From: an alpha proteobacterium SCGC AAA288-N07
Lineage (GTDB): Bacteria > Pseudomonadota > Alphaproteobacteria > Pelagibacterales > Pelagibacteraceae
NCBI GenBank assembly: GCA_000513055.1
Contig: AZYB01000003.1
Span: 1-59,040 of the forward strand
Length of the DNA: 59,040 nt
Direction: 5' to 3'
Both the position numbers and the translations under genes were made by a program. How positions within the stretch are numbered: the stretch's first letter is position 1; the number at the start of each line of letters is the position of its first letter. Shown piece by piece: positions 1 through 59,040 of this stretch. Under the pieces are notes generated by a model. It did not search any database, had not been told where the DNA came from, and saw only the letters and a program-made list of their open reading frames with translations.

Positions 1-263
1 TAAATTCTCGTACTGAACAAAACAGAGCTGGACTGGAACAATGTTCAGAAAAAGAATTTAATGAATTTAAAAATTTAAATGAAGAATATAAAAAAAAATT
101 TGGTTTTCCTTTTATTCTTGCTGTTGGAGGTAAAAACAAGATAGAAATTTTAAAAAAATTTAAAAAAAGAATTCTAAATAGTATTGATGATGAATTTAAT
201 GAAGCGATCTCACAAGTATGTAAGATTGCTAATTTACGTTTAAATAAAATAAATATAAAATAA
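1..263 (+). CDS. uraD: OHCU decarboxylase, 3' end only
   Basis: This is the C-terminal part of 2-oxo-4-hydroxy-4-carboxy-5-ureidoimidazoline decarboxylase, which makes (S)-allantoin in urate breakdown. The open frame enters from the left edge (codons in phase with base 3) and stops at 261-263. Two family signatures are visible: SRTEQNRAGL near the edge, matching the S-x-x-EQ-x-x-AGL helix that carries a catalytic Glu in this family, and GFPFILAVGG about 35 residues later. The stop is natural-looking, so only the 5' part is lost, to the window edge. It heads a purine degradation cluster with xdhB, guaD and a puuD-like gene. The next gene, a glycosyltransferase, is foreign to the pathway and begins 9 nt later. 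The family call is firm; the protein start cannot be seen. Confidence 0.85.
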   Translation, partial: NSRTEQNRAGLEQCSEKEFNEFKNLNEEYKKKFGFPFILAVGGKNKIEILKKFKKRILNSIDDEFNEAISQVCKIANLRLNKINIK

Positions 264-271
264 TTTTACCT

Positions 272-1084
272 ATGAAAATTTATGATTGTTTTATGTATTA
301 TGACGAAGATATAGCCGTTGATATTCGTCTTAATTATTTAGATCCCTACGTAGATAAATTTATAATCGTTGAAAGTAAGTTTACTCATAGTGGTAAAAAA
401 AGAAATTTATTATTTGATATTAATAAATTTAATAATTTTAAAAATAAAATAAATTACATTGTTTTAGATCATCAGCCTAATGGAATAGAAGTTGTAAATG
501 AAAAAGATGATGAAGCCTTAAAATCTCATAAATATATTTTTAATGCAATTAAAAGAGAAAATTATCATAGAAATTATATTGTTACAGGCCTCAAAGAAGC
601 AGAACCTGAAGATATCATCATGGTATCTGATGCTGACGAAATTCCAAATCTTGAAAAATTAGATTTAGAAAAAATAAAAAATAAGTTAATTTTTTTTCAA
701 CAAAAAATTTTTTATTATAAACTTAATTTATGCATAGATTCATTTAATTGGTTTGGAACCAAAGTTTGTAGAAAAAAAGATCTAATTTCTCCTCAATGGT
801 TAAGAAATGTTAAGGATAGAGCTTATCCTTTTTGGCGAATTGACACTTTGTTTTCAAAAGTAAAATATCAAAATATCTATTTTGTAAATGATGGTGGGTG
901 GCATTTCTGCAACATAAAAAACGCAAAAGCAATAGAAGAAAAACTTAAATCATATTTGCATCATAGAGAATTTGATATTGAGCCTTTAAGCGTTGAAAAA
1001 ATAGAAAATATTATTAAAGAAAAAAAAACTATTTATGATCTTAAAGTAGATCAGCGTATATCCAAATTTAATAAGGGCTATTAA
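272..1084 (+). CDS. GT17 family glycosyltransferase, probably 3'-truncated
   Basis: The protein of 270 residues matches glycosyltransferase family 17 (the beta-1,4-N-acetylglucosaminyltransferase-like family, common in surface polysaccharide loci). The N-terminus MKIYDCFMYYDE, then ESKFTHSGKKR near residue 35, a DADEIP metal/nucleotide motif near residue 117 and GGWHFC near residue 210 are all family features. The protein ends shortly after IYDLKVDQR, whereas family members usually run on some tens of residues. The last codons and the stop overlap DNA that, in another frame, encodes the tail of xanthine dehydrogenase XdhA. I infer that this gene replaced most of xdhA and lost its own 3' end. 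It sits inside a purine degradation operon, with which it has no evident functional link. Family confidence is high; activity is uncertain. Confidence 0.8.
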   Translation: MKIYDCFMYYDEDIAVDIRLNYLDPYVDKFIIVESKFTHSGKKRNLLFDINKFNNFKNKINYIVLDHQPNGIEVVNEKDDEALKSHKYIFNAIKRENYHRNYIVTGLKEAEPEDIIMVSDADEIPNLEKLDLEKIKNKLIFFQQKIFYYKLNLCIDSFNWFGTKVCRKKDLISPQWLRNVKDRAYPFWRIDTLFSKVKYQNIYFVNDGGWHFCNIKNAKAIEEKLKSYLHHREFDIEPLSVEKIENIIKEKKTIYDLKVDQRISKFNKGY

Positions 1085-1280
1085 TTGTGAAAAAATACTC
1101 CTTAATTCTTCTTTTTCACATAACATAATTAATAAAGCTAAGAAGTCTTTAGAAAAAGATTTTAGACCTATTACTGATGCGCGAGCTAGTAAAGATTATC
1201 GTATGGAAATAGCAAAAAATTTGCTGGAGAAATGTTTTATAGAAATTAAGCAAAAAAAATTAATAAGAATAAATATATAA
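1074..1280 (+). pseudogene. xdhA: Remnant of xanthine dehydrogenase small subunit (XdhA C-terminus)
   Basis: In the frame of codons starting at 1074 the DNA reads about 68 codons to a TAA at 1278-1280. They contain DFRPITDARASKDYR followed by AKNLLEKCF, which matches the conserved end of the FAD-binding subunit of xanthine dehydrogenase (family pattern DF-x-P-x-[ST]D-x-RAS-x-YR, then a hydrophobic helix). Everything upstream is missing: the 2Fe-2S domain and the FAD domain, roughly 400 residues. Similarity fades at about 1074, inside the last codons of the GT17 gene. xdhB starts 1 nt after the stop, the normal operon order. No start codon serves the fragment, so I call it a stub. An assembly chimera is the main alternative. 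Confidence 0.75.
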
Positions 1281-1281
1281 A

Positions 1282-3579
1282 ATGAACAATAATTCTTTTG
1301 TTATGGAAAAAAGGCCACATGAAAGTGGAGCCAAACATGTTAGTGGATATGCTAATTACATAGATGATATTATAGAGCCAGAAGGCACATTATATGGAGC
1401 AATTGGGTATAGTAAAAAGGCATATGCAATCATAAAAAAACTTGATCTAAGAGAAGTAAGGAAGAGTGAAGGGGTAGTTTCTGTTGTGACTTCAGCAGAT
1501 ATTCCAGGACGTAATGACGTAGGTGCTGTTTACGATGGTGATCCAATTTTTCCAAAAAAAGCTGAATATTTTGGTCAACCACTATTTGCTGTGGCAGCGA
1601 CGTCAACTGAACTTGCCAGAAAAGCTGTTCTTAAAGCTAAAATAACTTACAAAACTCTAAAACCAGTTATCGATATAAAAGAGGCACTAAAAAAAAAACT
1701 TTTTGTTTTAAAAGGAAGAAAAATTAAAAAAGGAAATCCATCAAAAAAAATTGATAAAGCAAAAAATTATTTAAAAAATTATTTTACATTAGGAAGTCAG
1801 GAGCATTTTCCTCTCGAAGGTCAAATTGCATTTGTTATTCCGCAAGAGGATAACGATTTTAAAGTTTATTCTAGCACGCAGCATCCAAGTGAAACCCAGC
1901 AAATTCTTGCAAAGATGCTTAATCAAAAAAATAACACCATCAATGTTGAAGTACGAAGACTTGGAGGAGCTTTCGGATCAAAGGAAACACAAAGTTTTAT
2001 TTTTGCTGCAATCTGTACTCTTTTATCGAAAAAAACAAAACTTCCAGTTAAACTTAGAATGGATCGTGATGATGATATTTTAATAACCGGTAAACGTCAT
2101 GATTTTTATGCGGAATATGAAGTAGGCTTTAATAATCGAGGAGTTATTGAAGGTGTAAAAATAAAGCTTGCATCGAGATGTGGAATATCGCCAGATTTAT
2201 CCGGTGCAATAAATTCTAGAGCCTTACTACATATTGATAATGCTTATTATCTTTCAGATATTTCTGTCGAAAATTATCTTTGCAAAACCAACACTGCTTC
2301 TAACACAGCATTTAGGGGATTCGGAGCTAACCAGGCAATGATGATGATTGAAAACATAATAGACAATATTGCAAGATATTTAAAAAAAGACTCGGCAGAA
2401 ATAAGAAAAATAAATTTTTATAAAAAAAATAGAAAAAATGTCACGCACTATGGAATGAAAATTGAAGACAATGTTATTAATGAAATTTTCTCAAAATTAG
2501 TAAAGTCTTCTAATTATAAAAATAGAAGATTAAATATAAAAAAATTCAACTTAAAAAATAAATATTTAAAAAAAGGATTAGCAATTACACCTTTAAAATT
2601 TGGCATTTCATTTACTACACGTCATCTTAATCAAGCAGGAGCCTTGGTACATATTTATTATGCTGATGGAAGTGTTCATGTATCAACAGGTGCAGTTGAA
2701 ATGGGACAGGGAACTTATACAAAAATTGCTCAATTGGTTGCAAATGAATTAGGATTGTCTTTTAATAAAATTAAAGTTTCTTCTACCTGTACAGATAAAG
2801 TACCGAATACATCTGCATCTGCGGCGAGTTCAACTACAGATCTTAACGGTGCGGCTGCGATTAATGCAGTAAATAAAATCAAAGAAAATTTAGCTTTATT
2901 TGTAAAACGTAAATATAAAGTAAAAAGCGATAAACCTGTTTATAGAAATAGTATGGTTAAATTTAAAGGTAAAACTTTTTTATTTAACTCATTAGTAAAA
3001 GAAGCTTATCTCAACAGAGTTTCATTGTCATCTTCAGGATTCTATTCTACGCCAAAAATACATTTTAATAATAAAACTTTTCTAGGCAGACCGTTTCTTT
3101 ACTTTTGTTATGGAGCAGCTGTTTCCGAAGTGCTAATTGATACCTTAACTGGTGAAAATAAAATTTTAAGAGTCGATATACTTCATGATCATGGTAGGGC
3201 TATTAATCCAGCAATTGAAAAAGGCCAGATAGAAGGTGGATTTGTCCAGGGAGCAGGATGGTTAACTATAGAAGAAGTCAATTGGAAATCAAATGGGGAG
3301 CTTACTACTCATTCGCCTTCGACTTATAAAATACCAGCTGTAAATGATATGCCAGAAAAATTTAATGTGAAAATTTTTAAAAATTTAAATAAAGAAAATG
3401 TGGTTAATAAGTCCAAGACAACAGGAGAACCTCCATTAATGTTAGCAATGTCTGTTTTTTTTGCAATTAAGGATGCAATAGCTTCCGTTGGAAATTATAC
3501 AAAGATACCTAAACTTAATGCTCCAGCTACTCCCGAGACAATCTTACTCAGTATAAAGGATTTAAAAAGTAGATTATGA
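1282..3579 (+). CDS. xdhB: Xanthine dehydrogenase, molybdopterin-binding subunit
   Basis: This is the large subunit that binds the molybdenum cofactor and oxidises hypoxanthine and xanthine to urate. At 765 residues it is full length for XdhB. Visible motifs are GGAFGSKE near residue 228, FRGFGANQ near 344 (substrate-binding Arg loop), AVEMGQGTYTK near 472, and TGEPPLMLA near 713, which contains the Glu that acts as catalytic base in the family. The domain order is a/b hammerhead followed by the two molybdopterin domains. The start ATG lies 1 nt after the stop of the xdhA remnant, and the end overlaps guaD by 4 nt, so translation is probably coupled. The small subunit encoded here is broken, so this protein needs a partner from elsewhere or is on the way to decay; its own frame shows no damage. 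Confidence 0.92.
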   Translation: MNNNSFVMEKRPHESGAKHVSGYANYIDDIIEPEGTLYGAIGYSKKAYAIIKKLDLREVRKSEGVVSVVTSADIPGRNDVGAVYDGDPIFPKKAEYFGQPLFAVAATSTELARKAVLKAKITYKTLKPVIDIKEALKKKLFVLKGRKIKKGNPSKKIDKAKNYLKNYFTLGSQEHFPLEGQIAFVIPQEDNDFKVYSSTQHPSETQQILAKMLNQKNNTINVEVRRLGGAFGSKETQSFIFAAICTLLSKKTKLPVKLRMDRDDDILITGKRHDFYAEYEVGFNNRGVIEGVKIKLASRCGISPDLSGAINSRALLHIDNAYYLSDISVENYLCKTNTASNTAFRGFGANQAMMMIENIIDNIARYLKKDSAEIRKINFYKKNRKNVTHYGMKIEDNVINEIFSKLVKSSNYKNRRLNIKKFNLKNKYLKKGLAITPLKFGISFTTRHLNQAGALVHIYYADGSVHVSTGAVEMGQGTYTKIAQLVANELGLSFNKIKVSSTCTDKVPNTSASAASSTTDLNGAAAINAVNKIKENLALFVKRKYKVKSDKPVYRNSMVKFKGKTFLFNSLVKEAYLNRVSLSSSGFYSTPKIHFNNKTFLGRPFLYFCYGAAVSEVLIDTLTGENKILRVDILHDHGRAINPAIEKGQIEGGFVQGAGWLTIEEVNWKSNGELTTHSPSTYKIPAVNDMPEKFNVKIFKNLNKENVVNKSKTTGEPPLMLAMSVFFAIKDAIASVGNYTKIPKLNAPATPETILLSIKDLKSRL

Positions 3580-4040
3580 AGAATCAATTTATGCAAAGAG
3601 CAATAGAACTTTCAATCGAAAGTATAAATATAGGTGGTGGACCTTTTGGAAGTGTTATTGTTAAGGAAAATAAAATTATTGCCGAAGGATCAAATGAAGT
3701 TACGTTGATCAACGATCCTACGGCTCACGGGGAAATTGTTGCTATACGTCAAGCTTGTAAAAGTTTAAATAATTTTAATCTTAGTGGCTGCGAACTATAT
3801 TCAACGTGCGAGCCATGTCCCATGTGTCTATCTGCAATTTACTGGTCTCGTGTTGATAAAATATATTATGCAAATGTAAGAGATGATGCTCAAAAGATAG
3901 ATTTTGATGATTCATTTATTTATTCAGAATTTCAAAAAAATATTAATGAAAGAAAAATTCCTATGATTCAAATAATGAGAAACGAAGCTCTAAAAGCTTT
4001 TGAATTGTGGGATAAAAAAACAGACAAAGTTAAATATTAA
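3576..4040 (+). CDS. guaD: Guanine deaminase, cytidine-deaminase fold
   Basis: The 154-residue protein matches the short guanine deaminases of the Bacillus GuaD type, which convert guanine to xanthine and ammonia. Zinc-site residues are in place: His51 and Glu53 in TAHGEIVAIR, and Cys81 and Cys84 in TCEPCPMC. The stretch IYWSRVDKIYYAN followed by DDSFIY is typical of GuaD rather than of tRNA adenosine deaminase TadA. The ATG overlaps the stop of xdhB by 4 nt, and the next gene starts directly after the stop, so this is one operon. Its product, xanthine, is the substrate of XdhB, which fits the neighbourhood. A TadA role is less likely because of the substrate-loop sequence and the operon. Confidence 0.9.
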   Translation: MKNQFMQRAIELSIESINIGGGPFGSVIVKENKIIAEGSNEVTLINDPTAHGEIVAIRQACKSLNNFNLSGCELYSTCEPCPMCLSAIYWSRVDKIYYANVRDDAQKIDFDDSFIYSEFQKNINERKIPMIQIMRNEALKAFELWDKKTDKVKY

Positions 4041-4880
4041 ATGGAATTTTTACCCTATATCTATAAATGGATCGAAATTTTATTACGTTGGTCACATGTA
4101 ATGTTTGCAATTCTTTGGATAGGTAATAGTTTTTTATTTAATTATTTAGATAATAAATTAGAAAAAAATAAAATTAGCAGAGAAGTGGACGCAGAAGGTA
4201 TATTGCAACATAGCGGTTGGTTTTACCGCGTAGAAAGACTTAATGTTGCACCTGAAAAATTTTCTAAAAATCTAATTATATTTAAATGGCAAAGCTACCT
4301 AACTTTCATTACTGGAATGCTATTATTGATAATTATTTATTATGCCAATGCAAAAATTTTAATGATTGACAAGAGAATAAATGAAAATATCACTCCTTTA
4401 ATCGGAATAGGAATTTCAATTTTTTCTATAATAGGATCCTGGTTAATTTATGATCTTATCTGTAAATCCAAATTAATAAATAATAAAATAATTTTTCCAG
4501 TAGCGTTAGTCATTATTGGAGCTGTTATTTCGTTTTATTTGACAAAAATTTTTGGACCAAGATTTGCATTTTTGTCTGTAGGTGTCATTCTGGGTTGCAT
4601 AATGTTTTTTAATGTATTTTTTGTTATTATACCTAATGGCAAGAACATTACTTCCTCTGCTTTAAATGAAAAAGAGCTTGATTTAAATTTATCAATTAGC
4701 GCTAAAACACGCAGTATACACAATAATATTATCACCTTTTTAGTTCTTTTTGTTATGTTGAGCGGACACGCTTCGTTTATTTGGATAAGCCAGTATAATT
4801 GGATTATATTATTGTTGCTGGCTATTATTTTAGGATTTATCCGCCACTTTTTTAACTTAAAAGCAAAAAAAAAAAATTAA
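4041..4880 (+). CDS. puuD: PuuD-like urate-oxidising membrane domain, no cytochrome c part
   Basis: This 279-residue membrane protein has about seven hydrophobic helices (near residues 10-33, 80-98, 112-137, 150-171, 174-198, 227-247 and 252-270). It carries WSHVMFAILWIGNSFLF and HSGWFYRVERL early on, as in the N-terminal domain of urate hydroxylase PuuD (urate oxidase N-terminal, DUF989). PuuD enzymes oxidise urate to 5-hydroxyisourate and normally end in a cytochrome c domain of about 100 residues. Here the protein stops after the last helix with a lysine-rich tail, and no CxxCH motif is present. The gene abuts guaD with no spacer and closes the purine degradation run. An electron acceptor encoded elsewhere would be needed. 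The name rests on domain similarity and operon context. Confidence 0.75.
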   Translation: MEFLPYIYKWIEILLRWSHVMFAILWIGNSFLFNYLDNKLEKNKISREVDAEGILQHSGWFYRVERLNVAPEKFSKNLIIFKWQSYLTFITGMLLLIIIYYANAKILMIDKRINENITPLIGIGISIFSIIGSWLIYDLICKSKLINNKIIFPVALVIIGAVISFYLTKIFGPRFAFLSVGVILGCIMFFNVFFVIIPNGKNITSSALNEKELDLNLSISAKTRSIHNNIITFLVLFVMLSGHASFIWISQYNWIILLLLAIILGFIRHFFNLKAKKKN

Positions 4881-5167
4881 AATCCTTCTATAATTTGCAA
4901 ATTTCTTTTTGCAGAGCCTCTTAGAATATTAAGAGCCTCTTTGTACTCGTCAGAATTGTAGCATTTTTCTGCATCTGAAAAATTTGAAAACTCAACTATC
5001 ACTGTTCTTGATGAATGATTACCTTCAAGAGTTATGTTTTTTCCACCTCTTACAAGGAATTTTCCAGAATATTTATCAATAGCCGTAGTTGCTTTTACTG
5101 CGTATTTTTTCAAAGTTTCCATATTGTCAATTTTTTCATATATAGATAACCAATATCCTTTAGGCAT
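4877..5167 (-). CDS. DUF1330 family protein
   Basis: A small soluble protein of 96 residues with the ferredoxin-like (dimeric alpha-beta barrel) pattern of DUF1330: MPKGYWLSIYEKID at the start, KYSGKFLVRGG in the middle, and VIVEFSNFSDAEKCYNSDEY in the second half. The biochemical role of the family is unknown. It converges on puuD with a 4-nt overlap of the two gene ends and diverges from the phosphoribosyltransferase gene across a 52-nt spacer, which must hold both promoters. A GGAG-type ribosome site lies just upstream of the ATG. The context suggests, but does not prove, a tie to purine metabolism. Confidence 0.8.
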   Translation of the reverse strand: MPKGYWLSIYEKIDNMETLKKYAVKATTAIDKYSGKFLVRGGKNITLEGNHSSRTVIVEFSNFSDAEKCYNSDEYKEALNILRGSAKRNLQIIEGF

Positions 5168-5219
5168 TTATTTTCTCCTTTTTAATTAAGTTATTTTTAA
5201 TTATGATAACAGAATTGAT

Positions 5220-5744
5220 ATGTCAGAAAAATTAATTGTTTCTTGGGATGAATATAATAACACTGTAGAAAAACTAAGTATTATGGTTCATGACAGTGGT
5301 TATAAACCCACTTTACTAGTTGGTATAATGCGTGGTGGAGCTCCTATGATCGATCTAATGAGTAGAGTTTTTAAATTAAAATGTGCATATTTAGCCGTTG
5401 AATCTTATAGCGGTAAGGGAATTGAGGATGAACAGGGAGAGATAGTATTCTCACGGGAAATGAGTTCGATTGCAAAAAATATGGGTGGAAGAATTTTGTT
5501 ATGCGATGATCTTTCAGACACAGGTATTACTTTGAATAAGAGTGTTGATTGGTTACGACAATATGAGCCCATAAAAGATAAAATAGAAGATATTAAAACA
5601 GCAACTTTATGGAAGAAAAAGAAATCAACTTTTGAACCAGATTTTTGCGCCGTTAGATTAGAAAATAATCCCTGGATAATTCAGCCTTTCGAGATTTTTG
5701 AAGAAATTAGAATTGAAGATCTAAAAAAAAAACATAATAAATAA
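5220..5744 (+). CDS. Purine phosphoribosyltransferase (xanthine/guanine type)
   Basis: The protein of 174 residues has the type I phosphoribosyltransferase fold: a hydrophobic strand and PPi loop at LLVGIMRGGAPMIDLMSR (near residues 32-50), and the PRPP-binding motif ILLCDDLSDTGITL near residues 92-105, where paired acidic residues precede the DTG turn. WIIQPFEIF near the C-terminus resembles the base-binding end of xanthine-guanine phosphoribosyltransferases. It should convert a purine base and PRPP to the nucleotide, that is, salvage. The gene lies between purine catabolic genes and a purine permease, which supports a purine substrate. Whether the preferred base is xanthine, guanine or hypoxanthine cannot be read from sequence, so no symbol is given. 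It ends 6 nt before a strong terminator hairpin. Confidence 0.82.
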   Translation: MSEKLIVSWDEYNNTVEKLSIMVHDSGYKPTLLVGIMRGGAPMIDLMSRVFKLKCAYLAVESYSGKGIEDEQGEIVFSREMSSIAKNMGGRILLCDDLSDTGITLNKSVDWLRQYEPIKDKIEDIKTATLWKKKKSTFEPDFCAVRLENNPWIIQPFEIFEEIRIEDLKKKHNK

Positions 5745-5750
5745 AAAAAA

Positions 5751-5771
5751 GGGCCAAAATAATTTTGGCCC
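5751..5771. terminator. Bidirectional intrinsic terminator
   Basis: A perfect 9-bp inverted repeat, GGGCCAAAA, with a TAA loop and TTTTGGCCC, is flanked by an A-run on the left (5743-5750) and TTTT on the right. It lies between two convergent genes, the phosphoribosyltransferase and the purine permease, and can end transcription from both sides. Confidence 0.92.
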
Positions 5772-5797
5772 TTTTAATTTAAAAAATTAAAATTTTT

Positions 5798-7084
5798 CTA
5801 AGCTACAACGAAACTTATTATGCTCGCTATTGCTATTACCCAAATAGCTGGGTTAACATCTGTTTTTCCAGTACAGATTTTAATGGCTGCATAAGAAATA
5901 AATGCTAAAGCTATTCCGTGAGAAATTGAGTACGTAAATGGCATAGCGATCATAGCAAGGACAGCAGGGCCAGATTCGGCGATGTCATCCCATTCAATAT
6001 CTACTATGTTACGAACGAAAAGAGTTGCAATATAAATTAATGCAGCTCCATCAATTTCCTTTGGAAGACTAGTAGCTAGCGGCGCAAAGAACAAACACAA
6101 CAAGAATAAAAGTCCTATTACAAGTGAAGTCATTCCTGTTCGTCCACCAGCTTTAACACCAGCAGCTGATTCCACATATGTAGTAACTGTGCTAGTACCT
6201 AATACCGCACCTACAACAGTTGAAGCACTATCAGAAAGCATAGCTTTATCAATGTCTTGGATTTTTCCGTCTCTTCCAATTTTACCAGAAACATTTGCAA
6301 CACTTGTTAAAGTTCCTGCAGTATCAAAAAAGTCAATGAAAAACAGAGTAAAAATTACTGTTACCATTGAAGCTGAAAGTGCGGCACCCAAATCAAATGC
6401 AAATAAGTGAGTCATTGGAGGTGGAGCGGAAACAACACCATTAAATTGGCCTAAGCCCGTTACCCAAGCAATGGCACTAAAGGCAACAATTCCGATAATT
6501 ATGTTTCCTTTAATTTTCAATTTCTCCATTACAATCATTGATATAAATGCTCCAGCACCTAAAAGAAGCAAAGGATTACCTAGATCACCAAGTGTAACAA
6601 GTGTAACCGGATGATCAGCTGTTAATCCCATAATTTCAAAACCAATTACTCCTAAAAAGAGACCAATACCTGCACCAATCCCAAGTTTTAAACTTTTTGG
6701 AATTGAATTAATTAGCCAAGCTCTTATTGGAGTTAATGAAATTATTAAGAAGACTATACCGGCCACCAAAACGGCTCCAAGTGCTTCTGCAGGCGTATAT
6801 TTCATACCGAGACACACGCCGTACGCAATAAATGCATTTATGCCCATTCCAGGCGCCAAGCCCACCGGCCATGTCTTTGCATAAAAAGCTGCAATGAAAC
6901 ATGCGAGAGCTGCTGCTAATGCAGTGGCGGTGAACACTCCACCAAAGTCGAAGCCTCCATCCGCAAGTATTAAAGGATTTAAGAACATTATGTATGCCAT
7001 CGTCAAGAAGGTCGATACTCCTGCAATGACTTCTGTTTTAAAATCCGTTTTATGTTTTCTATAATCGAAATATTTGTCCATCAT
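5798..7084 (-). CDS. AzgA/PbuG-type purine permease
   Basis: This 428-residue polytopic inner-membrane protein belongs to the NCS2 adenine/guanine/hypoxanthine permease group. It opens with the conserved TEVIAGVSTFLTMAYIMFLNP, followed by GLAPGMGINAF near residue 77 and GIGIGLFLG-like repeats (GIGAGIGLFLG). The substrate region FIDFFDTAGTLTSVA lies near residue 250, and TSTVTTYVESAAGVKAGGRTG near residue 300. These are hallmark motifs of proton-coupled purine importers. It faces the purine genes and ends at the shared terminator. The start ATG at 7084 is preceded by a GGAGG-like ribosome site. I looked for a purine riboswitch in the 140-nt upstream spacer and saw none. Confidence 0.9.
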   Translation of the reverse strand: MMDKYFDYRKHKTDFKTEVIAGVSTFLTMAYIMFLNPLILADGGFDFGGVFTATALAAALACFIAAFYAKTWPVGLAPGMGINAFIAYGVCLGMKYTPAEALGAVLVAGIVFLIISLTPIRAWLINSIPKSLKLGIGAGIGLFLGVIGFEIMGLTADHPVTLVTLGDLGNPLLLLGAGAFISMIVMEKLKIKGNIIIGIVAFSAIAWVTGLGQFNGVVSAPPPMTHLFAFDLGAALSASMVTVIFTLFFIDFFDTAGTLTSVANVSGKIGRDGKIQDIDKAMLSDSASTVVGAVLGTSTVTTYVESAAGVKAGGRTGMTSLVIGLLFLLCLFFAPLATSLPKEIDGAALIYIATLFVRNIVDIEWDDIAESGPAVLAMIAMPFTYSISHGIALAFISYAAIKICTGKTDVNPAIWVIAIASIISFVVA

Positions 7085-7164
7085 AAATATTTTCCTCCTA
7101 AGCCGAGCAAACTAATTGATTCTCTTAATAAAATCTTTATTAAAATTATTTTAATTAAAAAGAA

Positions 7165-7222
7165 TTCAACTCAAAAGTTTATATAAATTGATAAATTATA
7201 TGCTATTCTATGCTGAGTTGAA
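7165..7222. repeat. 9-bp inverted repeat in front of a lipoprotein gene
   Basis: TTCAACTCA at 7165-7173 is matched exactly by TGAGTTGAA at 7214-7222, with 40 AT-rich bases between them. The right arm ends 3 nt before the ATG at 7226, where a ribosome site would be expected. It could be a regulator site, a leader hairpin that blocks translation, or chance in AT-rich DNA. Confidence 0.4.
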
Positions 7223-7225
7223 ATT

Positions 7226-7537
7226 ATGAAAAGAACATTTTTATTAATTATTTTATTTAATATTTTTTTAGTCTCGTGTCAGCAAATTGAAAAAAAATCA
7301 TCAGCTATACTTGAAAAAGAACAGGAACTAGAGAAATGGATAGGTCAACCAAAATCGGAGTTACTGGAAATTTATGGTATTCCAAACCAAGTTAGAAAAG
7401 ATGATCAAGGAATTGAATTTTTAATATATACCTCAAAAAAGTTTGGAATTATTAAGTGTAAACGTGAATTCACAATAGGATTAAACGGCATGATTGATGG
7501 TTTTTCTTCAAGAGGCTGTATCGACAAGCCATTATAG
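7226..7537 (+). CDS. Small outer-membrane-type lipoprotein
   Basis: The 103-residue protein has a lipoprotein signal peptide ending in a lipobox (LVSC, Cys near residue 18), so the mature part is lipid-anchored on the periplasmic side. The mature domain, with WIGQPKSELLEIYGIPN and QGIEFLIYTSKK, resembles the SmpA/BamE-like fold family (short a-a-b-b-b), where G-x-x-x-x-x-L-x-x-x-x-G-x-P is common. The remaining two cysteines (IIKCKREF and RGCIDKPL) could form a disulfide. It stands between the purine permease, which is divergent, and the yqgE gene 28 nt downstream. I do not recognise a specific function. Confidence 0.7.
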   Translation: MKRTFLLIILFNIFLVSCQQIEKKSSAILEKEQELEKWIGQPKSELLEIYGIPNQVRKDDQGIEFLIYTSKKFGIIKCKREFTIGLNGMIDGFSSRGCIDKPL

Positions 7538-7565
7538 GAATAAAGATTAGTCACATAAAGCGAAG

Positions 7566-8222
7566 ATGATATTTCACAGGATTTACAGAATATTATTATT
7601 TTACTTTTTCACATTGCTAATAACTACATCCTATTTCAGCTTTACAGCTTTGGCAGAAGCTCCAAAAAATTATTTAAAAGGCAAATTTTATACTAGCGTC
7701 AAAAATCATTTTTTAGTTGCAACAGAAAAGATGACAGATGATAGATTTAGAAAAACGGTAATCGTTATGCTGGATAACGACAAAGAGGGTTCCCTGGGTC
7801 TTGTGATCAATAAACCGATAGGCAAAGTACCTCTCAGATTTTTGATAAATACATTGCAAGGTAGAAAAAATGAAAAGAAAGAATTATATGAAGTAAATAT
7901 TCCAATATATTGGGGCGGGCCAGTTGAAAAAGAACAAATATATATTTTGCATTCACAAGAGTACAAAAATGAAAATACTAAAGATTATAATGGTATATCA
8001 ATAACCAGAGATTATAATATTTTGTTTGATATAGCTGAAAATAAGGGACCAAAAAAAAGTTTAGTTATTTTGGGATATTCTGGATGGAGTGAAGGCCAAC
8101 TTGAAGGAGAATTAGATCAAGATCACTGGATTCTATCAGAGTTTAATCCTCTGATAGTTTTTGAAATGGAATCAAATAACAAATGGCTAAAAGCATATAA
8201 AAATGGCTTTATTCGTTTATAA
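7566..8222 (+). CDS. YqgE/AlgH family protein with N-terminal signal sequence
   Basis: The 218-residue protein matches the YqgE/AlgH family (DUF179): FLVATEKM near residue 49, GSLGLVINKP near 76, YWGGPVEKEQIYILHS near 117, ILGYSGWSEGQLEGEL near 168 and a DHWIL stretch before the end. The family role is unclear; AlgH has been linked to transcription control. Family members are normally cytosolic and start near the first conserved block. Here about 40 extra N-terminal residues include a hydrophobic stretch, LLFYFFTLLITTSYFSF, followed by TALAEAP, which reads like a cleavable signal peptide. Export, or at least a membrane anchor, is inferred. A start further downstream would leave little room before FLVATEKM. 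Confidence 0.85.
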   Translation: MIFHRIYRILLFYFFTLLITTSYFSFTALAEAPKNYLKGKFYTSVKNHFLVATEKMTDDRFRKTVIVMLDNDKEGSLGLVINKPIGKVPLRFLINTLQGRKNEKKELYEVNIPIYWGGPVEKEQIYILHSQEYKNENTKDYNGISITRDYNILFDIAENKGPKKSLVILGYSGWSEGQLEGELDQDHWILSEFNPLIVFEMESNNKWLKAYKNGFIRL

Positions 8223-8233
8223 GAATTTTAGAA

Positions 8234-8305
8234 TGATCCCGGCAGGAATCGAACCTGCATCTGATCCTTAGGAGGGATCCGTTATATCCATTTAACTACG
8301 GGACC
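8234..8305 (-). tRNA. tRNA-Arg (CCU)
   Basis: Read on the minus strand, the gene folds as a full cloverleaf: acceptor GGTCCCG with CGGGATC (one G-U pair), anticodon stem GATCC/GGATC with loop CTCCTAA, and T arm CAGG-TTCGATT-CCTG. The anticodon CCT (plus-strand 8270-8272) reads AGG arginine codons. The discriminator is A, and CCA is not encoded. The gene sits alone between yqgE and nnrE. Confidence 0.95.
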
Positions 8306-8340
8306 ATAATAAAATTTAGCATTTATAATCTAAAATTTAA

Positions 8341-8970
8341 ATGAAAATTAAAAAAATATTTTCAATCAAAGATATTAAAAAATTAGAGATTGAAGAATTT
8401 AAGAAACGAGGAAATTCATTTTCACTGATGGTAGAAGCTGGAATCAATTCTGCAAAGAAGATAACAAAGCTAATAAATAAACAGCATCAGGTAATTGTTA
8501 TATGTGGTCCTGGAAATAATGCGGGTGATGGTTTTATTATTGGCAATTATTTAATTACAAAAAACTACAAGGTTGATTTATTTTGTTTAAAGAATAAATC
8601 TTATAAAGGGGACGCTTTGAAGGCTTTGAATCAGCTCAAAATTAAAACTCAAAATATTTCAAAATTTAAATTTAAAAAAAATTCAATTTTAATAGATTGT
8701 GTTTTTGGCATAGGTTTAAATAGGCCAATCTCTGGACTGTTAAAGTCAGTTATTCTAAGAATGAATAAATCAAACAAAATTATATCTATAGATATTCCAA
8801 GCGGAGTACATGGAGATACCGGAAAAGTATTGGGCTGCGCTGTTAGAGCTAATACAACATTAGTCTTACATTCAAAAAAAATAGGACATACGATTAATCC
8901 TGGTAAAAAGTACTCTGGAAAAATTAAAATTATTGATATTGGGATATCAAAAAATATTAAATATATCTGA
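8341..8970 (+). CDS. nnrE: NAD(P)H-hydrate epimerase, YjeF N-terminal domain
   Basis: The enzyme interconverts the R and S forms of damaged hydrated NAD(P)H so that it can be repaired. The 209-residue protein carries the YjeF_N fold: an early SLMVEAGINSAK helix, the nucleotide-binding GPGNNAGDGFIIGNYL near residue 57, DCVFGIGLNRPISG near residue 119 and IDIPSGVHGDTGKVLG near residue 146. Asp122 or its neighbour is the likely catalytic acid. Many bacteria fuse this domain to the ATP/ADP-dependent dehydratase NnrD; here only the epimerase half is present and the frame ends naturally. An intrinsic terminator follows 25 nt later. Confidence 0.9.
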   Translation: MKIKKIFSIKDIKKLEIEEFKKRGNSFSLMVEAGINSAKKITKLINKQHQVIVICGPGNNAGDGFIIGNYLITKNYKVDLFCLKNKSYKGDALKALNQLKIKTQNISKFKFKKNSILIDCVFGIGLNRPISGLLKSVILRMNKSNKIISIDIPSGVHGDTGKVLGCAVRANTTLVLHSKKIGHTINPGKKYSGKIKIIDIGISKNIKYI

Positions 8971-8995
8971 ATTTATGTACAAGGAGTTTATGACT

Positions 8996-9020
8996 AGAGG
9001 CGACAATTAAGCCGCCTCTT
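8996..9020. terminator. Terminator between nnrE and hsp20
   Basis: Inverted repeat AGAGGCG (8996-9002) and CGCCTCT (9013-9019) with a 10-nt loop, followed by T residues. It lies between two convergent genes and can serve nnrE; the A/T tract on the other side is weak. Confidence 0.75.
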
Positions 9021-9030
9021 TCCATATGCT

Positions 9031-9468
9031 TTATTTTATTTCAATAACTTTTGGTTTTTGAGTTTCAGGGATGATTCTTTCAAGTGAGACTTTTAAAAGT
9101 CCATCTTTAAGTTCGGCTCCCTTTACTTCACAGTTATCTGCAATTGAAAAAGATTTTTTAAAGTATCTTTTTGCAATACCCTTATATATTTTTCCATTAT
9201 CTTTTTCTTTTGCCGTTTGATTTTTGATTGATTCAATACTTAACTGACCATCAGCAAATTCAACTTTTATATCTTTTTTATTGAATCCTGCTAAGGCAAC
9301 TTCAACATCGTACTGATTCTCATCAGTTTTAACAATGTCGTAAGCCGGGTAGCTAGAAGATGTATTGAAAAAATCATCTTCAAACATTCTTTCAAAGTTA
9401 TCAAACATCGAATCAAAACCAATCGTAACTGGTCTTAATTGATTAAATATAGAAAGTGCTTTATTCAT
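9031..9468 (-). CDS. Small heat shock protein, Hsp20/IbpA family
   Basis: A holdase chaperone that binds unfolding proteins without ATP. The 145-residue protein has a short N-terminal arm (FDSMFDNFERMF near residues 18-30) as in alphaproteobacterial IbpA/HspH proteins. An alpha-crystallin domain follows from about residue 38 to 138, with YDIVKTDENQYDVEVALAGF and a late LKDGLLKVSLER block. The C-terminal extension ends PKVIEIK, carrying an I-x-I-type anchor. It has an AGGAG ribosome site 5-8 nt before the ATG. Heat regulation is likely from the family, but I found no clear RpoH box or thermometer hairpin in the 70-nt leader. Confidence 0.9.
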   Translation of the reverse strand: MNKALSIFNQLRPVTIGFDSMFDNFERMFEDDFFNTSSSYPAYDIVKTDENQYDVEVALAGFNKKDIKVEFADGQLSIESIKNQTAKEKDNGKIYKGIAKRYFKKSFSIADNCEVKGAELKDGLLKVSLERIIPETQKPKVIEIK

Positions 9469-9566
9469 AGTTTTCTCCTTTCATTAAGCAAGTACTATAC
9501 GCAAACTCCTTAAAGGCAGTTTACAGATCTTTAATTAGGAACAATTATTGAAATTTCAAGATCAAG

Positions 9567-11651
9567 TTAATTTATAACTCCTGCTGTCTTGAGAATAAAA
9601 CTAAATTCTTCAGCAAGTTCTTTAATAGAGTTGTCTCGTCCACTCGGACCACCATGCGATGCAGCTTTCATTTTACATTTAAGCAATTGTAAATTTTTGT
9701 CACTTTTTAATTCTCTTAGTTTAGCTAAGTATTTTACTGGCTCGGAATATAAAACACGACTATCAAACAAAGAGGTTGTAACAAACATAGGAGGATAAGA
9801 AGTTTTTCTTAGATTATTATATGGCGAATAAGATAAAATAGATTCAAAATATTTTTTCTTTTTAATTGGATTGCCCCATAACTCCCATTCAGATGGTGTA
9901 AGTGGTAATTTTTCATTTAGCATTGTAGTTAGAGGGTCACAGAATGGCACTAATAGTAATATTGAAAAAAATAATTCAGGAGCTATATTTGCAACCGCTG
10001 CGCCTGTCAAACCTCCTGCTGAACCACCTAAAAAACATATTCCACCTTTGTATGTGTATTTTTTTTCAATTAAATGATTAGCAACCGCAATATAATCTAA
10101 AAAACTATTTTTCTTATTTTCAAAAAGAGCTTCTTTATGCCAGTGTTCGCCCATCTCGCCACCACCACGAATATGTGCAATTGCGAATGTTATACCGCGA
10201 TCAACTAAACAAAATCGTGAAGCACCAAAGGAAACTCCGACAGAATGTTTATATGCCCCATAAGCATAAAGAACTATTTTAGATTTACTATCTAGTTTGA
10301 CATCTTTTCTCCTAACTAAAGTAATAGGTATCTTTCTACCATCATGAGATTTTGCTTTTAATCTTTCCACAATATATGTATCGGGATCATGACCTGAGGG
10401 TATTTCAACTTCTTTAACAAGTTTTTTTTCTTTAGTAAGAATATCATATTCGTATATTTTTCCTTGTGTTGCCATGCTTTCCCAACCAATTCTAATCATT
10501 GTAGTATTTGTATCTCGTTGCATTAACGAAGCGCCTGGTGAACCCACTTGTTCGCTTGATATCTTAATTTCTTCCTCTTTATTTGTTTTTAGATCTCTTA
10601 TATAGAGTTTTGAAATAGCATCTGAACTTTCTCCTCTAATCATAAAATTATCTAAAAAATCAAAACCACCAATAATAGTTCCTTTTTTTGCTGGAATATA
10701 TTCCTCAAATTCATTGATATTATCTTTTTTGCATCGCAAAATTTTATGATCTTCAGCATTATCATTGGTATGTAAATAAAAATAATCTTTCCAACTATCA
10801 ATAGAGTAGCGAATATCTTTCTCTCGTGCTAAAAATAACTTTGGTTTTATTTCCTTTTCATTTACAGAAAAAAAATGATTTTCGGCAGTGATATGATCGA
10901 AAGTTGAAATTACAAAAAATTTTTCGTCAGAAGTAATTCCTATTCCACAGGTAAAAGTTTCATCTTTTTCCTCATATATTAATTCATCATTTTCAACAGG
11001 AGTATTTAAAATATGTTTATATATTTTTCTTGCACGATGAAATTTATCTAATTTTGAATAAAAAAAACTCTCGTCATTTAAAGACCATGTAACGATACCA
11101 GTTGTATTTTCAATCTTTTCATCAAATATTTTATTTGCGGCTATATCTCGAATGTAAATAGTATAATACTCACTACCAACTAAATCTAATGAGTAACTGA
11201 GCAATTTATCATTGTAGGAAACATCAACAGCTCCAAGACCAAAATATTCAGATCCGTGTTTCTTTTTTTCCACATCTCCATCAAAGATAATCTCTTCAGA
11301 TTTAGAACTATCAATCAATTTTCTTAATTTTTTTCCATAATTTCCTTCGGCTGTTGTTTTTGTCCAATAAAAATATCTCCTATCTTTAAATTTCAATGAG
11401 GTGTCATCCAATTTGATTTTGGATTTAATTTCAGCAAAAAGTTTTTTTTGTAAATTTTTACTATCAGCAAAATATTTTTCAGTTATATTATTATTTTCTT
11501 CTAAATATTTTTTTACTTCTGGCAACAATTTACTAGAATCTTTTAAAACTTCTAATATATTCAATTGATCTACCCAGGCATAATCATCATAAATTGTTAT
11601 ACCGTGGTAATTTTTACTAGTCCTTTGCTTTCGTAATTGTGGTAATTTCAT
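9567..11651 (-). CDS. ptrB: Oligopeptidase B, S9 family serine peptidase
   Basis: This 694-residue protein has the S9A prolyl-oligopeptidase architecture: an N-terminal seven-bladed propeller (to about residue 400) and an alpha/beta hydrolase domain. The catalytic triad is visible: Ser in GGSAGG near residue 543, Asp in TSLFDSRVLYSEP near 628 and His in AASHGGPSGR near 665. The start PQLRKQRTSKNYHGITIYDDYAW matches the usual opening of oligopeptidase B. The family cuts short peptides after basic residues in the cytosol. No signal peptide is present. The gene diverges from the DnaJ-like gene with only 13 nt between them, so promoters must lie partly in coding DNA. S9 members with other specificity cannot be excluded. 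Confidence 0.9.
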   Translation of the reverse strand: MKLPQLRKQRTSKNYHGITIYDDYAWVDQLNILEVLKDSSKLLPEVKKYLEENNNITEKYFADSKNLQKKLFAEIKSKIKLDDTSLKFKDRRYFYWTKTTAEGNYGKKLRKLIDSSKSEEIIFDGDVEKKKHGSEYFGLGAVDVSYNDKLLSYSLDLVGSEYYTIYIRDIAANKIFDEKIENTTGIVTWSLNDESFFYSKLDKFHRARKIYKHILNTPVENDELIYEEKDETFTCGIGITSDEKFFVISTFDHITAENHFFSVNEKEIKPKLFLAREKDIRYSIDSWKDYFYLHTNDNAEDHKILRCKKDNINEFEEYIPAKKGTIIGGFDFLDNFMIRGESSDAISKLYIRDLKTNKEEEIKISSEQVGSPGASLMQRDTNTTMIRIGWESMATQGKIYEYDILTKEKKLVKEVEIPSGHDPDTYIVERLKAKSHDGRKIPITLVRRKDVKLDSKSKIVLYAYGAYKHSVGVSFGASRFCLVDRGITFAIAHIRGGGEMGEHWHKEALFENKKNSFLDYIAVANHLIEKKYTYKGGICFLGGSAGGLTGAAVANIAPELFFSILLLVPFCDPLTTMLNEKLPLTPSEWELWGNPIKKKKYFESILSYSPYNNLRKTSYPPMFVTTSLFDSRVLYSEPVKYLAKLRELKSDKNLQLLKCKMKAASHGGPSGRDNSIKELAEEFSFILKTAGVIN

Positions 11652-11664
11652 AAAGAATTTTTAT

Positions 11665-12177
11665 ATGAATATTTTTATTACTGGATTACTAATTTTTATA
11701 GTAGTTTATTTAATTCTTAATTGGTTTGCAAAGACTAGTAGCCAAAAAATATCTAGAACTGCTAGAAATTTAATTTTAATTATATCTCTTATTCTGGCTG
11801 TTATAATGCTAATAGGGGGTCGATTACTGGTTTCGCTACCATTGTTTTTTTTGGCCATGAGCGCCTTAAAGATCAAAGGTCTTACAGCTTTTCAGATTTG
11901 GAATCTGTGGAGAGTTCTTAATTACCTTAGAAGCACTGGAAGATTTTCTTATTTTGGTCAAACCAGTCAAACAAGACCATCAAGTAATATATCCTTAGAT
12001 GAGGCTTACAAAATTTTAGGTATAAAAAAAGGGTGTTCAAAGAATGAGGTCATTAAAGCATGTAATACTTTACAAAAAAAACTTCACCCTGATATGAATC
12101 CTAATTCAAATACTGAACATTTGAGTAAAATAATAAATGAAGCTAAAGAAACTATACTCAAAAGTGATTTTACCTAA
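11665..12177 (+). CDS. Membrane-anchored DnaJ-domain protein
   Basis: The 170-residue protein starts with two hydrophobic helices (about residues 2-21 and 36-65) and ends with a J domain (about residues 112-168) that contains LDEAYKILGIKKGCSKNEV and the HPD tripeptide in KLHPDMNPN. The HPD motif is what stimulates Hsp70 ATPase, so it can act with DnaK at the membrane. Middle motifs such as YFGQTSQTRPSS look like a flexible linker. The layout is like the small alphaproteobacterial inner-membrane J proteins and distantly like mitochondrial Tim14. It overlaps the convergent GT9 gene by 4 nt at the ends. Confidence 0.85.
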   Translation: MNIFITGLLIFIVVYLILNWFAKTSSQKISRTARNLILIISLILAVIMLIGGRLLVSLPLFFLAMSALKIKGLTAFQIWNLWRVLNYLRSTGRFSYFGQTSQTRPSSNISLDEAYKILGIKKGCSKNEVIKACNTLQKKLHPDMNPNSNTEHLSKIINEAKETILKSDFT

Positions 12178-13112
12178 CTCAAAATTTTAAAAACTTTGTT
12201 ATAAACTTTATTAACGCTTATTTTTCCAAGCGTATCATGTGTAGTTGATGCCATGGTTTCTCCTTCCGGGACCATGATATTAATTTCTTTGTTATATATT
12301 CCATAACTCATAGCGGGGCTATCCAAAAATAACATGAGGGTTTTACATCCTAATCCAGCAGACAAGTGGCCGAAACCAGTATCATTAGAAATACAATAAT
12401 TGCATGCAGCAATGATTGGTATTGTTTGAGCAATAGTCATTTTAGAAAAGGATATACAGTTTTTTCCAATTGATGAATTCATAACTTTTCTGATTAAATC
12501 TTCATCATTCGACCCTCCTGCTAAAAAAAATCTACATTTAAATTTTGAATTAAGATTTTCAAATAAACCAATATAGTTATTGATAGGCCATCTTTTTGTA
12601 GGACCACTGGCAGAGATACCGCATATAAAATTTTTTGTTTCATCTGTAATACTATATTTTTTTTTTGCATTTTCCATTTCTTCTTTATCGAAATAAATCT
12701 TAGATTGAGTTTCAATTTCAATGTTTAGTGTTTTTTCTGTAAATTCTTTAGCAGTTTTATAAAAATTTTTTCCTTTTTTTGAGAAAAATCTATAATGAAA
12801 AATATCTTTAATACCTGAAAGTTTTGAAATTAAAAAAAATCTTAATGAATCACTAAAAATATAAGATTGATTAAAATGCCTAGGTTTAATTTTTTTTATT
12901 ATATTAAAAAGGCCCTTTATTTCTTTACCATCAAATTCAATAATCTCAGAAACGTGTGGATCGTTTTTTAATATAGCATTTGCGTGTGTATTTTTTTGAG
13001 CTAAAACTGTAACTGGTTCATTAATTTTTCTACTAATAGCTTGTATATTGCTTATAAGTATACACAAATCACCGATTCCCATAGATTTTATTAGTACGAT
13101 AGCTTTAATCAT
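12174..13112 (-). CDS. Glycosyltransferase family 9 (heptosyltransferase-like)
   Basis: The protein of 312 residues begins IVLIKSMGIGDLCILISNIQ, the GT9 nucleotide-sugar opening with the GIGD turn. Near residue 163 it has ISASGPTKRWPINNYIGL, the K-R-W-P donor-binding block of heptosyltransferases, and near residue 238 ISNDTGFGHLSAGLGCKTLMLF, the D-[ST]-G-x-x-H motif. Such enzymes add heptose or a related sugar to the lipopolysaccharide core at the inner membrane. The sugar is unknown, and no heptose-pathway genes lie nearby. It stands alone on the minus strand. Confidence 0.88.
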   Translation of the reverse strand: MIKAIVLIKSMGIGDLCILISNIQAISRKINEPVTVLAQKNTHANAILKNDPHVSEIIEFDGKEIKGLFNIIKKIKPRHFNQSYIFSDSLRFFLISKLSGIKDIFHYRFFSKKGKNFYKTAKEFTEKTLNIEIETQSKIYFDKEEMENAKKKYSITDETKNFICGISASGPTKRWPINNYIGLFENLNSKFKCRFFLAGGSNDEDLIRKVMNSSIGKNCISFSKMTIAQTIPIIAACNYCISNDTGFGHLSAGLGCKTLMLFLDSPAMSYGIYNKEINIMVPEGETMASTTHDTLGKISVNKVYNKVFKILS

Positions 13113-13157
13113 TTTTTCAATTTATTATAACTTTTAACAAATAAATTGGTTAATAAC

Positions 13158-14048
13158 ATGACTTTATTAAAAGGGATATATTCAGCTGGTCTTAGTGTTT
13201 TAAAAGAGGACCTTTCTCTTGATGAAGAAAAAACCATTAAACATCATGAACATCTAATCGATGAAGGACTTGATGGAACTTTTTTCTTTGGATCTACTGG
13301 CCAAGGTCAATTAATTTCAATAACAGAAAAAAAGAGTCTAATTTCTAAATTAAGTCATAATAAATACAAAGATAGATTTTACTTGGGCACGGGTGTTAAT
13401 TCACTAAGAGACAATGTTGATTTAATAAATCATGCTTTTAATAATGGTTTTGATACTTTTTTAATAATGCCACCGGCTTATTATGTAAATAATTCTCACG
13501 AAGGCGTGTACGCATTTTATGCTAATATTATTCAAAAATTCCCAAAAATTAAAATCATTTTATATAACTTTCAGAAACTTTCCCAGTATCTATTCACACC
13601 ACAAGCTGTTGAGAAACTTGTTAGAGATTTTCCACAAGCGATTCGAGGGTGTAAAGATTCAAGCTACAATCTTTACGAAACTTTACAAATCCCTGAATTT
13701 TCAATGTTACCTGGCAGCGAAACAAAATTACTTCATGGATTACAAAAAGGTGCGAATGGTATTATTAGCGCAGTAACAAATGTAACTCACAGCTTGGCTA
13801 GGAAAGTTTATGACGATTTCCAAAATGGAAAAGAACAAACAGTCAATAAAAAACTTTGTGCAGTAAGAAAAACATTTGATGATGCAGGAAATTTGATTTC
13901 GGCTCTTCATAGCTATATGTCAACAGCAAATGAACAATATAAGAGACTACTACCTCCTTTAACTTTATTATCAGTAGAAAAACAAAAAAAAATGCTGAAC
14001 AAACTTAAGGAATTAGATTTTATTGCAACGAATAATATAGCGGCATAA
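13158..14048 (+). CDS. DapA/NAL-family Schiff-base aldolase
   Basis: From the ATG at 13158 the protein has 296 residues with the TIM-barrel aldolase pattern of the DHDPS/N-acetylneuraminate lyase family. Visible are the strand FFFGSTGQGQLIS near residue 42, the tyrosine region IKIILYNFQKL near 133 and the Schiff-base lysine in RGCKDSSYNL near 162. True dihydrodipicolinate synthase has G-T-T-G-E at the first motif; here it is GSTGQGQ, so another 2-oxo acid (for example a sugar acid) is as likely. An in-frame TTG at 13146 would add four residues, but the ATG is the better start. It is followed 3 nt later by cfa, with no amino acid genes nearby. Confidence 0.8.
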   Translation: MTLLKGIYSAGLSVLKEDLSLDEEKTIKHHEHLIDEGLDGTFFFGSTGQGQLISITEKKSLISKLSHNKYKDRFYLGTGVNSLRDNVDLINHAFNNGFDTFLIMPPAYYVNNSHEGVYAFYANIIQKFPKIKIILYNFQKLSQYLFTPQAVEKLVRDFPQAIRGCKDSSYNLYETLQIPEFSMLPGSETKLLHGLQKGANGIISAVTNVTHSLARKVYDDFQNGKEQTVNKKLCAVRKTFDDAGNLISALHSYMSTANEQYKRLLPPLTLLSVEKQKKMLNKLKELDFIATNNIAA

Positions 14049-14051
14049 ATT

Positions 14052-15242
14052 ATGCGGTTAGCTAAATTTTTAGACAATCTTTTTAAAGAAGACGGATTTG
14101 AATTAATTGATGCAAATTCAAAAAAATATATAATTGGAAATCCAAAAAAAGAAAAACCTTTAACAATAAAGTTATTTGATAAGTCACTACATTATAAGCT
14201 CTTACTTTATCCTGATTTTTATTTTGGGCAAGCCTACGCAGAGGAATCTCTTACTATAGAAAATGGAACACTTACAGAATTTTTAAATATGGCTCTAAAA
14301 AATATTGGAAGAAAAGAAACTAATTTTTTTAGTGAGATATTAAATAAAATTAGGGGATCATATCGATATGTAACAAATTTTAATTTTATAAAAAAATCAA
14401 AAATGAATGTAGCTCATCATTACGATATTTCTGATGATCTATATGATTTATTTCTTGATTCTAAGCGACAGTATTCTTGTGCTTATTATAAAAATGAAAA
14501 TGATTCACTCGAAACAGCTCAAAATAATAAAATAGATCATATAATAAAAAAATTAAATCTAAAACCTAATCAGAAAATATTAGACATAGGCTCTGGGTGG
14601 GGCGCTCTTGCAATTGAAATTGCCAAAAAAACACAGTGCCAGGTTTTGGGTATTACTTTGTCCAAAAATCAATTTGCATACAGTAATAGAAAGGCCAAAG
14701 AAATGAATATGGACAACCAGGTCGAATTTAGACTTTGTGATTACAGGGAAGTGTCAGAAAAATTTGACCGCGTCGTATCAGTTGGCATGTTTGAGCATGT
14801 AGGTAGGAAATTTTATAAAACTTTCTTTCAAAAGATTAATGAAACTTTATATGAAGATGGAATAGCCCTTCTTCATACAATCGGCTCAGTTAATCAGCCT
14901 CGCCAACCTCAACCATGGATAACTCAATATATTTTTCCCGGGGGATATACTCCTAGTTTAAGCGAAGTTATAGTTTCTATTGAAAAATCAGGATTAATTT
15001 TGTCTGATTTAGAAATTTTAAGAATGCATTATTCATATACACTTCGTCATTGGAAAGAACGTTTTATAAAAAACAAAAATAGAGCTTTAAAAATGTTTGA
15101 TGAAAATTTCTACAGGATGTGGCTGTTCTACTTAGTATCCTGCGAGCAAGCTTTTAAATGGGGGGACCAGGTTGTTTTTCAATTGCAATTAACAAAAAGT
15201 CTTCATGCCGCACCAAATACAAGAGACTATATTTATCAATAA
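14052..15242 (+). CDS. cfa: Cyclopropane-fatty-acyl-phospholipid synthase family
   Basis: This SAM-dependent enzyme puts a methylene bridge across double bonds of membrane phospholipid acyl chains. At 396 residues it is of normal length. An N-terminal lipid-binding domain (to about residue 115) is followed by AHHYDISDDLYDLFLD near residue 120, the SAM-binding ILDIGSGWGALAIEIAK near 176, the bicarbonate-site region near VSVGMFEHVG at 241, and IFPGGYTPSL near 296. These match Cfa rather than the short methyltransferases. The gene starts 3 nt after the DapA-like gene and is probably cotranscribed with it. Confidence 0.88.
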   Translation: MRLAKFLDNLFKEDGFELIDANSKKYIIGNPKKEKPLTIKLFDKSLHYKLLLYPDFYFGQAYAEESLTIENGTLTEFLNMALKNIGRKETNFFSEILNKIRGSYRYVTNFNFIKKSKMNVAHHYDISDDLYDLFLDSKRQYSCAYYKNENDSLETAQNNKIDHIIKKLNLKPNQKILDIGSGWGALAIEIAKKTQCQVLGITLSKNQFAYSNRKAKEMNMDNQVEFRLCDYREVSEKFDRVVSVGMFEHVGRKFYKTFFQKINETLYEDGIALLHTIGSVNQPRQPQPWITQYIFPGGYTPSLSEVIVSIEKSGLILSDLEILRMHYSYTLRHWKERFIKNKNRALKMFDENFYRMWLFYLVSCEQAFKWGDQVVFQLQLTKSLHAAPNTRDYIYQ

Positions 15243-15280
15243 CTTATTGATAAATATTCCTTACTAAACTAATCAAATTC

Positions 15281-16429
15281 ATGAAAAAAAAAAGAAATAA
15301 AAAGTTTTCAAAAAAATCAAAAATTTTGAGGAAAAAATTCAAAGTAAAAAAAGTAAAAAAAAGTAAGAAAAGACGTCTAATAAAACAAAAAAGAAAAACT
15401 AAAATTAAACGCCCTAAAAGACAAAAGTTGAAATCAAAAAGGATTAGAAGAACTACTTTTAAAATTAAATCAAAGAAAATAATATTCCCTAATTTTAAGA
15501 AACAAATCAGTCAGCTAAAAAAAATCAGCTTTAAGAAAGTTGTAGTTTTTATTTTCAGACCACTCATAAAATCTTTTGAAGATTATAGACAAAAAAAGAA
15601 AATAAAAAAATTGAAAAAGTTTGAAAAGGAAAGGAAAGAAAAAGAAAAAAAAATTAAATTAGAAGAACAACTAAGACGGATTCTTAAAGAACAAGAGTTA
15701 AGACAAGAAATTAAAATTGAAAAAGAAAGAAAGAAAGACATAAAGAACTTTTTAAAAAAAGAACAAGCAGAAATAAGAAAAGAACAAGCTGAGCGTCAAA
15801 AAAAATTTTTACTTGAATTAAAATTAGCAAAACAAATTGAAAATTTTAAAAAAAGAGAAATAAAAGAACTCCAAAATTTGGAAAGGGTTGCCCTTCAAGA
15901 GGAAAGGTCTGATTATGATGGACTTCAAGCACGTATAGAAAAACTTAAAGAAAAATATAAAGCTATTCGAGATCAGAAAATTAAGGAAAGAGTGGAAGCC
16001 TTAGGAGTAGAGATAAAGCAAGAAGATGATAGAGAAGCTTTATTAGAAAAAGAAAAACAATATACCTTAGAGCGTCAAAAAATAGAAAATTGTCTGGAAA
16101 GTTTTTATAGATCTAGTGTAAGTTTATGTTTTCAAATTTCAAAGCGCTATATCCCTAAGCATCGGTCCATACTTAGATGTATCGATCTTAGATTTGAATC
16201 TGGAGAAATTTATATTCGTTGGGATGATGCTCCAGAAGATGATTGGTTGCTTTTAATTTATATAAAAAACAATTCGCCCAAAGAAAATATTATTATTGAA
16301 GATAAAACTGATCCAGAAAAACATATTTCACACGAATTTAAAACTACAGAAATTTTTAAGGCATCAGATATGATGGTTGACTCTTTAGTTCGATTATTGG
16401 AAAAAGAACGAAAACAAAAAGCTAGCTAA
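15281..16429 (+). CDS. Highly basic coiled-coil protein of unknown function
   Basis: The 382-residue protein has three parts. Residues 1-70 are about half lysine and arginine with hardly any acidic residues. Residues 100-270 are a long charged helix rich in K, E, Q and R, which should form a coiled coil. Residues 275-380 look folded, with an FYRSSVSLCFQISKRY start, IRWDDAPEDDWLLLIYIKN in the middle and an amphipathic C-terminal helix. No signal peptide or membrane helix is present. I recognise no family. The basic start suggests nucleic-acid or acidic-surface binding, by analogy with histone H1-like tails only. It starts 38 nt after cfa and faces the acylphosphatase gene. Confidence 0.7.
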   Translation: MKKKRNKKFSKKSKILRKKFKVKKVKKSKKRRLIKQKRKTKIKRPKRQKLKSKRIRRTTFKIKSKKIIFPNFKKQISQLKKISFKKVVVFIFRPLIKSFEDYRQKKKIKKLKKFEKERKEKEKKIKLEEQLRRILKEQELRQEIKIEKERKKDIKNFLKKEQAEIRKEQAERQKKFLLELKLAKQIENFKKREIKELQNLERVALQEERSDYDGLQARIEKLKEKYKAIRDQKIKERVEALGVEIKQEDDREALLEKEKQYTLERQKIENCLESFYRSSVSLCFQISKRYIPKHRSILRCIDLRFESGEIYIRWDDAPEDDWLLLIYIKNNSPKENIIIEDKTDPEKHISHEFKTTEIFKASDMMVDSLVRLLEKERKQKAS

Positions 16430-16449
16430 TTTCAATTATCATTTATTAA

Positions 16450-16725
16450 TTACTCACGTAAAATATCAAAAGACTTTTTAAAGTATTGTTGTTGATAATC
16501 TTCAATTTTAATATTTTCAACTTTTGATGAAGCAGGTCCCTTTCTACAAAGATTTATTATATTATCAACATCCTTTTTATTACCCAACAATACTGCCTCT
16601 ACTTCGTTTTGATTTCTATTTTTAACAAAACCATATACCCTTCTTTTTTCAGCTTCTATCTTTAACCACCATCTAAAACCTACTCCAGTAACGGTCCCTG
16701 TAATTATAATATGTATTTTTTTCAA
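16450..16725 (-). CDS. Acylphosphatase
   Basis: A 91-residue protein with the small ferredoxin-like fold that hydrolyses acyl phosphates. The catalytic Arg18 sits in TGVGFRWW and Asn36 in GFVKNRNQNEVEA, both in the expected spacing, and the later KGPASSKVENI block is also typical. It ends 20 nt from the convergent basic coiled-coil gene and starts 4 nt downstream of pcm, so it is the second or third gene of a pentapeptide-pcm-acylphosphatase run. Confidence 0.9.
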   Translation of the reverse strand: MKKIHIIITGTVTGVGFRWWLKIEAEKRRVYGFVKNRNQNEVEAVLLGNKKDVDNIINLCRKGPASSKVENIKIEDYQQQYFKKSFDILRE

Positions 16726-16729
16726 AATT

Positions 16730-17395
16730 TTATTTTACACTAGCTTCATTTAAAAGTGGCACAAACTTTACATCTAGTAATTCTTTCTGTTCAAAATTTC
16801 CACTTTTTTTTGTAACTAATAATAATTTTTGATTCCCAGCATGATATTTTTTTGGCATAATTAAATTTCCATTATTTTTTAAACTTTCCAACAATTTTAA
16901 AGGTATAATTTCTGATGCTGCACCAATAATAATTGCATCAAATAAAATTTTTTCTCCCCAACCTTCGAATCCATTTCCTAACTTATAATTAACGTTGTTT
17001 ATATTAAGTTTTGCAATATTTTTTTTAGCACTATCTAATAAGGTATTGAACCTTTCGATTGTAAAAATTGTATTAACTAACTTTGAAATAATAGCTGTGG
17101 CCCACCCAACTCCAGTTCCAATTTCTAATATTTTGTCTGTATTTTTCAAGTTTAGACAACTAATCATGAATGCAGTGCAGAATGGTTGAGTCATTGTTTG
17201 GCTACAATCTGTTGATAAAGCTTTATTTTCATAAGCTTCGTTTAATTTTTCTGTAAATAATTCTCTCGGAACAGTCCTAATAGCTGATAAAATTTTTTCA
17301 TCAGTTATTCCTTCAAATCTTAATTTTTGGATAAGTTCTTCGTTTTTGAAGATTGTAGAATTTTTTTTCCAAGAAAATAACTTTGAAGATAACAT
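16730..17395 (-). CDS. pcm: Protein-L-isoaspartate O-methyltransferase
   Basis: The enzyme methylates isoaspartyl residues in aged proteins, using SAM, so that they can revert to aspartate. The 221-residue protein has the PCMT opening (VPRELFTEKLNEAYENKAL), the TQPFCTAFMISCL block near residue 69 and the SAM site KILEIGTGVGWATA near 91, followed by DAIIIGAAS near 150. Length and motif order are normal, although the family usually reads T-x-S-Q-P-x-x-x-A at the second block, which here is MTQPFCTAF. It lies 6 nt downstream of the pentapeptide gene. Confidence 0.87.
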   Translation of the reverse strand: MLSSKLFSWKKNSTIFKNEELIQKLRFEGITDEKILSAIRTVPRELFTEKLNEAYENKALSTDCSQTMTQPFCTAFMISCLNLKNTDKILEIGTGVGWATAIISKLVNTIFTIERFNTLLDSAKKNIAKLNINNVNYKLGNGFEGWGEKILFDAIIIGAASEIIPLKLLESLKNNGNLIMPKKYHAGNQKLLLVTKKSGNFEQKELLDVKFVPLLNEASVK

Positions 17396-17401
17396 TTTAT
17401 T

Positions 17402-17917
17402 TTATTTCTTTTTACATAGACCAATAGATTCCAAGCTGCATTTGGTTCCATCAGTCCAGGTAGCATTATTGAGATTGGCACCTTCAAAGTTTGCATTAAG
17501 AACATTTGCGGCAGTAAAATCTGCCCCTACTAAATTACTGTTTTTAAAAGAAGCTCCGATTAAAGAAGCTCCGTTAAATTTAACTCGCGTTAGGTTTGAA
17601 GATTCAAAATTTGACCCTTCAAAATTTCCACCTTCCAGAATAGATTCGTAAAGATTTGCTCGGAAAAATGAGGATTCTGCAAAATTGCCATTAGAAAGAT
17701 TGGAATGCATCATCATGCTTTGATCAAAATTAACCTTGTTAAATGAAGTAAGACTTAAATTTGAATTTGTTAAATAGCTTGTACTTAAATCTTGGCCAGA
17801 AGCAAACTGGCATCCTGAATAGTCCACACTGTCTCCTGGCTTATCCTCGCAAGTTGCTTCTACTTTTAAAGTAAAACTCATTAAAAAAAACAAAATAAAA
17901 AAAATCTGTTTAAACAT
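17402..17917 (-). CDS. Exported pentapeptide-repeat protein
   Basis: The 171-residue protein starts with a signal peptide (IFFILFFLMSFTLKVEA, cleavage likely near residue 21). From about residue 35 it consists of pentapeptide repeats of the A(N/D)LXX type, such as FRANLYES, NFEGSNF, NLVGADF and NANFEGANL. They should build a right-handed quadrilateral beta helix of about six coils. Two Cys pairs flank the helix (CEDKPGDSVDYSGC and CSLESIGLC), fitting an oxidising compartment. Function is unknown; known pentapeptide proteins include DNA-gyrase protectors, but those are cytosolic. Confidence 0.8.
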   Translation of the reverse strand: MFKQIFFILFFLMSFTLKVEATCEDKPGDSVDYSGCQFASGQDLSTSYLTNSNLSLTSFNKVNFDQSMMMHSNLSNGNFAESSFFRANLYESILEGGNFEGSNFESSNLTRVKFNGASLIGASFKNSNLVGADFTAANVLNANFEGANLNNATWTDGTKCSLESIGLCKKK

Positions 17918-17959
17918 TTATTTTTCAATATAATAATCATAGTTAATTTTGACGAATTT

Positions 17960-18694
17960 ATGAATAATAATGAAAGAATTGAAAAAATTAGTAGTTGGAT
18001 ATTAGATTATTGTAAATTTATGCCGAAAAAACCAAATTCTTTAGTAGTAGGAATTTCAGGAGGCATAGATAGCTCGGTGACAAGCACACTTTGCGCCCTA
18101 ACGGGAATGAAAACTATTGTCTTGTCAATGCCTATAAGGCAAATAAAAGAACAACACGACCTTAGTTTAAGGCATCAAGAATGGTTAAAAAAAAGATATG
18201 ACAATATAGAAGGCCATTTGATTGATTTAGATTTAGTTTTTAAAACATTCAAAAACACCTTATCTAAATTTTATAATGAATATGGTATGGTTAATTCAAA
18301 AGCTAGACTAAGAATGGTAACTCTCTATCAAGTAGCTGCAGCCAACAATGGAATTGTTGTTGGGACTGGAAATAAGGTAGAAGATTTTGGTGTGTTCTTC
18401 TTTACAAAATATGGAGACGGAGGTGTGGACATTTCCCCGATCGCAGATTGCACAAAAACCCAAATATGGGAAATGGGAAAAGAATTAAAAATATTAGAAG
18501 ATATTATTAAGGCCGAACCTACAGATGGATTGTGGTTAGATTCACGATCAGACGCTGATCAATTAGGCATGACCTACAAAGAATTGGAAGAGGCAATGAA
18601 AAATCCTAAAGATAAAAATTATGAAAAATATATGAGGATCAGAAAAAAAGGTTTACACAAACTTTCCATACCTGTTTGCAAAATGGACGATTAA
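17960..18694 (+). CDS. nadE: NAD+ synthetase, ammonia-dependent type
   Basis: The enzyme makes NAD from deamido-NAD, ATP and an ammonia source. The 244-residue protein has the P-loop of N-type ATP pyrophosphatases (VVGISGGIDSSVTSTL near residue 28), RLRMVTLYQVAA near 114 and GTGNKVEDFGVFFFTKYGDGGVDISPIAD near 134, all conserved in NadE. The glutaminase domain found in longer forms is absent, so free ammonia or a separate donor is used. The gene is divergent from the pentapeptide gene across a 42-nt spacer and ends 181 nt before cspA. Confidence 0.9.
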   Translation: MNNNERIEKISSWILDYCKFMPKKPNSLVVGISGGIDSSVTSTLCALTGMKTIVLSMPIRQIKEQHDLSLRHQEWLKKRYDNIEGHLIDLDLVFKTFKNTLSKFYNEYGMVNSKARLRMVTLYQVAAANNGIVVGTGNKVEDFGVFFFTKYGDGGVDISPIADCTKTQIWEMGKELKILEDIIKAEPTDGLWLDSRSDADQLGMTYKELEEAMKNPKDKNYEKYMRIRKKGLHKLSIPVCKMDD

Positions 18695-18789
18695 AAAGAT
18701 GATACTTTTAAATTCAAAATATTGTTACAGTAGCCACAATTTGTTTAAAAAATCGTTTAATACTTTAGATATTAATTAAATCAATTAGC

Positions 18790-18817
18790 TTGACATATCT
18801 TATTAAATCAATTTAAA
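18790..18817 (+). promoter_or_regulatory. Candidate sigma-70 promoter of cspA
   Basis: A perfect TTGACA at 18790-18795 is followed after 16 nt by TTTAAA, a poor -10 box. It would give a leader of about 50 nt before the cspA start at 18876, in line with the long untranslated leaders of cold-shock genes. The -35 match is strong, the -10 weak. Confidence 0.4.
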
Positions 18818-18875
18818 GGGGTGTTGTTGTAATTTTTACAATAACAAAGTTGAACTAAAATAAGGAAAAGTAAAA

Positions 18876-19088
18876 ATGAGTCTAAAAGGAAAAGTAAAGT
18901 GGTTTAATGGAACAAAAGGATATGGTTTCATTGAAAGAGAAGACAAAGAAAAAGATGTGTTCGTGCATTCTTCTGCAGTAAGAGAAGCTGGTTTAAAGTA
19001 TCTAAATGAAGGTGACGAATTAACGTTTGAAGTTGAAAATACGGACAAAGGTCCTTCCGCAGTAAATCTGCAAAAAACTTCTGAATAG
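18876..19088 (+). CDS. cspA: Cold shock domain protein
   Basis: The 70-residue protein is a single cold shock domain that binds single-stranded RNA and DNA. RNP1 (KGYGFIE) lies near residue 16 and RNP2 (VFVHSSAV) near residue 29; the opening [12 protein letters not shown] is canonical. A purine-rich ribosome site (AAGGAAAAG) sits just before the ATG. The gene has its own leader and a hairpin behind it, so it is probably a single transcription unit. Confidence 0.95.
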
Positions 19089-19104
19089 TATTTCAAACAA
19101 ACTT

Positions 19105-19170
19105 TTGTATAGGGAAAATCAATGTTGGTTTTTTTATTAAGCTAATATTATGTCTCTATACAATTTTTTG
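19105..19170 (+). terminator. Long-loop hairpin with T-run behind cspA
   Basis: TTGTATAGGGA (19105-19115) pairs with TCTCTATACAA (19153-19163), 11 bp with one G-U, and TTTTTT follows at once. The loop is 37 nt, long for an intrinsic terminator. It may end cspA transcription or be the 3' end of a small RNA. The spacer from 19089 to 19341 otherwise holds only the small open frame and hairpin listed next. Confidence 0.5.
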
Positions 19171-19204
19171 TTGCATAAAAAGTATTTTTTGCTATCTATT
19201 AGCC

Positions 19205-19285
19205 ATGATCAAAAAACGAAAAAAAGAATACCTTTCTTTAAGCGCAAAACACCATTTTGCGCACGCTAGGCTATTGCTTAGCTAA
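19205..19285 (+). other. Doubtful 26-codon open frame with internal hairpin
   Basis: An ATG-started frame of 26 codons ends in three Leu, Ser and stop. Three His codons lie close together (KHHFAHAR). Inside it is a perfect 8-bp inverted repeat, GCGCAAAA (19242-19249) and TTTTGCGC (19255-19262), with a CACCA loop and no T-run. No ribosome site precedes the ATG. Because tRNA-His, hisS, hisZ and hisG follow, a histidine-sensing leader is conceivable, but chance or a structured RNA is at least as likely. Confidence 0.25.
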
Positions 19286-19341
19286 ATCATTACATATTTT
19301 AAAATACAAATTTATTAACAATTAATATAAAAAGGAGTTAT

Positions 19342-19418
19342 GCAGCAGTAGCTCAGTAGGTTAGAGCACTAGTTTGTGGAACTAGGGGTCGGTGGTTCGA
19401 ATCCACCCTGCTGTACCA
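19342..19418 (+). tRNA. tRNA-His (GUG), lacking G-1 and C73
   Basis: A full cloverleaf: acceptor GCAGCAG with CTGCTGT (first pair G-U), anticodon stem CTAGT/ACTAG around the loop TTGTGGA (anticodon GTG at 19376-19378), T stem GGTGG/CCACC and encoded CCA. The base before position 1 is T instead of the G-1 found in nearly all tRNA-His, and the discriminator is A instead of C. Loss of this signature is known from a set of alphaproteobacteria that includes Pelagibacter. It ends 5 nt before hisS. Confidence 0.96.
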
Positions 19419-19423
19419 AAATA

Positions 19424-20851
19424 ATGAGCACAGAAAAAAATCTTAAACCCTCTAAGGAATTACCTTTAGGTTTTGTAGACAGACAAGAAAAAGAATTATT
19501 AATCCGTGATTTTGTAATTTCTAATATTAAAGAAGTTATGATTAATTATGGATTTCAATATCTCGAGACACCAAGTTTTGAGTATACGGATAGTATTGGA
19601 AAATTTTTGCCCGACAAGGAAAGGCCAGACGAAGGTGTGTTCTCCTTCAAAGACGGAAAGAATTGGTTATCCCTTCGATATGATCTTACGGCTCCACTAG
19701 CCAGATATGTTGCAAAAAACTATCTTGAACTTCCTAAACCTTTCAAGCGTTATCAATTAGGAACGGTATGGAGAAATGAAAAACCTGGCCCAGGAAGATA
19801 TAGAGAGTTCTTACAATTTGATGCAGATTATATTGCGACTGGGAACTTGATTGCTGATGCTGAATTATGTGCGATGATTTCAGAAATACTTAAAAAATGT
19901 GGGCTTACAGAAAAAGATTTTACTATAAAATTTTCTTCAAGAAAAGTTCTCGATAAACTATTTGAATATATTAAAGTAAATTCAGCAGAGACAAGACTTA
20001 AAATTTTAAGATCTTTGGATAAAGTAGATAGACTGGGATGGAAAGAGGTAGAAAAACTTTTAGGCAAAGGAAGAAAAGATTTGTCTGGTGATTTTACGAA
20101 AGGAGCTGGTTTAACTGAAATTCAAATTAATGAGATTAAAGAACAATTGAATTATGAAGGAAAAAAAATAACAACCACGAACCCACCGCCTGATGGTAAA
20201 ACATATGATTTTGATCAATGGTCAAAAAAATGGGGAGAAAAAGAAGCAGAACCAGTTAGTAATGAATTTATAGAATTCGAGGAATGCTTAACTTCATTTG
20301 GTTTGAAAAACTGTATTTTTGATCCAACAATAATCAGGGGACTCGAATATTATACAGGTCTAGTATTTGAAGTTAATCTTAATTTTGAAGTTAGAAATCC
20401 AAAAGGACAGGTCGTTAAATTCGGATCCGTGGGCGGTGGTGGAAGATATGATAATCTTGTAAGCAATTTTGGAAAAGGAATCGATTGTCCTGCAACGGGA
20501 ATATCAATTGGTATTGATAGACTTGTTTTTGCTTTAATACAAAAAAAAGATTTTAAGATAAAAATTACTCGACCAGTAATTATTTGTGTTTTTGATCGAT
20601 TACAAAATGATAAATATATAAAGATATTAAAGAAGCTTAGAGCATCAGGCATCAGTTCTGAGATTTATCCAGGAGAAGGTAAATTAAAAAAACAAATGGA
20701 GTATGCAAACAAAATAGGTTCTCCAGCCGTTATTTTTTATGGTGACGATGAAATAAAATCAGGAAAAGCGACTTTAAAAAATCTTGAGACTGGTAACGAG
20801 AGCTCCGTTAAAGTCGAGGATCTAGCAAATGAAATCAAAAAATTACTCTGA
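19424..20851 (+). CDS. hisS: Histidyl-tRNA synthetase
   Basis: A class II synthetase that charges tRNA-His. The ATG at 19424 lies just after the tRNA gene and gives 475 residues. Motif 2 is seen in the KRYQLGTVWRNEKPGPGRYREF region near residue 107, and the histidine A box as RGLEYYTGLVFEV near 305. Motif 3 reads ATGISIGIDRL near 356, and an anticodon-binding domain follows from about residue 380. It is longer than the roughly 425 residues of E. coli HisRS because of the middle insert seen in alphaproteobacterial enzymes, which fits the altered tRNA-His in front of it. It overlaps hisZ by 23 nt. Confidence 0.93.
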   Translation: MSTEKNLKPSKELPLGFVDRQEKELLIRDFVISNIKEVMINYGFQYLETPSFEYTDSIGKFLPDKERPDEGVFSFKDGKNWLSLRYDLTAPLARYVAKNYLELPKPFKRYQLGTVWRNEKPGPGRYREFLQFDADYIATGNLIADAELCAMISEILKKCGLTEKDFTIKFSSRKVLDKLFEYIKVNSAETRLKILRSLDKVDRLGWKEVEKLLGKGRKDLSGDFTKGAGLTEIQINEIKEQLNYEGKKITTTNPPPDGKTYDFDQWSKKWGEKEAEPVSNEFIEFEECLTSFGLKNCIFDPTIIRGLEYYTGLVFEVNLNFEVRNPKGQVVKFGSVGGGGRYDNLVSNFGKGIDCPATGISIGIDRLVFALIQKKDFKIKITRPVIICVFDRLQNDKYIKILKKLRASGISSEIYPGEGKLKKQMEYANKIGSPAVIFYGDDEIKSGKATLKNLETGNESSVKVEDLANEIKKLL

Positions 20852-21881
20852 AAATATAATAAAAGTTTTTAAGAAAGATGGTTTTGTTTTATCAGAACCA
20901 GATGTTCTTTTAGATTCGGATTATATTATTCAAAGATCAGGCGAAAATTTTAGAAAACTAATGCTCACCTTTGAAGACGATACTGGGAAAAGTATGTGTC
21001 TAAGACCAGATTTGACGGTTGCTTCCTGTATAAAATATTTAAAAGGTAATTCTAAAGCAAATTCGAAAATTTTTTACTCAGGACAAGCCTACAGAAGATC
21101 AAATAGTCCAAAAGATAAGGTTATTAATGATCAGTTAGGAATAGAAATTTTAGGTTCTAAAAATAAATCTACTGATGATTTAAAAGTTTTAAAAACAATT
21201 GCTAATTCAATTAAAAAAATAAAAATAAAAAATACTTCGATCACAATAGGCGATGTAAGTTTATTTCAAAAGTTAATAGAGTCTTTAAAAATTCCAGAAA
21301 GATGGAAGATAAGACTAAAGAGACACTTTTGGAGACCCCAATATTTTGAAGATCTGCTTAATAGACTTGAAACTAACTCTGATATAGATCCTACGGCAAT
21401 TAACTTAGATAAAAAAAAATTTTCTGAGATGAAAAACCTTGATCAAAGTAAAGAAATTGCAAACCGTAAAATTTCTGAAATTTTGTCTAGATTTGACAGA
21501 AAAATAAAAGACCCAAGATCATTTGGAGAAAATAAAAAAGTTGTGAAAATTATTAGAGAGTTTTTAAAAATTAATTGCTCAATTGATAAACTAGAGAAAA
21601 CTTTAAAAAGTTTTGTTAAAAAAAACAAATTAAGCAACAGTGTTTTCAAAGATTTATCAACTATAAAAAATTTATCAAAAATAAATTCAAAAACTGTTTT
21701 TTCAACAAACTTTGGTAGAGATATTGAATATTATACTGGAATAGTTTTTGAGATATATAACTCATCAAAAAAAGAGATAGCAAGAGGTGGAAGATATGAT
21801 GGTTTATTGAAAAGTCTTGGATCTAAAAAAAATATTTCAGCAGTTGGAGCTGCAATTAATTTAAACAATTTACAAACATGA
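20829..21881 (+). CDS. hisZ: ATP phosphoribosyltransferase regulatory subunit
   Basis: HisZ is a HisRS-like protein without charging activity that forms a complex with short HisG and makes it active and histidine-sensitive. The 350 residues show the class II fold: MCLRPDLTVASCIKYL near residue 56, FYSGQAYRRSN near 80, FGRDIEYYTGIVFEIYN near 297 and ARGGRYDGLLK near 317. The anticodon-binding domain is absent, as expected. The start overlaps the end of hisS by 23 nt and the end overlaps hisG by 4 nt, so the three are translated together. Confidence 0.88.
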   Translation: MKSKNYSENIIKVFKKDGFVLSEPDVLLDSDYIIQRSGENFRKLMLTFEDDTGKSMCLRPDLTVASCIKYLKGNSKANSKIFYSGQAYRRSNSPKDKVINDQLGIEILGSKNKSTDDLKVLKTIANSIKKIKIKNTSITIGDVSLFQKLIESLKIPERWKIRLKRHFWRPQYFEDLLNRLETNSDIDPTAINLDKKKFSEMKNLDQSKEIANRKISEILSRFDRKIKDPRSFGENKKVVKIIREFLKINCSIDKLEKTLKSFVKKNKLSNSVFKDLSTIKNLSKINSKTVFSTNFGRDIEYYTGIVFEIYNSSKKEIARGGRYDGLLKSLGSKKNISAVGAAINLNNLQT

Positions 21882-22555
21882 AAAATTTAATAACCATAGG
21901 TTTGCCAAGCAAAGGAAGATTAAAAGAAGGCTCAATAAGTTTTTTTGAAAAAAATAATTTAAAACCAACCTCTAATGGAGGTGAAAGAAATTATTTTGCT
22001 CAAATAAAGAATTTACCTAATTCAAAAATTATTTATTTGCACGCCAAAGAGATAATACAAAGACTCGGTGACGGAACTATTGACGTAGGCATATCGGGTC
22101 TAGATCTATTACAAGAATCGTCGATGAATCTTCAAAAAAAAATTGAAATTAAAAAAAAGCTAGATTTCGGTGTGGCGGACGTTGTGGTCGCTATTCCTAA
22201 TGACTGGATAGATGTTCAAACAGTAGCAGATTTAGAGGAAGTTTCTTTTGATTTTAGAGACAAAAAGAACAGCATTTTACGAGTTGCAACGAAATATCCA
22301 AATTTAACTAATAATTTTCTAGTTTCAAAAGGAATTACCCAATACAAACTTGTACCAAGTCTTGGTGCGACAGAAACCTATCCATTCATTGGGTCATCTG
22401 AAATTATTACCGATATAGCCTCAACGGGAAAAACTTTAAAAGATAATAATCTTAGAATCCTTAAGGATGGATATATTTTAAATTCTCAAGCTTGTTTATT
22501 GATTTCAAAAAAAAAAGCTGCAACTTTGCGACCTTTTTTAAATTCATTAATTTAA
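21878..22555 (+). CDS. hisG: ATP phosphoribosyltransferase, short form
   Basis: Catalyses the first step of histidine synthesis, joining ATP and PRPP. The 225 residues correspond to the short form that lacks the C-terminal regulatory domain and depends on HisZ. GLPSKGRLKEG near residue 8, LGDGTIDVGISGLDLL near 63, VADVVVAIPNDW near 97 and the PRPP loop DIASTGKTLKDN near 178 are visible. Adjacent hisZ supplies the missing regulatory part. It ends 5 nt from the convergent typA gene with no visible terminator. Confidence 0.93.
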   Translation: MKNLITIGLPSKGRLKEGSISFFEKNNLKPTSNGGERNYFAQIKNLPNSKIIYLHAKEIIQRLGDGTIDVGISGLDLLQESSMNLQKKIEIKKKLDFGVADVVVAIPNDWIDVQTVADLEEVSFDFRDKKNSILRVATKYPNLTNNFLVSKGITQYKLVPSLGATETYPFIGSSEIITDIASTGKTLKDNNLRILKDGYILNSQACLLISKKKAATLRPFLNSLI

Positions 22556-22560
22556 GCGGG

Positions 22561-24423
22561 TTACATTCCCATGCCGCCCATTCCTCCAAGGGGCATACCA
22601 CCAGCAGCTCCAGATTTTTCACTTTTTTTTCTTTTATGATGGTCCAATATAGCCTTTCTTAATCTACAAGATTTTGGAGTAATTTCTAAAGCTTCATCAG
22701 CATTAAGCATACTCAGCTGCTCAGCAATTGACATTTTACGTATTGGCGTCAGCACGACGTTTTCATCAGTTCCTTGAGTTCTCATGTTTGTAAGCTTTTT
22801 ACCCTTCATAACATTAATGATCATATCACCAGGTTTTGGAGCTAGTCCGACAATCATTCCAGCATAAACAGAGTCATTATGAGTAACAAACATTTCACCT
22901 CTCGCCTGTAAATTATATATTGCAAAAGCAACAGCTTTACCTTTTTCCATTGAAATTAATGCACCATTTATTCTGCCTTTCATCTCACCTTCAAATTTTC
23001 CATAAGAATGAAATGTTCTATTAATCACACCGTTACCTTTTGTTAATGTTAGAAATCTACTTGTGTAACCCATCAAGCCTCTGGTAGGTGCATGAAATAT
23101 TAATCTTTTCTTGTCTTTTCCTGTATCTTTAAGGTCAATTAATTTACCTTTTCTTCTATTCATTGAGTCGATTACTTTTGAAGAATATTCTTCATCTAAA
23201 TCCATAGTAATTTCTTCAATTGGTTCTAATCTATTTCCATTATCATCTTTTTTAAATAAAACTTTAGGTGGACTTACAGTCATTTCAAAACCTTCACGTC
23301 TCATTTGTGTTAGTAAAATTTCAAGCATCAGTTCTCCTCTTCCACTTATTTCAAATGAATCTTTACCTGTATTTTCTGAAAAAGTAATTCCAACATTATT
23401 TTGTGCTTCAAGTACCAATCTATCTCTAATTTGTGTACTTGTTAATTTTTTACCTTCTATTCCTGCAAGAGGGGAACTATTAACAGTTATTGTAATTGAC
23501 ATTGTTGGAGGATCTATAGGAGTTGCTGCTATTGGTTCATTAACATCAAGATCACAAATAGTATCTGCGACGTTTGCCTTTTCTAATCCAGCTATTATCA
23601 CAATATCTCCAGCCTCACCAACATCAATAGTAACCTTTTTTGTTCCCTCGTACCTAAAGATTTTAGTTAGTCTACCTTCGTCTACTTTTTTCCCTTGAAG
23701 ATTTATAGCTTTAATTTGTTGATTAGCTTTTGCAGTTCCTTGAGATATTCTTCCAACCAAACTTCTACCTAAAAAACTATCAGCGTATAAAAGAGTAGAT
23801 AACATTGCAAAAGGTTTTGATTTATCAAACTCAGCAGGTTTGACCTGATCAATAATCAGATCTAATAATGGATTAAGATTTTCTCTTGGTCCGTCCAATT
23901 CTTTACTTGCCCATCCAGATCTTCCACTTGCATATAAAACAGGAAAATCTAATTGCTCTTCATTAGCATCTAAGCTTACAAATAAATCAAAAGTCTCTTC
24001 TAAAACTTCGTTAGCTCTTTGATCAGGTTTGTCTAGCTTATTAATAACTACTATTGGTTTTAAACCTTGTCCAAGAGCTTTTGCTAATACAAATTTAGTT
24101 TGTGGCATTACACCCTCTGTAGAGTCTATTAGCAATAATGCTCCATCTGCCATGCTCAACACACGTTCAACTTCAGCTGCAAAATCTCTGTGACCCGGTG
24201 TGTCAATGATATTTACTCTTGAGTTTTTCCAATTAATCGAAGCAGGTTTTGCTAAAATTGTAATACCTCTTTCTTTTTCTAATTCTCCAGAGTCCATAAG
24301 TCTTTCATCAACAATTTCATTTTCTCTAAATAATCCACTCTGTTTCATTAAATTATCTATAAGAGTAGTTTTGCCGTGATCAACGTGAGCTATAATTGTT
24401 ATATTTCGAATACTGTTGTTCAT
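22561..24423 (-). CDS. typA: Ribosome-associated GTPase TypA/BipA with Gly-Met tail
   Basis: A translational GTPase that binds the ribosome and helps subunit assembly and stress growth. The 620 residues show the G1 loop AHVDHGKTTLIDN near residue 13, DERLMDSGELEKERGITI near 38, DTPGHRDF near 72 and NKLDKPDQR near 127. The EF-G-like domains follow, then the BipA C-terminal domain (ALEITPKSCRLRKAILD). The last 15 or so residues are unusual: [15 protein letters not shown], a glycine-methionine tail like that of GroEL, whose gene lies immediately upstream on the same strand. A terminator after groEL separates the two units, so typA has its own promoter in 24424-24470. Confidence 0.93.
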   Translation of the reverse strand: MNNSIRNITIIAHVDHGKTTLIDNLMKQSGLFRENEIVDERLMDSGELEKERGITILAKPASINWKNSRVNIIDTPGHRDFAAEVERVLSMADGALLLIDSTEGVMPQTKFVLAKALGQGLKPIVVINKLDKPDQRANEVLEETFDLFVSLDANEEQLDFPVLYASGRSGWASKELDGPRENLNPLLDLIIDQVKPAEFDKSKPFAMLSTLLYADSFLGRSLVGRISQGTAKANQQIKAINLQGKKVDEGRLTKIFRYEGTKKVTIDVGEAGDIVIIAGLEKANVADTICDLDVNEPIAATPIDPPTMSITITVNSSPLAGIEGKKLTSTQIRDRLVLEAQNNVGITFSENTGKDSFEISGRGELMLEILLTQMRREGFEMTVSPPKVLFKKDDNGNRLEPIEEITMDLDEEYSSKVIDSMNRRKGKLIDLKDTGKDKKRLIFHAPTRGLMGYTSRFLTLTKGNGVINRTFHSYGKFEGEMKGRINGALISMEKGKAVAFAIYNLQARGEMFVTHNDSVYAGMIVGLAPKPGDMIINVMKGKKLTNMRTQGTDENVVLTPIRKMSIAEQLSMLNADEALEITPKSCRLRKAILDHHKRKKSEKSGAAGGMPLGGMGGMGM

Positions 24424-24464
24424 AATTTGAGGCTCTTATACATGTATAGTTACATTTGAAAACT

Positions 24465-24495
24465 AAAAAAAAACCCCCGATTTTATCGGGGGTTT
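24465..24495 (-). terminator. Intrinsic terminator of groESL
   Basis: A 10-bp stem, AAACCCCCGA (24471-24480) and TCGGGGGTTT (24486-24495), with a TTTTA loop. On the minus strand the stem is followed by a T-run (plus-strand A-run 24465-24473). It lies 30 nt after the groEL stop. Confidence 0.93.
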
Positions 24496-24524
24496 TAGAA
24501 TTTTTAGGTTCTAGAGAGATGGGA

Positions 24525-26192
<1,668 letters not shown>

Positions 26193-26197
26193 TTAAT

Positions 26198-26494
26198 TTA
26201 TTTCTTGCTTTTTGAAACTCCCATTATGTCGGATTCTTTCATTATACTATATTCTATTTCATCAATTTTTACTTCCGTACCTGACCACTTACCAAAAAGA
26301 ACTATATCACCAACTTTTACATCCATTGGTAAAATTTTTCCATCTTCTGATTTTGCTCCTGGTCCAACGGCTACAACCTCACCTTCTTGCGGTTTTTCTT
26401 TTGCTGTGTCGGGAATAATTATTCCTCCTGAAGTTTTTTCTTCGCTATCTAAAACTTTTATCAATACTCTGTCGTGCAAGGGTCTAAATTTCAT
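26198..26494 (-). CDS. groES: Co-chaperonin GroES
   Basis: The 10-kDa lid of the chaperonin. The 98 residues begin [21 protein letters not shown], then have the mobile loop [14 protein letters not shown] near residue 22 and GEVVAVGPG near 38, and end in a beta-barrel close ([12 protein letters not shown]). A TAGGAG ribosome site precedes the ATG. It is the first gene of the groES-groEL unit. No CIRCE repeat for HrcA is seen in front of it. Confidence 0.96.
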
Positions 26495-26540
26495 TGTTTT
26501 CTCCTATTAAACTCTTTGAATTATCAAATTCTGTGAATGA

Positions 26541-26568
26541 TATAAATATACAAATGTAAAATTTCAAG
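26541..26568 (-). promoter_or_regulatory. RpoH-like heat shock promoter of groESL
   Basis: On the minus strand a perfect CTTGAAA (plus-strand 26562-26568) is followed 11-13 nt on by TATATTTATA, similar to the sigma-32 pattern CTTGAAA-N11-14-C-x-TAT-x-T of proteobacteria. The leader to the groES ATG would be about 40 nt. The -35 match is full, the -10 partial. Confidence 0.6.
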
Positions 26569-26642
26569 GTGGATTTAAAATTAACTTGACCTTTAAAAAA
26601 CACTGAAAATACTATATTTTTTACATCTATATTATCTTTTTT

Positions 26643-27467
26643 ATGGGCTTTTTGTACTTAAAAAATGGATTACGAGAAATAGCCGATAAATATGAAATTT
26701 TCTTTATTGATTTATGGGGGGTAATCCATGATGGAGTATCACTAAATTCTACTGCAATTGAAGTATTAGATAATTTAAAAAAAAATAATAAAAAATTTAT
26801 TTTAATGACCAATGCTCCTAGAACAAGTCAAGGTGTAGCAAATTTCTTAAGTAAATTAAATTTTAATAAACATTATTATCAATATATTTATACTTCGGGC
26901 GATGCAGCTCTAAATTCATTAAGATCAAACTATCATGGTAAAAATTTTTTTCATTTAGGTCCAAAGCGAGATTTAGATTTGTTTTTTGAATTTAAAGAAA
27001 AAAGAAAAAACAAAATCGAATCAGCAGAATTCATATTATGTACTGGCTTATTAGACGATGAAGAAAATGATCTTTTTTACTATAAAGATTTATTAAAAAA
27101 ATACGTCAACAAGAAAATGGTTTGTACAAATCCGGATTTAATAGTGCATAGAGGTGATATAAAAGAATATTGTGCTGGATCAATAGCTAGAATTTTTGAG
27201 GAAATGAATGGAAAAGTAATCTATTATGGAAAACCTTATCCTGAAATTTATAAAGAATGTATTAAAGATGAAAAAAGGGTATTGGTAATTGGAGACAATT
27301 TAAATACAGATATAAAAGGCGCAAATAACATGCATTACGATTCTTTATTTATAAAAAACGGAATTCATCAAGATGAATTTAAAAATTCAACATCAAATAG
27401 TTTTGATGAAATATTAAGTAAATATCAAGTTAAAATTAATTATTATCAAAATGTTTTATCGTGGTAG
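26643..27467 (+). CDS. HAD-superfamily class IIA hydrolase (TIGR01459-like)
   Basis: The 274-residue protein resembles the NagD-type phosphatases found next to ribF in alphaproteobacteria. The nucleophile block is IFFIDLWGVIHDG (Asp23), followed by MTNAPR near residue 56 (motif II), CTNPDLIVHRGD near 158 and VLVIGDNLNTDIKGAN near 216 (motif IV, metal-binding acids). The second Asp of the usual DxD is replaced by Trp, as is standard in this subgroup. The substrate is unknown; flavin-nucleotide or sugar-phosphate dephosphorylation is a guess from the neighbour. It ends 6 nt before ribF. A possible promoter TTGACC (26586) lies upstream. Confidence 0.85.
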   Translation: MGFLYLKNGLREIADKYEIFFIDLWGVIHDGVSLNSTAIEVLDNLKKNNKKFILMTNAPRTSQGVANFLSKLNFNKHYYQYIYTSGDAALNSLRSNYHGKNFFHLGPKRDLDLFFEFKEKRKNKIESAEFILCTGLLDDEENDLFYYKDLLKKYVNKKMVCTNPDLIVHRGDIKEYCAGSIARIFEEMNGKVIYYGKPYPEIYKECIKDEKRVLVIGDNLNTDIKGANNMHYDSLFIKNGIHQDEFKNSTSNSFDEILSKYQVKINYYQNVLSW

Positions 27468-27473
27468 AAAAAT

Positions 27474-28415
27474 ATGCTTAAAACCTACAGCAATTTTACC
27501 ATTCCCTTAAAATTAAAAAAATCTATTTTGTTGATAGGAAACTTCGATGGCTTACATCTGGGTCATCAAAAGGTTTTAAAAGAAGCAATAAAATTTAAAA
27601 AAAAATATAAATTAAAACTAGGTATTCTAACATTTAATCCTTTGCCAGTTATGTTTTTCAATAAGAAATTAAAAAATTATAGACTTACAAATGATTTCCA
27701 AAAATTTTTTTTGCTAAAAAAAATTGGTGTAGATTTTATTATTAATAAGAGTTTTGATTTAAAGTTTTCTAGGATTACATCTAAACAGTTCATAAAGAAA
27801 ATTGTAGCAAAAAAAATAAATCCTAAATTTGTTTTTGTTAGTAATAATTTTAAATATGGAAATAAACGGAAAGGTGACGTTAAAGAATTAATTAGTGAAG
27901 GAAAAAAATATGGTTTTAAAATTATAAAACCTGAACCCTTAAGAGTTAAAAAGAAAATTATATCATCTTCATTAATTAGAGGTTTGTTAGAAAAAGGTAA
28001 AATTAAACATGCAAATAAATTATTATCAAGAAACTGGGTAATTAATGGTGCCGTTCAAAAAGGAAAACAATTAGGTAAAAGACTAGGCTTTCCAACATGT
28101 AATATAGATATTGATAATTATATTTCGCCGAAACCTGGCGTTTATTCTATAAAGGCTACAATAGATGATTCAAAAAAAATTTTAAATGGCATAGCTTATC
28201 TAGGTTATCGGCCAACTTTTGGAGGAAAAAAACTATTACTTGAAGTAAATTTATTTGGTTTCAATGGAAGTTTATATAGAAAAATACTAAATGTTTATTT
28301 TTGCAACTTTATTAGAAGAGATAAAAAATTTAAAAATAAAACAAGTTTAATTAGTCAAATGAAAAAAGATTTAATAAAAGCAAAATTTTATTTACGAAAA
28401 AAAATAATTTTATGA
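27474..28415 (+). CDS. ribF: Riboflavin kinase / FAD synthetase
   Basis: A two-domain enzyme that makes FMN and then FAD. In the 313 residues, the N-terminal nucleotidyltransferase domain carries LIGNFDGLHLGHQKVL near residue 21 and a late SSSLIRGLL turn near 165. The C-terminal riboflavin kinase domain carries GKRLGFPTCNID near 200, then PGVYSIKA and a GGKKLLLEVNLFGF block. The order and length are normal. It overlaps ileS by 4 nt, a coupling seen in many proteobacteria, where ribF-ileS-lspA form one operon. Confidence 0.93.
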   Translation: MLKTYSNFTIPLKLKKSILLIGNFDGLHLGHQKVLKEAIKFKKKYKLKLGILTFNPLPVMFFNKKLKNYRLTNDFQKFFLLKKIGVDFIINKSFDLKFSRITSKQFIKKIVAKKINPKFVFVSNNFKYGNKRKGDVKELISEGKKYGFKIIKPEPLRVKKKIISSSLIRGLLEKGKIKHANKLLSRNWVINGAVQKGKQLGKRLGFPTCNIDIDNYISPKPGVYSIKATIDDSKKILNGIAYLGYRPTFGGKKLLLEVNLFGFNGSLYRKILNVYFCNFIRRDKKFKNKTSLISQMKKDLIKAKFYLRKKIIL

Positions 28416-31174
28416 CAAAAGAAGATTTAAATTTACCAAAAACGTCTTTTTCAATGAGAGCTAATTTGCCTCAAAAAGAACCAAATATCTTAAATTTTTG
28501 GGACAAAATAGATTTATATAAAAAACATAGAAATGCGAGCAAAGGGAAAGAAAAGTTTATTCTTCATGACGGGCCACCTTATGCAAATGGACATATTCAT
28601 ATGGGTACAGCATTAAATAAAATACTTAAAGATATAGTAACAAAAATTCATCAGATGGATAACAAAGACTCAAATTATGTTCCAGGATGGGATTGTCATG
28701 GGTTACCAATTGAATGGAAAATAGAAGAACAGTATAAAAAAAATAAAAAAAATAAAGATGATGTGCCAATTGGAGAATTTAGAAAAGAATGTCGAGAATT
28801 TGCAAATAAATGGATAGGTGTTCACATAAAGGAATTCAAACGACTGGGAGTTATTGGTGACTGGAAAAATTATTACTCTACAATGAGTTTTGATGCTGAA
28901 GCTGGAATAGTAAGAGAACTTGGTAAATTTTTATTAGAAGGAAGTCTTTACAAGGGATTTAAACCTATTTTGTGGTCAACCGTCGAAAAAACAGCTCTTG
29001 CTGATGCAGAGGTTGAATATAAAGATCATGTTTCAAATACTATTTATGCTGGATTTAAAGTAGAACATTCTAAAATTGACTCAATAAAAAATAGCAGTGT
29101 AATTATATGGACAACAACACCCTGGACAATTCCGGCAAATAGAGCATTAGCCTATAACAAAGATTTAGAATACTCTTTAATAAAAGTTGAAGACACTTCG
29201 TCCAATTTTGAAAGTCAAAACATAATAATTGCCTCAAAATTATTAAAAATGGTGGTAAAAGAAAATGGATTAGAAAAATATAAAATAACTAACACATTCA
29301 AAGGTAGTAGTTTTGAAGGAACGGTTTGTTCCCATCCTTTAAAAAAACTTGGTTATAATTTTCAAGTTCCAATGTTTGAAGCTCAATTTGTAACGCTTGA
29401 ACAAGGTACGGGAATTGTACATGCAGCTCCAAGCCATGGACCTGATGATTTTAATCTTTGTCTAAAAAATGGAATAAAGGCTACCGATACAATTGATGAT
29501 AGTGGACGTTATACAAATAATATACCCTCTTTTGAAGGCATACATATTTTTAAGGCCGATCAACTAATTATTGATAAATTAAAAAAAGAAAAAAAATTAC
29601 TAGGGAATGGAAAGCTTACTCATAGTTACCCACATTCTTGGAGATCGAAAGCTCCATTAGTTCATAGGGCTACCCAACAATGGTTTATCTCAATGGATAG
29701 CCATGAGCTTAGAAAAAAAGCTCTTAAAGCAATTGACGAAACAAATTTTTACCCAAAAAAAGGAAAAGAAAGAATTAGATCAATGATAGAACTACGCCCC
29801 GATTGGTGCATATCAAGACAAAGAACGTGGGGTGTTCCTCTACCAATATTTGTTTCAAAAAAAACAAATGAGATATTAAAAGATCCGGAAGTTATTGAAA
29901 ATATTGCAAAAATTTATGAAAAAGAGGGATCAGATTGTTGGTTTATAGATGACCCCCAAAAATTTTTAACTAAAAAATATAAAAAAGAAGATTTTATAAA
30001 ATCTACTGATATCTGTGAAGTTTGGTTTGATAGTGGATCAACACACTCTTTTGTTCTGGAAAAAAGAGATGATTTGAAATGGCCAGCTTCAATGTATTTA
30101 GAGGGATCTGACCAACATCGTGGCTGGTTTCATTCTTCTTTACTAGAGTCTTGTGGTACTAGAGGTAGAGCTCCTTACGAAAGTATTTTGTCACATGGGT
30201 TTGTAGTTGATGGGAAGGGACTTAAAATGTCAAAATCTACAGGAAATGTAATTTCACCTGAAGATATATTAAAAAAATATGGTGCAGACATATTAAGAGT
30301 TTGGGTAGCAGCATCTGATTACTCAGAAGATTTAAGAATTGATTTTTCAATATTAGATCAACATGCTGAGTCTTATCGAAAAATTAGAAATACCTTTAGA
30401 TTTTTATTAGGCAATCTTAAAGATCAAAAAACTGATTTTAATTTTAGTTCAGATGAAGTTTTTAATTGGCCTGAACTCGAACAATATATGCTACATAAAA
30501 TTTATATTCTGAACCAAAATTTTAAATCACATTTAAAGAAATATAGTTTTCATAAACTATATAAAGATTTGTTGAATTTTTGTGCACAAGATCTATCTGC
30601 TTTCTATTTTGATATAAGAAAAGATACATTATATTGTGACGGAAAAGATTCCCAAACCAGAAAGGCTTGTATAAATTTATTAAATATTTTACTGGATTCT
30701 TTATTAAAATGGTTTGCTCCTATTCTATCATTTACAACAGAAGAAATTTATAAAATAGTTAATAAAAATGAAACTGACAGCATTCATTTAAAAAATTTTC
30801 CAAATATACCACAAACTTGGAAAAACGATCAGTTGTTTAAAAGATGGAGTAAATTAAATTATGTAAGACAAGTTTGTAATGCGGCTATAGAATTAAAAAG
30901 ATCCAATAAGGAATTAGGATCGAGTTTAGAGGCAGATCTAGAAATATATTTAGATGATCAATATCTAAAACTTGCTAGAAAAGTTAACCTATCCGAATAT
31001 TGTATAACTTCACGTGCAATAGCAAAACCCCTTGATAACAAAAAAGAAAATTTGTTCCATATTGATAATATTTTGGGTGTTAAGGTTCTAGTAAAAAAAG
31101 CAAAGGGTAAAAAATGTCCAAGATGCTGGAAAATAACAAGTAATAAATGTGATAAAAATATGTGTGCTATGTAA
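28412..31174 (+). CDS. ileS: Isoleucyl-tRNA synthetase
   Basis: A class I synthetase charging tRNA-Ile, with an editing domain. The 920 residues show the HIGH-type motif DGPPYANGHIHMG near residue 55, the editing site region TTTPWTIPANRALAY near 232, CISRQRTWGVPLP near 467 and KMSKS in GLKMSKSTGN near 607. The C-terminal zinc knuckle reads CPRCWKITSNKC and then MCAM-stop. The usual second C-x-x-C is not formed in this frame, while the +1 frame, shared with lspA, encodes CVLC at the same spot. The start overlaps ribF by 4 nt. Confidence 0.95.
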   Translation: MTKEDLNLPKTSFSMRANLPQKEPNILNFWDKIDLYKKHRNASKGKEKFILHDGPPYANGHIHMGTALNKILKDIVTKIHQMDNKDSNYVPGWDCHGLPIEWKIEEQYKKNKKNKDDVPIGEFRKECREFANKWIGVHIKEFKRLGVIGDWKNYYSTMSFDAEAGIVRELGKFLLEGSLYKGFKPILWSTVEKTALADAEVEYKDHVSNTIYAGFKVEHSKIDSIKNSSVIIWTTTPWTIPANRALAYNKDLEYSLIKVEDTSSNFESQNIIIASKLLKMVVKENGLEKYKITNTFKGSSFEGTVCSHPLKKLGYNFQVPMFEAQFVTLEQGTGIVHAAPSHGPDDFNLCLKNGIKATDTIDDSGRYTNNIPSFEGIHIFKADQLIIDKLKKEKKLLGNGKLTHSYPHSWRSKAPLVHRATQQWFISMDSHELRKKALKAIDETNFYPKKGKERIRSMIELRPDWCISRQRTWGVPLPIFVSKKTNEILKDPEVIENIAKIYEKEGSDCWFIDDPQKFLTKKYKKEDFIKSTDICEVWFDSGSTHSFVLEKRDDLKWPASMYLEGSDQHRGWFHSSLLESCGTRGRAPYESILSHGFVVDGKGLKMSKSTGNVISPEDILKKYGADILRVWVAASDYSEDLRIDFSILDQHAESYRKIRNTFRFLLGNLKDQKTDFNFSSDEVFNWPELEQYMLHKIYILNQNFKSHLKKYSFHKLYKDLLNFCAQDLSAFYFDIRKDTLYCDGKDSQTRKACINLLNILLDSLLKWFAPILSFTTEEIYKIVNKNETDSIHLKNFPNIPQTWKNDQLFKRWSKLNYVRQVCNAAIELKRSNKELGSSLEADLEIYLDDQYLKLARKVNLSEYCITSRAIAKPLDNKKENLFHIDNILGVKVLVKKAKGKKCPRCWKITSNKCDKNMCAM

Positions 31175-31184
31175 AGGTGAAAAA

Positions 31185-31694
31185 TTGTCCAATATTAAAT
31201 TTAAAAATTTACTAAATCATTTTATCATAATAATTTTAATTTTTATTATTGATCGAATAAGCAAGATTTACCTCTTAAATTTACAAGAAAATGGTACTGA
31301 TGTAGATCTTTATATTTTTCCTTTTTTAAATATTTTTTTAGTTTGGAATACAGGTATAGGATTTGGTTTATTTTCTACGGATCCAAATATTTTTTATCAT
31401 CTGTTAACTTTTATAATTGCAATTATTAATTTAGTGCTAATAATTTTATTATTTAATTTAAATGGTATCAGAAAATATTTTATTTCTATGATTTTAGGCG
31501 GCTCATTTGGCAATTTTTTTGATAGAATTTACTATTTTGCTGTGCCCGATTTTGTCGATCTGCATATCGGAAATTTTCATTGGTTCATATTTAATATTGC
31601 AGATATATTCATTACAATTGGGATAATTTGTCTAATTTTGGTTGAAATATTCGACAAGAATATGAATAAAGAACATAATGCAAAAAATATTTAA
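31185..31694 (+). CDS. lspA: Lipoprotein signal peptidase
   Basis: An inner-membrane aspartic peptidase that cleaves prolipoproteins at the lipid-modified Cys. I place the start at TTG 31185 because a strong AAAGGTGA site lies 4 nt before it; an earlier GTG at 31149 would reach back into ileS. This gives 169 residues with four membrane helices. The catalytic pair sits in GGSFGNFFDRI near residue 109 and FNIADIFITIG near 137, and the VWNTGIGFG block near 57 is conserved. The 3' end overlaps the DUF3035 lipoprotein gene by 17 nt, a gene whose product is itself a substrate. Confidence 0.9.
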   Translation: MSNIKFKNLLNHFIIIILIFIIDRISKIYLLNLQENGTDVDLYIFPFLNIFLVWNTGIGFGLFSTDPNIFYHLLTFIIAIINLVLIILLFNLNGIRKYFISMILGGSFGNFFDRIYYFAVPDFVDLHIGNFHWFIFNIADIFITIGIICLILVEIFDKNMNKEHNAKNI

Positions 31695-32013
31695 TAAAAT
31701 AATAATAACAATAGTTTTTTTTCTCATAACAGCATGCGCCGCAACTTGGAGCGATGTTAAAGAAGGTTTAGGTGGCCAAAAAAGAAAAACTACAGATGAA
31801 TTTTTGGTAAAAAAAAAAGACCCTCTTGCTATGCCACCTAAATGGAAAGATCTACCAATACCAGGACAAAGTATAAAATCGGATGATGACATTGAAGAGA
31901 TGACCGATATTGAGCAACTTATTCAATTGGGTAAAAGTCAAAAAAATTTAGAAAATCTTGAAGAAGGAAGTGGCAATTTAGAAAATTCTATTCTAAAAAA
32001 AATCAAAAAATAA
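31678..32013 (+). CDS. DUF3035 lipoprotein
   Basis: The 111-residue protein starts with a lipoprotein signal (FFLITACAAT, Cys near residue 20). The mature part contains TTDEFLVKKKDPLAMPPKWKDLP, the P-rich core of DUF3035, a family that follows lspA in many alphaproteobacteria. The rest is acidic and helical (DDIEEMTDIEQLIQLGKSQ). Function is unknown; an envelope role is inferred from the lipid anchor. It overlaps lspA and ends 2 nt before pgi. Confidence 0.8.
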   Translation: MQKIFNKIIITIVFFLITACAATWSDVKEGLGGQKRKTTDEFLVKKKDPLAMPPKWKDLPIPGQSIKSDDDIEEMTDIEQLIQLGKSQKNLENLEEGSGNLENSILKKIKK

Positions 32014-32015
32014 TA

Positions 32016-33221
32016 ATGTTGATTAAGAATATTCTTTTTAAAAATAATTTAATTAAGAAAATAAAATTAAAAAATATTTTGAAAACTAATAAAAAATTTT
32101 TGGAATTAAAAAAAGATTATAAAAAGAAAAAAATTCCCTTATTTGCTAGTTTCGAAAAAAATTATAAACTTAGCTACTCAAAAAAATTAGTTAAAATTTT
32201 AGGAAAAAGAAAAAATATAATTTTGGTGGGAATGGGTGGTTCAATTCTTGGAGCAAAAGCACTATATTCGTTTTTGAAACAAAAAATTAAAAAAAATTTT
32301 TTTTTTCAGGACAATCTAAGTGAACGAAATATTTTAGAATTAAATTCAAAAAAATTTAATAAACCAGCTTATATTTTTATATCTAAGTCTGGAAATACCA
32401 TCGAAACTATCACAAATTTGAATTTCATTATTAAAAATAATAAAAAAAATTGCATAAATATTTTTATTACCGAAAAAAAAAATAATGCAATTACTGAAAT
32501 TGCAAATAAATTAAAAGCTGAAATTATAGAGCATAAAAATTTTATTGGCGGAAGATATTCTGTAATGTCTGAAGTTGGCATGTTGCCAGCAGAATTAATG
32601 AATTTAAAAGTAAATAAATTTAAAAATTTAAATTATTTAATTAATAATAAGAATTTTGTTGATCGTTTAATTTACGATGTATCCTGTTTATATGATTTAT
32701 CTAAACAAAAAATTTTAAACTCGATAATTCTAAGTTATGATCCTGATATGAATGATCTTGGTTATTGGTATCAACAATTAATAGCAGAAAGTCTTGGAAA
32801 AAAAGGTAAAGGATTTATTCCGATGGTTTCTATTATGCCAAAGGATCATCATAGTTTACTCCAGCTATATTTAGAGGGGCCAAAAAATAATTTTTTTACA
32901 ATATTTACATCAAGACATCAAAAAAAATTTCAATTATCTAGTTATTTAATACCAAAATCTATTAAATATATAGCAAATAAAAATTTGGAGAACATCATAT
33001 ATGCCCAAAGAAAAGCCATGGAAATTACTTTAGCTAAAAACAGAATTCCTTTTAGGAGTTTTGATTTTTTAAAAAAGAACGAAGAAGAATTAGGTGCAAT
33101 TTTTACTTTTTTTATTTTAGAAACGATTCTTTTATCAAGATTAATGAAACTAAATCCTTTTGACCAACCAGCAGTTGAAATTGTAAAACAAGGCACGAAA
33201 AAAATTCTCTTAAAAAACTAA
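32016..33221 (+). CDS. pgi: Glucose-6-phosphate isomerase
   Basis: Interconverts glucose 6-phosphate and fructose 6-phosphate. At 401 residues it is shorter than the 550-residue E. coli form and belongs to the compact type. The SIS-fold motifs are present: ILVGMGGSILGAKAL near residue 69, SKSGNTIETITN near 124, the signature FIGGRYSVMSEVGMLPAEL near 174 and the C-terminal PFDQPAVEIVKQGTK near 381. Catalytic residues lie in these blocks. The 3' end overlaps convergent rsmD by 12 nt. Confidence 0.9.
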   Translation: MLIKNILFKNNLIKKIKLKNILKTNKKFLELKKDYKKKKIPLFASFEKNYKLSYSKKLVKILGKRKNIILVGMGGSILGAKALYSFLKQKIKKNFFFQDNLSERNILELNSKKFNKPAYIFISKSGNTIETITNLNFIIKNNKKNCINIFITEKKNNAITEIANKLKAEIIEHKNFIGGRYSVMSEVGMLPAELMNLKVNKFKNLNYLINNKNFVDRLIYDVSCLYDLSKQKILNSIILSYDPDMNDLGYWYQQLIAESLGKKGKGFIPMVSIMPKDHHSLLQLYLEGPKNNFFTIFTSRHQKKFQLSSYLIPKSIKYIANKNLENIIYAQRKAMEITLAKNRIPFRSFDFLKKNEEELGAIFTFFILETILLSRLMKLNPFDQPAVEIVKQGTKKILLKN

Positions 33222-33779
33222 ATTTCCAAAAATAATCTTTGAAATCCCATAGTTTCTTATATTTATTATTTTGAAATTACTTGGATAATTATCTTTAGAT
33301 TGTTTATTTCTGTGAATGATAATGATTCCATTTTTCTTAAGGACATTTGCTTTAATAATATTATTAATTAATTCAAAAATATTTTTTTCTTTGTATGGAG
33401 GATCCAAAAAAATTAAATCTACTTTATGATAAAAATTGTCAATATTAGATAAATAATTTGATACTGAATATTCAATTACGGAGGTCTTTTTTTCAATATT
33501 AAGTTTATAAATATTTTTTTGTAGTATTTTCAGGGCATTTTTGTTGTTTTCAACAAATGTAACTTTATTAGCATCTCTAGATAAACATTCTAAGCCAAAA
33601 GACCCAGTGCCTGAATACAGATCTAAGATTTTTGTATTTTTGAATTTAAATAGAAACTTTTTAAAATGAAGCAATGTATTAAAAATTGACTCTCTAGTAA
33701 GATCTTTAAGAGGCCTTGTTTCTTTATCTAGAGGCATTAACAGTTTTCTACTTTTAAATTTTCCAGAAATTATTCGCAT
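33210..33779 (-). CDS. rsmD: 16S rRNA (guanine-966-N2) methyltransferase
   Basis: Modifies G966 in the small ribosomal RNA using SAM. The 189 residues open with RIISGKFKSRKLLMP and TRPLKDLTRESIFNTL, both typical of RsmD. The SAM loop ILDLYSGTGSFGLECLSR is near residue 51 and the N-methylase motif LIFLDPPYKEK near 124. Length and order are normal. It overlaps the end of pgi by 12 nt and has a 108-nt spacer to the DUF2093 gene. Confidence 0.92.
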   Translation of the reverse strand: MRIISGKFKSRKLLMPLDKETRPLKDLTRESIFNTLLHFKKFLFKFKNTKILDLYSGTGSFGLECLSRDANKVTFVENNKNALKILQKNIYKLNIEKKTSVIEYSVSNYLSNIDNFYHKVDLIFLDPPYKEKNIFELINNIIKANVLKKNGIIIIHRNKQSKDNYPSNFKIINIRNYGISKIIFGNLVF

Positions 33780-33887
33780 TGTTATTTTGTTTTTTATTTT
33801 CTATAAGTTAATCAATATTTTTTCTAAAAACTATTTTTCAAATTAATCTAATATTCATATAATATTGATATATAAAAAAATATAATT

Positions 33888-34085
33888 ATGAATGAAATTT
33901 TAGCTAAATTAAAGTATGGACCTAATTCTTTTGAAGTACTAGAAAAAGGCAATTACGTAATTTGTGTGGTTTCGGGAAAAAAAATTTATTTAGACAAACT
34001 CACATATTGGAATGTTGATTTACAGGAAGCTTATTTTTCACCTAAAGAGGCACAAATACGATTTGAAGAATTAAAAAAAGGTTAA
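33888..34085 (+). CDS. DUF2093 family small protein
   Basis: A 65-residue soluble protein that matches DUF2093, a family confined mostly to alphaproteobacteria. Its pattern is LKYGPNSFEVLEKGNYVIC, a short loop, then LDKLTYWNVDLQEAYFSPKEA. Two Cys-like positions of the family (C-x-V-[ST]-G) appear here as CVVSGKKI. Function is unknown. It converges on lpxL, 9 nt away, as in related genomes where it sits next to the lipid A genes. Confidence 0.85.
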   Translation: MNEILAKLKYGPNSFEVLEKGNYVICVVSGKKIYLDKLTYWNVDLQEAYFSPKEAQIRFEELKKG

Positions 34086-34094
34086 TTTACAAGT

Positions 34095-34964
34095 CTACTT
34101 CCAACGATTGTGCGACCAAATCCATTGTTCGGGTTTATTCAAAATCATTTTTTCAATTTCTCTATTAATTTTTAATGTGAGATTGTAAATGTCAGTTTCA
34201 TGGCTGCCAGTTTTTTCATATTCAAATGGTTTGTGGATCGTCATTTCAAATTTACTATCCGGCAACCTTTCTATATAGACTGGTACAATTTTGTAGTTAT
34301 ATTTCAGCGATATTTGAGCCGGCATAGTTGTTGTTAATGCAGGATTGTTAAAAAAATTAATTTTTATTCCTTCACTAGTTCTTTGATCGGCTATTATAAT
34401 TACCGAATATTCATTTTTAATATTACTCAACAGTTCTCTAAAGTTTGATCTTACTTTTTTAATCATCACAGGACATACATATTTTAATCTCAGATATTCC
34501 ATGATTGGATTTAAAAATATATTATTTAGAGGTCGATATATTGCACAAAATCTAATTCCATATTGTTTCAATTTAGTTCCTAGTAATTCAAAATTTGCAA
34601 AATGACCTGATACAAAAACTACGGGATTATTACTTTTCTTAATTTCATCTAAATATTCTCTTCCATTTAATTTTATTAAATTGTTATGATTTTTATGAAA
34701 ATTTTTCAAAAAAACATATTCAGAAAAGGTTTTGCCAATATTATCCCACATGCCATGAGATATTTTTTTTATTTCTTTTTGATCAATTTTTGGGAAACAA
34801 ATATTTAAGTTTTTTTCTATAATCTTTTTTGATCTAAATAATGGACCCAATGCCTTAGCGAGATAACCTCCCATAAAAGATGCATTTCGGAGTCCAATAA
34901 TTTTAAAAGTTGTGAATAGTGATAAGACTGTTATGAATTGTATAAAATATTTAAAGATTTTCAT
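34095..34964 (-). CDS. lpxL: Lipid A late acyltransferase (LpxL/LpxM family)
   Basis: Adds a secondary acyl chain to lipid A precursors at the inner membrane. The 289 residues start with a membrane helix. The HX4E motif is HFANFE near residue 122, followed by the YRPLNN block near 145, the IIIADQRTSEGIKINFFN block near 193 and PEQWIWSHNRW at the very end, all hallmarks of the lysophospholipid acyltransferase group. The 4-nt overlap with lpxK points to an operon. The exact acyl chain and position cannot be told; LpxM is the alternative. Confidence 0.88.
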   Translation of the reverse strand: MKIFKYFIQFITVLSLFTTFKIIGLRNASFMGGYLAKALGPLFRSKKIIEKNLNICFPKIDQKEIKKISHGMWDNIGKTFSEYVFLKNFHKNHNNLIKLNGREYLDEIKKSNNPVVFVSGHFANFELLGTKLKQYGIRFCAIYRPLNNIFLNPIMEYLRLKYVCPVMIKKVRSNFRELLSNIKNEYSVIIIADQRTSEGIKINFFNNPALTTTMPAQISLKYNYKIVPVYIERLPDSKFEMTIHKPFEYEKTGSHETDIYNLTLKINREIEKMILNKPEQWIWSHNRWK

Positions 34965-35890
34965 GTAATTTTTTTTAATTCATTAATAAATTCATCTTTT
35001 TTATCAATAAGTAATTCTAATTTTAAATATTTGATATTTTTTTTATCTTCGTTATTTAATCTAAAATAATCTTTTTCAGTAGTTACCAAACATGCGTTTA
35101 GCTCTTTTGCCCTTTTGTTCAGATTTATAATATCTATTTTTTCAAAATCATAATGATCAGGAAATTTTAAAGTTTCTATTATCTCTATATTATTATCTTT
35201 TAAAAGATCAAAAAAATTTTCAGGATTTCCTATGCCAGCGAATGCCAAGACTTTTCTATTTATTATATCATTAATGTTTGTCAGTTTATATTGAGTGTAA
35301 AAAATTTTAATTTCAGGATTAAATTTATTTATAATTTTTTCAAATTCCAAATTTTGGTTTCCGTTAATAAATACATAGTTACATCTTTTTAATGCATTTA
35401 GTTTTTCTCTAAGCGGCCCTGAAGGAATTACAAAACCATTTCCAATCCATTGTTTTTCACTAAAACAAATTATAGATATATCACTTTTTATGCTTGGATC
35501 CTGAAAACCATCATCAAGAATAGCCACTTGAAAATTATTATCAATTAATGATTTTATTGCCTTTAATCTTTGTTTGTTTGAAAATACCTTACCAATATTT
35601 TCTAGCAAATTTGTTTCATCGGCATATTTTCTGTAGTGTTTTTTTATAAATGCGGGATTTAGTTTTAGCAATTTAAGTATTTGGAATATTTCTATACAAA
35701 GAGGTGTTTTGCCAGTTCCACCCAGATAAATATTTCCAACTAAAATTATTGGAATGCTAAATTTTTCTCTTTTAAAGTATTTAAATTTTATCAGGTTAAT
35801 TAAATTAAAAATTACTGAAAAGGGAAAAAAAACATAAGACCAAACTGAAAATTTCTTACTGTCCCAAAATCTTGGTTTATAAATTTTCAT
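34961..35890 (-). CDS. lpxK: Tetraacyldisaccharide 4'-kinase
   Basis: Phosphorylates the 4' position of the lipid A disaccharide, an inner-membrane kinase. The 309 residues open with an amphipathic or membrane N-terminus and FWDSKKFSVWSYVFFP. The Walker A loop is GNIYLGGTGKTPLCIEI near residue 52, and the DDGFQDPSIKSDI block near 126 holds the Walker B-like DDGFQ. LLFAG-like AFAGIGNPENFF near 217 and VTTEKDYFRL near 270 are family features. The gene lies between waaA and lpxL with 4-nt overlaps on both sides. Confidence 0.93.
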   Translation of the reverse strand: MKIYKPRFWDSKKFSVWSYVFFPFSVIFNLINLIKFKYFKREKFSIPIILVGNIYLGGTGKTPLCIEIFQILKLLKLNPAFIKKHYRKYADETNLLENIGKVFSNKQRLKAIKSLIDNNFQVAILDDGFQDPSIKSDISIICFSEKQWIGNGFVIPSGPLREKLNALKRCNYVFINGNQNLEFEKIINKFNPEIKIFYTQYKLTNINDIINRKVLAFAGIGNPENFFDLLKDNNIEIIETLKFPDHYDFEKIDIINLNKRAKELNACLVTTEKDYFRLNNEDKKNIKYLKLELLIDKKDEFINELKKIT

Positions 35891-37149
35891 TTTTTAATTA
35901 CAATAAATTTTTTTATTTCTGAATATATATTTTTCAATATAGATTGACCCATAAAATTTATTTGTTTTTTCAATTTTATACTTCTTTTTTTCTTTGAAGT
36001 TAGGTCATTCAATAAAAATTTACTTAGATTATTAATAGTATTAATTTTTTTTGAAATTTTATAAGAATCTAAATATGAGTAAATATCTTTGAAATTATTT
36101 ACATGTGGCCCATGGTAAATTAAACAACCCTTTCTAGCAGGTTCAATTGGGTTTTGACCACCATGACCAATTATTGATCCACCTAAAAAAACAGATTTAG
36201 AAATATTAAAAAACTCTTGCGTTTCTCCGAAAGTATTAACAAGATATACATCAGTATCTTTATTAAAATTGGACTTGCTTGTATGAACGTGTATTTTTAA
36301 ATTTATTTTATTTAATTCTTTAATTATTTCATTACTTCGATGAATATGTCTTGGTATTATTATCAATATAACATTTTTTAAACTTTTTTTTAATTCAATA
36401 TGTGCTCTTCCACAAAAAATCTCTTCACTTTTGTGTGTACTAGCTGCGCACCATATTTTTTTATATTGAAACATTTTTAAGATATTTTTGTTAAGTTTAT
36501 TTCGAAGAATAGAGTTTGATTTTGTGAATTTTAAATTACCTAAATTTTTAATTTTTTTTGCACCCAAATTTTTTAAATATTTTTCTGTTTCTTTATTTTG
36601 ACACAAACATATATCAAAATTGCTAAAAATTGATTTTGCAAAATTTGAAACTTTTTTCCATCGCAAATAAGTTTTGTTTGTAATTCTTGCATTTAATAAT
36701 ATTAAAGGAATTTTTTTATTCTTAATGTTAAAAATAAAATTTGGCCAAATTTCCGAGTCAATAAAAATAGCTAAATTTGGAAGCCAATGACTAAGGAATT
36801 TTTTTGTAAAAATATCTTTATCAAAAGGAAGAAATTGATGAATTATTTTTTTTGATTTTATTTTTTTTTCAAATATTTTTGATGAACTTAGAGTATTTGT
36901 TGTCAAAAGAATCGATTTGATTTCTTTTATTTTTTCAATTTTTTCTAAAAGAGGTAAAATGCTCATTAATTCACCCACGCTTGCAGAATGAAACCATACA
37001 AGTTTACCCTGAGGTCTTTCTTTTTTTATTATAGATAGCTTTTCTGTGTATCTATTTTTATTTTCTTTTTTTTTATAGATTCTTATTTTGAGAATAATTG
37101 GAGCAAAAAAATAAACTATATTTGCTATCAACTTATATAATATTAACAT
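35887..37149 (-). CDS. waaA: Kdo transferase
   Basis: Transfers 3-deoxy-D-manno-octulosonic acid from CMP-Kdo to lipid IVA. The 420 residues begin with an N-terminal membrane anchor (LIANIVYFFAPIILK). WFHSASVGELMSILPLL near residue 53 holds the catalytic Glu region, and IFIDSEIWPNFIFN near 128 and VFLGGSIIGHGGQNPIEPA near 317 are conserved GT30 blocks. Whether one or two Kdo are added cannot be read. It overlaps lpxK by 4 nt and follows msbA by 3 nt, so the whole set is one operon. Confidence 0.93.
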   Translation of the reverse strand: MLILYKLIANIVYFFAPIILKIRIYKKKENKNRYTEKLSIIKKERPQGKLVWFHSASVGELMSILPLLEKIEKIKEIKSILLTTNTLSSSKIFEKKIKSKKIIHQFLPFDKDIFTKKFLSHWLPNLAIFIDSEIWPNFIFNIKNKKIPLILLNARITNKTYLRWKKVSNFAKSIFSNFDICLCQNKETEKYLKNLGAKKIKNLGNLKFTKSNSILRNKLNKNILKMFQYKKIWCAASTHKSEEIFCGRAHIELKKSLKNVILIIIPRHIHRSNEIIKELNKINLKIHVHTSKSNFNKDTDVYLVNTFGETQEFFNISKSVFLGGSIIGHGGQNPIEPARKGCLIYHGPHVNNFKDIYSYLDSYKISKKINTINNLSKFLLNDLTSKKKRSIKLKKQINFMGQSILKNIYSEIKKFIVIKK

Positions 37150-37152
37150 TAA

Positions 37153-38941
37153 TTAATGGGGTCTTAATTGTTTATTATAAAAGTTTTTATAAATTTCTGA
37201 ATTTTTTAAAAGATGCTTATGATCTCCTTCGGCAACAACTTTGCCTTTCTCAACTATAAAAATTTTGTTTGCCCTTAGTACAGTTGAAAGTCTATGAGCT
37301 ATAATAATAGTTGTTTTATTTTTTGTTAAATACATTATTGCTTCTTGAATTTTATGCTCGGTGTCTGCATCAAGTGAAGAGGTTGCCTCATCAAGTAAAA
37401 TAATTGGCGCATTCTTAAGAATAGCTCTCGCTATGGATATTCTTTGCTTTTCACCACCTGACAAACGGACTCCATTTTCTCCAATTATCGTATTATATTT
37501 TTCTGGTAAATTTTCTACAAAATCATGTGCAGCAGAAAACTTGCATGCTTCAAGTATTTTATCTTTTGAAGCTTTAGAATCTGCATAAGATATATTTGCT
37601 AAAACTGTATCATCAAATAGTGTGATATCTTGACTAACTAAAGAAATATTTTTTCTTAGGGAATATATAGATACATTGTAGATTGATTGATTATCGATAA
37701 ATATTTCACCACTTGAGGCATTATAAAATCTTGGAATCAAATTCATTATAGTAGTTTTTCCAGATCCACTGTGACCAACTAAGGCTATAACGCTTCCACC
37801 TTCTATTGTTAGATTTACAGATTTTAAGATTTCTTTATTATTCTCATAGGAAAAACTTACACCTTTATATTCTATTTTTGCCTTATCAATTAACAAATCT
37901 TTGACATTTATATTGTCGGAAATTTTTCTTTTCTCATCAATGACAGCTAAAACCCTTCTTGCTCCAGATAGACCTTGGTTAATACCAATATTTAGTGTGG
38001 CCAATGATCTTACAGGCTGATAAGACAACATCATTGCAGCAAGAAAAGAAAAAAAATTATTTATCTCAAGCGTACCTTCATCTACCATTATAGCTGAATA
38101 ATAAATTAAACCTGCTAACATGACTCCGGTCAAAAATTCCATAATTGGGGTGGCTCTAACAAGAACAATTCCCATTTTTTGACCTTTTTCTTTTGCCTCT
38201 TCTAAAAACTTATCTGCTCTTGCAAATTCAAATTTTTCCTTTTGATAAGTTTTAATTATTTTGGAATTTTTTAATATTTCAGAAAAATAAGTTGTAATCA
38301 TTCCCATTTTTTCTTGAACCTGGGTTGTTATTTTACCCATTCTTTTACCAAGAGATTTTGCTGTAATTGTTGCAAGCGGTATCATAATAATAGCAAATAA
38401 TGAAAGTCTCCAATTCTGATAGAACATCAAGCTCAACAAGGCAACTAAAGTTAAACTATCTTTAATTAAATTTAATACTGCTGTACTTACTAATTGAATG
38501 ATTAATGCCGCATCAAATAACAAATGTCCTATAAATTTTCCTGAATGTTTTTTTTCGATCACTTGAGTGTCGGCATTTATTATTGCTTTAGTTAAGTCGT
38601 GTTGAATTTCTTTTTCAATTCCTGCGCCAACTTTTATCATTGTAGTTCTTACAAGATAAAGTGAGATTCCTTTAATCGTAAAAGCTGACATTATAGCAAA
38701 AGGTATCAGCAACATAAATTCTTTGTTTTTTTCCACAAAGATTTTTTTAATAGCCGGATCAAGTAACCAAGCTATACCGGCAGTACTTCCAGCAATTTTT
38801 AATAGCCGGATCAAGTAACCAAGCTATACCGGCAGTACTTCCAGCAATTATGATTGAAAAAAATAATGCTAAAAAAATTCTATTAATATATCTACTAACG
38901 TAATCTTTATATAATCTTTTAATAATTTCTTTGTCACTCAT
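37153..38941 (-). pseudogene. msbA: MsbA-type lipid exporter, frame broken by a 52-bp duplication
   Basis: An ABC half-transporter of the MsbA lipid A flippase type, judged by family and by its place at the head of waaA-lpxK-lpxL. The reading frame starts at ATG 38941 and shifts inside a 52-bp tandem duplication at 38744-38849, so the first part stops after 60 residues. The remaining 550 or so codons are intact: six membrane helices, then Walker A GHSGSGKTTIMNL near 37765, signature LSGGEKQRISIARAI near 37450 and Walker B IILLDEATSSLD near 37390. Taking out one 52-bp copy leaves 1737 nt, exactly 579 codons. That the rest is undamaged suggests a very recent event or an assembly error. Confidence 0.85.
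38744..38849. repeat. 52-bp tandem duplication inside msbA
   Basis: The stretch beginning TTTTTAATAGCCGGATC at 38744 recurs at 38796 with a period of 52 and no mismatch over 54 positions (38744-38797 against 38796-38849). 52 is not a multiple of three, which breaks the msbA frame. Short TTTTT and AAT matches at the ends are the likely slippage points. Confidence 0.97.
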
Positions 38942-38956
38942 ATTTTTTTATAAAAT

Positions 38957-39817
38957 TTAAATATTTGTAACCATTAAAGTTAGAAAAATTAAAAAACCGA
39001 ATAAGTTATTACTTTTAAAAATAATTAAACACCTATTTGAATTATTTCTATCTAGACGAGTCATTTGATAAAAAAGATGCATAACGGGTAAAATTAAGAA
39101 TGTAAAATAATATATTTTATTTTGTTCTAAGAAACCTACAGTAATTAAAAATAAAATACATATAAAATAACATAGGCCAATAAAAAGTTTATAATTTTCT
39201 TTAAATTTAATAGATGTTGATTTTATTCCAATTATTTCATCATCATTAATATCCTGAAAGCCATAAATGGTGTCATAGCCTAATGTCCAAAATATGGCTG
39301 CAAAGTATAACAAAATGGGTTCTAATGATATTTGTCCTATAAATGATGTCCATCCCAACAAAATACCCCAGTTAAAAGTAAATCCTAAAAAAAGTTGAGG
39401 CCAATATGTAAACCGTTTCATATACGGGTAGGCAAAAGCAAAGGGTACTGATAATAAACCAAGAAAAATTGTTAGGTAGTTAAATTGAATTAAAATGATA
39501 AAAGCAACCAAACACAATAAAATTATATACACAAAAGACTCTTGCGTTGAAATTCTTCCCGAGGGTATAGGTCTATTTTTTGTTCTACCTACTCTTTTGT
39601 CAAAATCTTTATCAACTATGTCATTAAATATACATCCGGCGCTACGCATTATTATAGAACCTAAAAAAAATAAAATAATATATTTTATAAATAGTCCAAA
39701 TTCTTTAGTTTGATTTAAAGCAAGCGTTAAACCCCAAAGACAAGGCCAAAATAAAAGCATAAATCCAATTGGCTTATTCAATCTAGTAAGCTCGATGAAA
39801 ATTTTGATTTTATTCAT
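38957..39817 (-). CDS. ubiA: 4-hydroxybenzoate polyprenyltransferase
   Basis: Joins 4-hydroxybenzoate and a polyprenyl chain in ubiquinone synthesis, in the inner membrane. The 286 residues have about eight helices. RLNKPIGFMLLFWPCLWGL is near residue 11 and the first acidic motif, NDIVDKDFDKRVGRTKNRP, near residue 66. The second, YDTIYGFQDINDDEIIG, is near residue 179. These are the two Asp-rich magnesium sites of UbiA. It lies 15 nt upstream of msbA on the same strand, probably as the first gene of a longer unit. Confidence 0.92.
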   Translation of the reverse strand: MNKIKIFIELTRLNKPIGFMLLFWPCLWGLTLALNQTKEFGLFIKYIILFFLGSIIMRSAGCIFNDIVDKDFDKRVGRTKNRPIPSGRISTQESFVYIILLCLVAFIILIQFNYLTIFLGLLSVPFAFAYPYMKRFTYWPQLFLGFTFNWGILLGWTSFIGQISLEPILLYFAAIFWTLGYDTIYGFQDINDDEIIGIKSTSIKFKENYKLFIGLCYFICILFLITVGFLEQNKIYYFTFLILPVMHLFYQMTRLDRNNSNRCLIIFKSNNLFGFLIFLTLMVTNI

Positions 39818-39872
39818 TTAAGAAATGACTTGTAAATAACAAAGGGTAGTTTCATAATCAATCTGATTCGTT

Positions 39873-40277
39873 ATGAATGTAGATTATACTGTCACGGCAC
39901 TCATGTTTCCAGCCATACCGTTATTAATGAACGTTTATGGTAATCGGTTTCACACGTTAAGCGCTCTAATAAGAAAAATACATGACGAATATATTTGGGA
40001 AAAACATATTCCTCATGAATGGGAAAAACAACTTATTAATTTAAATGGAAGAGTTAAATTGTTAAAATTTACAGTTGCCTTTGCAAGTTTTGGTTTTTTA
40101 TTTAACATGTTAACTGTTTTGGCTCTTTATTTGGACAGAATATTGGAAGCTAGAATAATTTTTGGTACTTGTTGTATTACAATGATAATTTCAGTACTTT
40201 TTTTTCTTAGAGAAATACAAATTTCTACAAGATCTTTAAAGTTACATTTATCAGATATGAAAATTGACTTAGATTAA
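39873..40277 (+). CDS. DUF2721 membrane protein
   Basis: The 134-residue protein has three hydrophobic segments (about residues 8-22, 68-90 and 96-113). The early ALMFPAIPLLMNVYGNRFHTLSAL, with its P-A-I and N-R turn, matches DUF2721, a family of small membrane proteins of unknown role. An arginine/lysine-rich helix follows the first segment. The end overlaps the convergent quinone oxidoreductase by 4 nt. No functional link to its neighbours is seen. Confidence 0.7.
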   Translation: MNVDYTVTALMFPAIPLLMNVYGNRFHTLSALIRKIHDEYIWEKHIPHEWEKQLINLNGRVKLLKFTVAFASFGFLFNMLTVLALYLDRILEARIIFGTCCITMIISVLFFLREIQISTRSLKLHLSDMKIDLD

Positions 40278-41248
40278 GGAATAATAATTGAAGGACCAGT
40301 TATTTTTCTAGCTTCCAAATCTTGGTGGGCCTGCACTACATCTTCTAAATTGTATTTTTTAAATATATCTATTTTAATTTTACCCAATTTAATTTTTTCA
40401 AATAATTTATCCGTTCCTTCTTTTATTTCTTCTTTTGTAGCTAAGTAATGAAACATAGTGGGTCTTGTAAAATAAAGGCTTTTTGGTTGTATCATTTTTT
40501 TTACATCTATATTTGCTATGGAACCTGATGAATTTCCAAAAGATACTAGCATTCCTCTCATTTTTAAGCATTCAATTGATCCTTCAAAAGTATTTTTGCC
40601 TACTCCATCGTAAACAACAGAAACACCTTTGCCTTTAGTCAATTCTATAACTTTTTTTACAAAATTTTCCTTAGAATAATTTATTACAAAATCACAACCA
40701 TTTTTTTTGGCTACACTAACTTTTTCTTCTGATCCAACTGTTCCAATAACTTTACAACTTAAACTTTTTGCCCATTGACAAAAAAATTGTCCAACACCGC
40801 CAGCCGCAGCATGAAACAATAAAGTTTCATTTGGTGCAATGGGATAAGTTTTGTAAAGCAAATAGTATGCAGTCAAACCTTTTGTCATTAAAGCAGCAGC
40901 AATATTGAAATCTATTTCTTCTGGTATTTTAACTAAATTTTTTGTGGGATAATTTCTTTCTGATGAATACGCTCCAAGTGGAACACCAGCATATGCTACA
41001 CGATCGCCAATTGAAAAATCTTTAACTTTTGATCCAATTTTTTTAATGATACCCGAGCCTTCTGCACCTATACCAGATGGCAATTTAAGAGGATATAAAC
41101 CTGACCGATGATAAGTATCTATGAAATTTAGTCCTATGGCCTTTTGTTCAATTAATACTTCTTCAGGGCCTGTTTTACCAAGTTCAATTGTTTCAATTTT
41201 TAGAACTTCTGGGCCACCAGTTTTTTCAATTTTTACAACTCTTGTCAT
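40274..41248 (-). CDS. Zinc-free quinone oxidoreductase (MDR family)
   Basis: A medium-chain reductase of 324 residues that should reduce quinones with NADPH. The N-terminal GroES-like domain has EVLIEQKAIGLNFIDTYHRSGLY near residue 29. The nucleotide site is AAAGGVGQFFCQWAK near residue 148, the typical AAAGGVG of the quinone oxidoreductase group, and VYDGVGKNTFEGSI near 211 is also conserved. The zinc-binding Cys/His pattern of alcohol dehydrogenases is absent. The stop and the start of the pirin gene touch at 41248, so the two are in one unit. Confidence 0.88.
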   Translation of the reverse strand: MTRVVKIEKTGGPEVLKIETIELGKTGPEEVLIEQKAIGLNFIDTYHRSGLYPLKLPSGIGAEGSGIIKKIGSKVKDFSIGDRVAYAGVPLGAYSSERNYPTKNLVKIPEEIDFNIAAALMTKGLTAYYLLYKTYPIAPNETLLFHAAAGGVGQFFCQWAKSLSCKVIGTVGSEEKVSVAKKNGCDFVINYSKENFVKKVIELTKGKGVSVVYDGVGKNTFEGSIECLKMRGMLVSFGNSSGSIANIDVKKMIQPKSLYFTRPTMFHYLATKEEIKEGTDKLFEKIKLGKIKIDIFKKYNLEDVVQAHQDLEARKITGPSIIIP

Positions 41249-42087
41249 TATTGAACAAAGTTTCCGCTGTGATAATCCTGAACAGCTTTAATGATTTCTT
41301 CTTTAGTATTCATTACAAAAGGACCTCCTCTTGCTATGGGCTCACCAATAGGTTTTCCTGCTATAACTAGAAATTTACTTTTTTTATTAGCATAAATATA
41401 CAAATCATTTCCATTTTGAAGACAAATTAGATTTGAATTTTGCAATTGGTCGTGCTTTTTATTTCCTATTTTTATCTCTCCTGTAACTAAGTAAACGAAA
41501 GCATTGTGTGAAGAAGGAATAATAAAATTAAAAATTTTATCTTTTTCTAATTCCACATCTATGTAAATTGGATCTACTGAAATACCTTTTACAGGACCAA
41601 TTTTATCTTGATATTTTCCAGATATTATTTTGATTTTTTTTTCTTGATCTTTAAATTCAGGGATTTCTTTAGGCTCAATATTTTGATATGAAGGTCTGCC
41701 CATTTTAAGTTTTGCGGGCATATTTACCCATAATTGAAATCCGTGTAATTTTCCTTCTTTCATAATAGGCATTTCAGAATGGATAATTCCACCAGCTGCA
41801 GTCATCCATTGCACACTTCCTGGACCCAAATCACCTTTATTGCCTGTACTGTCCTCGTGTCTAAATTCTCCATTGAGCATGTAAGTGACCGTTTCTATAC
41901 CTCTGTGAGGATGAGGTGGAAAACCAGCAATATAGTCATCTTTATTTTCAGAGCCAAATTCATCAAACATTAAGAATGGATCAATAAAATCAAGTTCAGG
42001 AATTCCCATACTTCTTTTTAGTTTAACACCAGCTCCATCAGAGGTTTGAATAGCTTTAACAATTTTTTTAATTTCTATTGTCGACAC
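41248..42087 (-). CDS. Pirin family protein
   Basis: A bicupin protein of 279 residues. The metal-site signature PPHPHRGIETVTYMLNGEF lies near residue 56 and GSVQWMTAAGGIIHSEMP near residue 89, giving the three His and one Glu of pirins. Bacterial pirins may show quercetinase activity or regulate central metabolism; which one applies is not readable here. It starts 1 nt before the quinone oxidoreductase. Some link to redox or aromatic metabolism is a guess. Confidence 0.9.
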   Translation of the reverse strand: MSTIEIKKIVKAIQTSDGAGVKLKRSMGIPELDFIDPFLMFDEFGSENKDDYIAGFPPHPHRGIETVTYMLNGEFRHEDSTGNKGDLGPGSVQWMTAAGGIIHSEMPIMKEGKLHGFQLWVNMPAKLKMGRPSYQNIEPKEIPEFKDQEKKIKIISGKYQDKIGPVKGISVDPIYIDVELEKDKIFNFIIPSSHNAFVYLVTGEIKIGNKKHDQLQNSNLICLQNGNDLYIYANKKSKFLVIAGKPIGEPIARGGPFVMNTKEEIIKAVQDYHSGNFVQ

Positions 42088-42138
42088 GGACCAATTTTGT
42101 TTTAATTATTTAACTAATTCAAGTAGTTATATTTTTTA

Positions 42139-43212
42139 TTATTGTAATAAATCTTCTAATTTTCTTGTTTCACCAATTTTAAATATAATAGCGTCATCTT
42201 TGTGATAACCATACATATTTGTTGCATTTTTAAATCGTACCGAAGGTTCCATTATTGGTTCTAGAGATAATACAACAGTCCCCCAGTGCATGCCAATCAC
42301 TTTTTTACTTTTTAAATCTTGGGCAATATTTAAAGCTTCTTCGGGATTTGCATGATAGATAGATTTATCTTTTCTAGGCGCCATGGGGTAAAAATTATAG
42401 GCTCCTATATTAATAAAGGTTAAATCAATAGGCCCATATTTTTCTCCAAGTTCTTTATAAATATTTCCATAGCCGGTGTCACAAGCAAATAATATTTTTT
42501 TATCTTTATACTCTATTAAAAAATTACCCCACAAAGTTTTATTTGTGTCCCATAGACTTCTTTTAGACCAATGAACCGCAGGCACAAAGGTAATTTTTAA
42601 ATCATTTAGTTTTATTTCATCATACCAATCCATTTCTTTTACATCTGAATAACCATTTCTTGTAAAATATTTTCCAAGTTTGAGAGGAGCTAAAACTTTG
42701 GCTTTTTTGTAAGGAAATCTTTGTATGGTTCTAGTGCTCAAATGATCGTAATGATTATGTGTTAATAAAAATAAATTTACCTCTGGTATCTCTTTAAGAT
42801 TAATTGCAGGATCTACATATCTTTTGGGACCAAAGATTAAAGGTCCCATATTTTTTTCAAAAACAGGATCAGTAATGATAGTGGTATTACCAAGTTTGAT
42901 TAAAAATGTAGCGTGTCCTATCCAAGCCACATAATCTTTATTTTTATATTTTTTAAGATTTTCTAAAATTTCTTTTTTATTTATGACATGATCTTGTGGA
43001 ATATTTATATTAAGTTTCTTTTTTTCTTCATTGAATATCTTAAAACTCCAATTAAAAGAAGCATCCCTTTGAGGAGAGCCTTCGGGATTTCTAAAGGTTC
43101 CATCAGGCAAATGATGATAAGGTCGTTCTTTCATAGTTTCTGCAAAAGTACTATAATTTAAAAAAAAAAAGTTAATAACAAAGAATAGAATAATGTAAAG
43201 TTTTTTTTTCAT
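42139..43212 (-). CDS. Exported MBL-fold hydrolase (NAPE-PLD-like)
   Basis: The 357-residue protein starts with a signal peptide (YIILFFVINFFFLNYSTFAE). The metal site LLTHNHYDHLSTRTI (H-x-H-x-D-H) is near residue 150, after WIGHATFLIKLGNTTIITDPVF near 96. Other ligands lie in FVPAVHWSKRS, LFACDTGYG and GMHWGTV. This order is typical of the group with N-acylphosphatidylethanolamine phospholipase D and bacterial RomA/UlaG-like lactonases, so a phospholipid or outer-envelope substrate is possible. The start codon overlaps that of rsmE on the other strand. Confidence 0.85.
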   Translation of the reverse strand: MKKKLYIILFFVINFFFLNYSTFAETMKERPYHHLPDGTFRNPEGSPQRDASFNWSFKIFNEEKKKLNINIPQDHVINKKEILENLKKYKNKDYVAWIGHATFLIKLGNTTIITDPVFEKNMGPLIFGPKRYVDPAINLKEIPEVNLFLLTHNHYDHLSTRTIQRFPYKKAKVLAPLKLGKYFTRNGYSDVKEMDWYDEIKLNDLKITFVPAVHWSKRSLWDTNKTLWGNFLIEYKDKKILFACDTGYGNIYKELGEKYGPIDLTFINIGAYNFYPMAPRKDKSIYHANPEEALNIAQDLKSKKVIGMHWGTVVLSLEPIMEPSVRFKNATNMYGYHKDDAIIFKIGETRKLEDLLQ

Positions 43213-43930
43213 GACTTCTAAAATAAGACTATATTTTTCTAATAAAATTGAAAGTGATTTAGTAACGCATCTAAATAAAAACCAATCTCATTATATAAAA
43301 AATGTAATGAGATTAAAACCAGGAGAAAACATATCTATTTTTAATAGTTATGGTGAATGGAGTTCAAAAATTGAAAGCTATCAGAAAGGAAAGGCTTACA
43401 TAAAAATTTTAGATAAAGTAAGAGATGAAGAGGATGAAAGAAAAATTTGGCTAGCTTTTTCTCCAATAAAACAAAATCCATTAAATTTTATGATACAGAA
43501 AGCCACTGAACTTGGTATTCAAAAATTTATTCCTATAATATGTGAAAGATCAGTAGTAAAAAATATTAATACTGAAAGAGTTAAAAAGATTATAATTGAA
43601 TCGAGTGAGCAATCGAATCGACTTTCAATTCCTGAAATAAAAAAAATTGAATCACTAAAAAATTTTATAAAAGTTTTTCCAAAAAATGGATGTATAATTT
43701 TTTGTGATATAAATACTCATGAAAAAAATCTAAAAGAAATTTTAACGAAAAAGATTGAAGGACCAATATGTATTCTTGTAGGCCCTGAAGGGGATTTTTC
43801 TGAAACTGAAAGACAATTAATAATCAATCTCAAACAAGTTTATCCTTTATCTTTGGCTTCTAACATATTAAAAGCCGAAACAGCCTCTATAGCAGCCATT
43901 ACTATTGTTAATTTTCAGCTTAATTCATAA
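43211..43930 (+). CDS. rsmE: 16S rRNA (uracil-1498-N3) methyltransferase
   Basis: A SPOUT-fold enzyme modifying U1498 in the small subunit. The 239 residues begin IRLYFSNKIESDLV, with THLNKNQSHYIKNVMRLKPGENI as an N-terminal PUA-like domain. The knot has FSPIKQNPLNFMIQKATELG near residue 83, LVGPEGDFSETE near 193 and ASNILKAETASIAAI near 217. The ATG at 43211 shares two bases with the ATG of the divergent MBL gene, and no purine-rich ribosome site is seen before it. Confidence 0.92.
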   Translation: MTSKIRLYFSNKIESDLVTHLNKNQSHYIKNVMRLKPGENISIFNSYGEWSSKIESYQKGKAYIKILDKVRDEEDERKIWLAFSPIKQNPLNFMIQKATELGIQKFIPIICERSVVKNINTERVKKIIIESSEQSNRLSIPEIKKIESLKNFIKVFPKNGCIIFCDINTHEKNLKEILTKKIEGPICILVGPEGDFSETERQLIINLKQVYPLSLASNILKAETASIAAITIVNFQLNS

Positions 43931-44017
43931 TAATTTTTTTACAAAAATGTCACAAAAAAATTAGTATACCTTTAATTTTATTTAGGTATGTATATAAAGG
44001 ATTTATAAAAAAAAATA

Positions 44018-44272
44018 ATGAGCACTTCGTATACAATTTTGGCATCAGTCATTGGTTTCTTATTATTATTTTTATACCTGTCTTGGGTATATGTTTCGGC
44101 GAAATATGTATGGATAAAGAGCAATGATAAACCAGTTTTAAAAAGAAATCCAAAACGATGGAAAAACATTGTAGATTCAAAAAATAAAGATCTTGGATGG
44201 TTTGATTTAGGTAATCACATAATAATTATAGGAGTTATTTTGTTTGCAATATTTATTGTAAAGAATACATAA
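44018..44272 (+). CDS. Small membrane protein heading the cox operon
   Basis: An 84-residue protein with two hydrophobic helices (about residues 5-25 and 66-82) joined by a basic, charged loop (KRNPKRWKNIVDSKNKD). I recognise no family. It starts 87 nt after rsmE and ends 4 nt before ctaC, so it is likely the first gene of the oxidase operon and may be a small oxidase subunit or assembly factor. Confidence 0.65.
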   Translation: MSTSYTILASVIGFLLLFLYLSWVYVSAKYVWIKSNDKPVLKRNPKRWKNIVDSKNKDLGWFDLGNHIIIIGVILFAIFIVKNT

Positions 44273-44276
44273 AAAA

Positions 44277-45125
44277 ATGTTTCCGTTAATAGTCGCACAT
44301 ATTTTTGTTTTGATAGTTATAGCTTCGGTGGCCTTTCATTTTTGGTCTCCTTGGTGGTGGACTCCTGTTGCATCAAATTGGGGAGGCATGGACGATACAA
44401 TCCTTCTTACATTTTGGGTAACCGGAGTAGTATTTATTGCAGTATGTTTGTTCATGGCCTATTGCATATGGCGCTATCGTTATCAAAAAGATAGAAAAGC
44501 AGAATATAAGCCCGAAGATAAAAAATTAGAATTTCACCTTACTTGGCTAACCACACTAGGTGTTATAGTTATGCTGGCTCCAGGGCTTGTGGTTTGGCAC
44601 AAATATGTAACAGTTCCTGAAGATGCTCTTAACGTTGAAGTCGTAGCCTATCAATGGGGTTGGAAATATAGATTGCCTGGCGAAGATGATATTTTAGGTA
44701 AAACTGAAATAAAATTTATAAATGACGAAAATCCTTTTGGTTTAAATTTAAAAGACCCAAATGGCAAAGATGATATATTAGTAGATAGTGGTGACCTTCA
44801 TTTACAGATAGATAAACCTGTTAAACTTCTACTTCGATCCTTGGATGTTCTTCATAATTTTTATGTTCCCCAGTTTAGAGGAAAAATGGATATGGTTCCA
44901 GGTCATGTTACCTATTATTGGTTAACTCCGATAAGAACCGGAGATTTTGAAGTTTTGTGTGCAGAATTTTGTGGGGTTGGACATTATGCAATGAGAGGTC
45001 GTGTTTTTGTGGATGAGGAAAAAAATTACAATCAATGGTTAGCTCAACAAATCACTTTTGAGAAGATGCTAGCTCAAAATAAAATAGATAACAAATCATT
45101 GAAATTAGTAAAAAATATAGAATGA
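44277..45125 (+). CDS. ctaC: Cytochrome c oxidase subunit II
   Basis: The CuA-bearing subunit that receives electrons from cytochrome c. The 282 residues have two N-terminal membrane helices and a periplasmic cupredoxin domain. The aromatic block YQWGWKYRLPG is near residue 124, and the CuA ligands lie in LHNFYVPQF (His) and CAEFCGVGHYAMRG near residue 224, giving C-x3-C-x3-H-x2-M. No cytochrome c domain is fused. The mature protein may begin at the first helix, as no cleavage site is obvious. Confidence 0.95.
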   Translation: MFPLIVAHIFVLIVIASVAFHFWSPWWWTPVASNWGGMDDTILLTFWVTGVVFIAVCLFMAYCIWRYRYQKDRKAEYKPEDKKLEFHLTWLTTLGVIVMLAPGLVVWHKYVTVPEDALNVEVVAYQWGWKYRLPGEDDILGKTEIKFINDENPFGLNLKDPNGKDDILVDSGDLHLQIDKPVKLLLRSLDVLHNFYVPQFRGKMDMVPGHVTYYWLTPIRTGDFEVLCAEFCGVGHYAMRGRVFVDEEKNYNQWLAQQITFEKMLAQNKIDNKSLKLVKNIE

Positions 45126-45164
45126 ATTTAATGATACATTTATTTATGATAAAGTTTAGGAATT

Positions 45165-47003
45165 ATGTCAGACGAATTTGATAAAAAAATAGAAGCTAAA
45201 GCTGATACCATAGTTGATGCAGGATCGGTACCTTCCGGTTCAGCTCCAGGTATTGATTATGTTCCAGCGCATGAAAAGCCGGACCAAGAACTTTATCATT
45301 CACATAGTTGGTGGACAACATATGTGTTTTCTCAAGATGCAAAATATATAGGAATTCAATATGCTATTACCGCAATAGGTACAGGATTAATAGGATTAGT
45401 GCTTTCATGGATGATGAGATTACAGCTTGCTTTTCCTGGTCTGGGTATTCTTGAACCTTCGGCATATTATCAGTTCATTACCATGCACGGAATGATTATG
45501 GTAATTTATTTGCTTACAGCATTATTTTTAGGTGGATTTGGAAACCTTCTTATTCCACTCATGTGTGGAGCTCGGGATATGGCTTTCCCCTATTTGAATA
45601 TGGTTAGTTATTGGGCATTCCTATTAGCGGTGTTGATTCTACTTTCAAGCTTTTTTGTTCCTGGTGGACCAACGGGAGCCGGTTGGACTTTATATCCACC
45701 TCAAGCAATAACGTCAGGGACTCCGGGAAGTTCAGCGGGCATTGTATTGATGTTGATATCTCTTTGCGTTTTTGTGGCAGGTTTTACGATGGGCGGTCTA
45801 AATTATATTATTACTATGTTACAGTCTCGTGCTCGTGGAATGACTTTAATGAGATTGCCTCTTACTTGTTGGGGTATTTTTACGGCAACGGTACTTGCTT
45901 TATTAGCTTTCCCAGCACTCTTGGTTGGTTGCATAATGATGACGCTTGATAATTTACTGGGTACAAGTTTTTTTATGCCTGCAATGATTTCAATGGGAGA
46001 AAAACTCTCATATGATGGTGGCAGTCCATTATTATTTCAGCATCTTTTTTGGTTCTTTGGTCATCCCGAAGTTTATATTATAGCATTACCAGCTTTTGGT
46101 ATTATTTCAGATCTTATATCGGTTCATGCTAGAAAAAATATTTTTGGTTATAGAATGATGGTTTGGGCAATCGTAGGCATCGGTGCTTTAAGCTTCTTTG
46201 TCTGGGCTCACCATATGTATGTTAGTGGAATGACTCCTTGGTTTGGTTACTTTTTTGCAACCACAACTTTGATTATCGCAGTTCCAACAGCTATCAAAGT
46301 TTACAATTGGGTTCTAACTCTTTGGAGAGGAAATATTCATTTAACGTTACCTATGTTATTTGCCCTAGCCTTCATCGTTACATTTGTTAATGGAGGATTA
46401 ACAGGTATATTTTTGGGAAATGTAACAGTAGATGTACCTCTATCCGACACTTATTTTGTAGTCGCTCATTTCCATATGGTGATGGGTATAGCACCTATTC
46501 TAGTCGTATTCGGCGCTATTTATCATTGGTTTCCTTTGATTACTGGAAGAATGTTGCATGAAGGAATAGGAAGAATTCACTTTTGGGTAACTTTTTTAGG
46601 CTCTTATGCAATTTATTTTCCAATGCACTACCAAGGATTTGTGGGAGTACCGAGAAGATATTTTGAAATCTATGACAGTCCATACATTACCACGTCAACA
46701 CTACATCTAAATGTATTTATTACCATAGCTGCCTTGATTGTTGGTGCAGCTCAACTATTATTTTTATTTAATTTGATATATAGCGCTCGAGCAGGAGAAA
46801 AAGCTGAAAAAAATCCTTGGAAAGCAAACTCTTTAGAATGGTTAACTCCTGAAATGCCTCCTGGGCATGGAAATTTTGGAAAAGAATTACCAGTGGTTTA
46901 CCGATGGGCTTATGATTTTAATGTTCCTGGAGCGGATAAAGATTATATTCCACAAACTGTTCCTCCAAGTGAAGTAAGATATGCCAAGGTGGAAAAAACA
47001 TGA
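45165..47003 (+). CDS. ctaD: Cytochrome c oxidase subunit I
   Basis: The catalytic subunit with heme a, heme a3 and CuB, pumping protons. The 612 residues hold 12 or more membrane helices: YQFITMHGMIMVIYLL near residue 101 (heme a ligand), HLFWFFGHPEVYIIALP near 293 (CuB His and cross-linked Tyr), WAHHMYVSGM near 347, and HFHMVMGIAPIL near 434 with the other heme ligands. The presence of HPEVY indicates an A-family pump. The N-terminus extends about 50 residues before the first helix. It overlaps the next gene by 4 nt. Confidence 0.97.
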   Translation: MSDEFDKKIEAKADTIVDAGSVPSGSAPGIDYVPAHEKPDQELYHSHSWWTTYVFSQDAKYIGIQYAITAIGTGLIGLVLSWMMRLQLAFPGLGILEPSAYYQFITMHGMIMVIYLLTALFLGGFGNLLIPLMCGARDMAFPYLNMVSYWAFLLAVLILLSSFFVPGGPTGAGWTLYPPQAITSGTPGSSAGIVLMLISLCVFVAGFTMGGLNYIITMLQSRARGMTLMRLPLTCWGIFTATVLALLAFPALLVGCIMMTLDNLLGTSFFMPAMISMGEKLSYDGGSPLLFQHLFWFFGHPEVYIIALPAFGIISDLISVHARKNIFGYRMMVWAIVGIGALSFFVWAHHMYVSGMTPWFGYFFATTTLIIAVPTAIKVYNWVLTLWRGNIHLTLPMLFALAFIVTFVNGGLTGIFLGNVTVDVPLSDTYFVVAHFHMVMGIAPILVVFGAIYHWFPLITGRMLHEGIGRIHFWVTFLGSYAIYFPMHYQGFVGVPRRYFEIYDSPYITTSTLHLNVFITIAALIVGAAQLLFLFNLIYSARAGEKAEKNPWKANSLEWLTPEMPPGHGNFGKELPVVYRWAYDFNVPGADKDYIPQTVPPSEVRYAKVEKT

Positions 47004-47632
47004 AAAAAGAAGAGGGCATTTTTAAAATACTTTCACAAAAGCCTTGGGAAGCGTCCCAGGCAGTGATCGACAATAATCATGATGGCAAAACTTTTGGAAT
47101 AAGCAAAGCAAAACTTGGAGTTAGAACTATAATGACTGTTAGTACAGTTATCTTCTCTTTATTTATTGTTGCTTACGCAGATAGAATGTTAATTCATGAC
47201 TGGAGAAGCATGCCAGAACCTTGGTTACTGTGGGTGAATACGGCTGTTCTAATAATGAATAGCTATTTCTTTCATAATGTTAAAATTTCCGCAGATCAAA
47301 ATAATAACAAAGAAATTAAAAAAGGACTCTATACCGTTGGCTTTTTAGCTTACTCATTTCTTATTGGTCAACTAATAGTTTGGTATCAACTCATGAGTCT
47401 TGGTTATTTTGCAGTATCAAATATTGCAAATGCATTTTTCTATCTTTTTACGGCATTACATGGCTTACATTTATTAGGTGGCTTATATTTTTGGGGAAGA
47501 GTTACATCAAAGTTTTTAAGAGGAAATTATAAATTATCAAATATACAACATGCAATCGAGCTTTGTGCAATTTACTGGCATTTTTTACTATTTGTTTGGT
47601 TGGTATTGTTTGGCTTAATGTTATTCACTTAA
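47000..47632 (+). CDS. Cytochrome c oxidase subunit III, first copy
   Basis: The 210-residue protein has five hydrophobic helices and ends with AIELCAIYWHFLLFVWLVLFG, the conserved subunit III signature around Y-W-H-F. The middle FTALHGLHLLGGLYFWGR also matches the family. Subunit III stabilises the catalytic core. Together with the next gene this is an operon with two subunit III-like genes, which are clearly different in sequence. The first has an extra hydrophilic N-terminus of about 45 residues. Confidence 0.85.
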   Translation: MKKEEGIFKILSQKPWEASQAVIDNNHDGKTFGISKAKLGVRTIMTVSTVIFSLFIVAYADRMLIHDWRSMPEPWLLWVNTAVLIMNSYFFHNVKISADQNNNKEIKKGLYTVGFLAYSFLIGQLIVWYQLMSLGYFAVSNIANAFFYLFTALHGLHLLGGLYFWGRVTSKFLRGNYKLSNIQHAIELCAIYWHFLLFVWLVLFGLMLFT

Positions 47633-47641
47633 AAGAAAAAA

Positions 47642-48349
47642 ATGGATCAAGCTGCTTTAAAAAAACTTCCAAGAGGATGGAAAAGTATACCGAGTGATTT
47701 AAATTCAGATCAAACTGCGTTTAAAGGAGTTAATTGGGGCAAAGCAATGATGTGGATTTTCTTGTTAAGCGACACATTTATTTTTAGCTGTTTCTTACTT
47801 TCTTACATGACAGGTCGTGGATCAACAGTTTTACCTTGGCCAAATCCAAGCCAAGTTTTTGCATTAAATTTTATGGGCGTACCTGTTCCTTTATTATTGA
47901 TTGCAATTATGACTTTTGTTTTAATTACAAGCAGTGGAACCATGGCTATGGCTGTTAAATATGGCTATGAAAAAAATCGCAAATTATGTGGAACATTTTT
48001 ATTATTAACAGCACTTGGTGGTCTCACCTTTGTTGGTATGCAGGCGTTTGAGTGGTCCAAATTAATTTTTCATGAAGGAGTTCGTCCTTGGAGTAATCCT
48101 TATGGGGCCCCTCAATTTGGTTCCTTCTTTTTTATGATTACAGGTTTTCATGGGACACATGTATCCATTGGAGTAATTTTTCTTTTTATTTTTACAAGAA
48201 AAGTTTTCAGGGGCGATTTTGATAGTGGAAGAAAAGGTTATTTTACTTCTATGAAATCTGATTATGTGGCAATAGAAATCTTAGGACTTTATTGGCACTT
48301 TGTTGATTTAGTTTGGGTATTTATTTTTGCATTCTTTTATTTGTGGTAG
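47642..48349 (+). CDS. Cytochrome c oxidase subunit III, second copy
   Basis: A 235-residue protein with five helices. The conserved core is FFMITGFHGTHVSIGVIFLF near residue 167, and the end is ILGLYWHFVDLVWVFIFAFFYLW, the classic subunit III C-terminus, a closer match than in the preceding gene. The N-terminal part PSDLNSDQTAFKGVNWGKAMMW is hydrophilic. The two subunit III genes are separated by 9 nt. Confidence 0.9.
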   Translation: MDQAALKKLPRGWKSIPSDLNSDQTAFKGVNWGKAMMWIFLLSDTFIFSCFLLSYMTGRGSTVLPWPNPSQVFALNFMGVPVPLLLIAIMTFVLITSSGTMAMAVKYGYEKNRKLCGTFLLLTALGGLTFVGMQAFEWSKLIFHEGVRPWSNPYGAPQFGSFFFMITGFHGTHVSIGVIFLFIFTRKVFRGDFDSGRKGYFTSMKSDYVAIEILGLYWHFVDLVWVFIFAFFYLW

Positions 48350-48357
48350 GATTGAAA

Positions 48358-48693
48358 ATGGTAGAAAATATTAAAAAGGAACAAGCAACAACACATAAAT
48401 TGGGCATTTACCTTTGGATTTGGGGACTATTATTTGTTCTTAGTTTTTTTTCATACATGGTTGATTGGTTACAATTTGAAGGCTTATTAAGATGGACTCT
48501 AATCTTAACATTCATGTTTTTAAAAGCAGGTTTAATTATGGCATTCTTTATGCATTTATTTTGGGAACGCTATACACTTGTAAATGTTCTGCTTTGGCCA
48601 ATGACTGCAATAGCAACTTTTGTTGGACTAATGGTTGCAGAATCAAAATATACTGTTTTCACACGATTTTTTTATTTCGTTTTAGGAAGTTAA
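48358..48693 (+). CDS. Cytochrome c oxidase subunit IV, prokaryotic type
   Basis: I place the start at ATG 48358, 8 nt after the preceding stop; an open frame reaching back to 48313 only overlaps subunit III. The 111 residues form three helices, with KLGIYLWIWGLLFVLSFF early and FMFLKAGLIMAFFMHLFWE near residue 60, which matches the COX4 (CyoD/CtaF-like) family. The subunit binds at the periphery of the core. It has no known catalytic residues. Confidence 0.85.
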   Translation: MVENIKKEQATTHKLGIYLWIWGLLFVLSFFSYMVDWLQFEGLLRWTLILTFMFLKAGLIMAFFMHLFWERYTLVNVLLWPMTAIATFVGLMVAESKYTVFTRFFYFVLGS

Positions 48694-48712
48694 ATAACTT
48701 TTAGGAAATCAA

Positions 48713-49624
48713 TTGCTTAATACTAACACTAAATCAGAAACGCTGAAGTTAGATTTTTTTAGTTATCTGAAGGCTTTGTTTAATCTTATGAAGCCTCGAG
48801 TAATGTCATTAGTAATTTTTACTTGTGTAGTAGGTTTATTAATTGCGCCCATAAAAGTAAATTTTTTGAATGCAGTCTTTTCTATCCTTGCAGTAGCTTT
48901 GGGTTCTGGTGCTGCTGGTGCATTAAATATGTGGTATGAAGCAGATTTGGATTCAATAATGAGTAGAACTTGTCTCAGACCAATTCCGACAGGAAAAGTT
49001 ACTAAAAAGCAGGCTTTGATTTTTGGAATTTTAGCTTCAATAATTTCAGTACTAGTTTTATATTTTTTTTCAAATTTGGTTGCTTCATTTATATTAGCAA
49101 CTACAATTTTATTTTATGTTTTTATTTATACAATTTGGCTTAAACGAATAACTCCTCAAAATATTGTCATTGGAGGGGCCGCTGGTGCCTTACCACCTGT
49201 AATAGGCTGGGCTATTGCAACAGGAGATATAACACTTCAGCCTATCATATTATTTTTAATTATTTTTATTTGGACACCTTCTCATTTTTGGGCGCTCAGC
49301 TTATATAAAACTGAAGATTATAGAAAAGCTAATATTCCAATGTTACCAGTTACATCTGGTGTAAAAACAACCAAATTAAATATCTTTGTCTATGCTTTAC
49401 TTCTGTTTCCAATTGTTTTAGCTCCATTTTTTCTAGAATATTTTGGTTTAATTTATTTGTTATTTTCAGGAATTCTTGGTTTTTATTATGTGTTTATCTG
49501 TTTCAGATTATTGAAAACAAATGAATCTAGATTAGAAAAGAGAATAGCTAAACAAGTATTTGGTTTTTCTATTTTTTATCTCTTCATGATTTTTACTTCT
49601 ATTTTAATAGATAGAATAATATAA
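48713..49624 (+). CDS. ctaB: Protoheme IX farnesyltransferase (heme o synthase)
   Basis: Adds a farnesyl chain to heme b, giving heme o, the precursor of heme a used by the oxidase. The start is TTG 48713 with TAGGAAA before it, giving 303 residues; the next ATG would remove the leading 25. The UbiA-like motifs are SLMKPRVMSLVIFT-like LMKPRVMSLVIFTCVVG near residue 25, NMWYEADLDSIMSRTCLRP near 77 and FIWTPSHFWALSLYKTEDY near 186. About eight membrane helices are seen. The operon placement confirms the role. Confidence 0.93.
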   Translation: MLNTNTKSETLKLDFFSYLKALFNLMKPRVMSLVIFTCVVGLLIAPIKVNFLNAVFSILAVALGSGAAGALNMWYEADLDSIMSRTCLRPIPTGKVTKKQALIFGILASIISVLVLYFFSNLVASFILATTILFYVFIYTIWLKRITPQNIVIGGAAGALPPVIGWAIATGDITLQPIILFLIIFIWTPSHFWALSLYKTEDYRKANIPMLPVTSGVKTTKLNIFVYALLLFPIVLAPFFLEYFGLIYLLFSGILGFYYVFICFRLLKTNESRLEKRIAKQVFGFSIFYLFMIFTSILIDRII

Positions 49625-49650
49625 AATCTTATTAAAATTACTTTTGATTA

Positions 49651-50151
49651 ATGACTGAAAAAAATAATAAAGCTGTAACAATTGTATTAATTTCAATATT
49701 TGTACTACTTGCAGTCTTTTTTTTTATTACAATAAAAATATTTCAAAAAAAACAAAATATAACTTTAGAAAGCCATTTTATAAATGTACGTTTAATTACA
49801 AGTGTTCATCCAAGTTTGCCATGGCAATTTTCAACCAAAGAACCTAATATAAAAATAAAGCCAGGAGAGGTAAAAACTATAGAATATATAGTAGAAAATC
49901 TTAGCAATAAAACAACTTTTGGTGTCGCAACTTTTCAATACCATCCTAAAGAATTGGGAAACTATTTTACTAAGTTAAACTGTTTCTGTTTTGATAAACA
50001 AACTTTAAAAGCTGGAGAAAACAGCAAATATTCATTAGTAATTTTAATTGATCCCAAGGTGACAAAAGATAGCAAGACAAAAGATATTAAAGAAGTTATT
50101 ATGCAGTTTATTTTTTTTGATTACAATGAGTTTCAAAAAGGTCAAACTTGA
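49651..50151 (+). CDS. ctaG: Cytochrome c oxidase assembly protein Cox11
   Basis: Delivers copper to the CuB site of subunit I. The 166 residues start with a single membrane helix (IVLISIFVLLAVFFFITIK) followed by a periplasmic immunoglobulin-like domain. The copper-binding motif CFCF is near residue 111, in KLNCFCFDKQTL, and the region GVATFQYHPKELGNYF before it is conserved. The gene follows ctaB by 26 nt. A short overlap-free gap of 3 nt leads to a small CxxC protein. Confidence 0.92.
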   Translation: MTEKNNKAVTIVLISIFVLLAVFFFITIKIFQKKQNITLESHFINVRLITSVHPSLPWQFSTKEPNIKIKPGEVKTIEYIVENLSNKTTFGVATFQYHPKELGNYFTKLNCFCFDKQTLKAGENSKYSLVILIDPKVTKDSKTKDIKEVIMQFIFFDYNEFQKGQT

Positions 50152-50154
50152 AAT

Positions 50155-50343
50155 ATGATATTAAAAACTTTGACATTGCAGCCAGACGCCATAATTTCGT
50201 TGTGTGCAGTATGTGTTTCAGATAGATCGGGAGGACAAATTGCGCTCCTAGTCATTATTTCTTCGTTAATTTTTTTGGGTATCGTAAATTGGGCCTGGAA
50301 AAAATATTTTAAAAACACCAGAGAAATTTCTACGGAAAAATAA
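50155..50343 (+). CDS. Small single-helix protein with CxxC, end of cox operon
   Basis: The 62-residue protein has a short hydrophilic start with CAVC (Cys17 and Cys20), one membrane helix (LLVIISSLIFLGIVNWAW) and a basic tail. The order gives an N-out single-pass protein with its CxxC facing the periplasm, if the basic tail stays inside. It lies 3 nt after ctaG. I recognise no family; a copper or redox role in oxidase assembly is a guess from the motif and position. A TAA ends it before a short hairpin. Confidence 0.55.
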   Translation: MILKTLTLQPDAIISLCAVCVSDRSGGQIALLVIISSLIFLGIVNWAWKKYFKNTREISTEK

Positions 50344-50370
50344 ATTATATAATTAAAATTTTATGTTTTG

Positions 50371-50386
50371 GGGTAGCTAACTACCC
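50371..50386 (+). promoter_or_regulatory. Hairpin or operator between cox operon and thrC
   Basis: GGGTAG (50371-50376) and CTACCC (50381-50386) enclose CTAA, a perfect 6-bp inverted repeat, 21 nt before the thrC ATG at 50408. No T-run follows, so it is not a good terminator. It may be a leader hairpin of thrC or a weak end of the cox transcript. Confidence 0.4.
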
Positions 50387-50407
50387 AATTCTATACTAAA
50401 AAAAGCT

Positions 50408-51790
50408 ATGCAGTATATTAGCACAAGAAATATTAAACAAACCTTCGCTTTTAAGGATATTTTTTTAAATGCACTTGCTTCTGATGGAGGACTTTATGTT
50501 CCTAAAAAAATTCCATCTTATTCATTGAAAGAACTAGAAAGTTTGAAAGAGCTTTCTTACGAGCAACTTGCTGTTAAAATTATTTCAAATTTTTGTTCAG
50601 ATGAATTTAGTGAAGCCGAAATCAAGGATTTAGTTAATAATTCCTATAAAAAATTTAGAGTAAAAAATGTAGTCAACATTAACAAACTTAAAAACATTAT
50701 TTTGTTAGAATTATTTCATGGACCCACTTTGGCTTTCAAAGATATTGCAATGCAAGTAATTGGCAACATGTATGAAAAAATTTTGGGTAACAAAAATAAA
50801 ATTACCAATATAATCGTAGCAACCTCTGGTGATACAGGTGCTGCAGCAATAAGTGCTTTAAAAGGTAAAAAAAATATAAATATATTTGTACTTCATCCTC
50901 ATAATAGAATTTCCAAAGTACAAAGGAAGCTAATGACAACTGTTAAAGAAAATAACGTCTATAATTTGGCAGTAGAAGGAAATTTTGACGATTGTCAAAA
51001 ATTGGTTAAATCGATGTTTGTTGATCAGTCATTTAATAATAAAATTAATATGTCAGGCGTAAATTCAATTAATTGGGCAAGGATAATTACTCAAATTGTA
51101 TATTATTTTTTTAGTTATTTTCAAACGCAAAATGGTAACCAAAAAATTAATTTTTCTGTGCCCACTGGAAATTTTGGAGATGTTTTTGCAGGGTATATTG
51201 CAAAAAAAATGGGCTTACCAATAAACAAACTTATCGTAGCAACTAATAAAAATGATATTTTAAAAAGAGTTATTAATACAGGTGTTTATAGACCCAAAGA
51301 AGTTTCGCAAACTATTTCACCCAGCATGGATATTCAAGTAGCCAGTAATTTTGAAAGATTAATTTTTTATATAAGCGGAAATAATGATCAGATAACTTTA
51401 AAAATAATGGAAGATTTGAAAAAAAATAATGAATTTAAGTTAAATAGTGAACAAATGGACATTCTTGAAAAAGATTTTATATCTGAAAGCTTGTCAGAGG
51501 ATGAAACAAAAGATGTTATAAAAAAAATGAGCGAAAATCATAACATTCTTGTTGATCCACATACAGCTATAGGAATAGGTGTTTTAGATAAAATTTCAAA
51601 TGACGGCATAAATGTAATTTTATCAACAGCTCACCCCAGTAAATTTCCCGAAGCAGTAAAACAAGTTACAGGTAGAAATCCTGAATTGCTTCTCGAAATT
51701 AAAAAAATTATAGATGAAAAAGAAAAATTTGATATCTTGCCTAATAATTTAAATGTAATTAAAAAATTTATAAAAGAGAAAGCTAAATGA
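50408..51790 (+). CDS. thrC: Threonine synthase
   Basis: Converts O-phosphohomoserine to threonine with PLP. The 460 residues have the long-form opening MQYISTRNIKQTFAFKDIF and SDGGLYVPKKIP near residue 24. The PLP lysine sits in FHGPTLAFKDIAMQ near residue 110, SGDTGAAAISALKGKKNI near 140 forms the phosphate loop, and PTGNFGDVFAGYIAKKMG is near 251. The length fits the class used by most proteobacteria. It overlaps the peroxiredoxin gene by 4 nt. thrB, the preceding step, lies 1 kb downstream on the other strand. Confidence 0.94.
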   Translation: MQYISTRNIKQTFAFKDIFLNALASDGGLYVPKKIPSYSLKELESLKELSYEQLAVKIISNFCSDEFSEAEIKDLVNNSYKKFRVKNVVNINKLKNIILLELFHGPTLAFKDIAMQVIGNMYEKILGNKNKITNIIVATSGDTGAAAISALKGKKNINIFVLHPHNRISKVQRKLMTTVKENNVYNLAVEGNFDDCQKLVKSMFVDQSFNNKINMSGVNSINWARIITQIVYYFFSYFQTQNGNQKINFSVPTGNFGDVFAGYIAKKMGLPINKLIVATNKNDILKRVINTGVYRPKEVSQTISPSMDIQVASNFERLIFYISGNNDQITLKIMEDLKKNNEFKLNSEQMDILEKDFISESLSEDETKDVIKKMSENHNILVDPHTAIGIGVLDKISNDGINVILSTAHPSKFPEAVKQVTGRNPELLLEIKKIIDEKEKFDILPNNLNVIKKFIKEKAK

Positions 51791-52269
51791 AAATCAAAGA
51801 GGGTGATAAATTACCAAATACAAAAGTCTTTATTATAAATATGGATAAGGAATATGAACATAAGGAAATATCTATTAGTGAAATTTTAAATAAAGATAAA
51901 ATAATTCTATTTGGTTTACCAGGAGCATTTACACCTGGTTGCTCAAAAAAACATTTACCAAGTTTTCTTGAAGCTACTGAAAAACTAAAGGAGAAAAATA
52001 TAAGAAAAGTATTTTGTATTTCTATTAATGATCCATTTGTAATGGAAGCTTGGGGTAGGAATTATAATTTAAAAGACAAATTAACTTTACTTGCAGATGT
52101 GAAAGGTGACTTTACTAAAAACATAGGAGCCGAATTCATTTGGAGAGAGTGGGGATTAAGGTCAAAGAGATACACAATGTTATTAGAAGCTGGAGTTGTA
52201 AAAAAATTGGTTGAAGAAGAAGGAAAATGTGAACTTACTGCTGCAGAAAATTTTTTAAAAGAAATTTAA
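51787..52269 (+). CDS. Peroxiredoxin, Prx5 type
   Basis: A thiol peroxidase that reduces hydrogen peroxide and organic peroxides. The 160 residues carry the peroxidatic Cys52 in LPGAFTPGCSKKHLPSF, the signature of the Prx5 group, and a later Cys in EGKCELTAAENFL near residue 149 that could resolve it. The D-P-F-V-M-E-A-W block near residue 83 is also typical. It is cytosolic and coupled to thrC by a 4-nt overlap. It ends in a 4-nt overlap with convergent rnhA. Confidence 0.92.
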   Translation: MKIKEGDKLPNTKVFIINMDKEYEHKEISISEILNKDKIILFGLPGAFTPGCSKKHLPSFLEATEKLKEKNIRKVFCISINDPFVMEAWGRNYNLKDKLTLLADVKGDFTKNIGAEFIWREWGLRSKRYTMLLEAGVVKKLVEEEGKCELTAAENFLKEI

Positions 52270-52688
52270 ATTAAGGCCGCTTTTTTGGCCAGTTTATCAA
52301 CCATATCATTTAATGGATCGCCAGAATGAGCTTTTACCCATTTCCATTCAATTTCGTGAAAATTAGATAAGTTGTTCAATTTTATCCATAGTTCAATATT
52401 TTTAACCTTTTTTTTATTTGTCGTTTTCCAATTGTTTTTTTTCCAAACTTTTATCCAACTGGTGATTCCCTCCTTGACGTAATTTGAATCTGTATAAATC
52501 CTTATTTTTTGTTTTCTAGAAAAAAACGTTAATGCCTTAATTGCAGCCATTAATTCCATCTGATTATTTGTTGTGTTTTTTTTTCTACCACAAATAGTAT
52601 TTTGCTTGTCATTATTTAGTATTATTGCTGCCCATCCTCCGGGGCCAGGATTTCCTATACAAGATCCATCGGTATAAATATTAATCAT
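52266..52688 (-). CDS. rnhA: Ribonuclease HI
   Basis: Cuts RNA in RNA-DNA hybrids. I start at ATG 52688 (MINIYTDGSC); a TTG at 52700 would add four residues into thrB. The 140 residues have the four acidic metal ligands in IYTDGSCIGNPGPGGW, NNQMELMAAIKAL, IYTDSNYVKEGI and LNDMVDKLAKKAA, and the basic handle region KVWKKNNWKTTNKKKVKN is present. It begins 2 nt after the stop of thrB, a common alphaproteobacterial pairing. Confidence 0.95.
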   Translation of the reverse strand: MINIYTDGSCIGNPGPGGWAAIILNNDKQNTICGRKKNTTNNQMELMAAIKALTFFSRKQKIRIYTDSNYVKEGITSWIKVWKKNNWKTTNKKKVKNIELWIKLNNLSNFHEIEWKWVKAHSGDPLNDMVDKLAKKAALI

Positions 52689-52690
52689 AT

Positions 52691-53659
52691 CTAAATACAA
52701 TAATCCTCGAAACTTTTTACACTATTATGAAACTCCAGTCTTTTTAGATATTCAACAGGATCTTTAACAGTTAAAAGAGCACCCTCACTTAAATTTAAAT
52801 AATCAAACACACGTGTTAACAAAAATCTTATAGAGGCACCCTGAGCCAAAACTTTCAAATTTTTTTTTTCATCATCATTAAGTTTTCTTACACTTGTATA
52901 GCCTTTTATAAATTTCCGAGCTTTGGTCACATTAAAACTTAAATTTTCCTTTATTCCATCAAAACACAATGCATTTAAACAAACAGCGATTTCAAAAGCA
53001 TAAAAATCATGACAAGAAAAATAAAAATCAATTATTCCCGTAAATTTATCATCTTTAAAAAAAATATTATCCGGGAATAAATCAGCGTGTATTATTCCCG
53101 AAGGTAATTTTTCTGGCCAATTTTTTTCTATTTCGTTTAAGCTTATCTTTATTGTTTTTGATAAATTCTTATGTATTTTAGAACAATCCTTTTCTACTTT
53201 GTTGAATAATTCTGACCAAGCATTTAAAGAAAGATTATTTTTTCTCTTCAAAGAAAGGTTTTTAGTAATTTTATGGAGCTTTGCAGTTTGAACTCCTATA
53301 TCATGACAATTTTCTGGGCTTAAATCTTTTTTTGCCGAACCTTCGAGAAACGATACTACGGCAGCTTTTTTTCCTAAAATTTCAGAAATATAATTTCCAT
53401 TCTTATTAAGAATGGGTTTTGGACATTTAAAATTTGAATTATACAAATTTGTCATCAAACCTATAAAAAAAGGAAGATCCTTTGTATTAATTCTTTTTTC
53501 GTAAATAGTGAGTATAAATTTATTTTTTTCTGCTTGAACTAGGTAATTTGTATTTTCAATACCTTCTTTGATACCAAAAAATTTAACAATTTTACCTATT
53601 TCATAATTTTTAAAAAAATTATCAAGTTCAGCTTTTGATATTTTTGTGTATACAGCCAT
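52691..53659 (-). CDS. thrB: Homoserine kinase, ThrB type II (kinase fold of APH)
   Basis: Phosphorylates homoserine for threonine synthesis. The 322 residues have the aminoglycoside-phosphotransferase-like fold: IENTNYLVQAEKNKFILTIYE near residue 33 (nucleotide loop and Lys), GIIHADLFPDNIFF near 187 (catalytic loop, Asp) and GIIDFYFSCHDFYAFE near 208 (metal Asp). The N-terminus MAVYTKISKAELDNFFKNYEIG is typical of the proteobacterial ThrB of this fold and different from the GHMP-type ThrB of E. coli. It lies between ispH and rnhA. Confidence 0.92.
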   Translation of the reverse strand: MAVYTKISKAELDNFFKNYEIGKIVKFFGIKEGIENTNYLVQAEKNKFILTIYEKRINTKDLPFFIGLMTNLYNSNFKCPKPILNKNGNYISEILGKKAAVVSFLEGSAKKDLSPENCHDIGVQTAKLHKITKNLSLKRKNNLSLNAWSELFNKVEKDCSKIHKNLSKTIKISLNEIEKNWPEKLPSGIIHADLFPDNIFFKDDKFTGIIDFYFSCHDFYAFEIAVCLNALCFDGIKENLSFNVTKARKFIKGYTSVRKLNDDEKKNLKVLAQGASIRFLLTRVFDYLNLSEGALLTVKDPVEYLKRLEFHNSVKSFEDYCI

Positions 53660-53668
53660 TGGTGTTTA

Positions 53669-54610
53669 TTATTTTAGTTTGTTGGGAATTTTGAATACTA
53701 CATTCTCCTTTGCTACTTCAACTTCATTTATTTCAATATCAGCTTTTTCTCTTATTTTAGCTATAAATTCTTTCACCAATATTTCAGGCGCTGAAGCTCC
53801 TGAAGATATACCAATATTTTTACATTTTAAAATTTCCTTTATAGGCAAATTATTAGTTGAATAAAGTAACTTTGATTTTAAGCATCCCGACTTTTTAGCA
53901 GCTTCAACCAATCTTTTAGAATTTGATGAATTTCTACTGCCTATGACAAAAAACATTTCACACCTTTTAGCGATTTTTTTAACAGCTAGCTGTCTATTTG
54001 TTGTTGCATAACAAATATCATCCTTTTTTGGTTCTTTTATATAAGGAAACTTATTTTTCAATATTTGAATAATCTCAACAGTATCATCCACTGAAAGTGT
54101 TGTTTGAGTTATGTAAGAAAGCTTTTCGTTTTTTTTATGAATATAATTTTTTGCGTCTTCTTTTGTTTCAATTAAATCAATTGTTCCTGCTGGTAATTGA
54201 CCCATGGTTCCTATGACCTCCGGATGATTTTTGTGACCAATTAATAAAATGTGATAATTATATTTACATAATTGCTCAGCTTCCTTATGTACTTTAGAAA
54301 CCAACGGACATGTTGCATCTATATATTCGATATGTTTAAAATTTGCCTCTTCAAGAACTGATTTCGGAATTCCGTGTGCAGAAAAAACAACCGGTCTACT
54401 ATTGTCTTTAATTTCACATAATTCTTCAACAAAAATAGCGCCTTTTTTTTTTAAATTTTCTACTACGTATTTATTATGTACTATTTCGTGTCTTACATAG
54501 ACTGGAGATCCAAACTTCTTCAAACTTTTTTTTACAATTTCTATAGCTCTATCTACTCCTGCACAAAAACCTCTTGGTGAAGCTAAATAAATTTTAATTT
54601 TGTTTTTCAT
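53669..54610 (-). CDS. ispH: HMBPP reductase
   Basis: The last step of the non-mevalonate isoprenoid pathway, giving IPP and DMAPP, with a 4Fe-4S cluster. The 313 residues show the three cluster cysteines in SPRGFCAGVDRAIE near residue 16, YIDATCPLVSKVHKEA near 100 and DDICYATTNRQLAVK near 200. VRHEIVHNKYVV near 39, FSAHGIPKSV near 74 and VIGSRNSSNSKRL near 223 are conserved. The length is normal. It lies 9 nt upstream of thrB and 42 nt downstream of the ATP synthase unit. Confidence 0.95.
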   Translation of the reverse strand: MKNKIKIYLASPRGFCAGVDRAIEIVKKSLKKFGSPVYVRHEIVHNKYVVENLKKKGAIFVEELCEIKDNSRPVVFSAHGIPKSVLEEANFKHIEYIDATCPLVSKVHKEAEQLCKYNYHILLIGHKNHPEVIGTMGQLPAGTIDLIETKEDAKNYIHKKNEKLSYITQTTLSVDDTVEIIQILKNKFPYIKEPKKDDICYATTNRQLAVKKIAKRCEMFFVIGSRNSSNSKRLVEAAKKSGCLKSKLLYSTNNLPIKEILKCKNIGISSGASAPEILVKEFIAKIREKADIEINEVEVAKENVVFKIPNKLK

Positions 54611-54652
54611 ACTTTGACAATGTTTGTGTTAGTAATATAAGCTTGAAGTATT

Positions 54653-55150
54653 TTAAGCTCTAGTTTTTTTAAGAGTATTTTTAGCTTGATTAATATTTTT
54701 TTCAAATAAAGCATCTAATTTTGATTTATTAATTGATGTTTCTATCAATTTCTTAACTGACTTTAATGCAATTTTTATAGAGGTATCTTTTATGTTTTTA
54801 ATAGCATTTTCTTTAATTTGCATAATTTTTTGTTCGGTAATTTTTTTTCTATTTTCCGAAATTTGAAAAAATTTATTATTTATTTTTATAATAAACTTTT
54901 CACTTTCTTCACGAGCATTTTTGATTATTTGTTCATTTTCTTTTTGAGCATTTTCTAATTTTTCCTGGGTTTCATTTAGTAAATTTTTTGATTCTTTTTT
55001 TAGCTTTTCAGCTTCACCTAATTCATTTTTGATGTTCTCTATCATAATACTTAACCCAGAATTAATTTTTTGAGGAACTTTTAAATAAATTAATACTGCA
55101 ATAAATATTATGAAAGCAATAGCTACCCAGAATGTTGCGTCAATTATCAT
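54653..55150 (-). CDS. atpF: ATP synthase Fo subunit b
   Basis: The 165-residue protein has one N-terminal membrane helix (FWVAIAFIIFIAVLIYLKVP) and a long charged helix that forms the peripheral stator. GEAEKLKKESKNLLNETQEKL is a typical dimerisation stretch. It overlaps the b' gene by 4 nt, and together they replace the b homodimer of other bacteria, as is usual in alphaproteobacteria. Confidence 0.9.
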   Translation of the reverse strand: MIIDATFWVAIAFIIFIAVLIYLKVPQKINSGLSIMIENIKNELGEAEKLKKESKNLLNETQEKLENAQKENEQIIKNAREESEKFIIKINNKFFQISENRKKITEQKIMQIKENAIKNIKDTSIKIALKSVKKLIETSINKSKLDALFEKNINQAKNTLKKTRA

Positions 55151-55725
55151 AAATGTTTTGTAATTTCTTTTTTTGAGATATCCTCAACAATTGCAGTAAC
55201 ATTACTGGTGTTCACTTCAGTACCTACTATTTTTCTAACAATCTCCGAGGATATTTCGACAGCAATTTTATTAATATCTTTTATTGAAGATAACTTCAGT
55301 GTTTTAATTTCTTTTTCAGCATTTTTAATTTCTTTATTGATTTCTAAATTAAATTGATTTTTTTTATTTCCAATATCACGATTAATTTTTTTTCTTGTAT
55401 CAGCTAAAATTTTTTTTGCTTCTTGTTTTGCTTGATTAATAATTTTATTGTATTCAGAGAGTTTTTCTTCAGATTGATCTTTGAATTTTTGAGCATCATC
55501 TAAGTCGTTTAAAATTTGAGATTTTCTATTTTCTAAATTTTCATTAATTTTTGGCAAAATTTTTCTCCATAAAATTACATATAATATTCCAAAAATAAAA
55601 ATTACCCAAAAAATTTGAGAAAACCAATAATCTGGATTAAGCTGAGGCATACCTCCCTCAGCTCCAAAACACTTACCCGATAAAAGAGTAAAAAATCCAA
55701 TAAATTTTAAATAATTTTGAACCAT
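55147..55725 (-). CDS. atpG: ATP synthase Fo subunit b'
   Basis: The 192-residue protein has an N-terminal hydrophobic stretch (YLKFIGFFTLLSGKCFG), then QLNPDYWFSQIFWVIFIFGILYVILW as the membrane helix, and a long charged coiled coil after LPKINENLENRKSQILNDL. This is the b' pattern (P-D-[YF]-W-x-Q-I-x-W). The extra N-terminal hydrophobic segment may be a cleaved signal. It lies 10 nt after atpE and overlaps atpF by 4 nt. The symbol follows the alphaproteobacterial usage for b'. Confidence 0.88.
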   Translation of the reverse strand: MVQNYLKFIGFFTLLSGKCFGAEGGMPQLNPDYWFSQIFWVIFIFGILYVILWRKILPKINENLENRKSQILNDLDDAQKFKDQSEEKLSEYNKIINQAKQEAKKILADTRKKINRDIGNKKNQFNLEINKEIKNAEKEIKTLKLSSIKDINKIAVEISSEIVRKIVGTEVNTSNVTAIVEDISKKEITKHL

Positions 55726-55735
55726 TAATTAAAAC

Positions 55736-55963
55736 TTAAAATGCAAATAATATTATCAGTGCAATAACCAAGCCAAATAATCCAGTTGCTTCTGCTAAAG
55801 CAAAACCCAATAATAAATTTGGAAATTGTTTTTGTGCCGCAGAAGGATTACGCATAGCTCCTGATAAATAGTTACCAAAAATAATTCCTATGCCAACCCC
55901 AGCTCCTGCTAATGCAATCGCTGCAAGACCAGCTCCAATCATTTTTGCTGCTTCTAACTCCAT
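55736..55963 (-). CDS. atpE: ATP synthase Fo subunit c
   Basis: The 75-residue hairpin protein forms the rotor ring. The first helix has the glycine-rich AAIALAGAGVGIGIIFGNYL, the loop is RNPSAAQKQ, and the second helix carries the proton-binding Glu near residue 59 in GFALAEATGLFGLVIALI. No sodium-binding Gln/Ser pattern is obvious, so proton coupling is assumed. A GGAG ribosome site precedes the ATG. Confidence 0.97.
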   Translation of the reverse strand: MELEAAKMIGAGLAAIALAGAGVGIGIIFGNYLSGAMRNPSAAQKQFPNLLLGFALAEATGLFGLVIALIILFAF

Positions 55964-55984
55964 ATTTTCTCCTTTCTTTCTAAT

Positions 55985-56719
55985 TTAATGATTTAAATTA
56001 AGTGCATCATTTAAATAGATGCAGGTTAAAATTGCAAAAACATAAGCCTGAAGAAATGCTATTAATATTTCCAGACCAGTTAGTGCAACTGTAAAACTAA
56101 GTGGTAACCAACCACCTATTAATCCAAGACTAATTACGAAACCTCCAAATACTTTTAACATTGTATGGCCTGCCATCATATTTGCAAATAATCTTACGGA
56201 TAAACTAACAGGTCTACTTAAGTAGGAAATAACTTCAATTATAACTATTAAAGGTAACAAAAATATTGGAACTCCACTTGGAATAAATAATTTAAGATAT
56301 CCCATCCCATGATTAACAAATCCTATAATTGTCACGCCTATGAAAATAGCAGCTGCCAGGGCAAAAGTTACAATTATATGACTTGTAACTGTGAAGGTGT
56401 AAGGCAACATTCCAAGCATATTGCAGAATAATACAAACATAAATAAGCTAAAAATAAATGGAAAATAGGGTTTTGCTTTTGATCCAGCGGTATCATTTAT
56501 CATTTTAGATACAAGAGCATAACTAAGTTCTGTGAGCAATTGAATTTTTGTAGGTATTATAGACTTTCTCTTGGTTCCTATAAAAAAAACACCAATAATT
56601 GCAAGAGCACTTATCATCATAAATAAACTTGCGTTTGTAAATGATATATCAATCTTTCCAAGACTAATCTCAGGGCCAATTCTATAAACATTGAACTGAT
56701 GCATTGGATTTGTTGACAT
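55985..56719 (-). CDS. atpB: ATP synthase Fo subunit a
   Basis: The stator subunit that forms the proton half-channels with the c ring. The 244 residues have five or six membrane helices. The essential Arg lies in LSVRLFANMMAGHTML near residue 176. Also visible are FPFIFSLFMFVLFCNMLGMLPY near 83 and the Gln/Glu-rich last helices FLQAYVFAILTCIYLNDALN. It starts with MSTNPMHQFNVYRIGP, as in other alphaproteobacteria. It lies between atpI and atpE. Confidence 0.96.
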   Translation of the reverse strand: MSTNPMHQFNVYRIGPEISLGKIDISFTNASLFMMISALAIIGVFFIGTKRKSIIPTKIQLLTELSYALVSKMINDTAGSKAKPYFPFIFSLFMFVLFCNMLGMLPYTFTVTSHIIVTFALAAAIFIGVTIIGFVNHGMGYLKLFIPSGVPIFLLPLIVIIEVISYLSRPVSLSVRLFANMMAGHTMLKVFGGFVISLGLIGGWLPLSFTVALTGLEILIAFLQAYVFAILTCIYLNDALNLNH

Positions 56720-56735
56720 TGTTATTTTCTCAATT

Positions 56736-57017
56736 TTAATTTTCCTGCATTTGTTTAGCCGATCTAATTACATTTAAAATACCAGATGCAGCACCAACAA
56801 AAAAAAATATTATTGTTAACCAAGGTTTACTATCAAACCAACTGTCTAAAATAAACCCCATTATTGAACCTACCATAACAGCGGCAACCATTTCGGTACT
56901 TAATTTTAGGGCTTTACCCAAAGAGGAAGTATTTTTTTTATTGTTAGTAAAAGAGTTTTTGTTGGCCTTTTTCTTTGCAATTTTTAAGCGAGTTTTAAAT
57001 TCGCTAAATTTTTTCAT
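56736..57017 (-). CDS. atpI: ATP synthase accessory protein I
   Basis: A 93-residue protein with a basic N-terminus (residues 1-35) and two helices (TEMVAAVMVGSIMGFILDSWF and WLTIIFFFVGAASGILNVIR) matching the AtpI/AtpZ family, which aids c-ring assembly or magnesium uptake. It heads the Fo operon and lies 11 nt from smc, so the two may be cotranscribed. Confidence 0.85.
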   Translation of the reverse strand: MKKFSEFKTRLKIAKKKANKNSFTNNKKNTSSLGKALKLSTEMVAAVMVGSIMGFILDSWFDSKPWLTIIFFFVGAASGILNVIRSAKQMQEN

Positions 57018-57028
57018 TCAAGTAAAAT

Positions 57029-59040
57029 CTATGCAACCAATTTTTCAGCTTTTTCAAGATCTACTGCAACCAACTGGCTAACTCCTTTTTCAGGCATTGT
57101 TATACCATATAATCTATTCATTTTTGACATAGTTAGAGCATGATGTGTAACAATAATAAATTTTGTTCTAGTTATTTTTACCAATTCCTCGAGTAAATTA
57201 CAAAATCTTGATACATTAGCATCATCTAGGGGTGCATCTACTTCATCCAAAAAGCATATTTGAGCTGGGTTAGTTAAAAAAACTGCAAAAATTAATGATA
57301 GAGCAGTTAGTGCCTGTTCTCCACCCGAAAGAAGAGTTATTGATTGTAACCTTTTGCCTGGAGGACTTGCTAGCATTTCTAAACCAGCTTCTAAAGGATC
57401 ATCGTAATCTACTAATTCTAATTTAGCGCTTCCTCCATTAAATAATTTTGTGTATACCTCATTAAATTTTCTATTTACCTTTTCGAAAGCCTCAATTAAT
57501 CTTTTTCTTCCTTTTTGATTTAGCTCATTAATACTTGCTTTTAATTTAATTATTGCTGAAACTAAATCTTCTCGGTCTTTTTGCATTTTGATGATTTCCA
57601 TTTTAGATTGTTTTGTCTCTACATCTGCTCTCAAATTTACTGAACCAAGCTTATCTCTTTCCCTTTTTTTTTCATCCAAAGCCTCTTCTTGTTCCAAAGC
57701 ATTTAGAAAAGTATCTTTTCCAAATAAATTAGATGAATTAAACAAGTTAGATTCATTAAGATCAAGATCACTTTCAATGTGTTCCAATAAATCTTTTTTT
57801 CTGTTTAATAAGCCTTCCGTCTTAGCAGAAGCACTAGCTCTTTTTTCTCTCGCGAGCATAACTTTTTCTTGTACAATTTTTAATTTTTTATTGTGATCTT
57901 CATAAATTAACTCAGCTTTATTTGTTTCTTTCTCAATCTGTAATTTTTCTTGTTCTGTTGTTTTAACCATTTGTAAAGTTTGACCTTTTTCAATGGCAAT
58001 ATTTTCAGGTAGCTTTTCCAAGTTAATCAAATTTTGGACAATCTTTTCCTTTCTTGTTTTTAATTCATTCATCATTTTTTCCGAATTAGAATTCAAATTT
58101 TTCCAATTTTTAATTTCTTCATCAATATTTTTTATTCTTTCTTGTCTTTTTATTGAGTCAGCCTTTATAGTTTGATTTTTACCATATGCTGTAGCATAAC
58201 TTTCTTGTGAAATTTTTAATTTATTATTCAATTTATTTAGTTCCACCAATATTTGGTTATCTGTTGTGTTTTCAAATTTTGAAATCAATTTTTTTAAACT
58301 AATCATTGACTTATCTATTAAGTTATATGAATCGTTAATATTACCTTCCTTCATATGTTTATGGCATTTCTCTAAGTCTGATAAAGTTTCTTTAATGATT
58401 GCCAAATTTTCCTTTGAACCAGAATTTTTAACCAAATCATGAGAGGTTTTTTCGAGCTTTTCTTGCTCGTTTTTAAGGTTTTCCGTAGCTATGTTTAAGT
58501 CATGACCGGCTTGTTTTTCAAGTTCATAATATTTTGTTTCGGTATCAATTAAATCTTTTTTTTCTTCCTTCAATCTTTTTTCATTGGAAGAAGCATCAAT
58601 TATTATCCTTTTTTCTCTATCTATATCTATGTCTAATGTTTTATCAGAACTAACTAAAGTATCTTTCTCATTTTTTATTCTAATTTCTTGTTCTTCTAGA
58701 TTTTTTATTTCTAGATTTAATCTTTGTAATTTGGAAAGTATCTCAATATTTTTGTCTCTCAAAGGTTTTAGTTTTAAATTTTCCTGTTCTAGCAATTCAT
58801 GACAATGATTTAGCTCAATTGTTAATCCGCTTACTTCATCATCAAATTCACTAATGCTTTCATTTTCCAATTTAATATCTTTTTTAATATTATCTAATTT
58901 CAAATAGTAAAGACCTGCTTCAAATTTTTTTATTTCTCCTGAAATCATTTTGTATTTTGTTGCCTCTTCTGCTTGTTTCTTTAAATTTTCCAATTGTTTT
59001 TCCTGTTGTCTTCTTAGTTCGTCTGCTCTTTTTAAATTAT
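57029..59040 (-). CDS. smc: Chromosome segregation protein SMC, C-terminal part, no hinge seen
   Basis: The frame runs off the right edge; about 670 residues are visible. The start of the visible part (RADELRRQQEKQLENLKKQAEEA) matches the coiled coil that follows the N-terminal head in SMC. Near residue 463 comes LGSVNLRADVE, then the C-terminal head with LLSGGEQALTALSL (ABC signature) and ICFLDEVDAPLDDANV (Walker B). The head and the ring-forming coiled coil condense DNA with ScpAB. Between the two landmarks lie only about 460 residues, against roughly 770 in usual SMC proteins, and I see no glycine-rich hinge domain. A turn may occur near KCHKHMKEGNINDSYNLI. Confidence 0.85.
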   Translation of the reverse strand, partial: NLKRADELRRQQEKQLENLKKQAEEATKYKMISGEIKKFEAGLYYLKLDNIKKDIKLENESISEFDDEVSGLTIELNHCHELLEQENLKLKPLRDKNIEILSKLQRLNLEIKNLEEQEIRIKNEKDTLVSSDKTLDIDIDREKRIIIDASSNEKRLKEEKKDLIDTETKYYELEKQAGHDLNIATENLKNEQEKLEKTSHDLVKNSGSKENLAIIKETLSDLEKCHKHMKEGNINDSYNLIDKSMISLKKLISKFENTTDNQILVELNKLNNKLKISQESYATAYGKNQTIKADSIKRQERIKNIDEEIKNWKNLNSNSEKMMNELKTRKEKIVQNLINLEKLPENIAIEKGQTLQMVKTTEQEKLQIEKETNKAELIYEDHNKKLKIVQEKVMLAREKRASASAKTEGLLNRKKDLLEHIESDLDLNESNLFNSSNLFGKDTFLNALEQEEALDEKKRERDKLGSVNLRADVETKQSKMEIIKMQKDREDLVSAIIKLKASINELNQKGRKRLIEAFEKVNRKFNEVYTKLFNGGSAKLELVDYDDPLEAGLEMLASPPGKRLQSITLLSGGEQALTALSLIFAVFLTNPAQICFLDEVDAPLDDANVSRFCNLLEELVKITRTKFIIVTHHALTMSKMNRLYGITMPEKGVSQLVAVDLEKAEKLVA

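Follow-up and report, generated by a model that had tools for sequence, protein, structure and literature searches.

Histone H1-like proteins occur in bacteria (Hc1, AlgP and BpH1), and tails of the histone H1 type are rich in alanine and proline, with a KAAK-type composition. GapR is a small, basic, helical nucleoid protein of the Alphaproteobacteria. SAR11 genomes are streamlined, and the organization of the nucleoid and cytoplasm in the very small cells of these bacteria is poorly known. A COILS survey of P. ubique HTCC1062 reports three proteins with more than 100 residues of coiled coil and two rod-domain proteins of unknown function, one of which may be the protein described here (Bagchi and others, PMC2680258). 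A literature search returned nothing on a lysine-rich Pelagibacter protein or a SAR11 histone-like nucleoid protein.

Here we analyzed a gene in a window of 59,040 nucleotides (the whole stretch of DNA under study). Its product combines a polybasic tail, a short amphipathic segment, a 148-residue predicted charged helix and an alpha-beta5-alpha C-terminal domain. The family it represents is a genuine part of the SAR11 core and apparently undescribed, and provides a concrete, testable component of cell organization in this group.

Distribution and genomic context

The gene and the two genes upstream of it are located as follows.

15281..16429, forward strand: the whole gene, ATG start, 382 amino acids (open reading frame)
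14052..15242, forward strand: CMAS, cyclopropane-fatty-acid-synthase-like (Pfam CMAS, 1.1e-92)
13146..14048, forward strand: DapA-like gene, often conserved beside the locus (profile match, locus comparison)

The in-frame opening upstream of the ATG comprises only nine codons. Searches with the C-terminal part of the protein revealed one match per genome in 232 of 248 Pelagibacteraceae genomes, a set of genomes at least 85% complete plus the window's own 66%-complete genome. At ≥90% completeness and ≤5% contamination, the gene was present in 136 of 140 Pelagibacteraceae genomes. No match was found outside the family: those in a class sample (4/289) and a phylum sample (2/397), which overlap, all fell within it, the sister family was negative by single-protein search (0/24 genomes) and by profile (0/12), and viral contigs and phage records contained no match to the protein. 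A scan of named genomes identified at least 69 loci; among the matches listed, 68 were titled Pelagibacter, Pelagibacteraceae or Pelagibacterales, and one locus was titled only Alpha proteobacterium. In the sister family, the neighboring peptidase gene served as a guide to the corresponding location; it was present in 3/5 genomes, with no match there to the other window genes tried.

We also examined the 16 family genomes without a match, 8 of which hold the adjacent DapA-like gene (strong match). In seven of the eight misses that could be examined, the contig breaks off shortly before the gene or within it: in the last part of CMAS (G104, G227 and G256), in the tail (G030, G222 and G235) or approximately 390 bases past the tail (G204). 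In G274 (87% complete; L148, G274:C16), the CMAS frame breaks off near residue 89 and is fused to peptidase S9 sequence, which may reflect a misassembly or a real deletion of the gene. The misses at ≥90% completeness were G030, G204, G104 and G114; in G114 the ortholog of the neighboring gene was likewise not found. Given the contig ends in G030, G204 and G104, carriage of the gene among the Pelagibacteraceae is effectively universal. Taken together, these data identify a single-copy core gene that is restricted to the Pelagibacteraceae (SAR11) in the sampled genomes. The retention of a gene of unknown function in nearly all sampled members of the family, and in no sampled outsider, makes a central role likely. 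As a separate observation, draft contigs often end at or before the A-rich tail (15281-15700, L149-L155), and the gene can be missed in drafts.

Comparison of loci revealed an upstream order of peptidase S9, DnaJ, glycosyltransferase 9, DapA-like gene, CMAS and then the gene itself. This order was full or nearly so in six genera (g1-g5, g10) and partial in three (g6, g7, g9); g12 had too little upstream DNA and was left out of this judgement. The 3' end of CMAS lies 38 bases before the gene start on the same strand, and CMAS adjoins the gene in many, not all, genera; it is missing at the HTCC1062 locus. Downstream genes vary between genera. Among the compared loci, a cluster of acylphosphatase, PCMT, pentapeptide and NadE genes was confined to the genus of the window (L049, L127, L133), and two genera (L128, L132) carry next downstream what we take to be rmuC-, sbcB- and trxA-like genes.

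The HTCC1062 ortholog is located at G028:C1:176702-177877. Gene counting assigns it the probable, though not certain, tag SAR11_0174, using groES (SAR11_0161), rhodanese (SAR11_0171) and Hsp20 (SAR11_0181, ibpA) as landmarks; the order of these three genes also supports the assignment of G028 to HTCC1062. Counting from SAR11_0171 gives this tag, and the back-count from SAR11_0181 agrees if one gene spans the join of two stretches. Two points do not fit: the count from SAR11_0161 falls one short, and the published name of SAR11_0173 (hydrolase) is unlike the gene counted as _0173. The tag SAR11_0174 occurred in none of the paper texts searched, in which SAR11_0171, _0173 and _0181 are named.

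Other genes of the window were also noted. The DnaJ-domain protein at 11665-12177, conserved near the locus, has an N-terminal hydrophobic region and presumably a TIM14-like layout. The product of 17402-17917 contains pentapeptide repeats and, judged by eye, a signal-like N-terminus. A second histidyl-tRNA-synthetase-like protein (20829-21881), which we take to be HisZ-like, directly follows a HisS-like open reading frame at 19376-20851 (named by eye). At the right edge, 57029-58993 encodes a large SMC_N protein (654-aa open reading frame, TTG start) that is possibly cut by the contig end.

Tail, amphipathic segment and rod

An AlphaFold2 model based on a 35-member family alignment had a pLDDT of at least 90 for 206 residues and a pTM of 0.45. 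Residues 1-92 were essentially disordered (pLDDT ~50 or below), with a low-confidence helix at 28-36, and were followed in order by two helices (93-240 and 251-289), five strands located between residues 298 and 353, and a last helix (358-381). Inspection of the protein by eye revealed no signal peptide or membrane span. The N-terminal part comprises three features.

15281..15505, forward strand: polybasic disordered tail, residues 1-75 (K/R count, pLDDT, base-shuffle control)
15530..15583, forward strand: amphipathic segment between tail and rod, residues 84-101, FKKVVVFIFRPLIKSFED (muH 0.53)
15557..16000, forward strand: long charged helix (rod), residues 93-240, ~22 nm if straight (AlphaFold2, periodicity)

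A first-pass annotation, made from the sequence alone, had proposed a basic, histone-like N-terminus. Its charge was confirmed by 40 K/R in residues 1-70 (57%), with 36 K/R and zero D/E in residues 1-60; its composition was not histone-like, since alanine and proline account for only 1.0% and 1.5% of residues over 96 tails. The basic tail was present in 99 of 99 full-length loci examined. Using an upstream-ATG rule, 96 of these had at least 15 K/R within the first 40 residues, and the remaining three (L067, L071, L127) had a basic stretch in frame once non-ATG starts were allowed. Composition over 96 tails, a redundant set, was K 49.6%, R 9.7% and D+E 0.6%, compared with K 34.3%, R 4.7%, D+E 5.5% and 9.9% stops in base-shuffled tails (K+R, 59% in real tails versus 39%). 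This exclusion of acidic residues beyond the base-shuffled expectation indicates that the tail is more than a by-product of A-rich DNA.

Pooled pN/pS was 0.51 for the tail, 0.22 for the rod and 0.086 for the C-terminal part (175 pairs that are non-independent and near synonymous saturation, with the tail hard to align). An acidic residue was involved in 93 of 4098 tail differences over the 175 pairs. The composition of the tail is under selection, and its residue sequence is only loosely constrained. Tail length before the amphipathic segment varied from 44 to 110 residues (37 rows), and the net charge upstream of the segment was +25 to +63 in 36/37 rows and +32 to +63 in 34/37. Two tails were lengthened by tandem duplication, with 4.4 copies of a 36-base unit in L004 and 2.4 copies of a 63-base unit in L023; both units are multiples of three and encode basic units. 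The window's own tail contains short low-scoring repeats only. Of the unselected tail of random length that the first-pass annotation had named as grounds for refutation, only the variable length among relatives was observed; the composition is selected.

The main residues of the tail are K, R, I, S and N, a composition that suits RNA as well as DNA. The tail might bind rRNA or mRNA in the manner of ribosomal proteins with basic extensions, with the C-terminal domain recruiting a factor. We consider this unlikely: the K:R ratio is ~5:1, whereas RNA-binding tails are often Arg-rich, and no translation gene is conserved beside the gene in the compared loci. An AT-rich genome also favors lysine.

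The main rival to a nucleic-acid tether is a membrane anchor, in which the tail and amphipathic segment would attach to the inner membrane, which is anionic, while the rod would place the C-terminal domain as a scaffold ~20 nm into the cytoplasm. Such an anchor is favored by the position of the segment, directly after the tail and 295-315 residues from the C-terminus in 29/37 rows; this distance was 248-257 residues in four rows (two genera) and 206, 321, 333 and 377 residues in the other four. The maximum hydrophobic moment after the tail was also higher in the family than in shuffled segments (mean 0.59 versus 0.42), and CMAS and glycosyltransferase neighbors point the same way. However, the segment in each row was chosen as the best-scoring window, and only 13/33 rows individually exceeded their own shuffles at p<0.05. 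In the model the rod begins within the segment (residue 93), so that the segment may simply be its first part or a dimer contact, and the charge of the tail is far above anchoring needs. On balance we regard a membrane anchor as rather unlikely.

The rod had been described in the first-pass annotation as a coiled coil, with about 170 residues of charged helix. The charged helix was retained in the AlphaFold2 model at a length of 148 residues; the coiled coil was poorly supported, above all for residues 93-183, where the heptad signal was absent. The power of the 3.5-residue periodicity was 0.3-0.8 in 56-residue windows starting at 93-128 (covering 93-183) and 1.4-3.6 in windows starting at 135-184 (2.0-3.6 from 142 on). 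For comparison, the power in the SMC fragment encoded on the same stretch of DNA, head included, reached 7.0 at most, with a median of 2.55; across 930 windows from orthologs the median was 1.28. Salt bridges at (i,i+4) did not score clearly above shuffles (1.4 versus -0.4, sd 5.7). As modelled, the rod is a charged helix that may be either a coiled coil or a single alpha-helix, and its length, estimated from the distance between the amphipathic segment and the C-terminus, is near constant in most genera.

A rod of this kind could belong to an intermediate-filament-like cytoskeletal protein whose head domain would be the basic tail. The heptad power in windows starting at 142 or later is near the SMC median, and the protein may be one of the two rod-domain proteins in the HTCC1062 survey (PMC2680258). 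Against this stand the absent heptad signal over 93-183, a conserved globular C-terminal domain and a rod length that shifts by ~50-70 residues between genera, and we consider a cytoskeletal rod quite improbable.

The C-terminal domain

The C-terminal domain comprises the following elements.

16031..16147, forward strand: first helix of the domain, residues 251-289 (AlphaFold2, conservation)
16172..16339, forward strand: five-stranded beta sheet, residues 298-353 (AlphaFold2, block pLDDT 90-96)
16220..16246, forward strand: conserved acidic loop WDDAPEDDW, residues 314-322 (35-row alignment)
16352..16423, forward strand: C-terminal helix, residues 358-381, with a basic tip at its end (AlphaFold2, conservation)

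The folded domain with WDDAPEDDW that had been proposed from the sequence was confidently modelled by AlphaFold2, and a separate model of residues 190-382 revealed the same C-terminal elements (mean pLDDT 86.5). Invariant and near-invariant residues are concentrated in this domain, in agreement with the strong conservation of the C-terminal part. Helix 251-289 is highly conserved, with ESFYRS..SLCFQ.SKRYI in the window protein and NKRYI in most relatives. Each of the 35 aligned members carries 3-6 acidic residues in the acidic loop. The conservation of this loop in every row alongside a strongly basic tail would suit a polyanion store or condensate, in which the tail would hold either polyphosphate or further copies of the protein by their acidic loops; the mean net charge of the domain is only slightly negative, which argues against this arrangement, and we judge it very improbable.

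Profile and structure searches gave no convincing match to a described family, in line with the first-pass annotation. The window protein and ten further members per library reached no curated cut-off in Pfam or NCBIfam, and the best E values over 35 members were 0.0011 and 3.7e-4, respectively. PHROGs gave no convincing match among the 35 members (best E 0.0021), and a PDB profile search returned nothing below E 0.36. Several weak candidates were rejected. FloT, presumably a coiled-coil protein (best E 3.7e-4, 2/35 members), and K_trans_C (E 0.0011, 1/35 members) were scattered matches of the kind expected from chance or low complexity. DUF6514 (PF20124) scored 16.2 bits with the whole window protein and 17.9 bits with its C-terminal part, compared with a cut-off of 23.9. 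DUF3090/TIGR03847 appeared below threshold in 5 (Pfam) and 7 (NCBIfam) of the 35 members (best E 0.0036 and 0.0038), and kinship was not supported, with 12.5 and 14.7 bits in two members compared with a cut-off of 117.

The structure prediction and fold search of the C-terminal part, proposed earlier as a check, yielded a folded domain with no significant Foldseek match in the PDB (none at E ≤0.001 for the full or domain-only model) or among viral models (best 0.061). VIA returned CapZ alpha (Z 8.9 over 98 residues at 3.4 Å), a Mediator chain (Z 7.9), CyaY (Z 7.4 over 96 residues at 3.8 Å) and YjbR (Z 6.6), all of which consist of a sheet with flanking helices. The stated typical best Z of VIA for unmatched models is 7-8, which places CapZ alpha just above background and CyaY within it. 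These matches reflect a generic alpha-beta5-alpha arrangement, with Z values at or just above background. Frataxin (PF01491) did not appear when the window protein was compared with Pfam (E up to 1), nor among the matches listed for the 35 members (25/30 Pfam families). The empty match lists do not exclude a known fold for the domain.

Proposed role and comparison with known systems

One match in each of 232 of the 248 genomes, a C-terminal pN/pS of 0.086 and an acid-poor tail together place this family beyond chance. The layout had been suggested to suit a tether, a view that the modelled anatomy upholds. Our preferred reading, with a probability of roughly 0.4, is that the protein is a SAR11 core cytosolic tether whose tail binds a polyanion, most likely chromosomal DNA, for tethering or cross-linking the nucleoid. 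The polybasic tail would grip the polyanion non-specifically, and a predicted rod of ~20 nm would carry the compact alpha-beta5-alpha domain with its conserved acidic loop. This domain would project off the DNA and dock on a partner or on another copy, and the net effect would be a nucleoid that is tethered or cross-linked.

DNA is preferred as the target because of the very high charge of the tail. Its net charge exceeds that of usual membrane basic clusters and resembles that of H1-type DNA-condensing tails. Given the amphipathic segment, a membrane role is also conceivable. In favor of the preferred reading we count the lack of a signal peptide or membrane span (by eye), the near-constant rod, the low pN/pS of the C-terminal part (0.086), a universal tail freer of acid than its base composition predicts, grown by in-frame duplication in two members, and the rmuC- and sbcB-like genes downstream (two genera only). 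The absence of a GapR match in 61/61 relatives is counted on the same side: PF10073 was found in 0/61 genomes of the order, including the window's own and 30 other carriers of the gene, and a Caulobacter control was positive.

Other observations count against the nucleoid reading. GapR is likewise absent from the sister family, which also lacks the gene. The window's own genome has an HU match, and SMC_N proteins were found in 61/61 relatives and MreB in 59/61, so there is no obvious missing function to fill; the idea of such a function was dropped, as the presence pattern of the gene matches neither MreB and SMC_N (throughout present) nor GapR (throughout absent). A membrane role would fit equally well with the amphipathic segment and with CMAS and a glycosyltransferase as neighbors, and the residue sequence of the tail is loosely constrained (pN/pS 0.51). 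A more specific form of the nucleoid tether, a private and universal Pelagibacteraceae chromatin tether with an H1-charge tail and a ~20 nm rod that organizes a tiny nucleoid without GapR, is doubtful. Separately, a second HU-like match with stop codons was noted at G000:C33:3796-4063 (L144, L145); the intact HU is at G000:C7.

Comparison with known systems revealed partial likeness in each case. The C-terminal domain shares with the CapZ alpha central domain and with frataxin/CyaY a helix, a five-stranded antiparallel sheet and a helix, a likeness of fold at most; identity is 5-7%, Foldseek E is at least 0.58 and there is no sequence match. GapR (PF10073) lacks such a C-terminal domain, and the SAR11 protein has no match to its profile. 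Crescentin and FilP share a charged helical rod between terminal regions, with no catalytic domain recognized. Their rods are segmented coiled coils of more than 80 residues; the rod of the SAR11 protein is modelled as a 148-residue helix, with heptads absent over 93-183 and modest thereafter (periodicity). A conserved folded C-terminal domain and a polybasic tail set the SAR11 protein apart. Bacterial histone H1-like proteins likewise have a long disordered tail that is rich in lysine, poor in acidic residues and similarly charged; the tail of the SAR11 protein differs from theirs in being N-terminal, in its low alanine and proline content, and in leading into a long helix with a folded domain.
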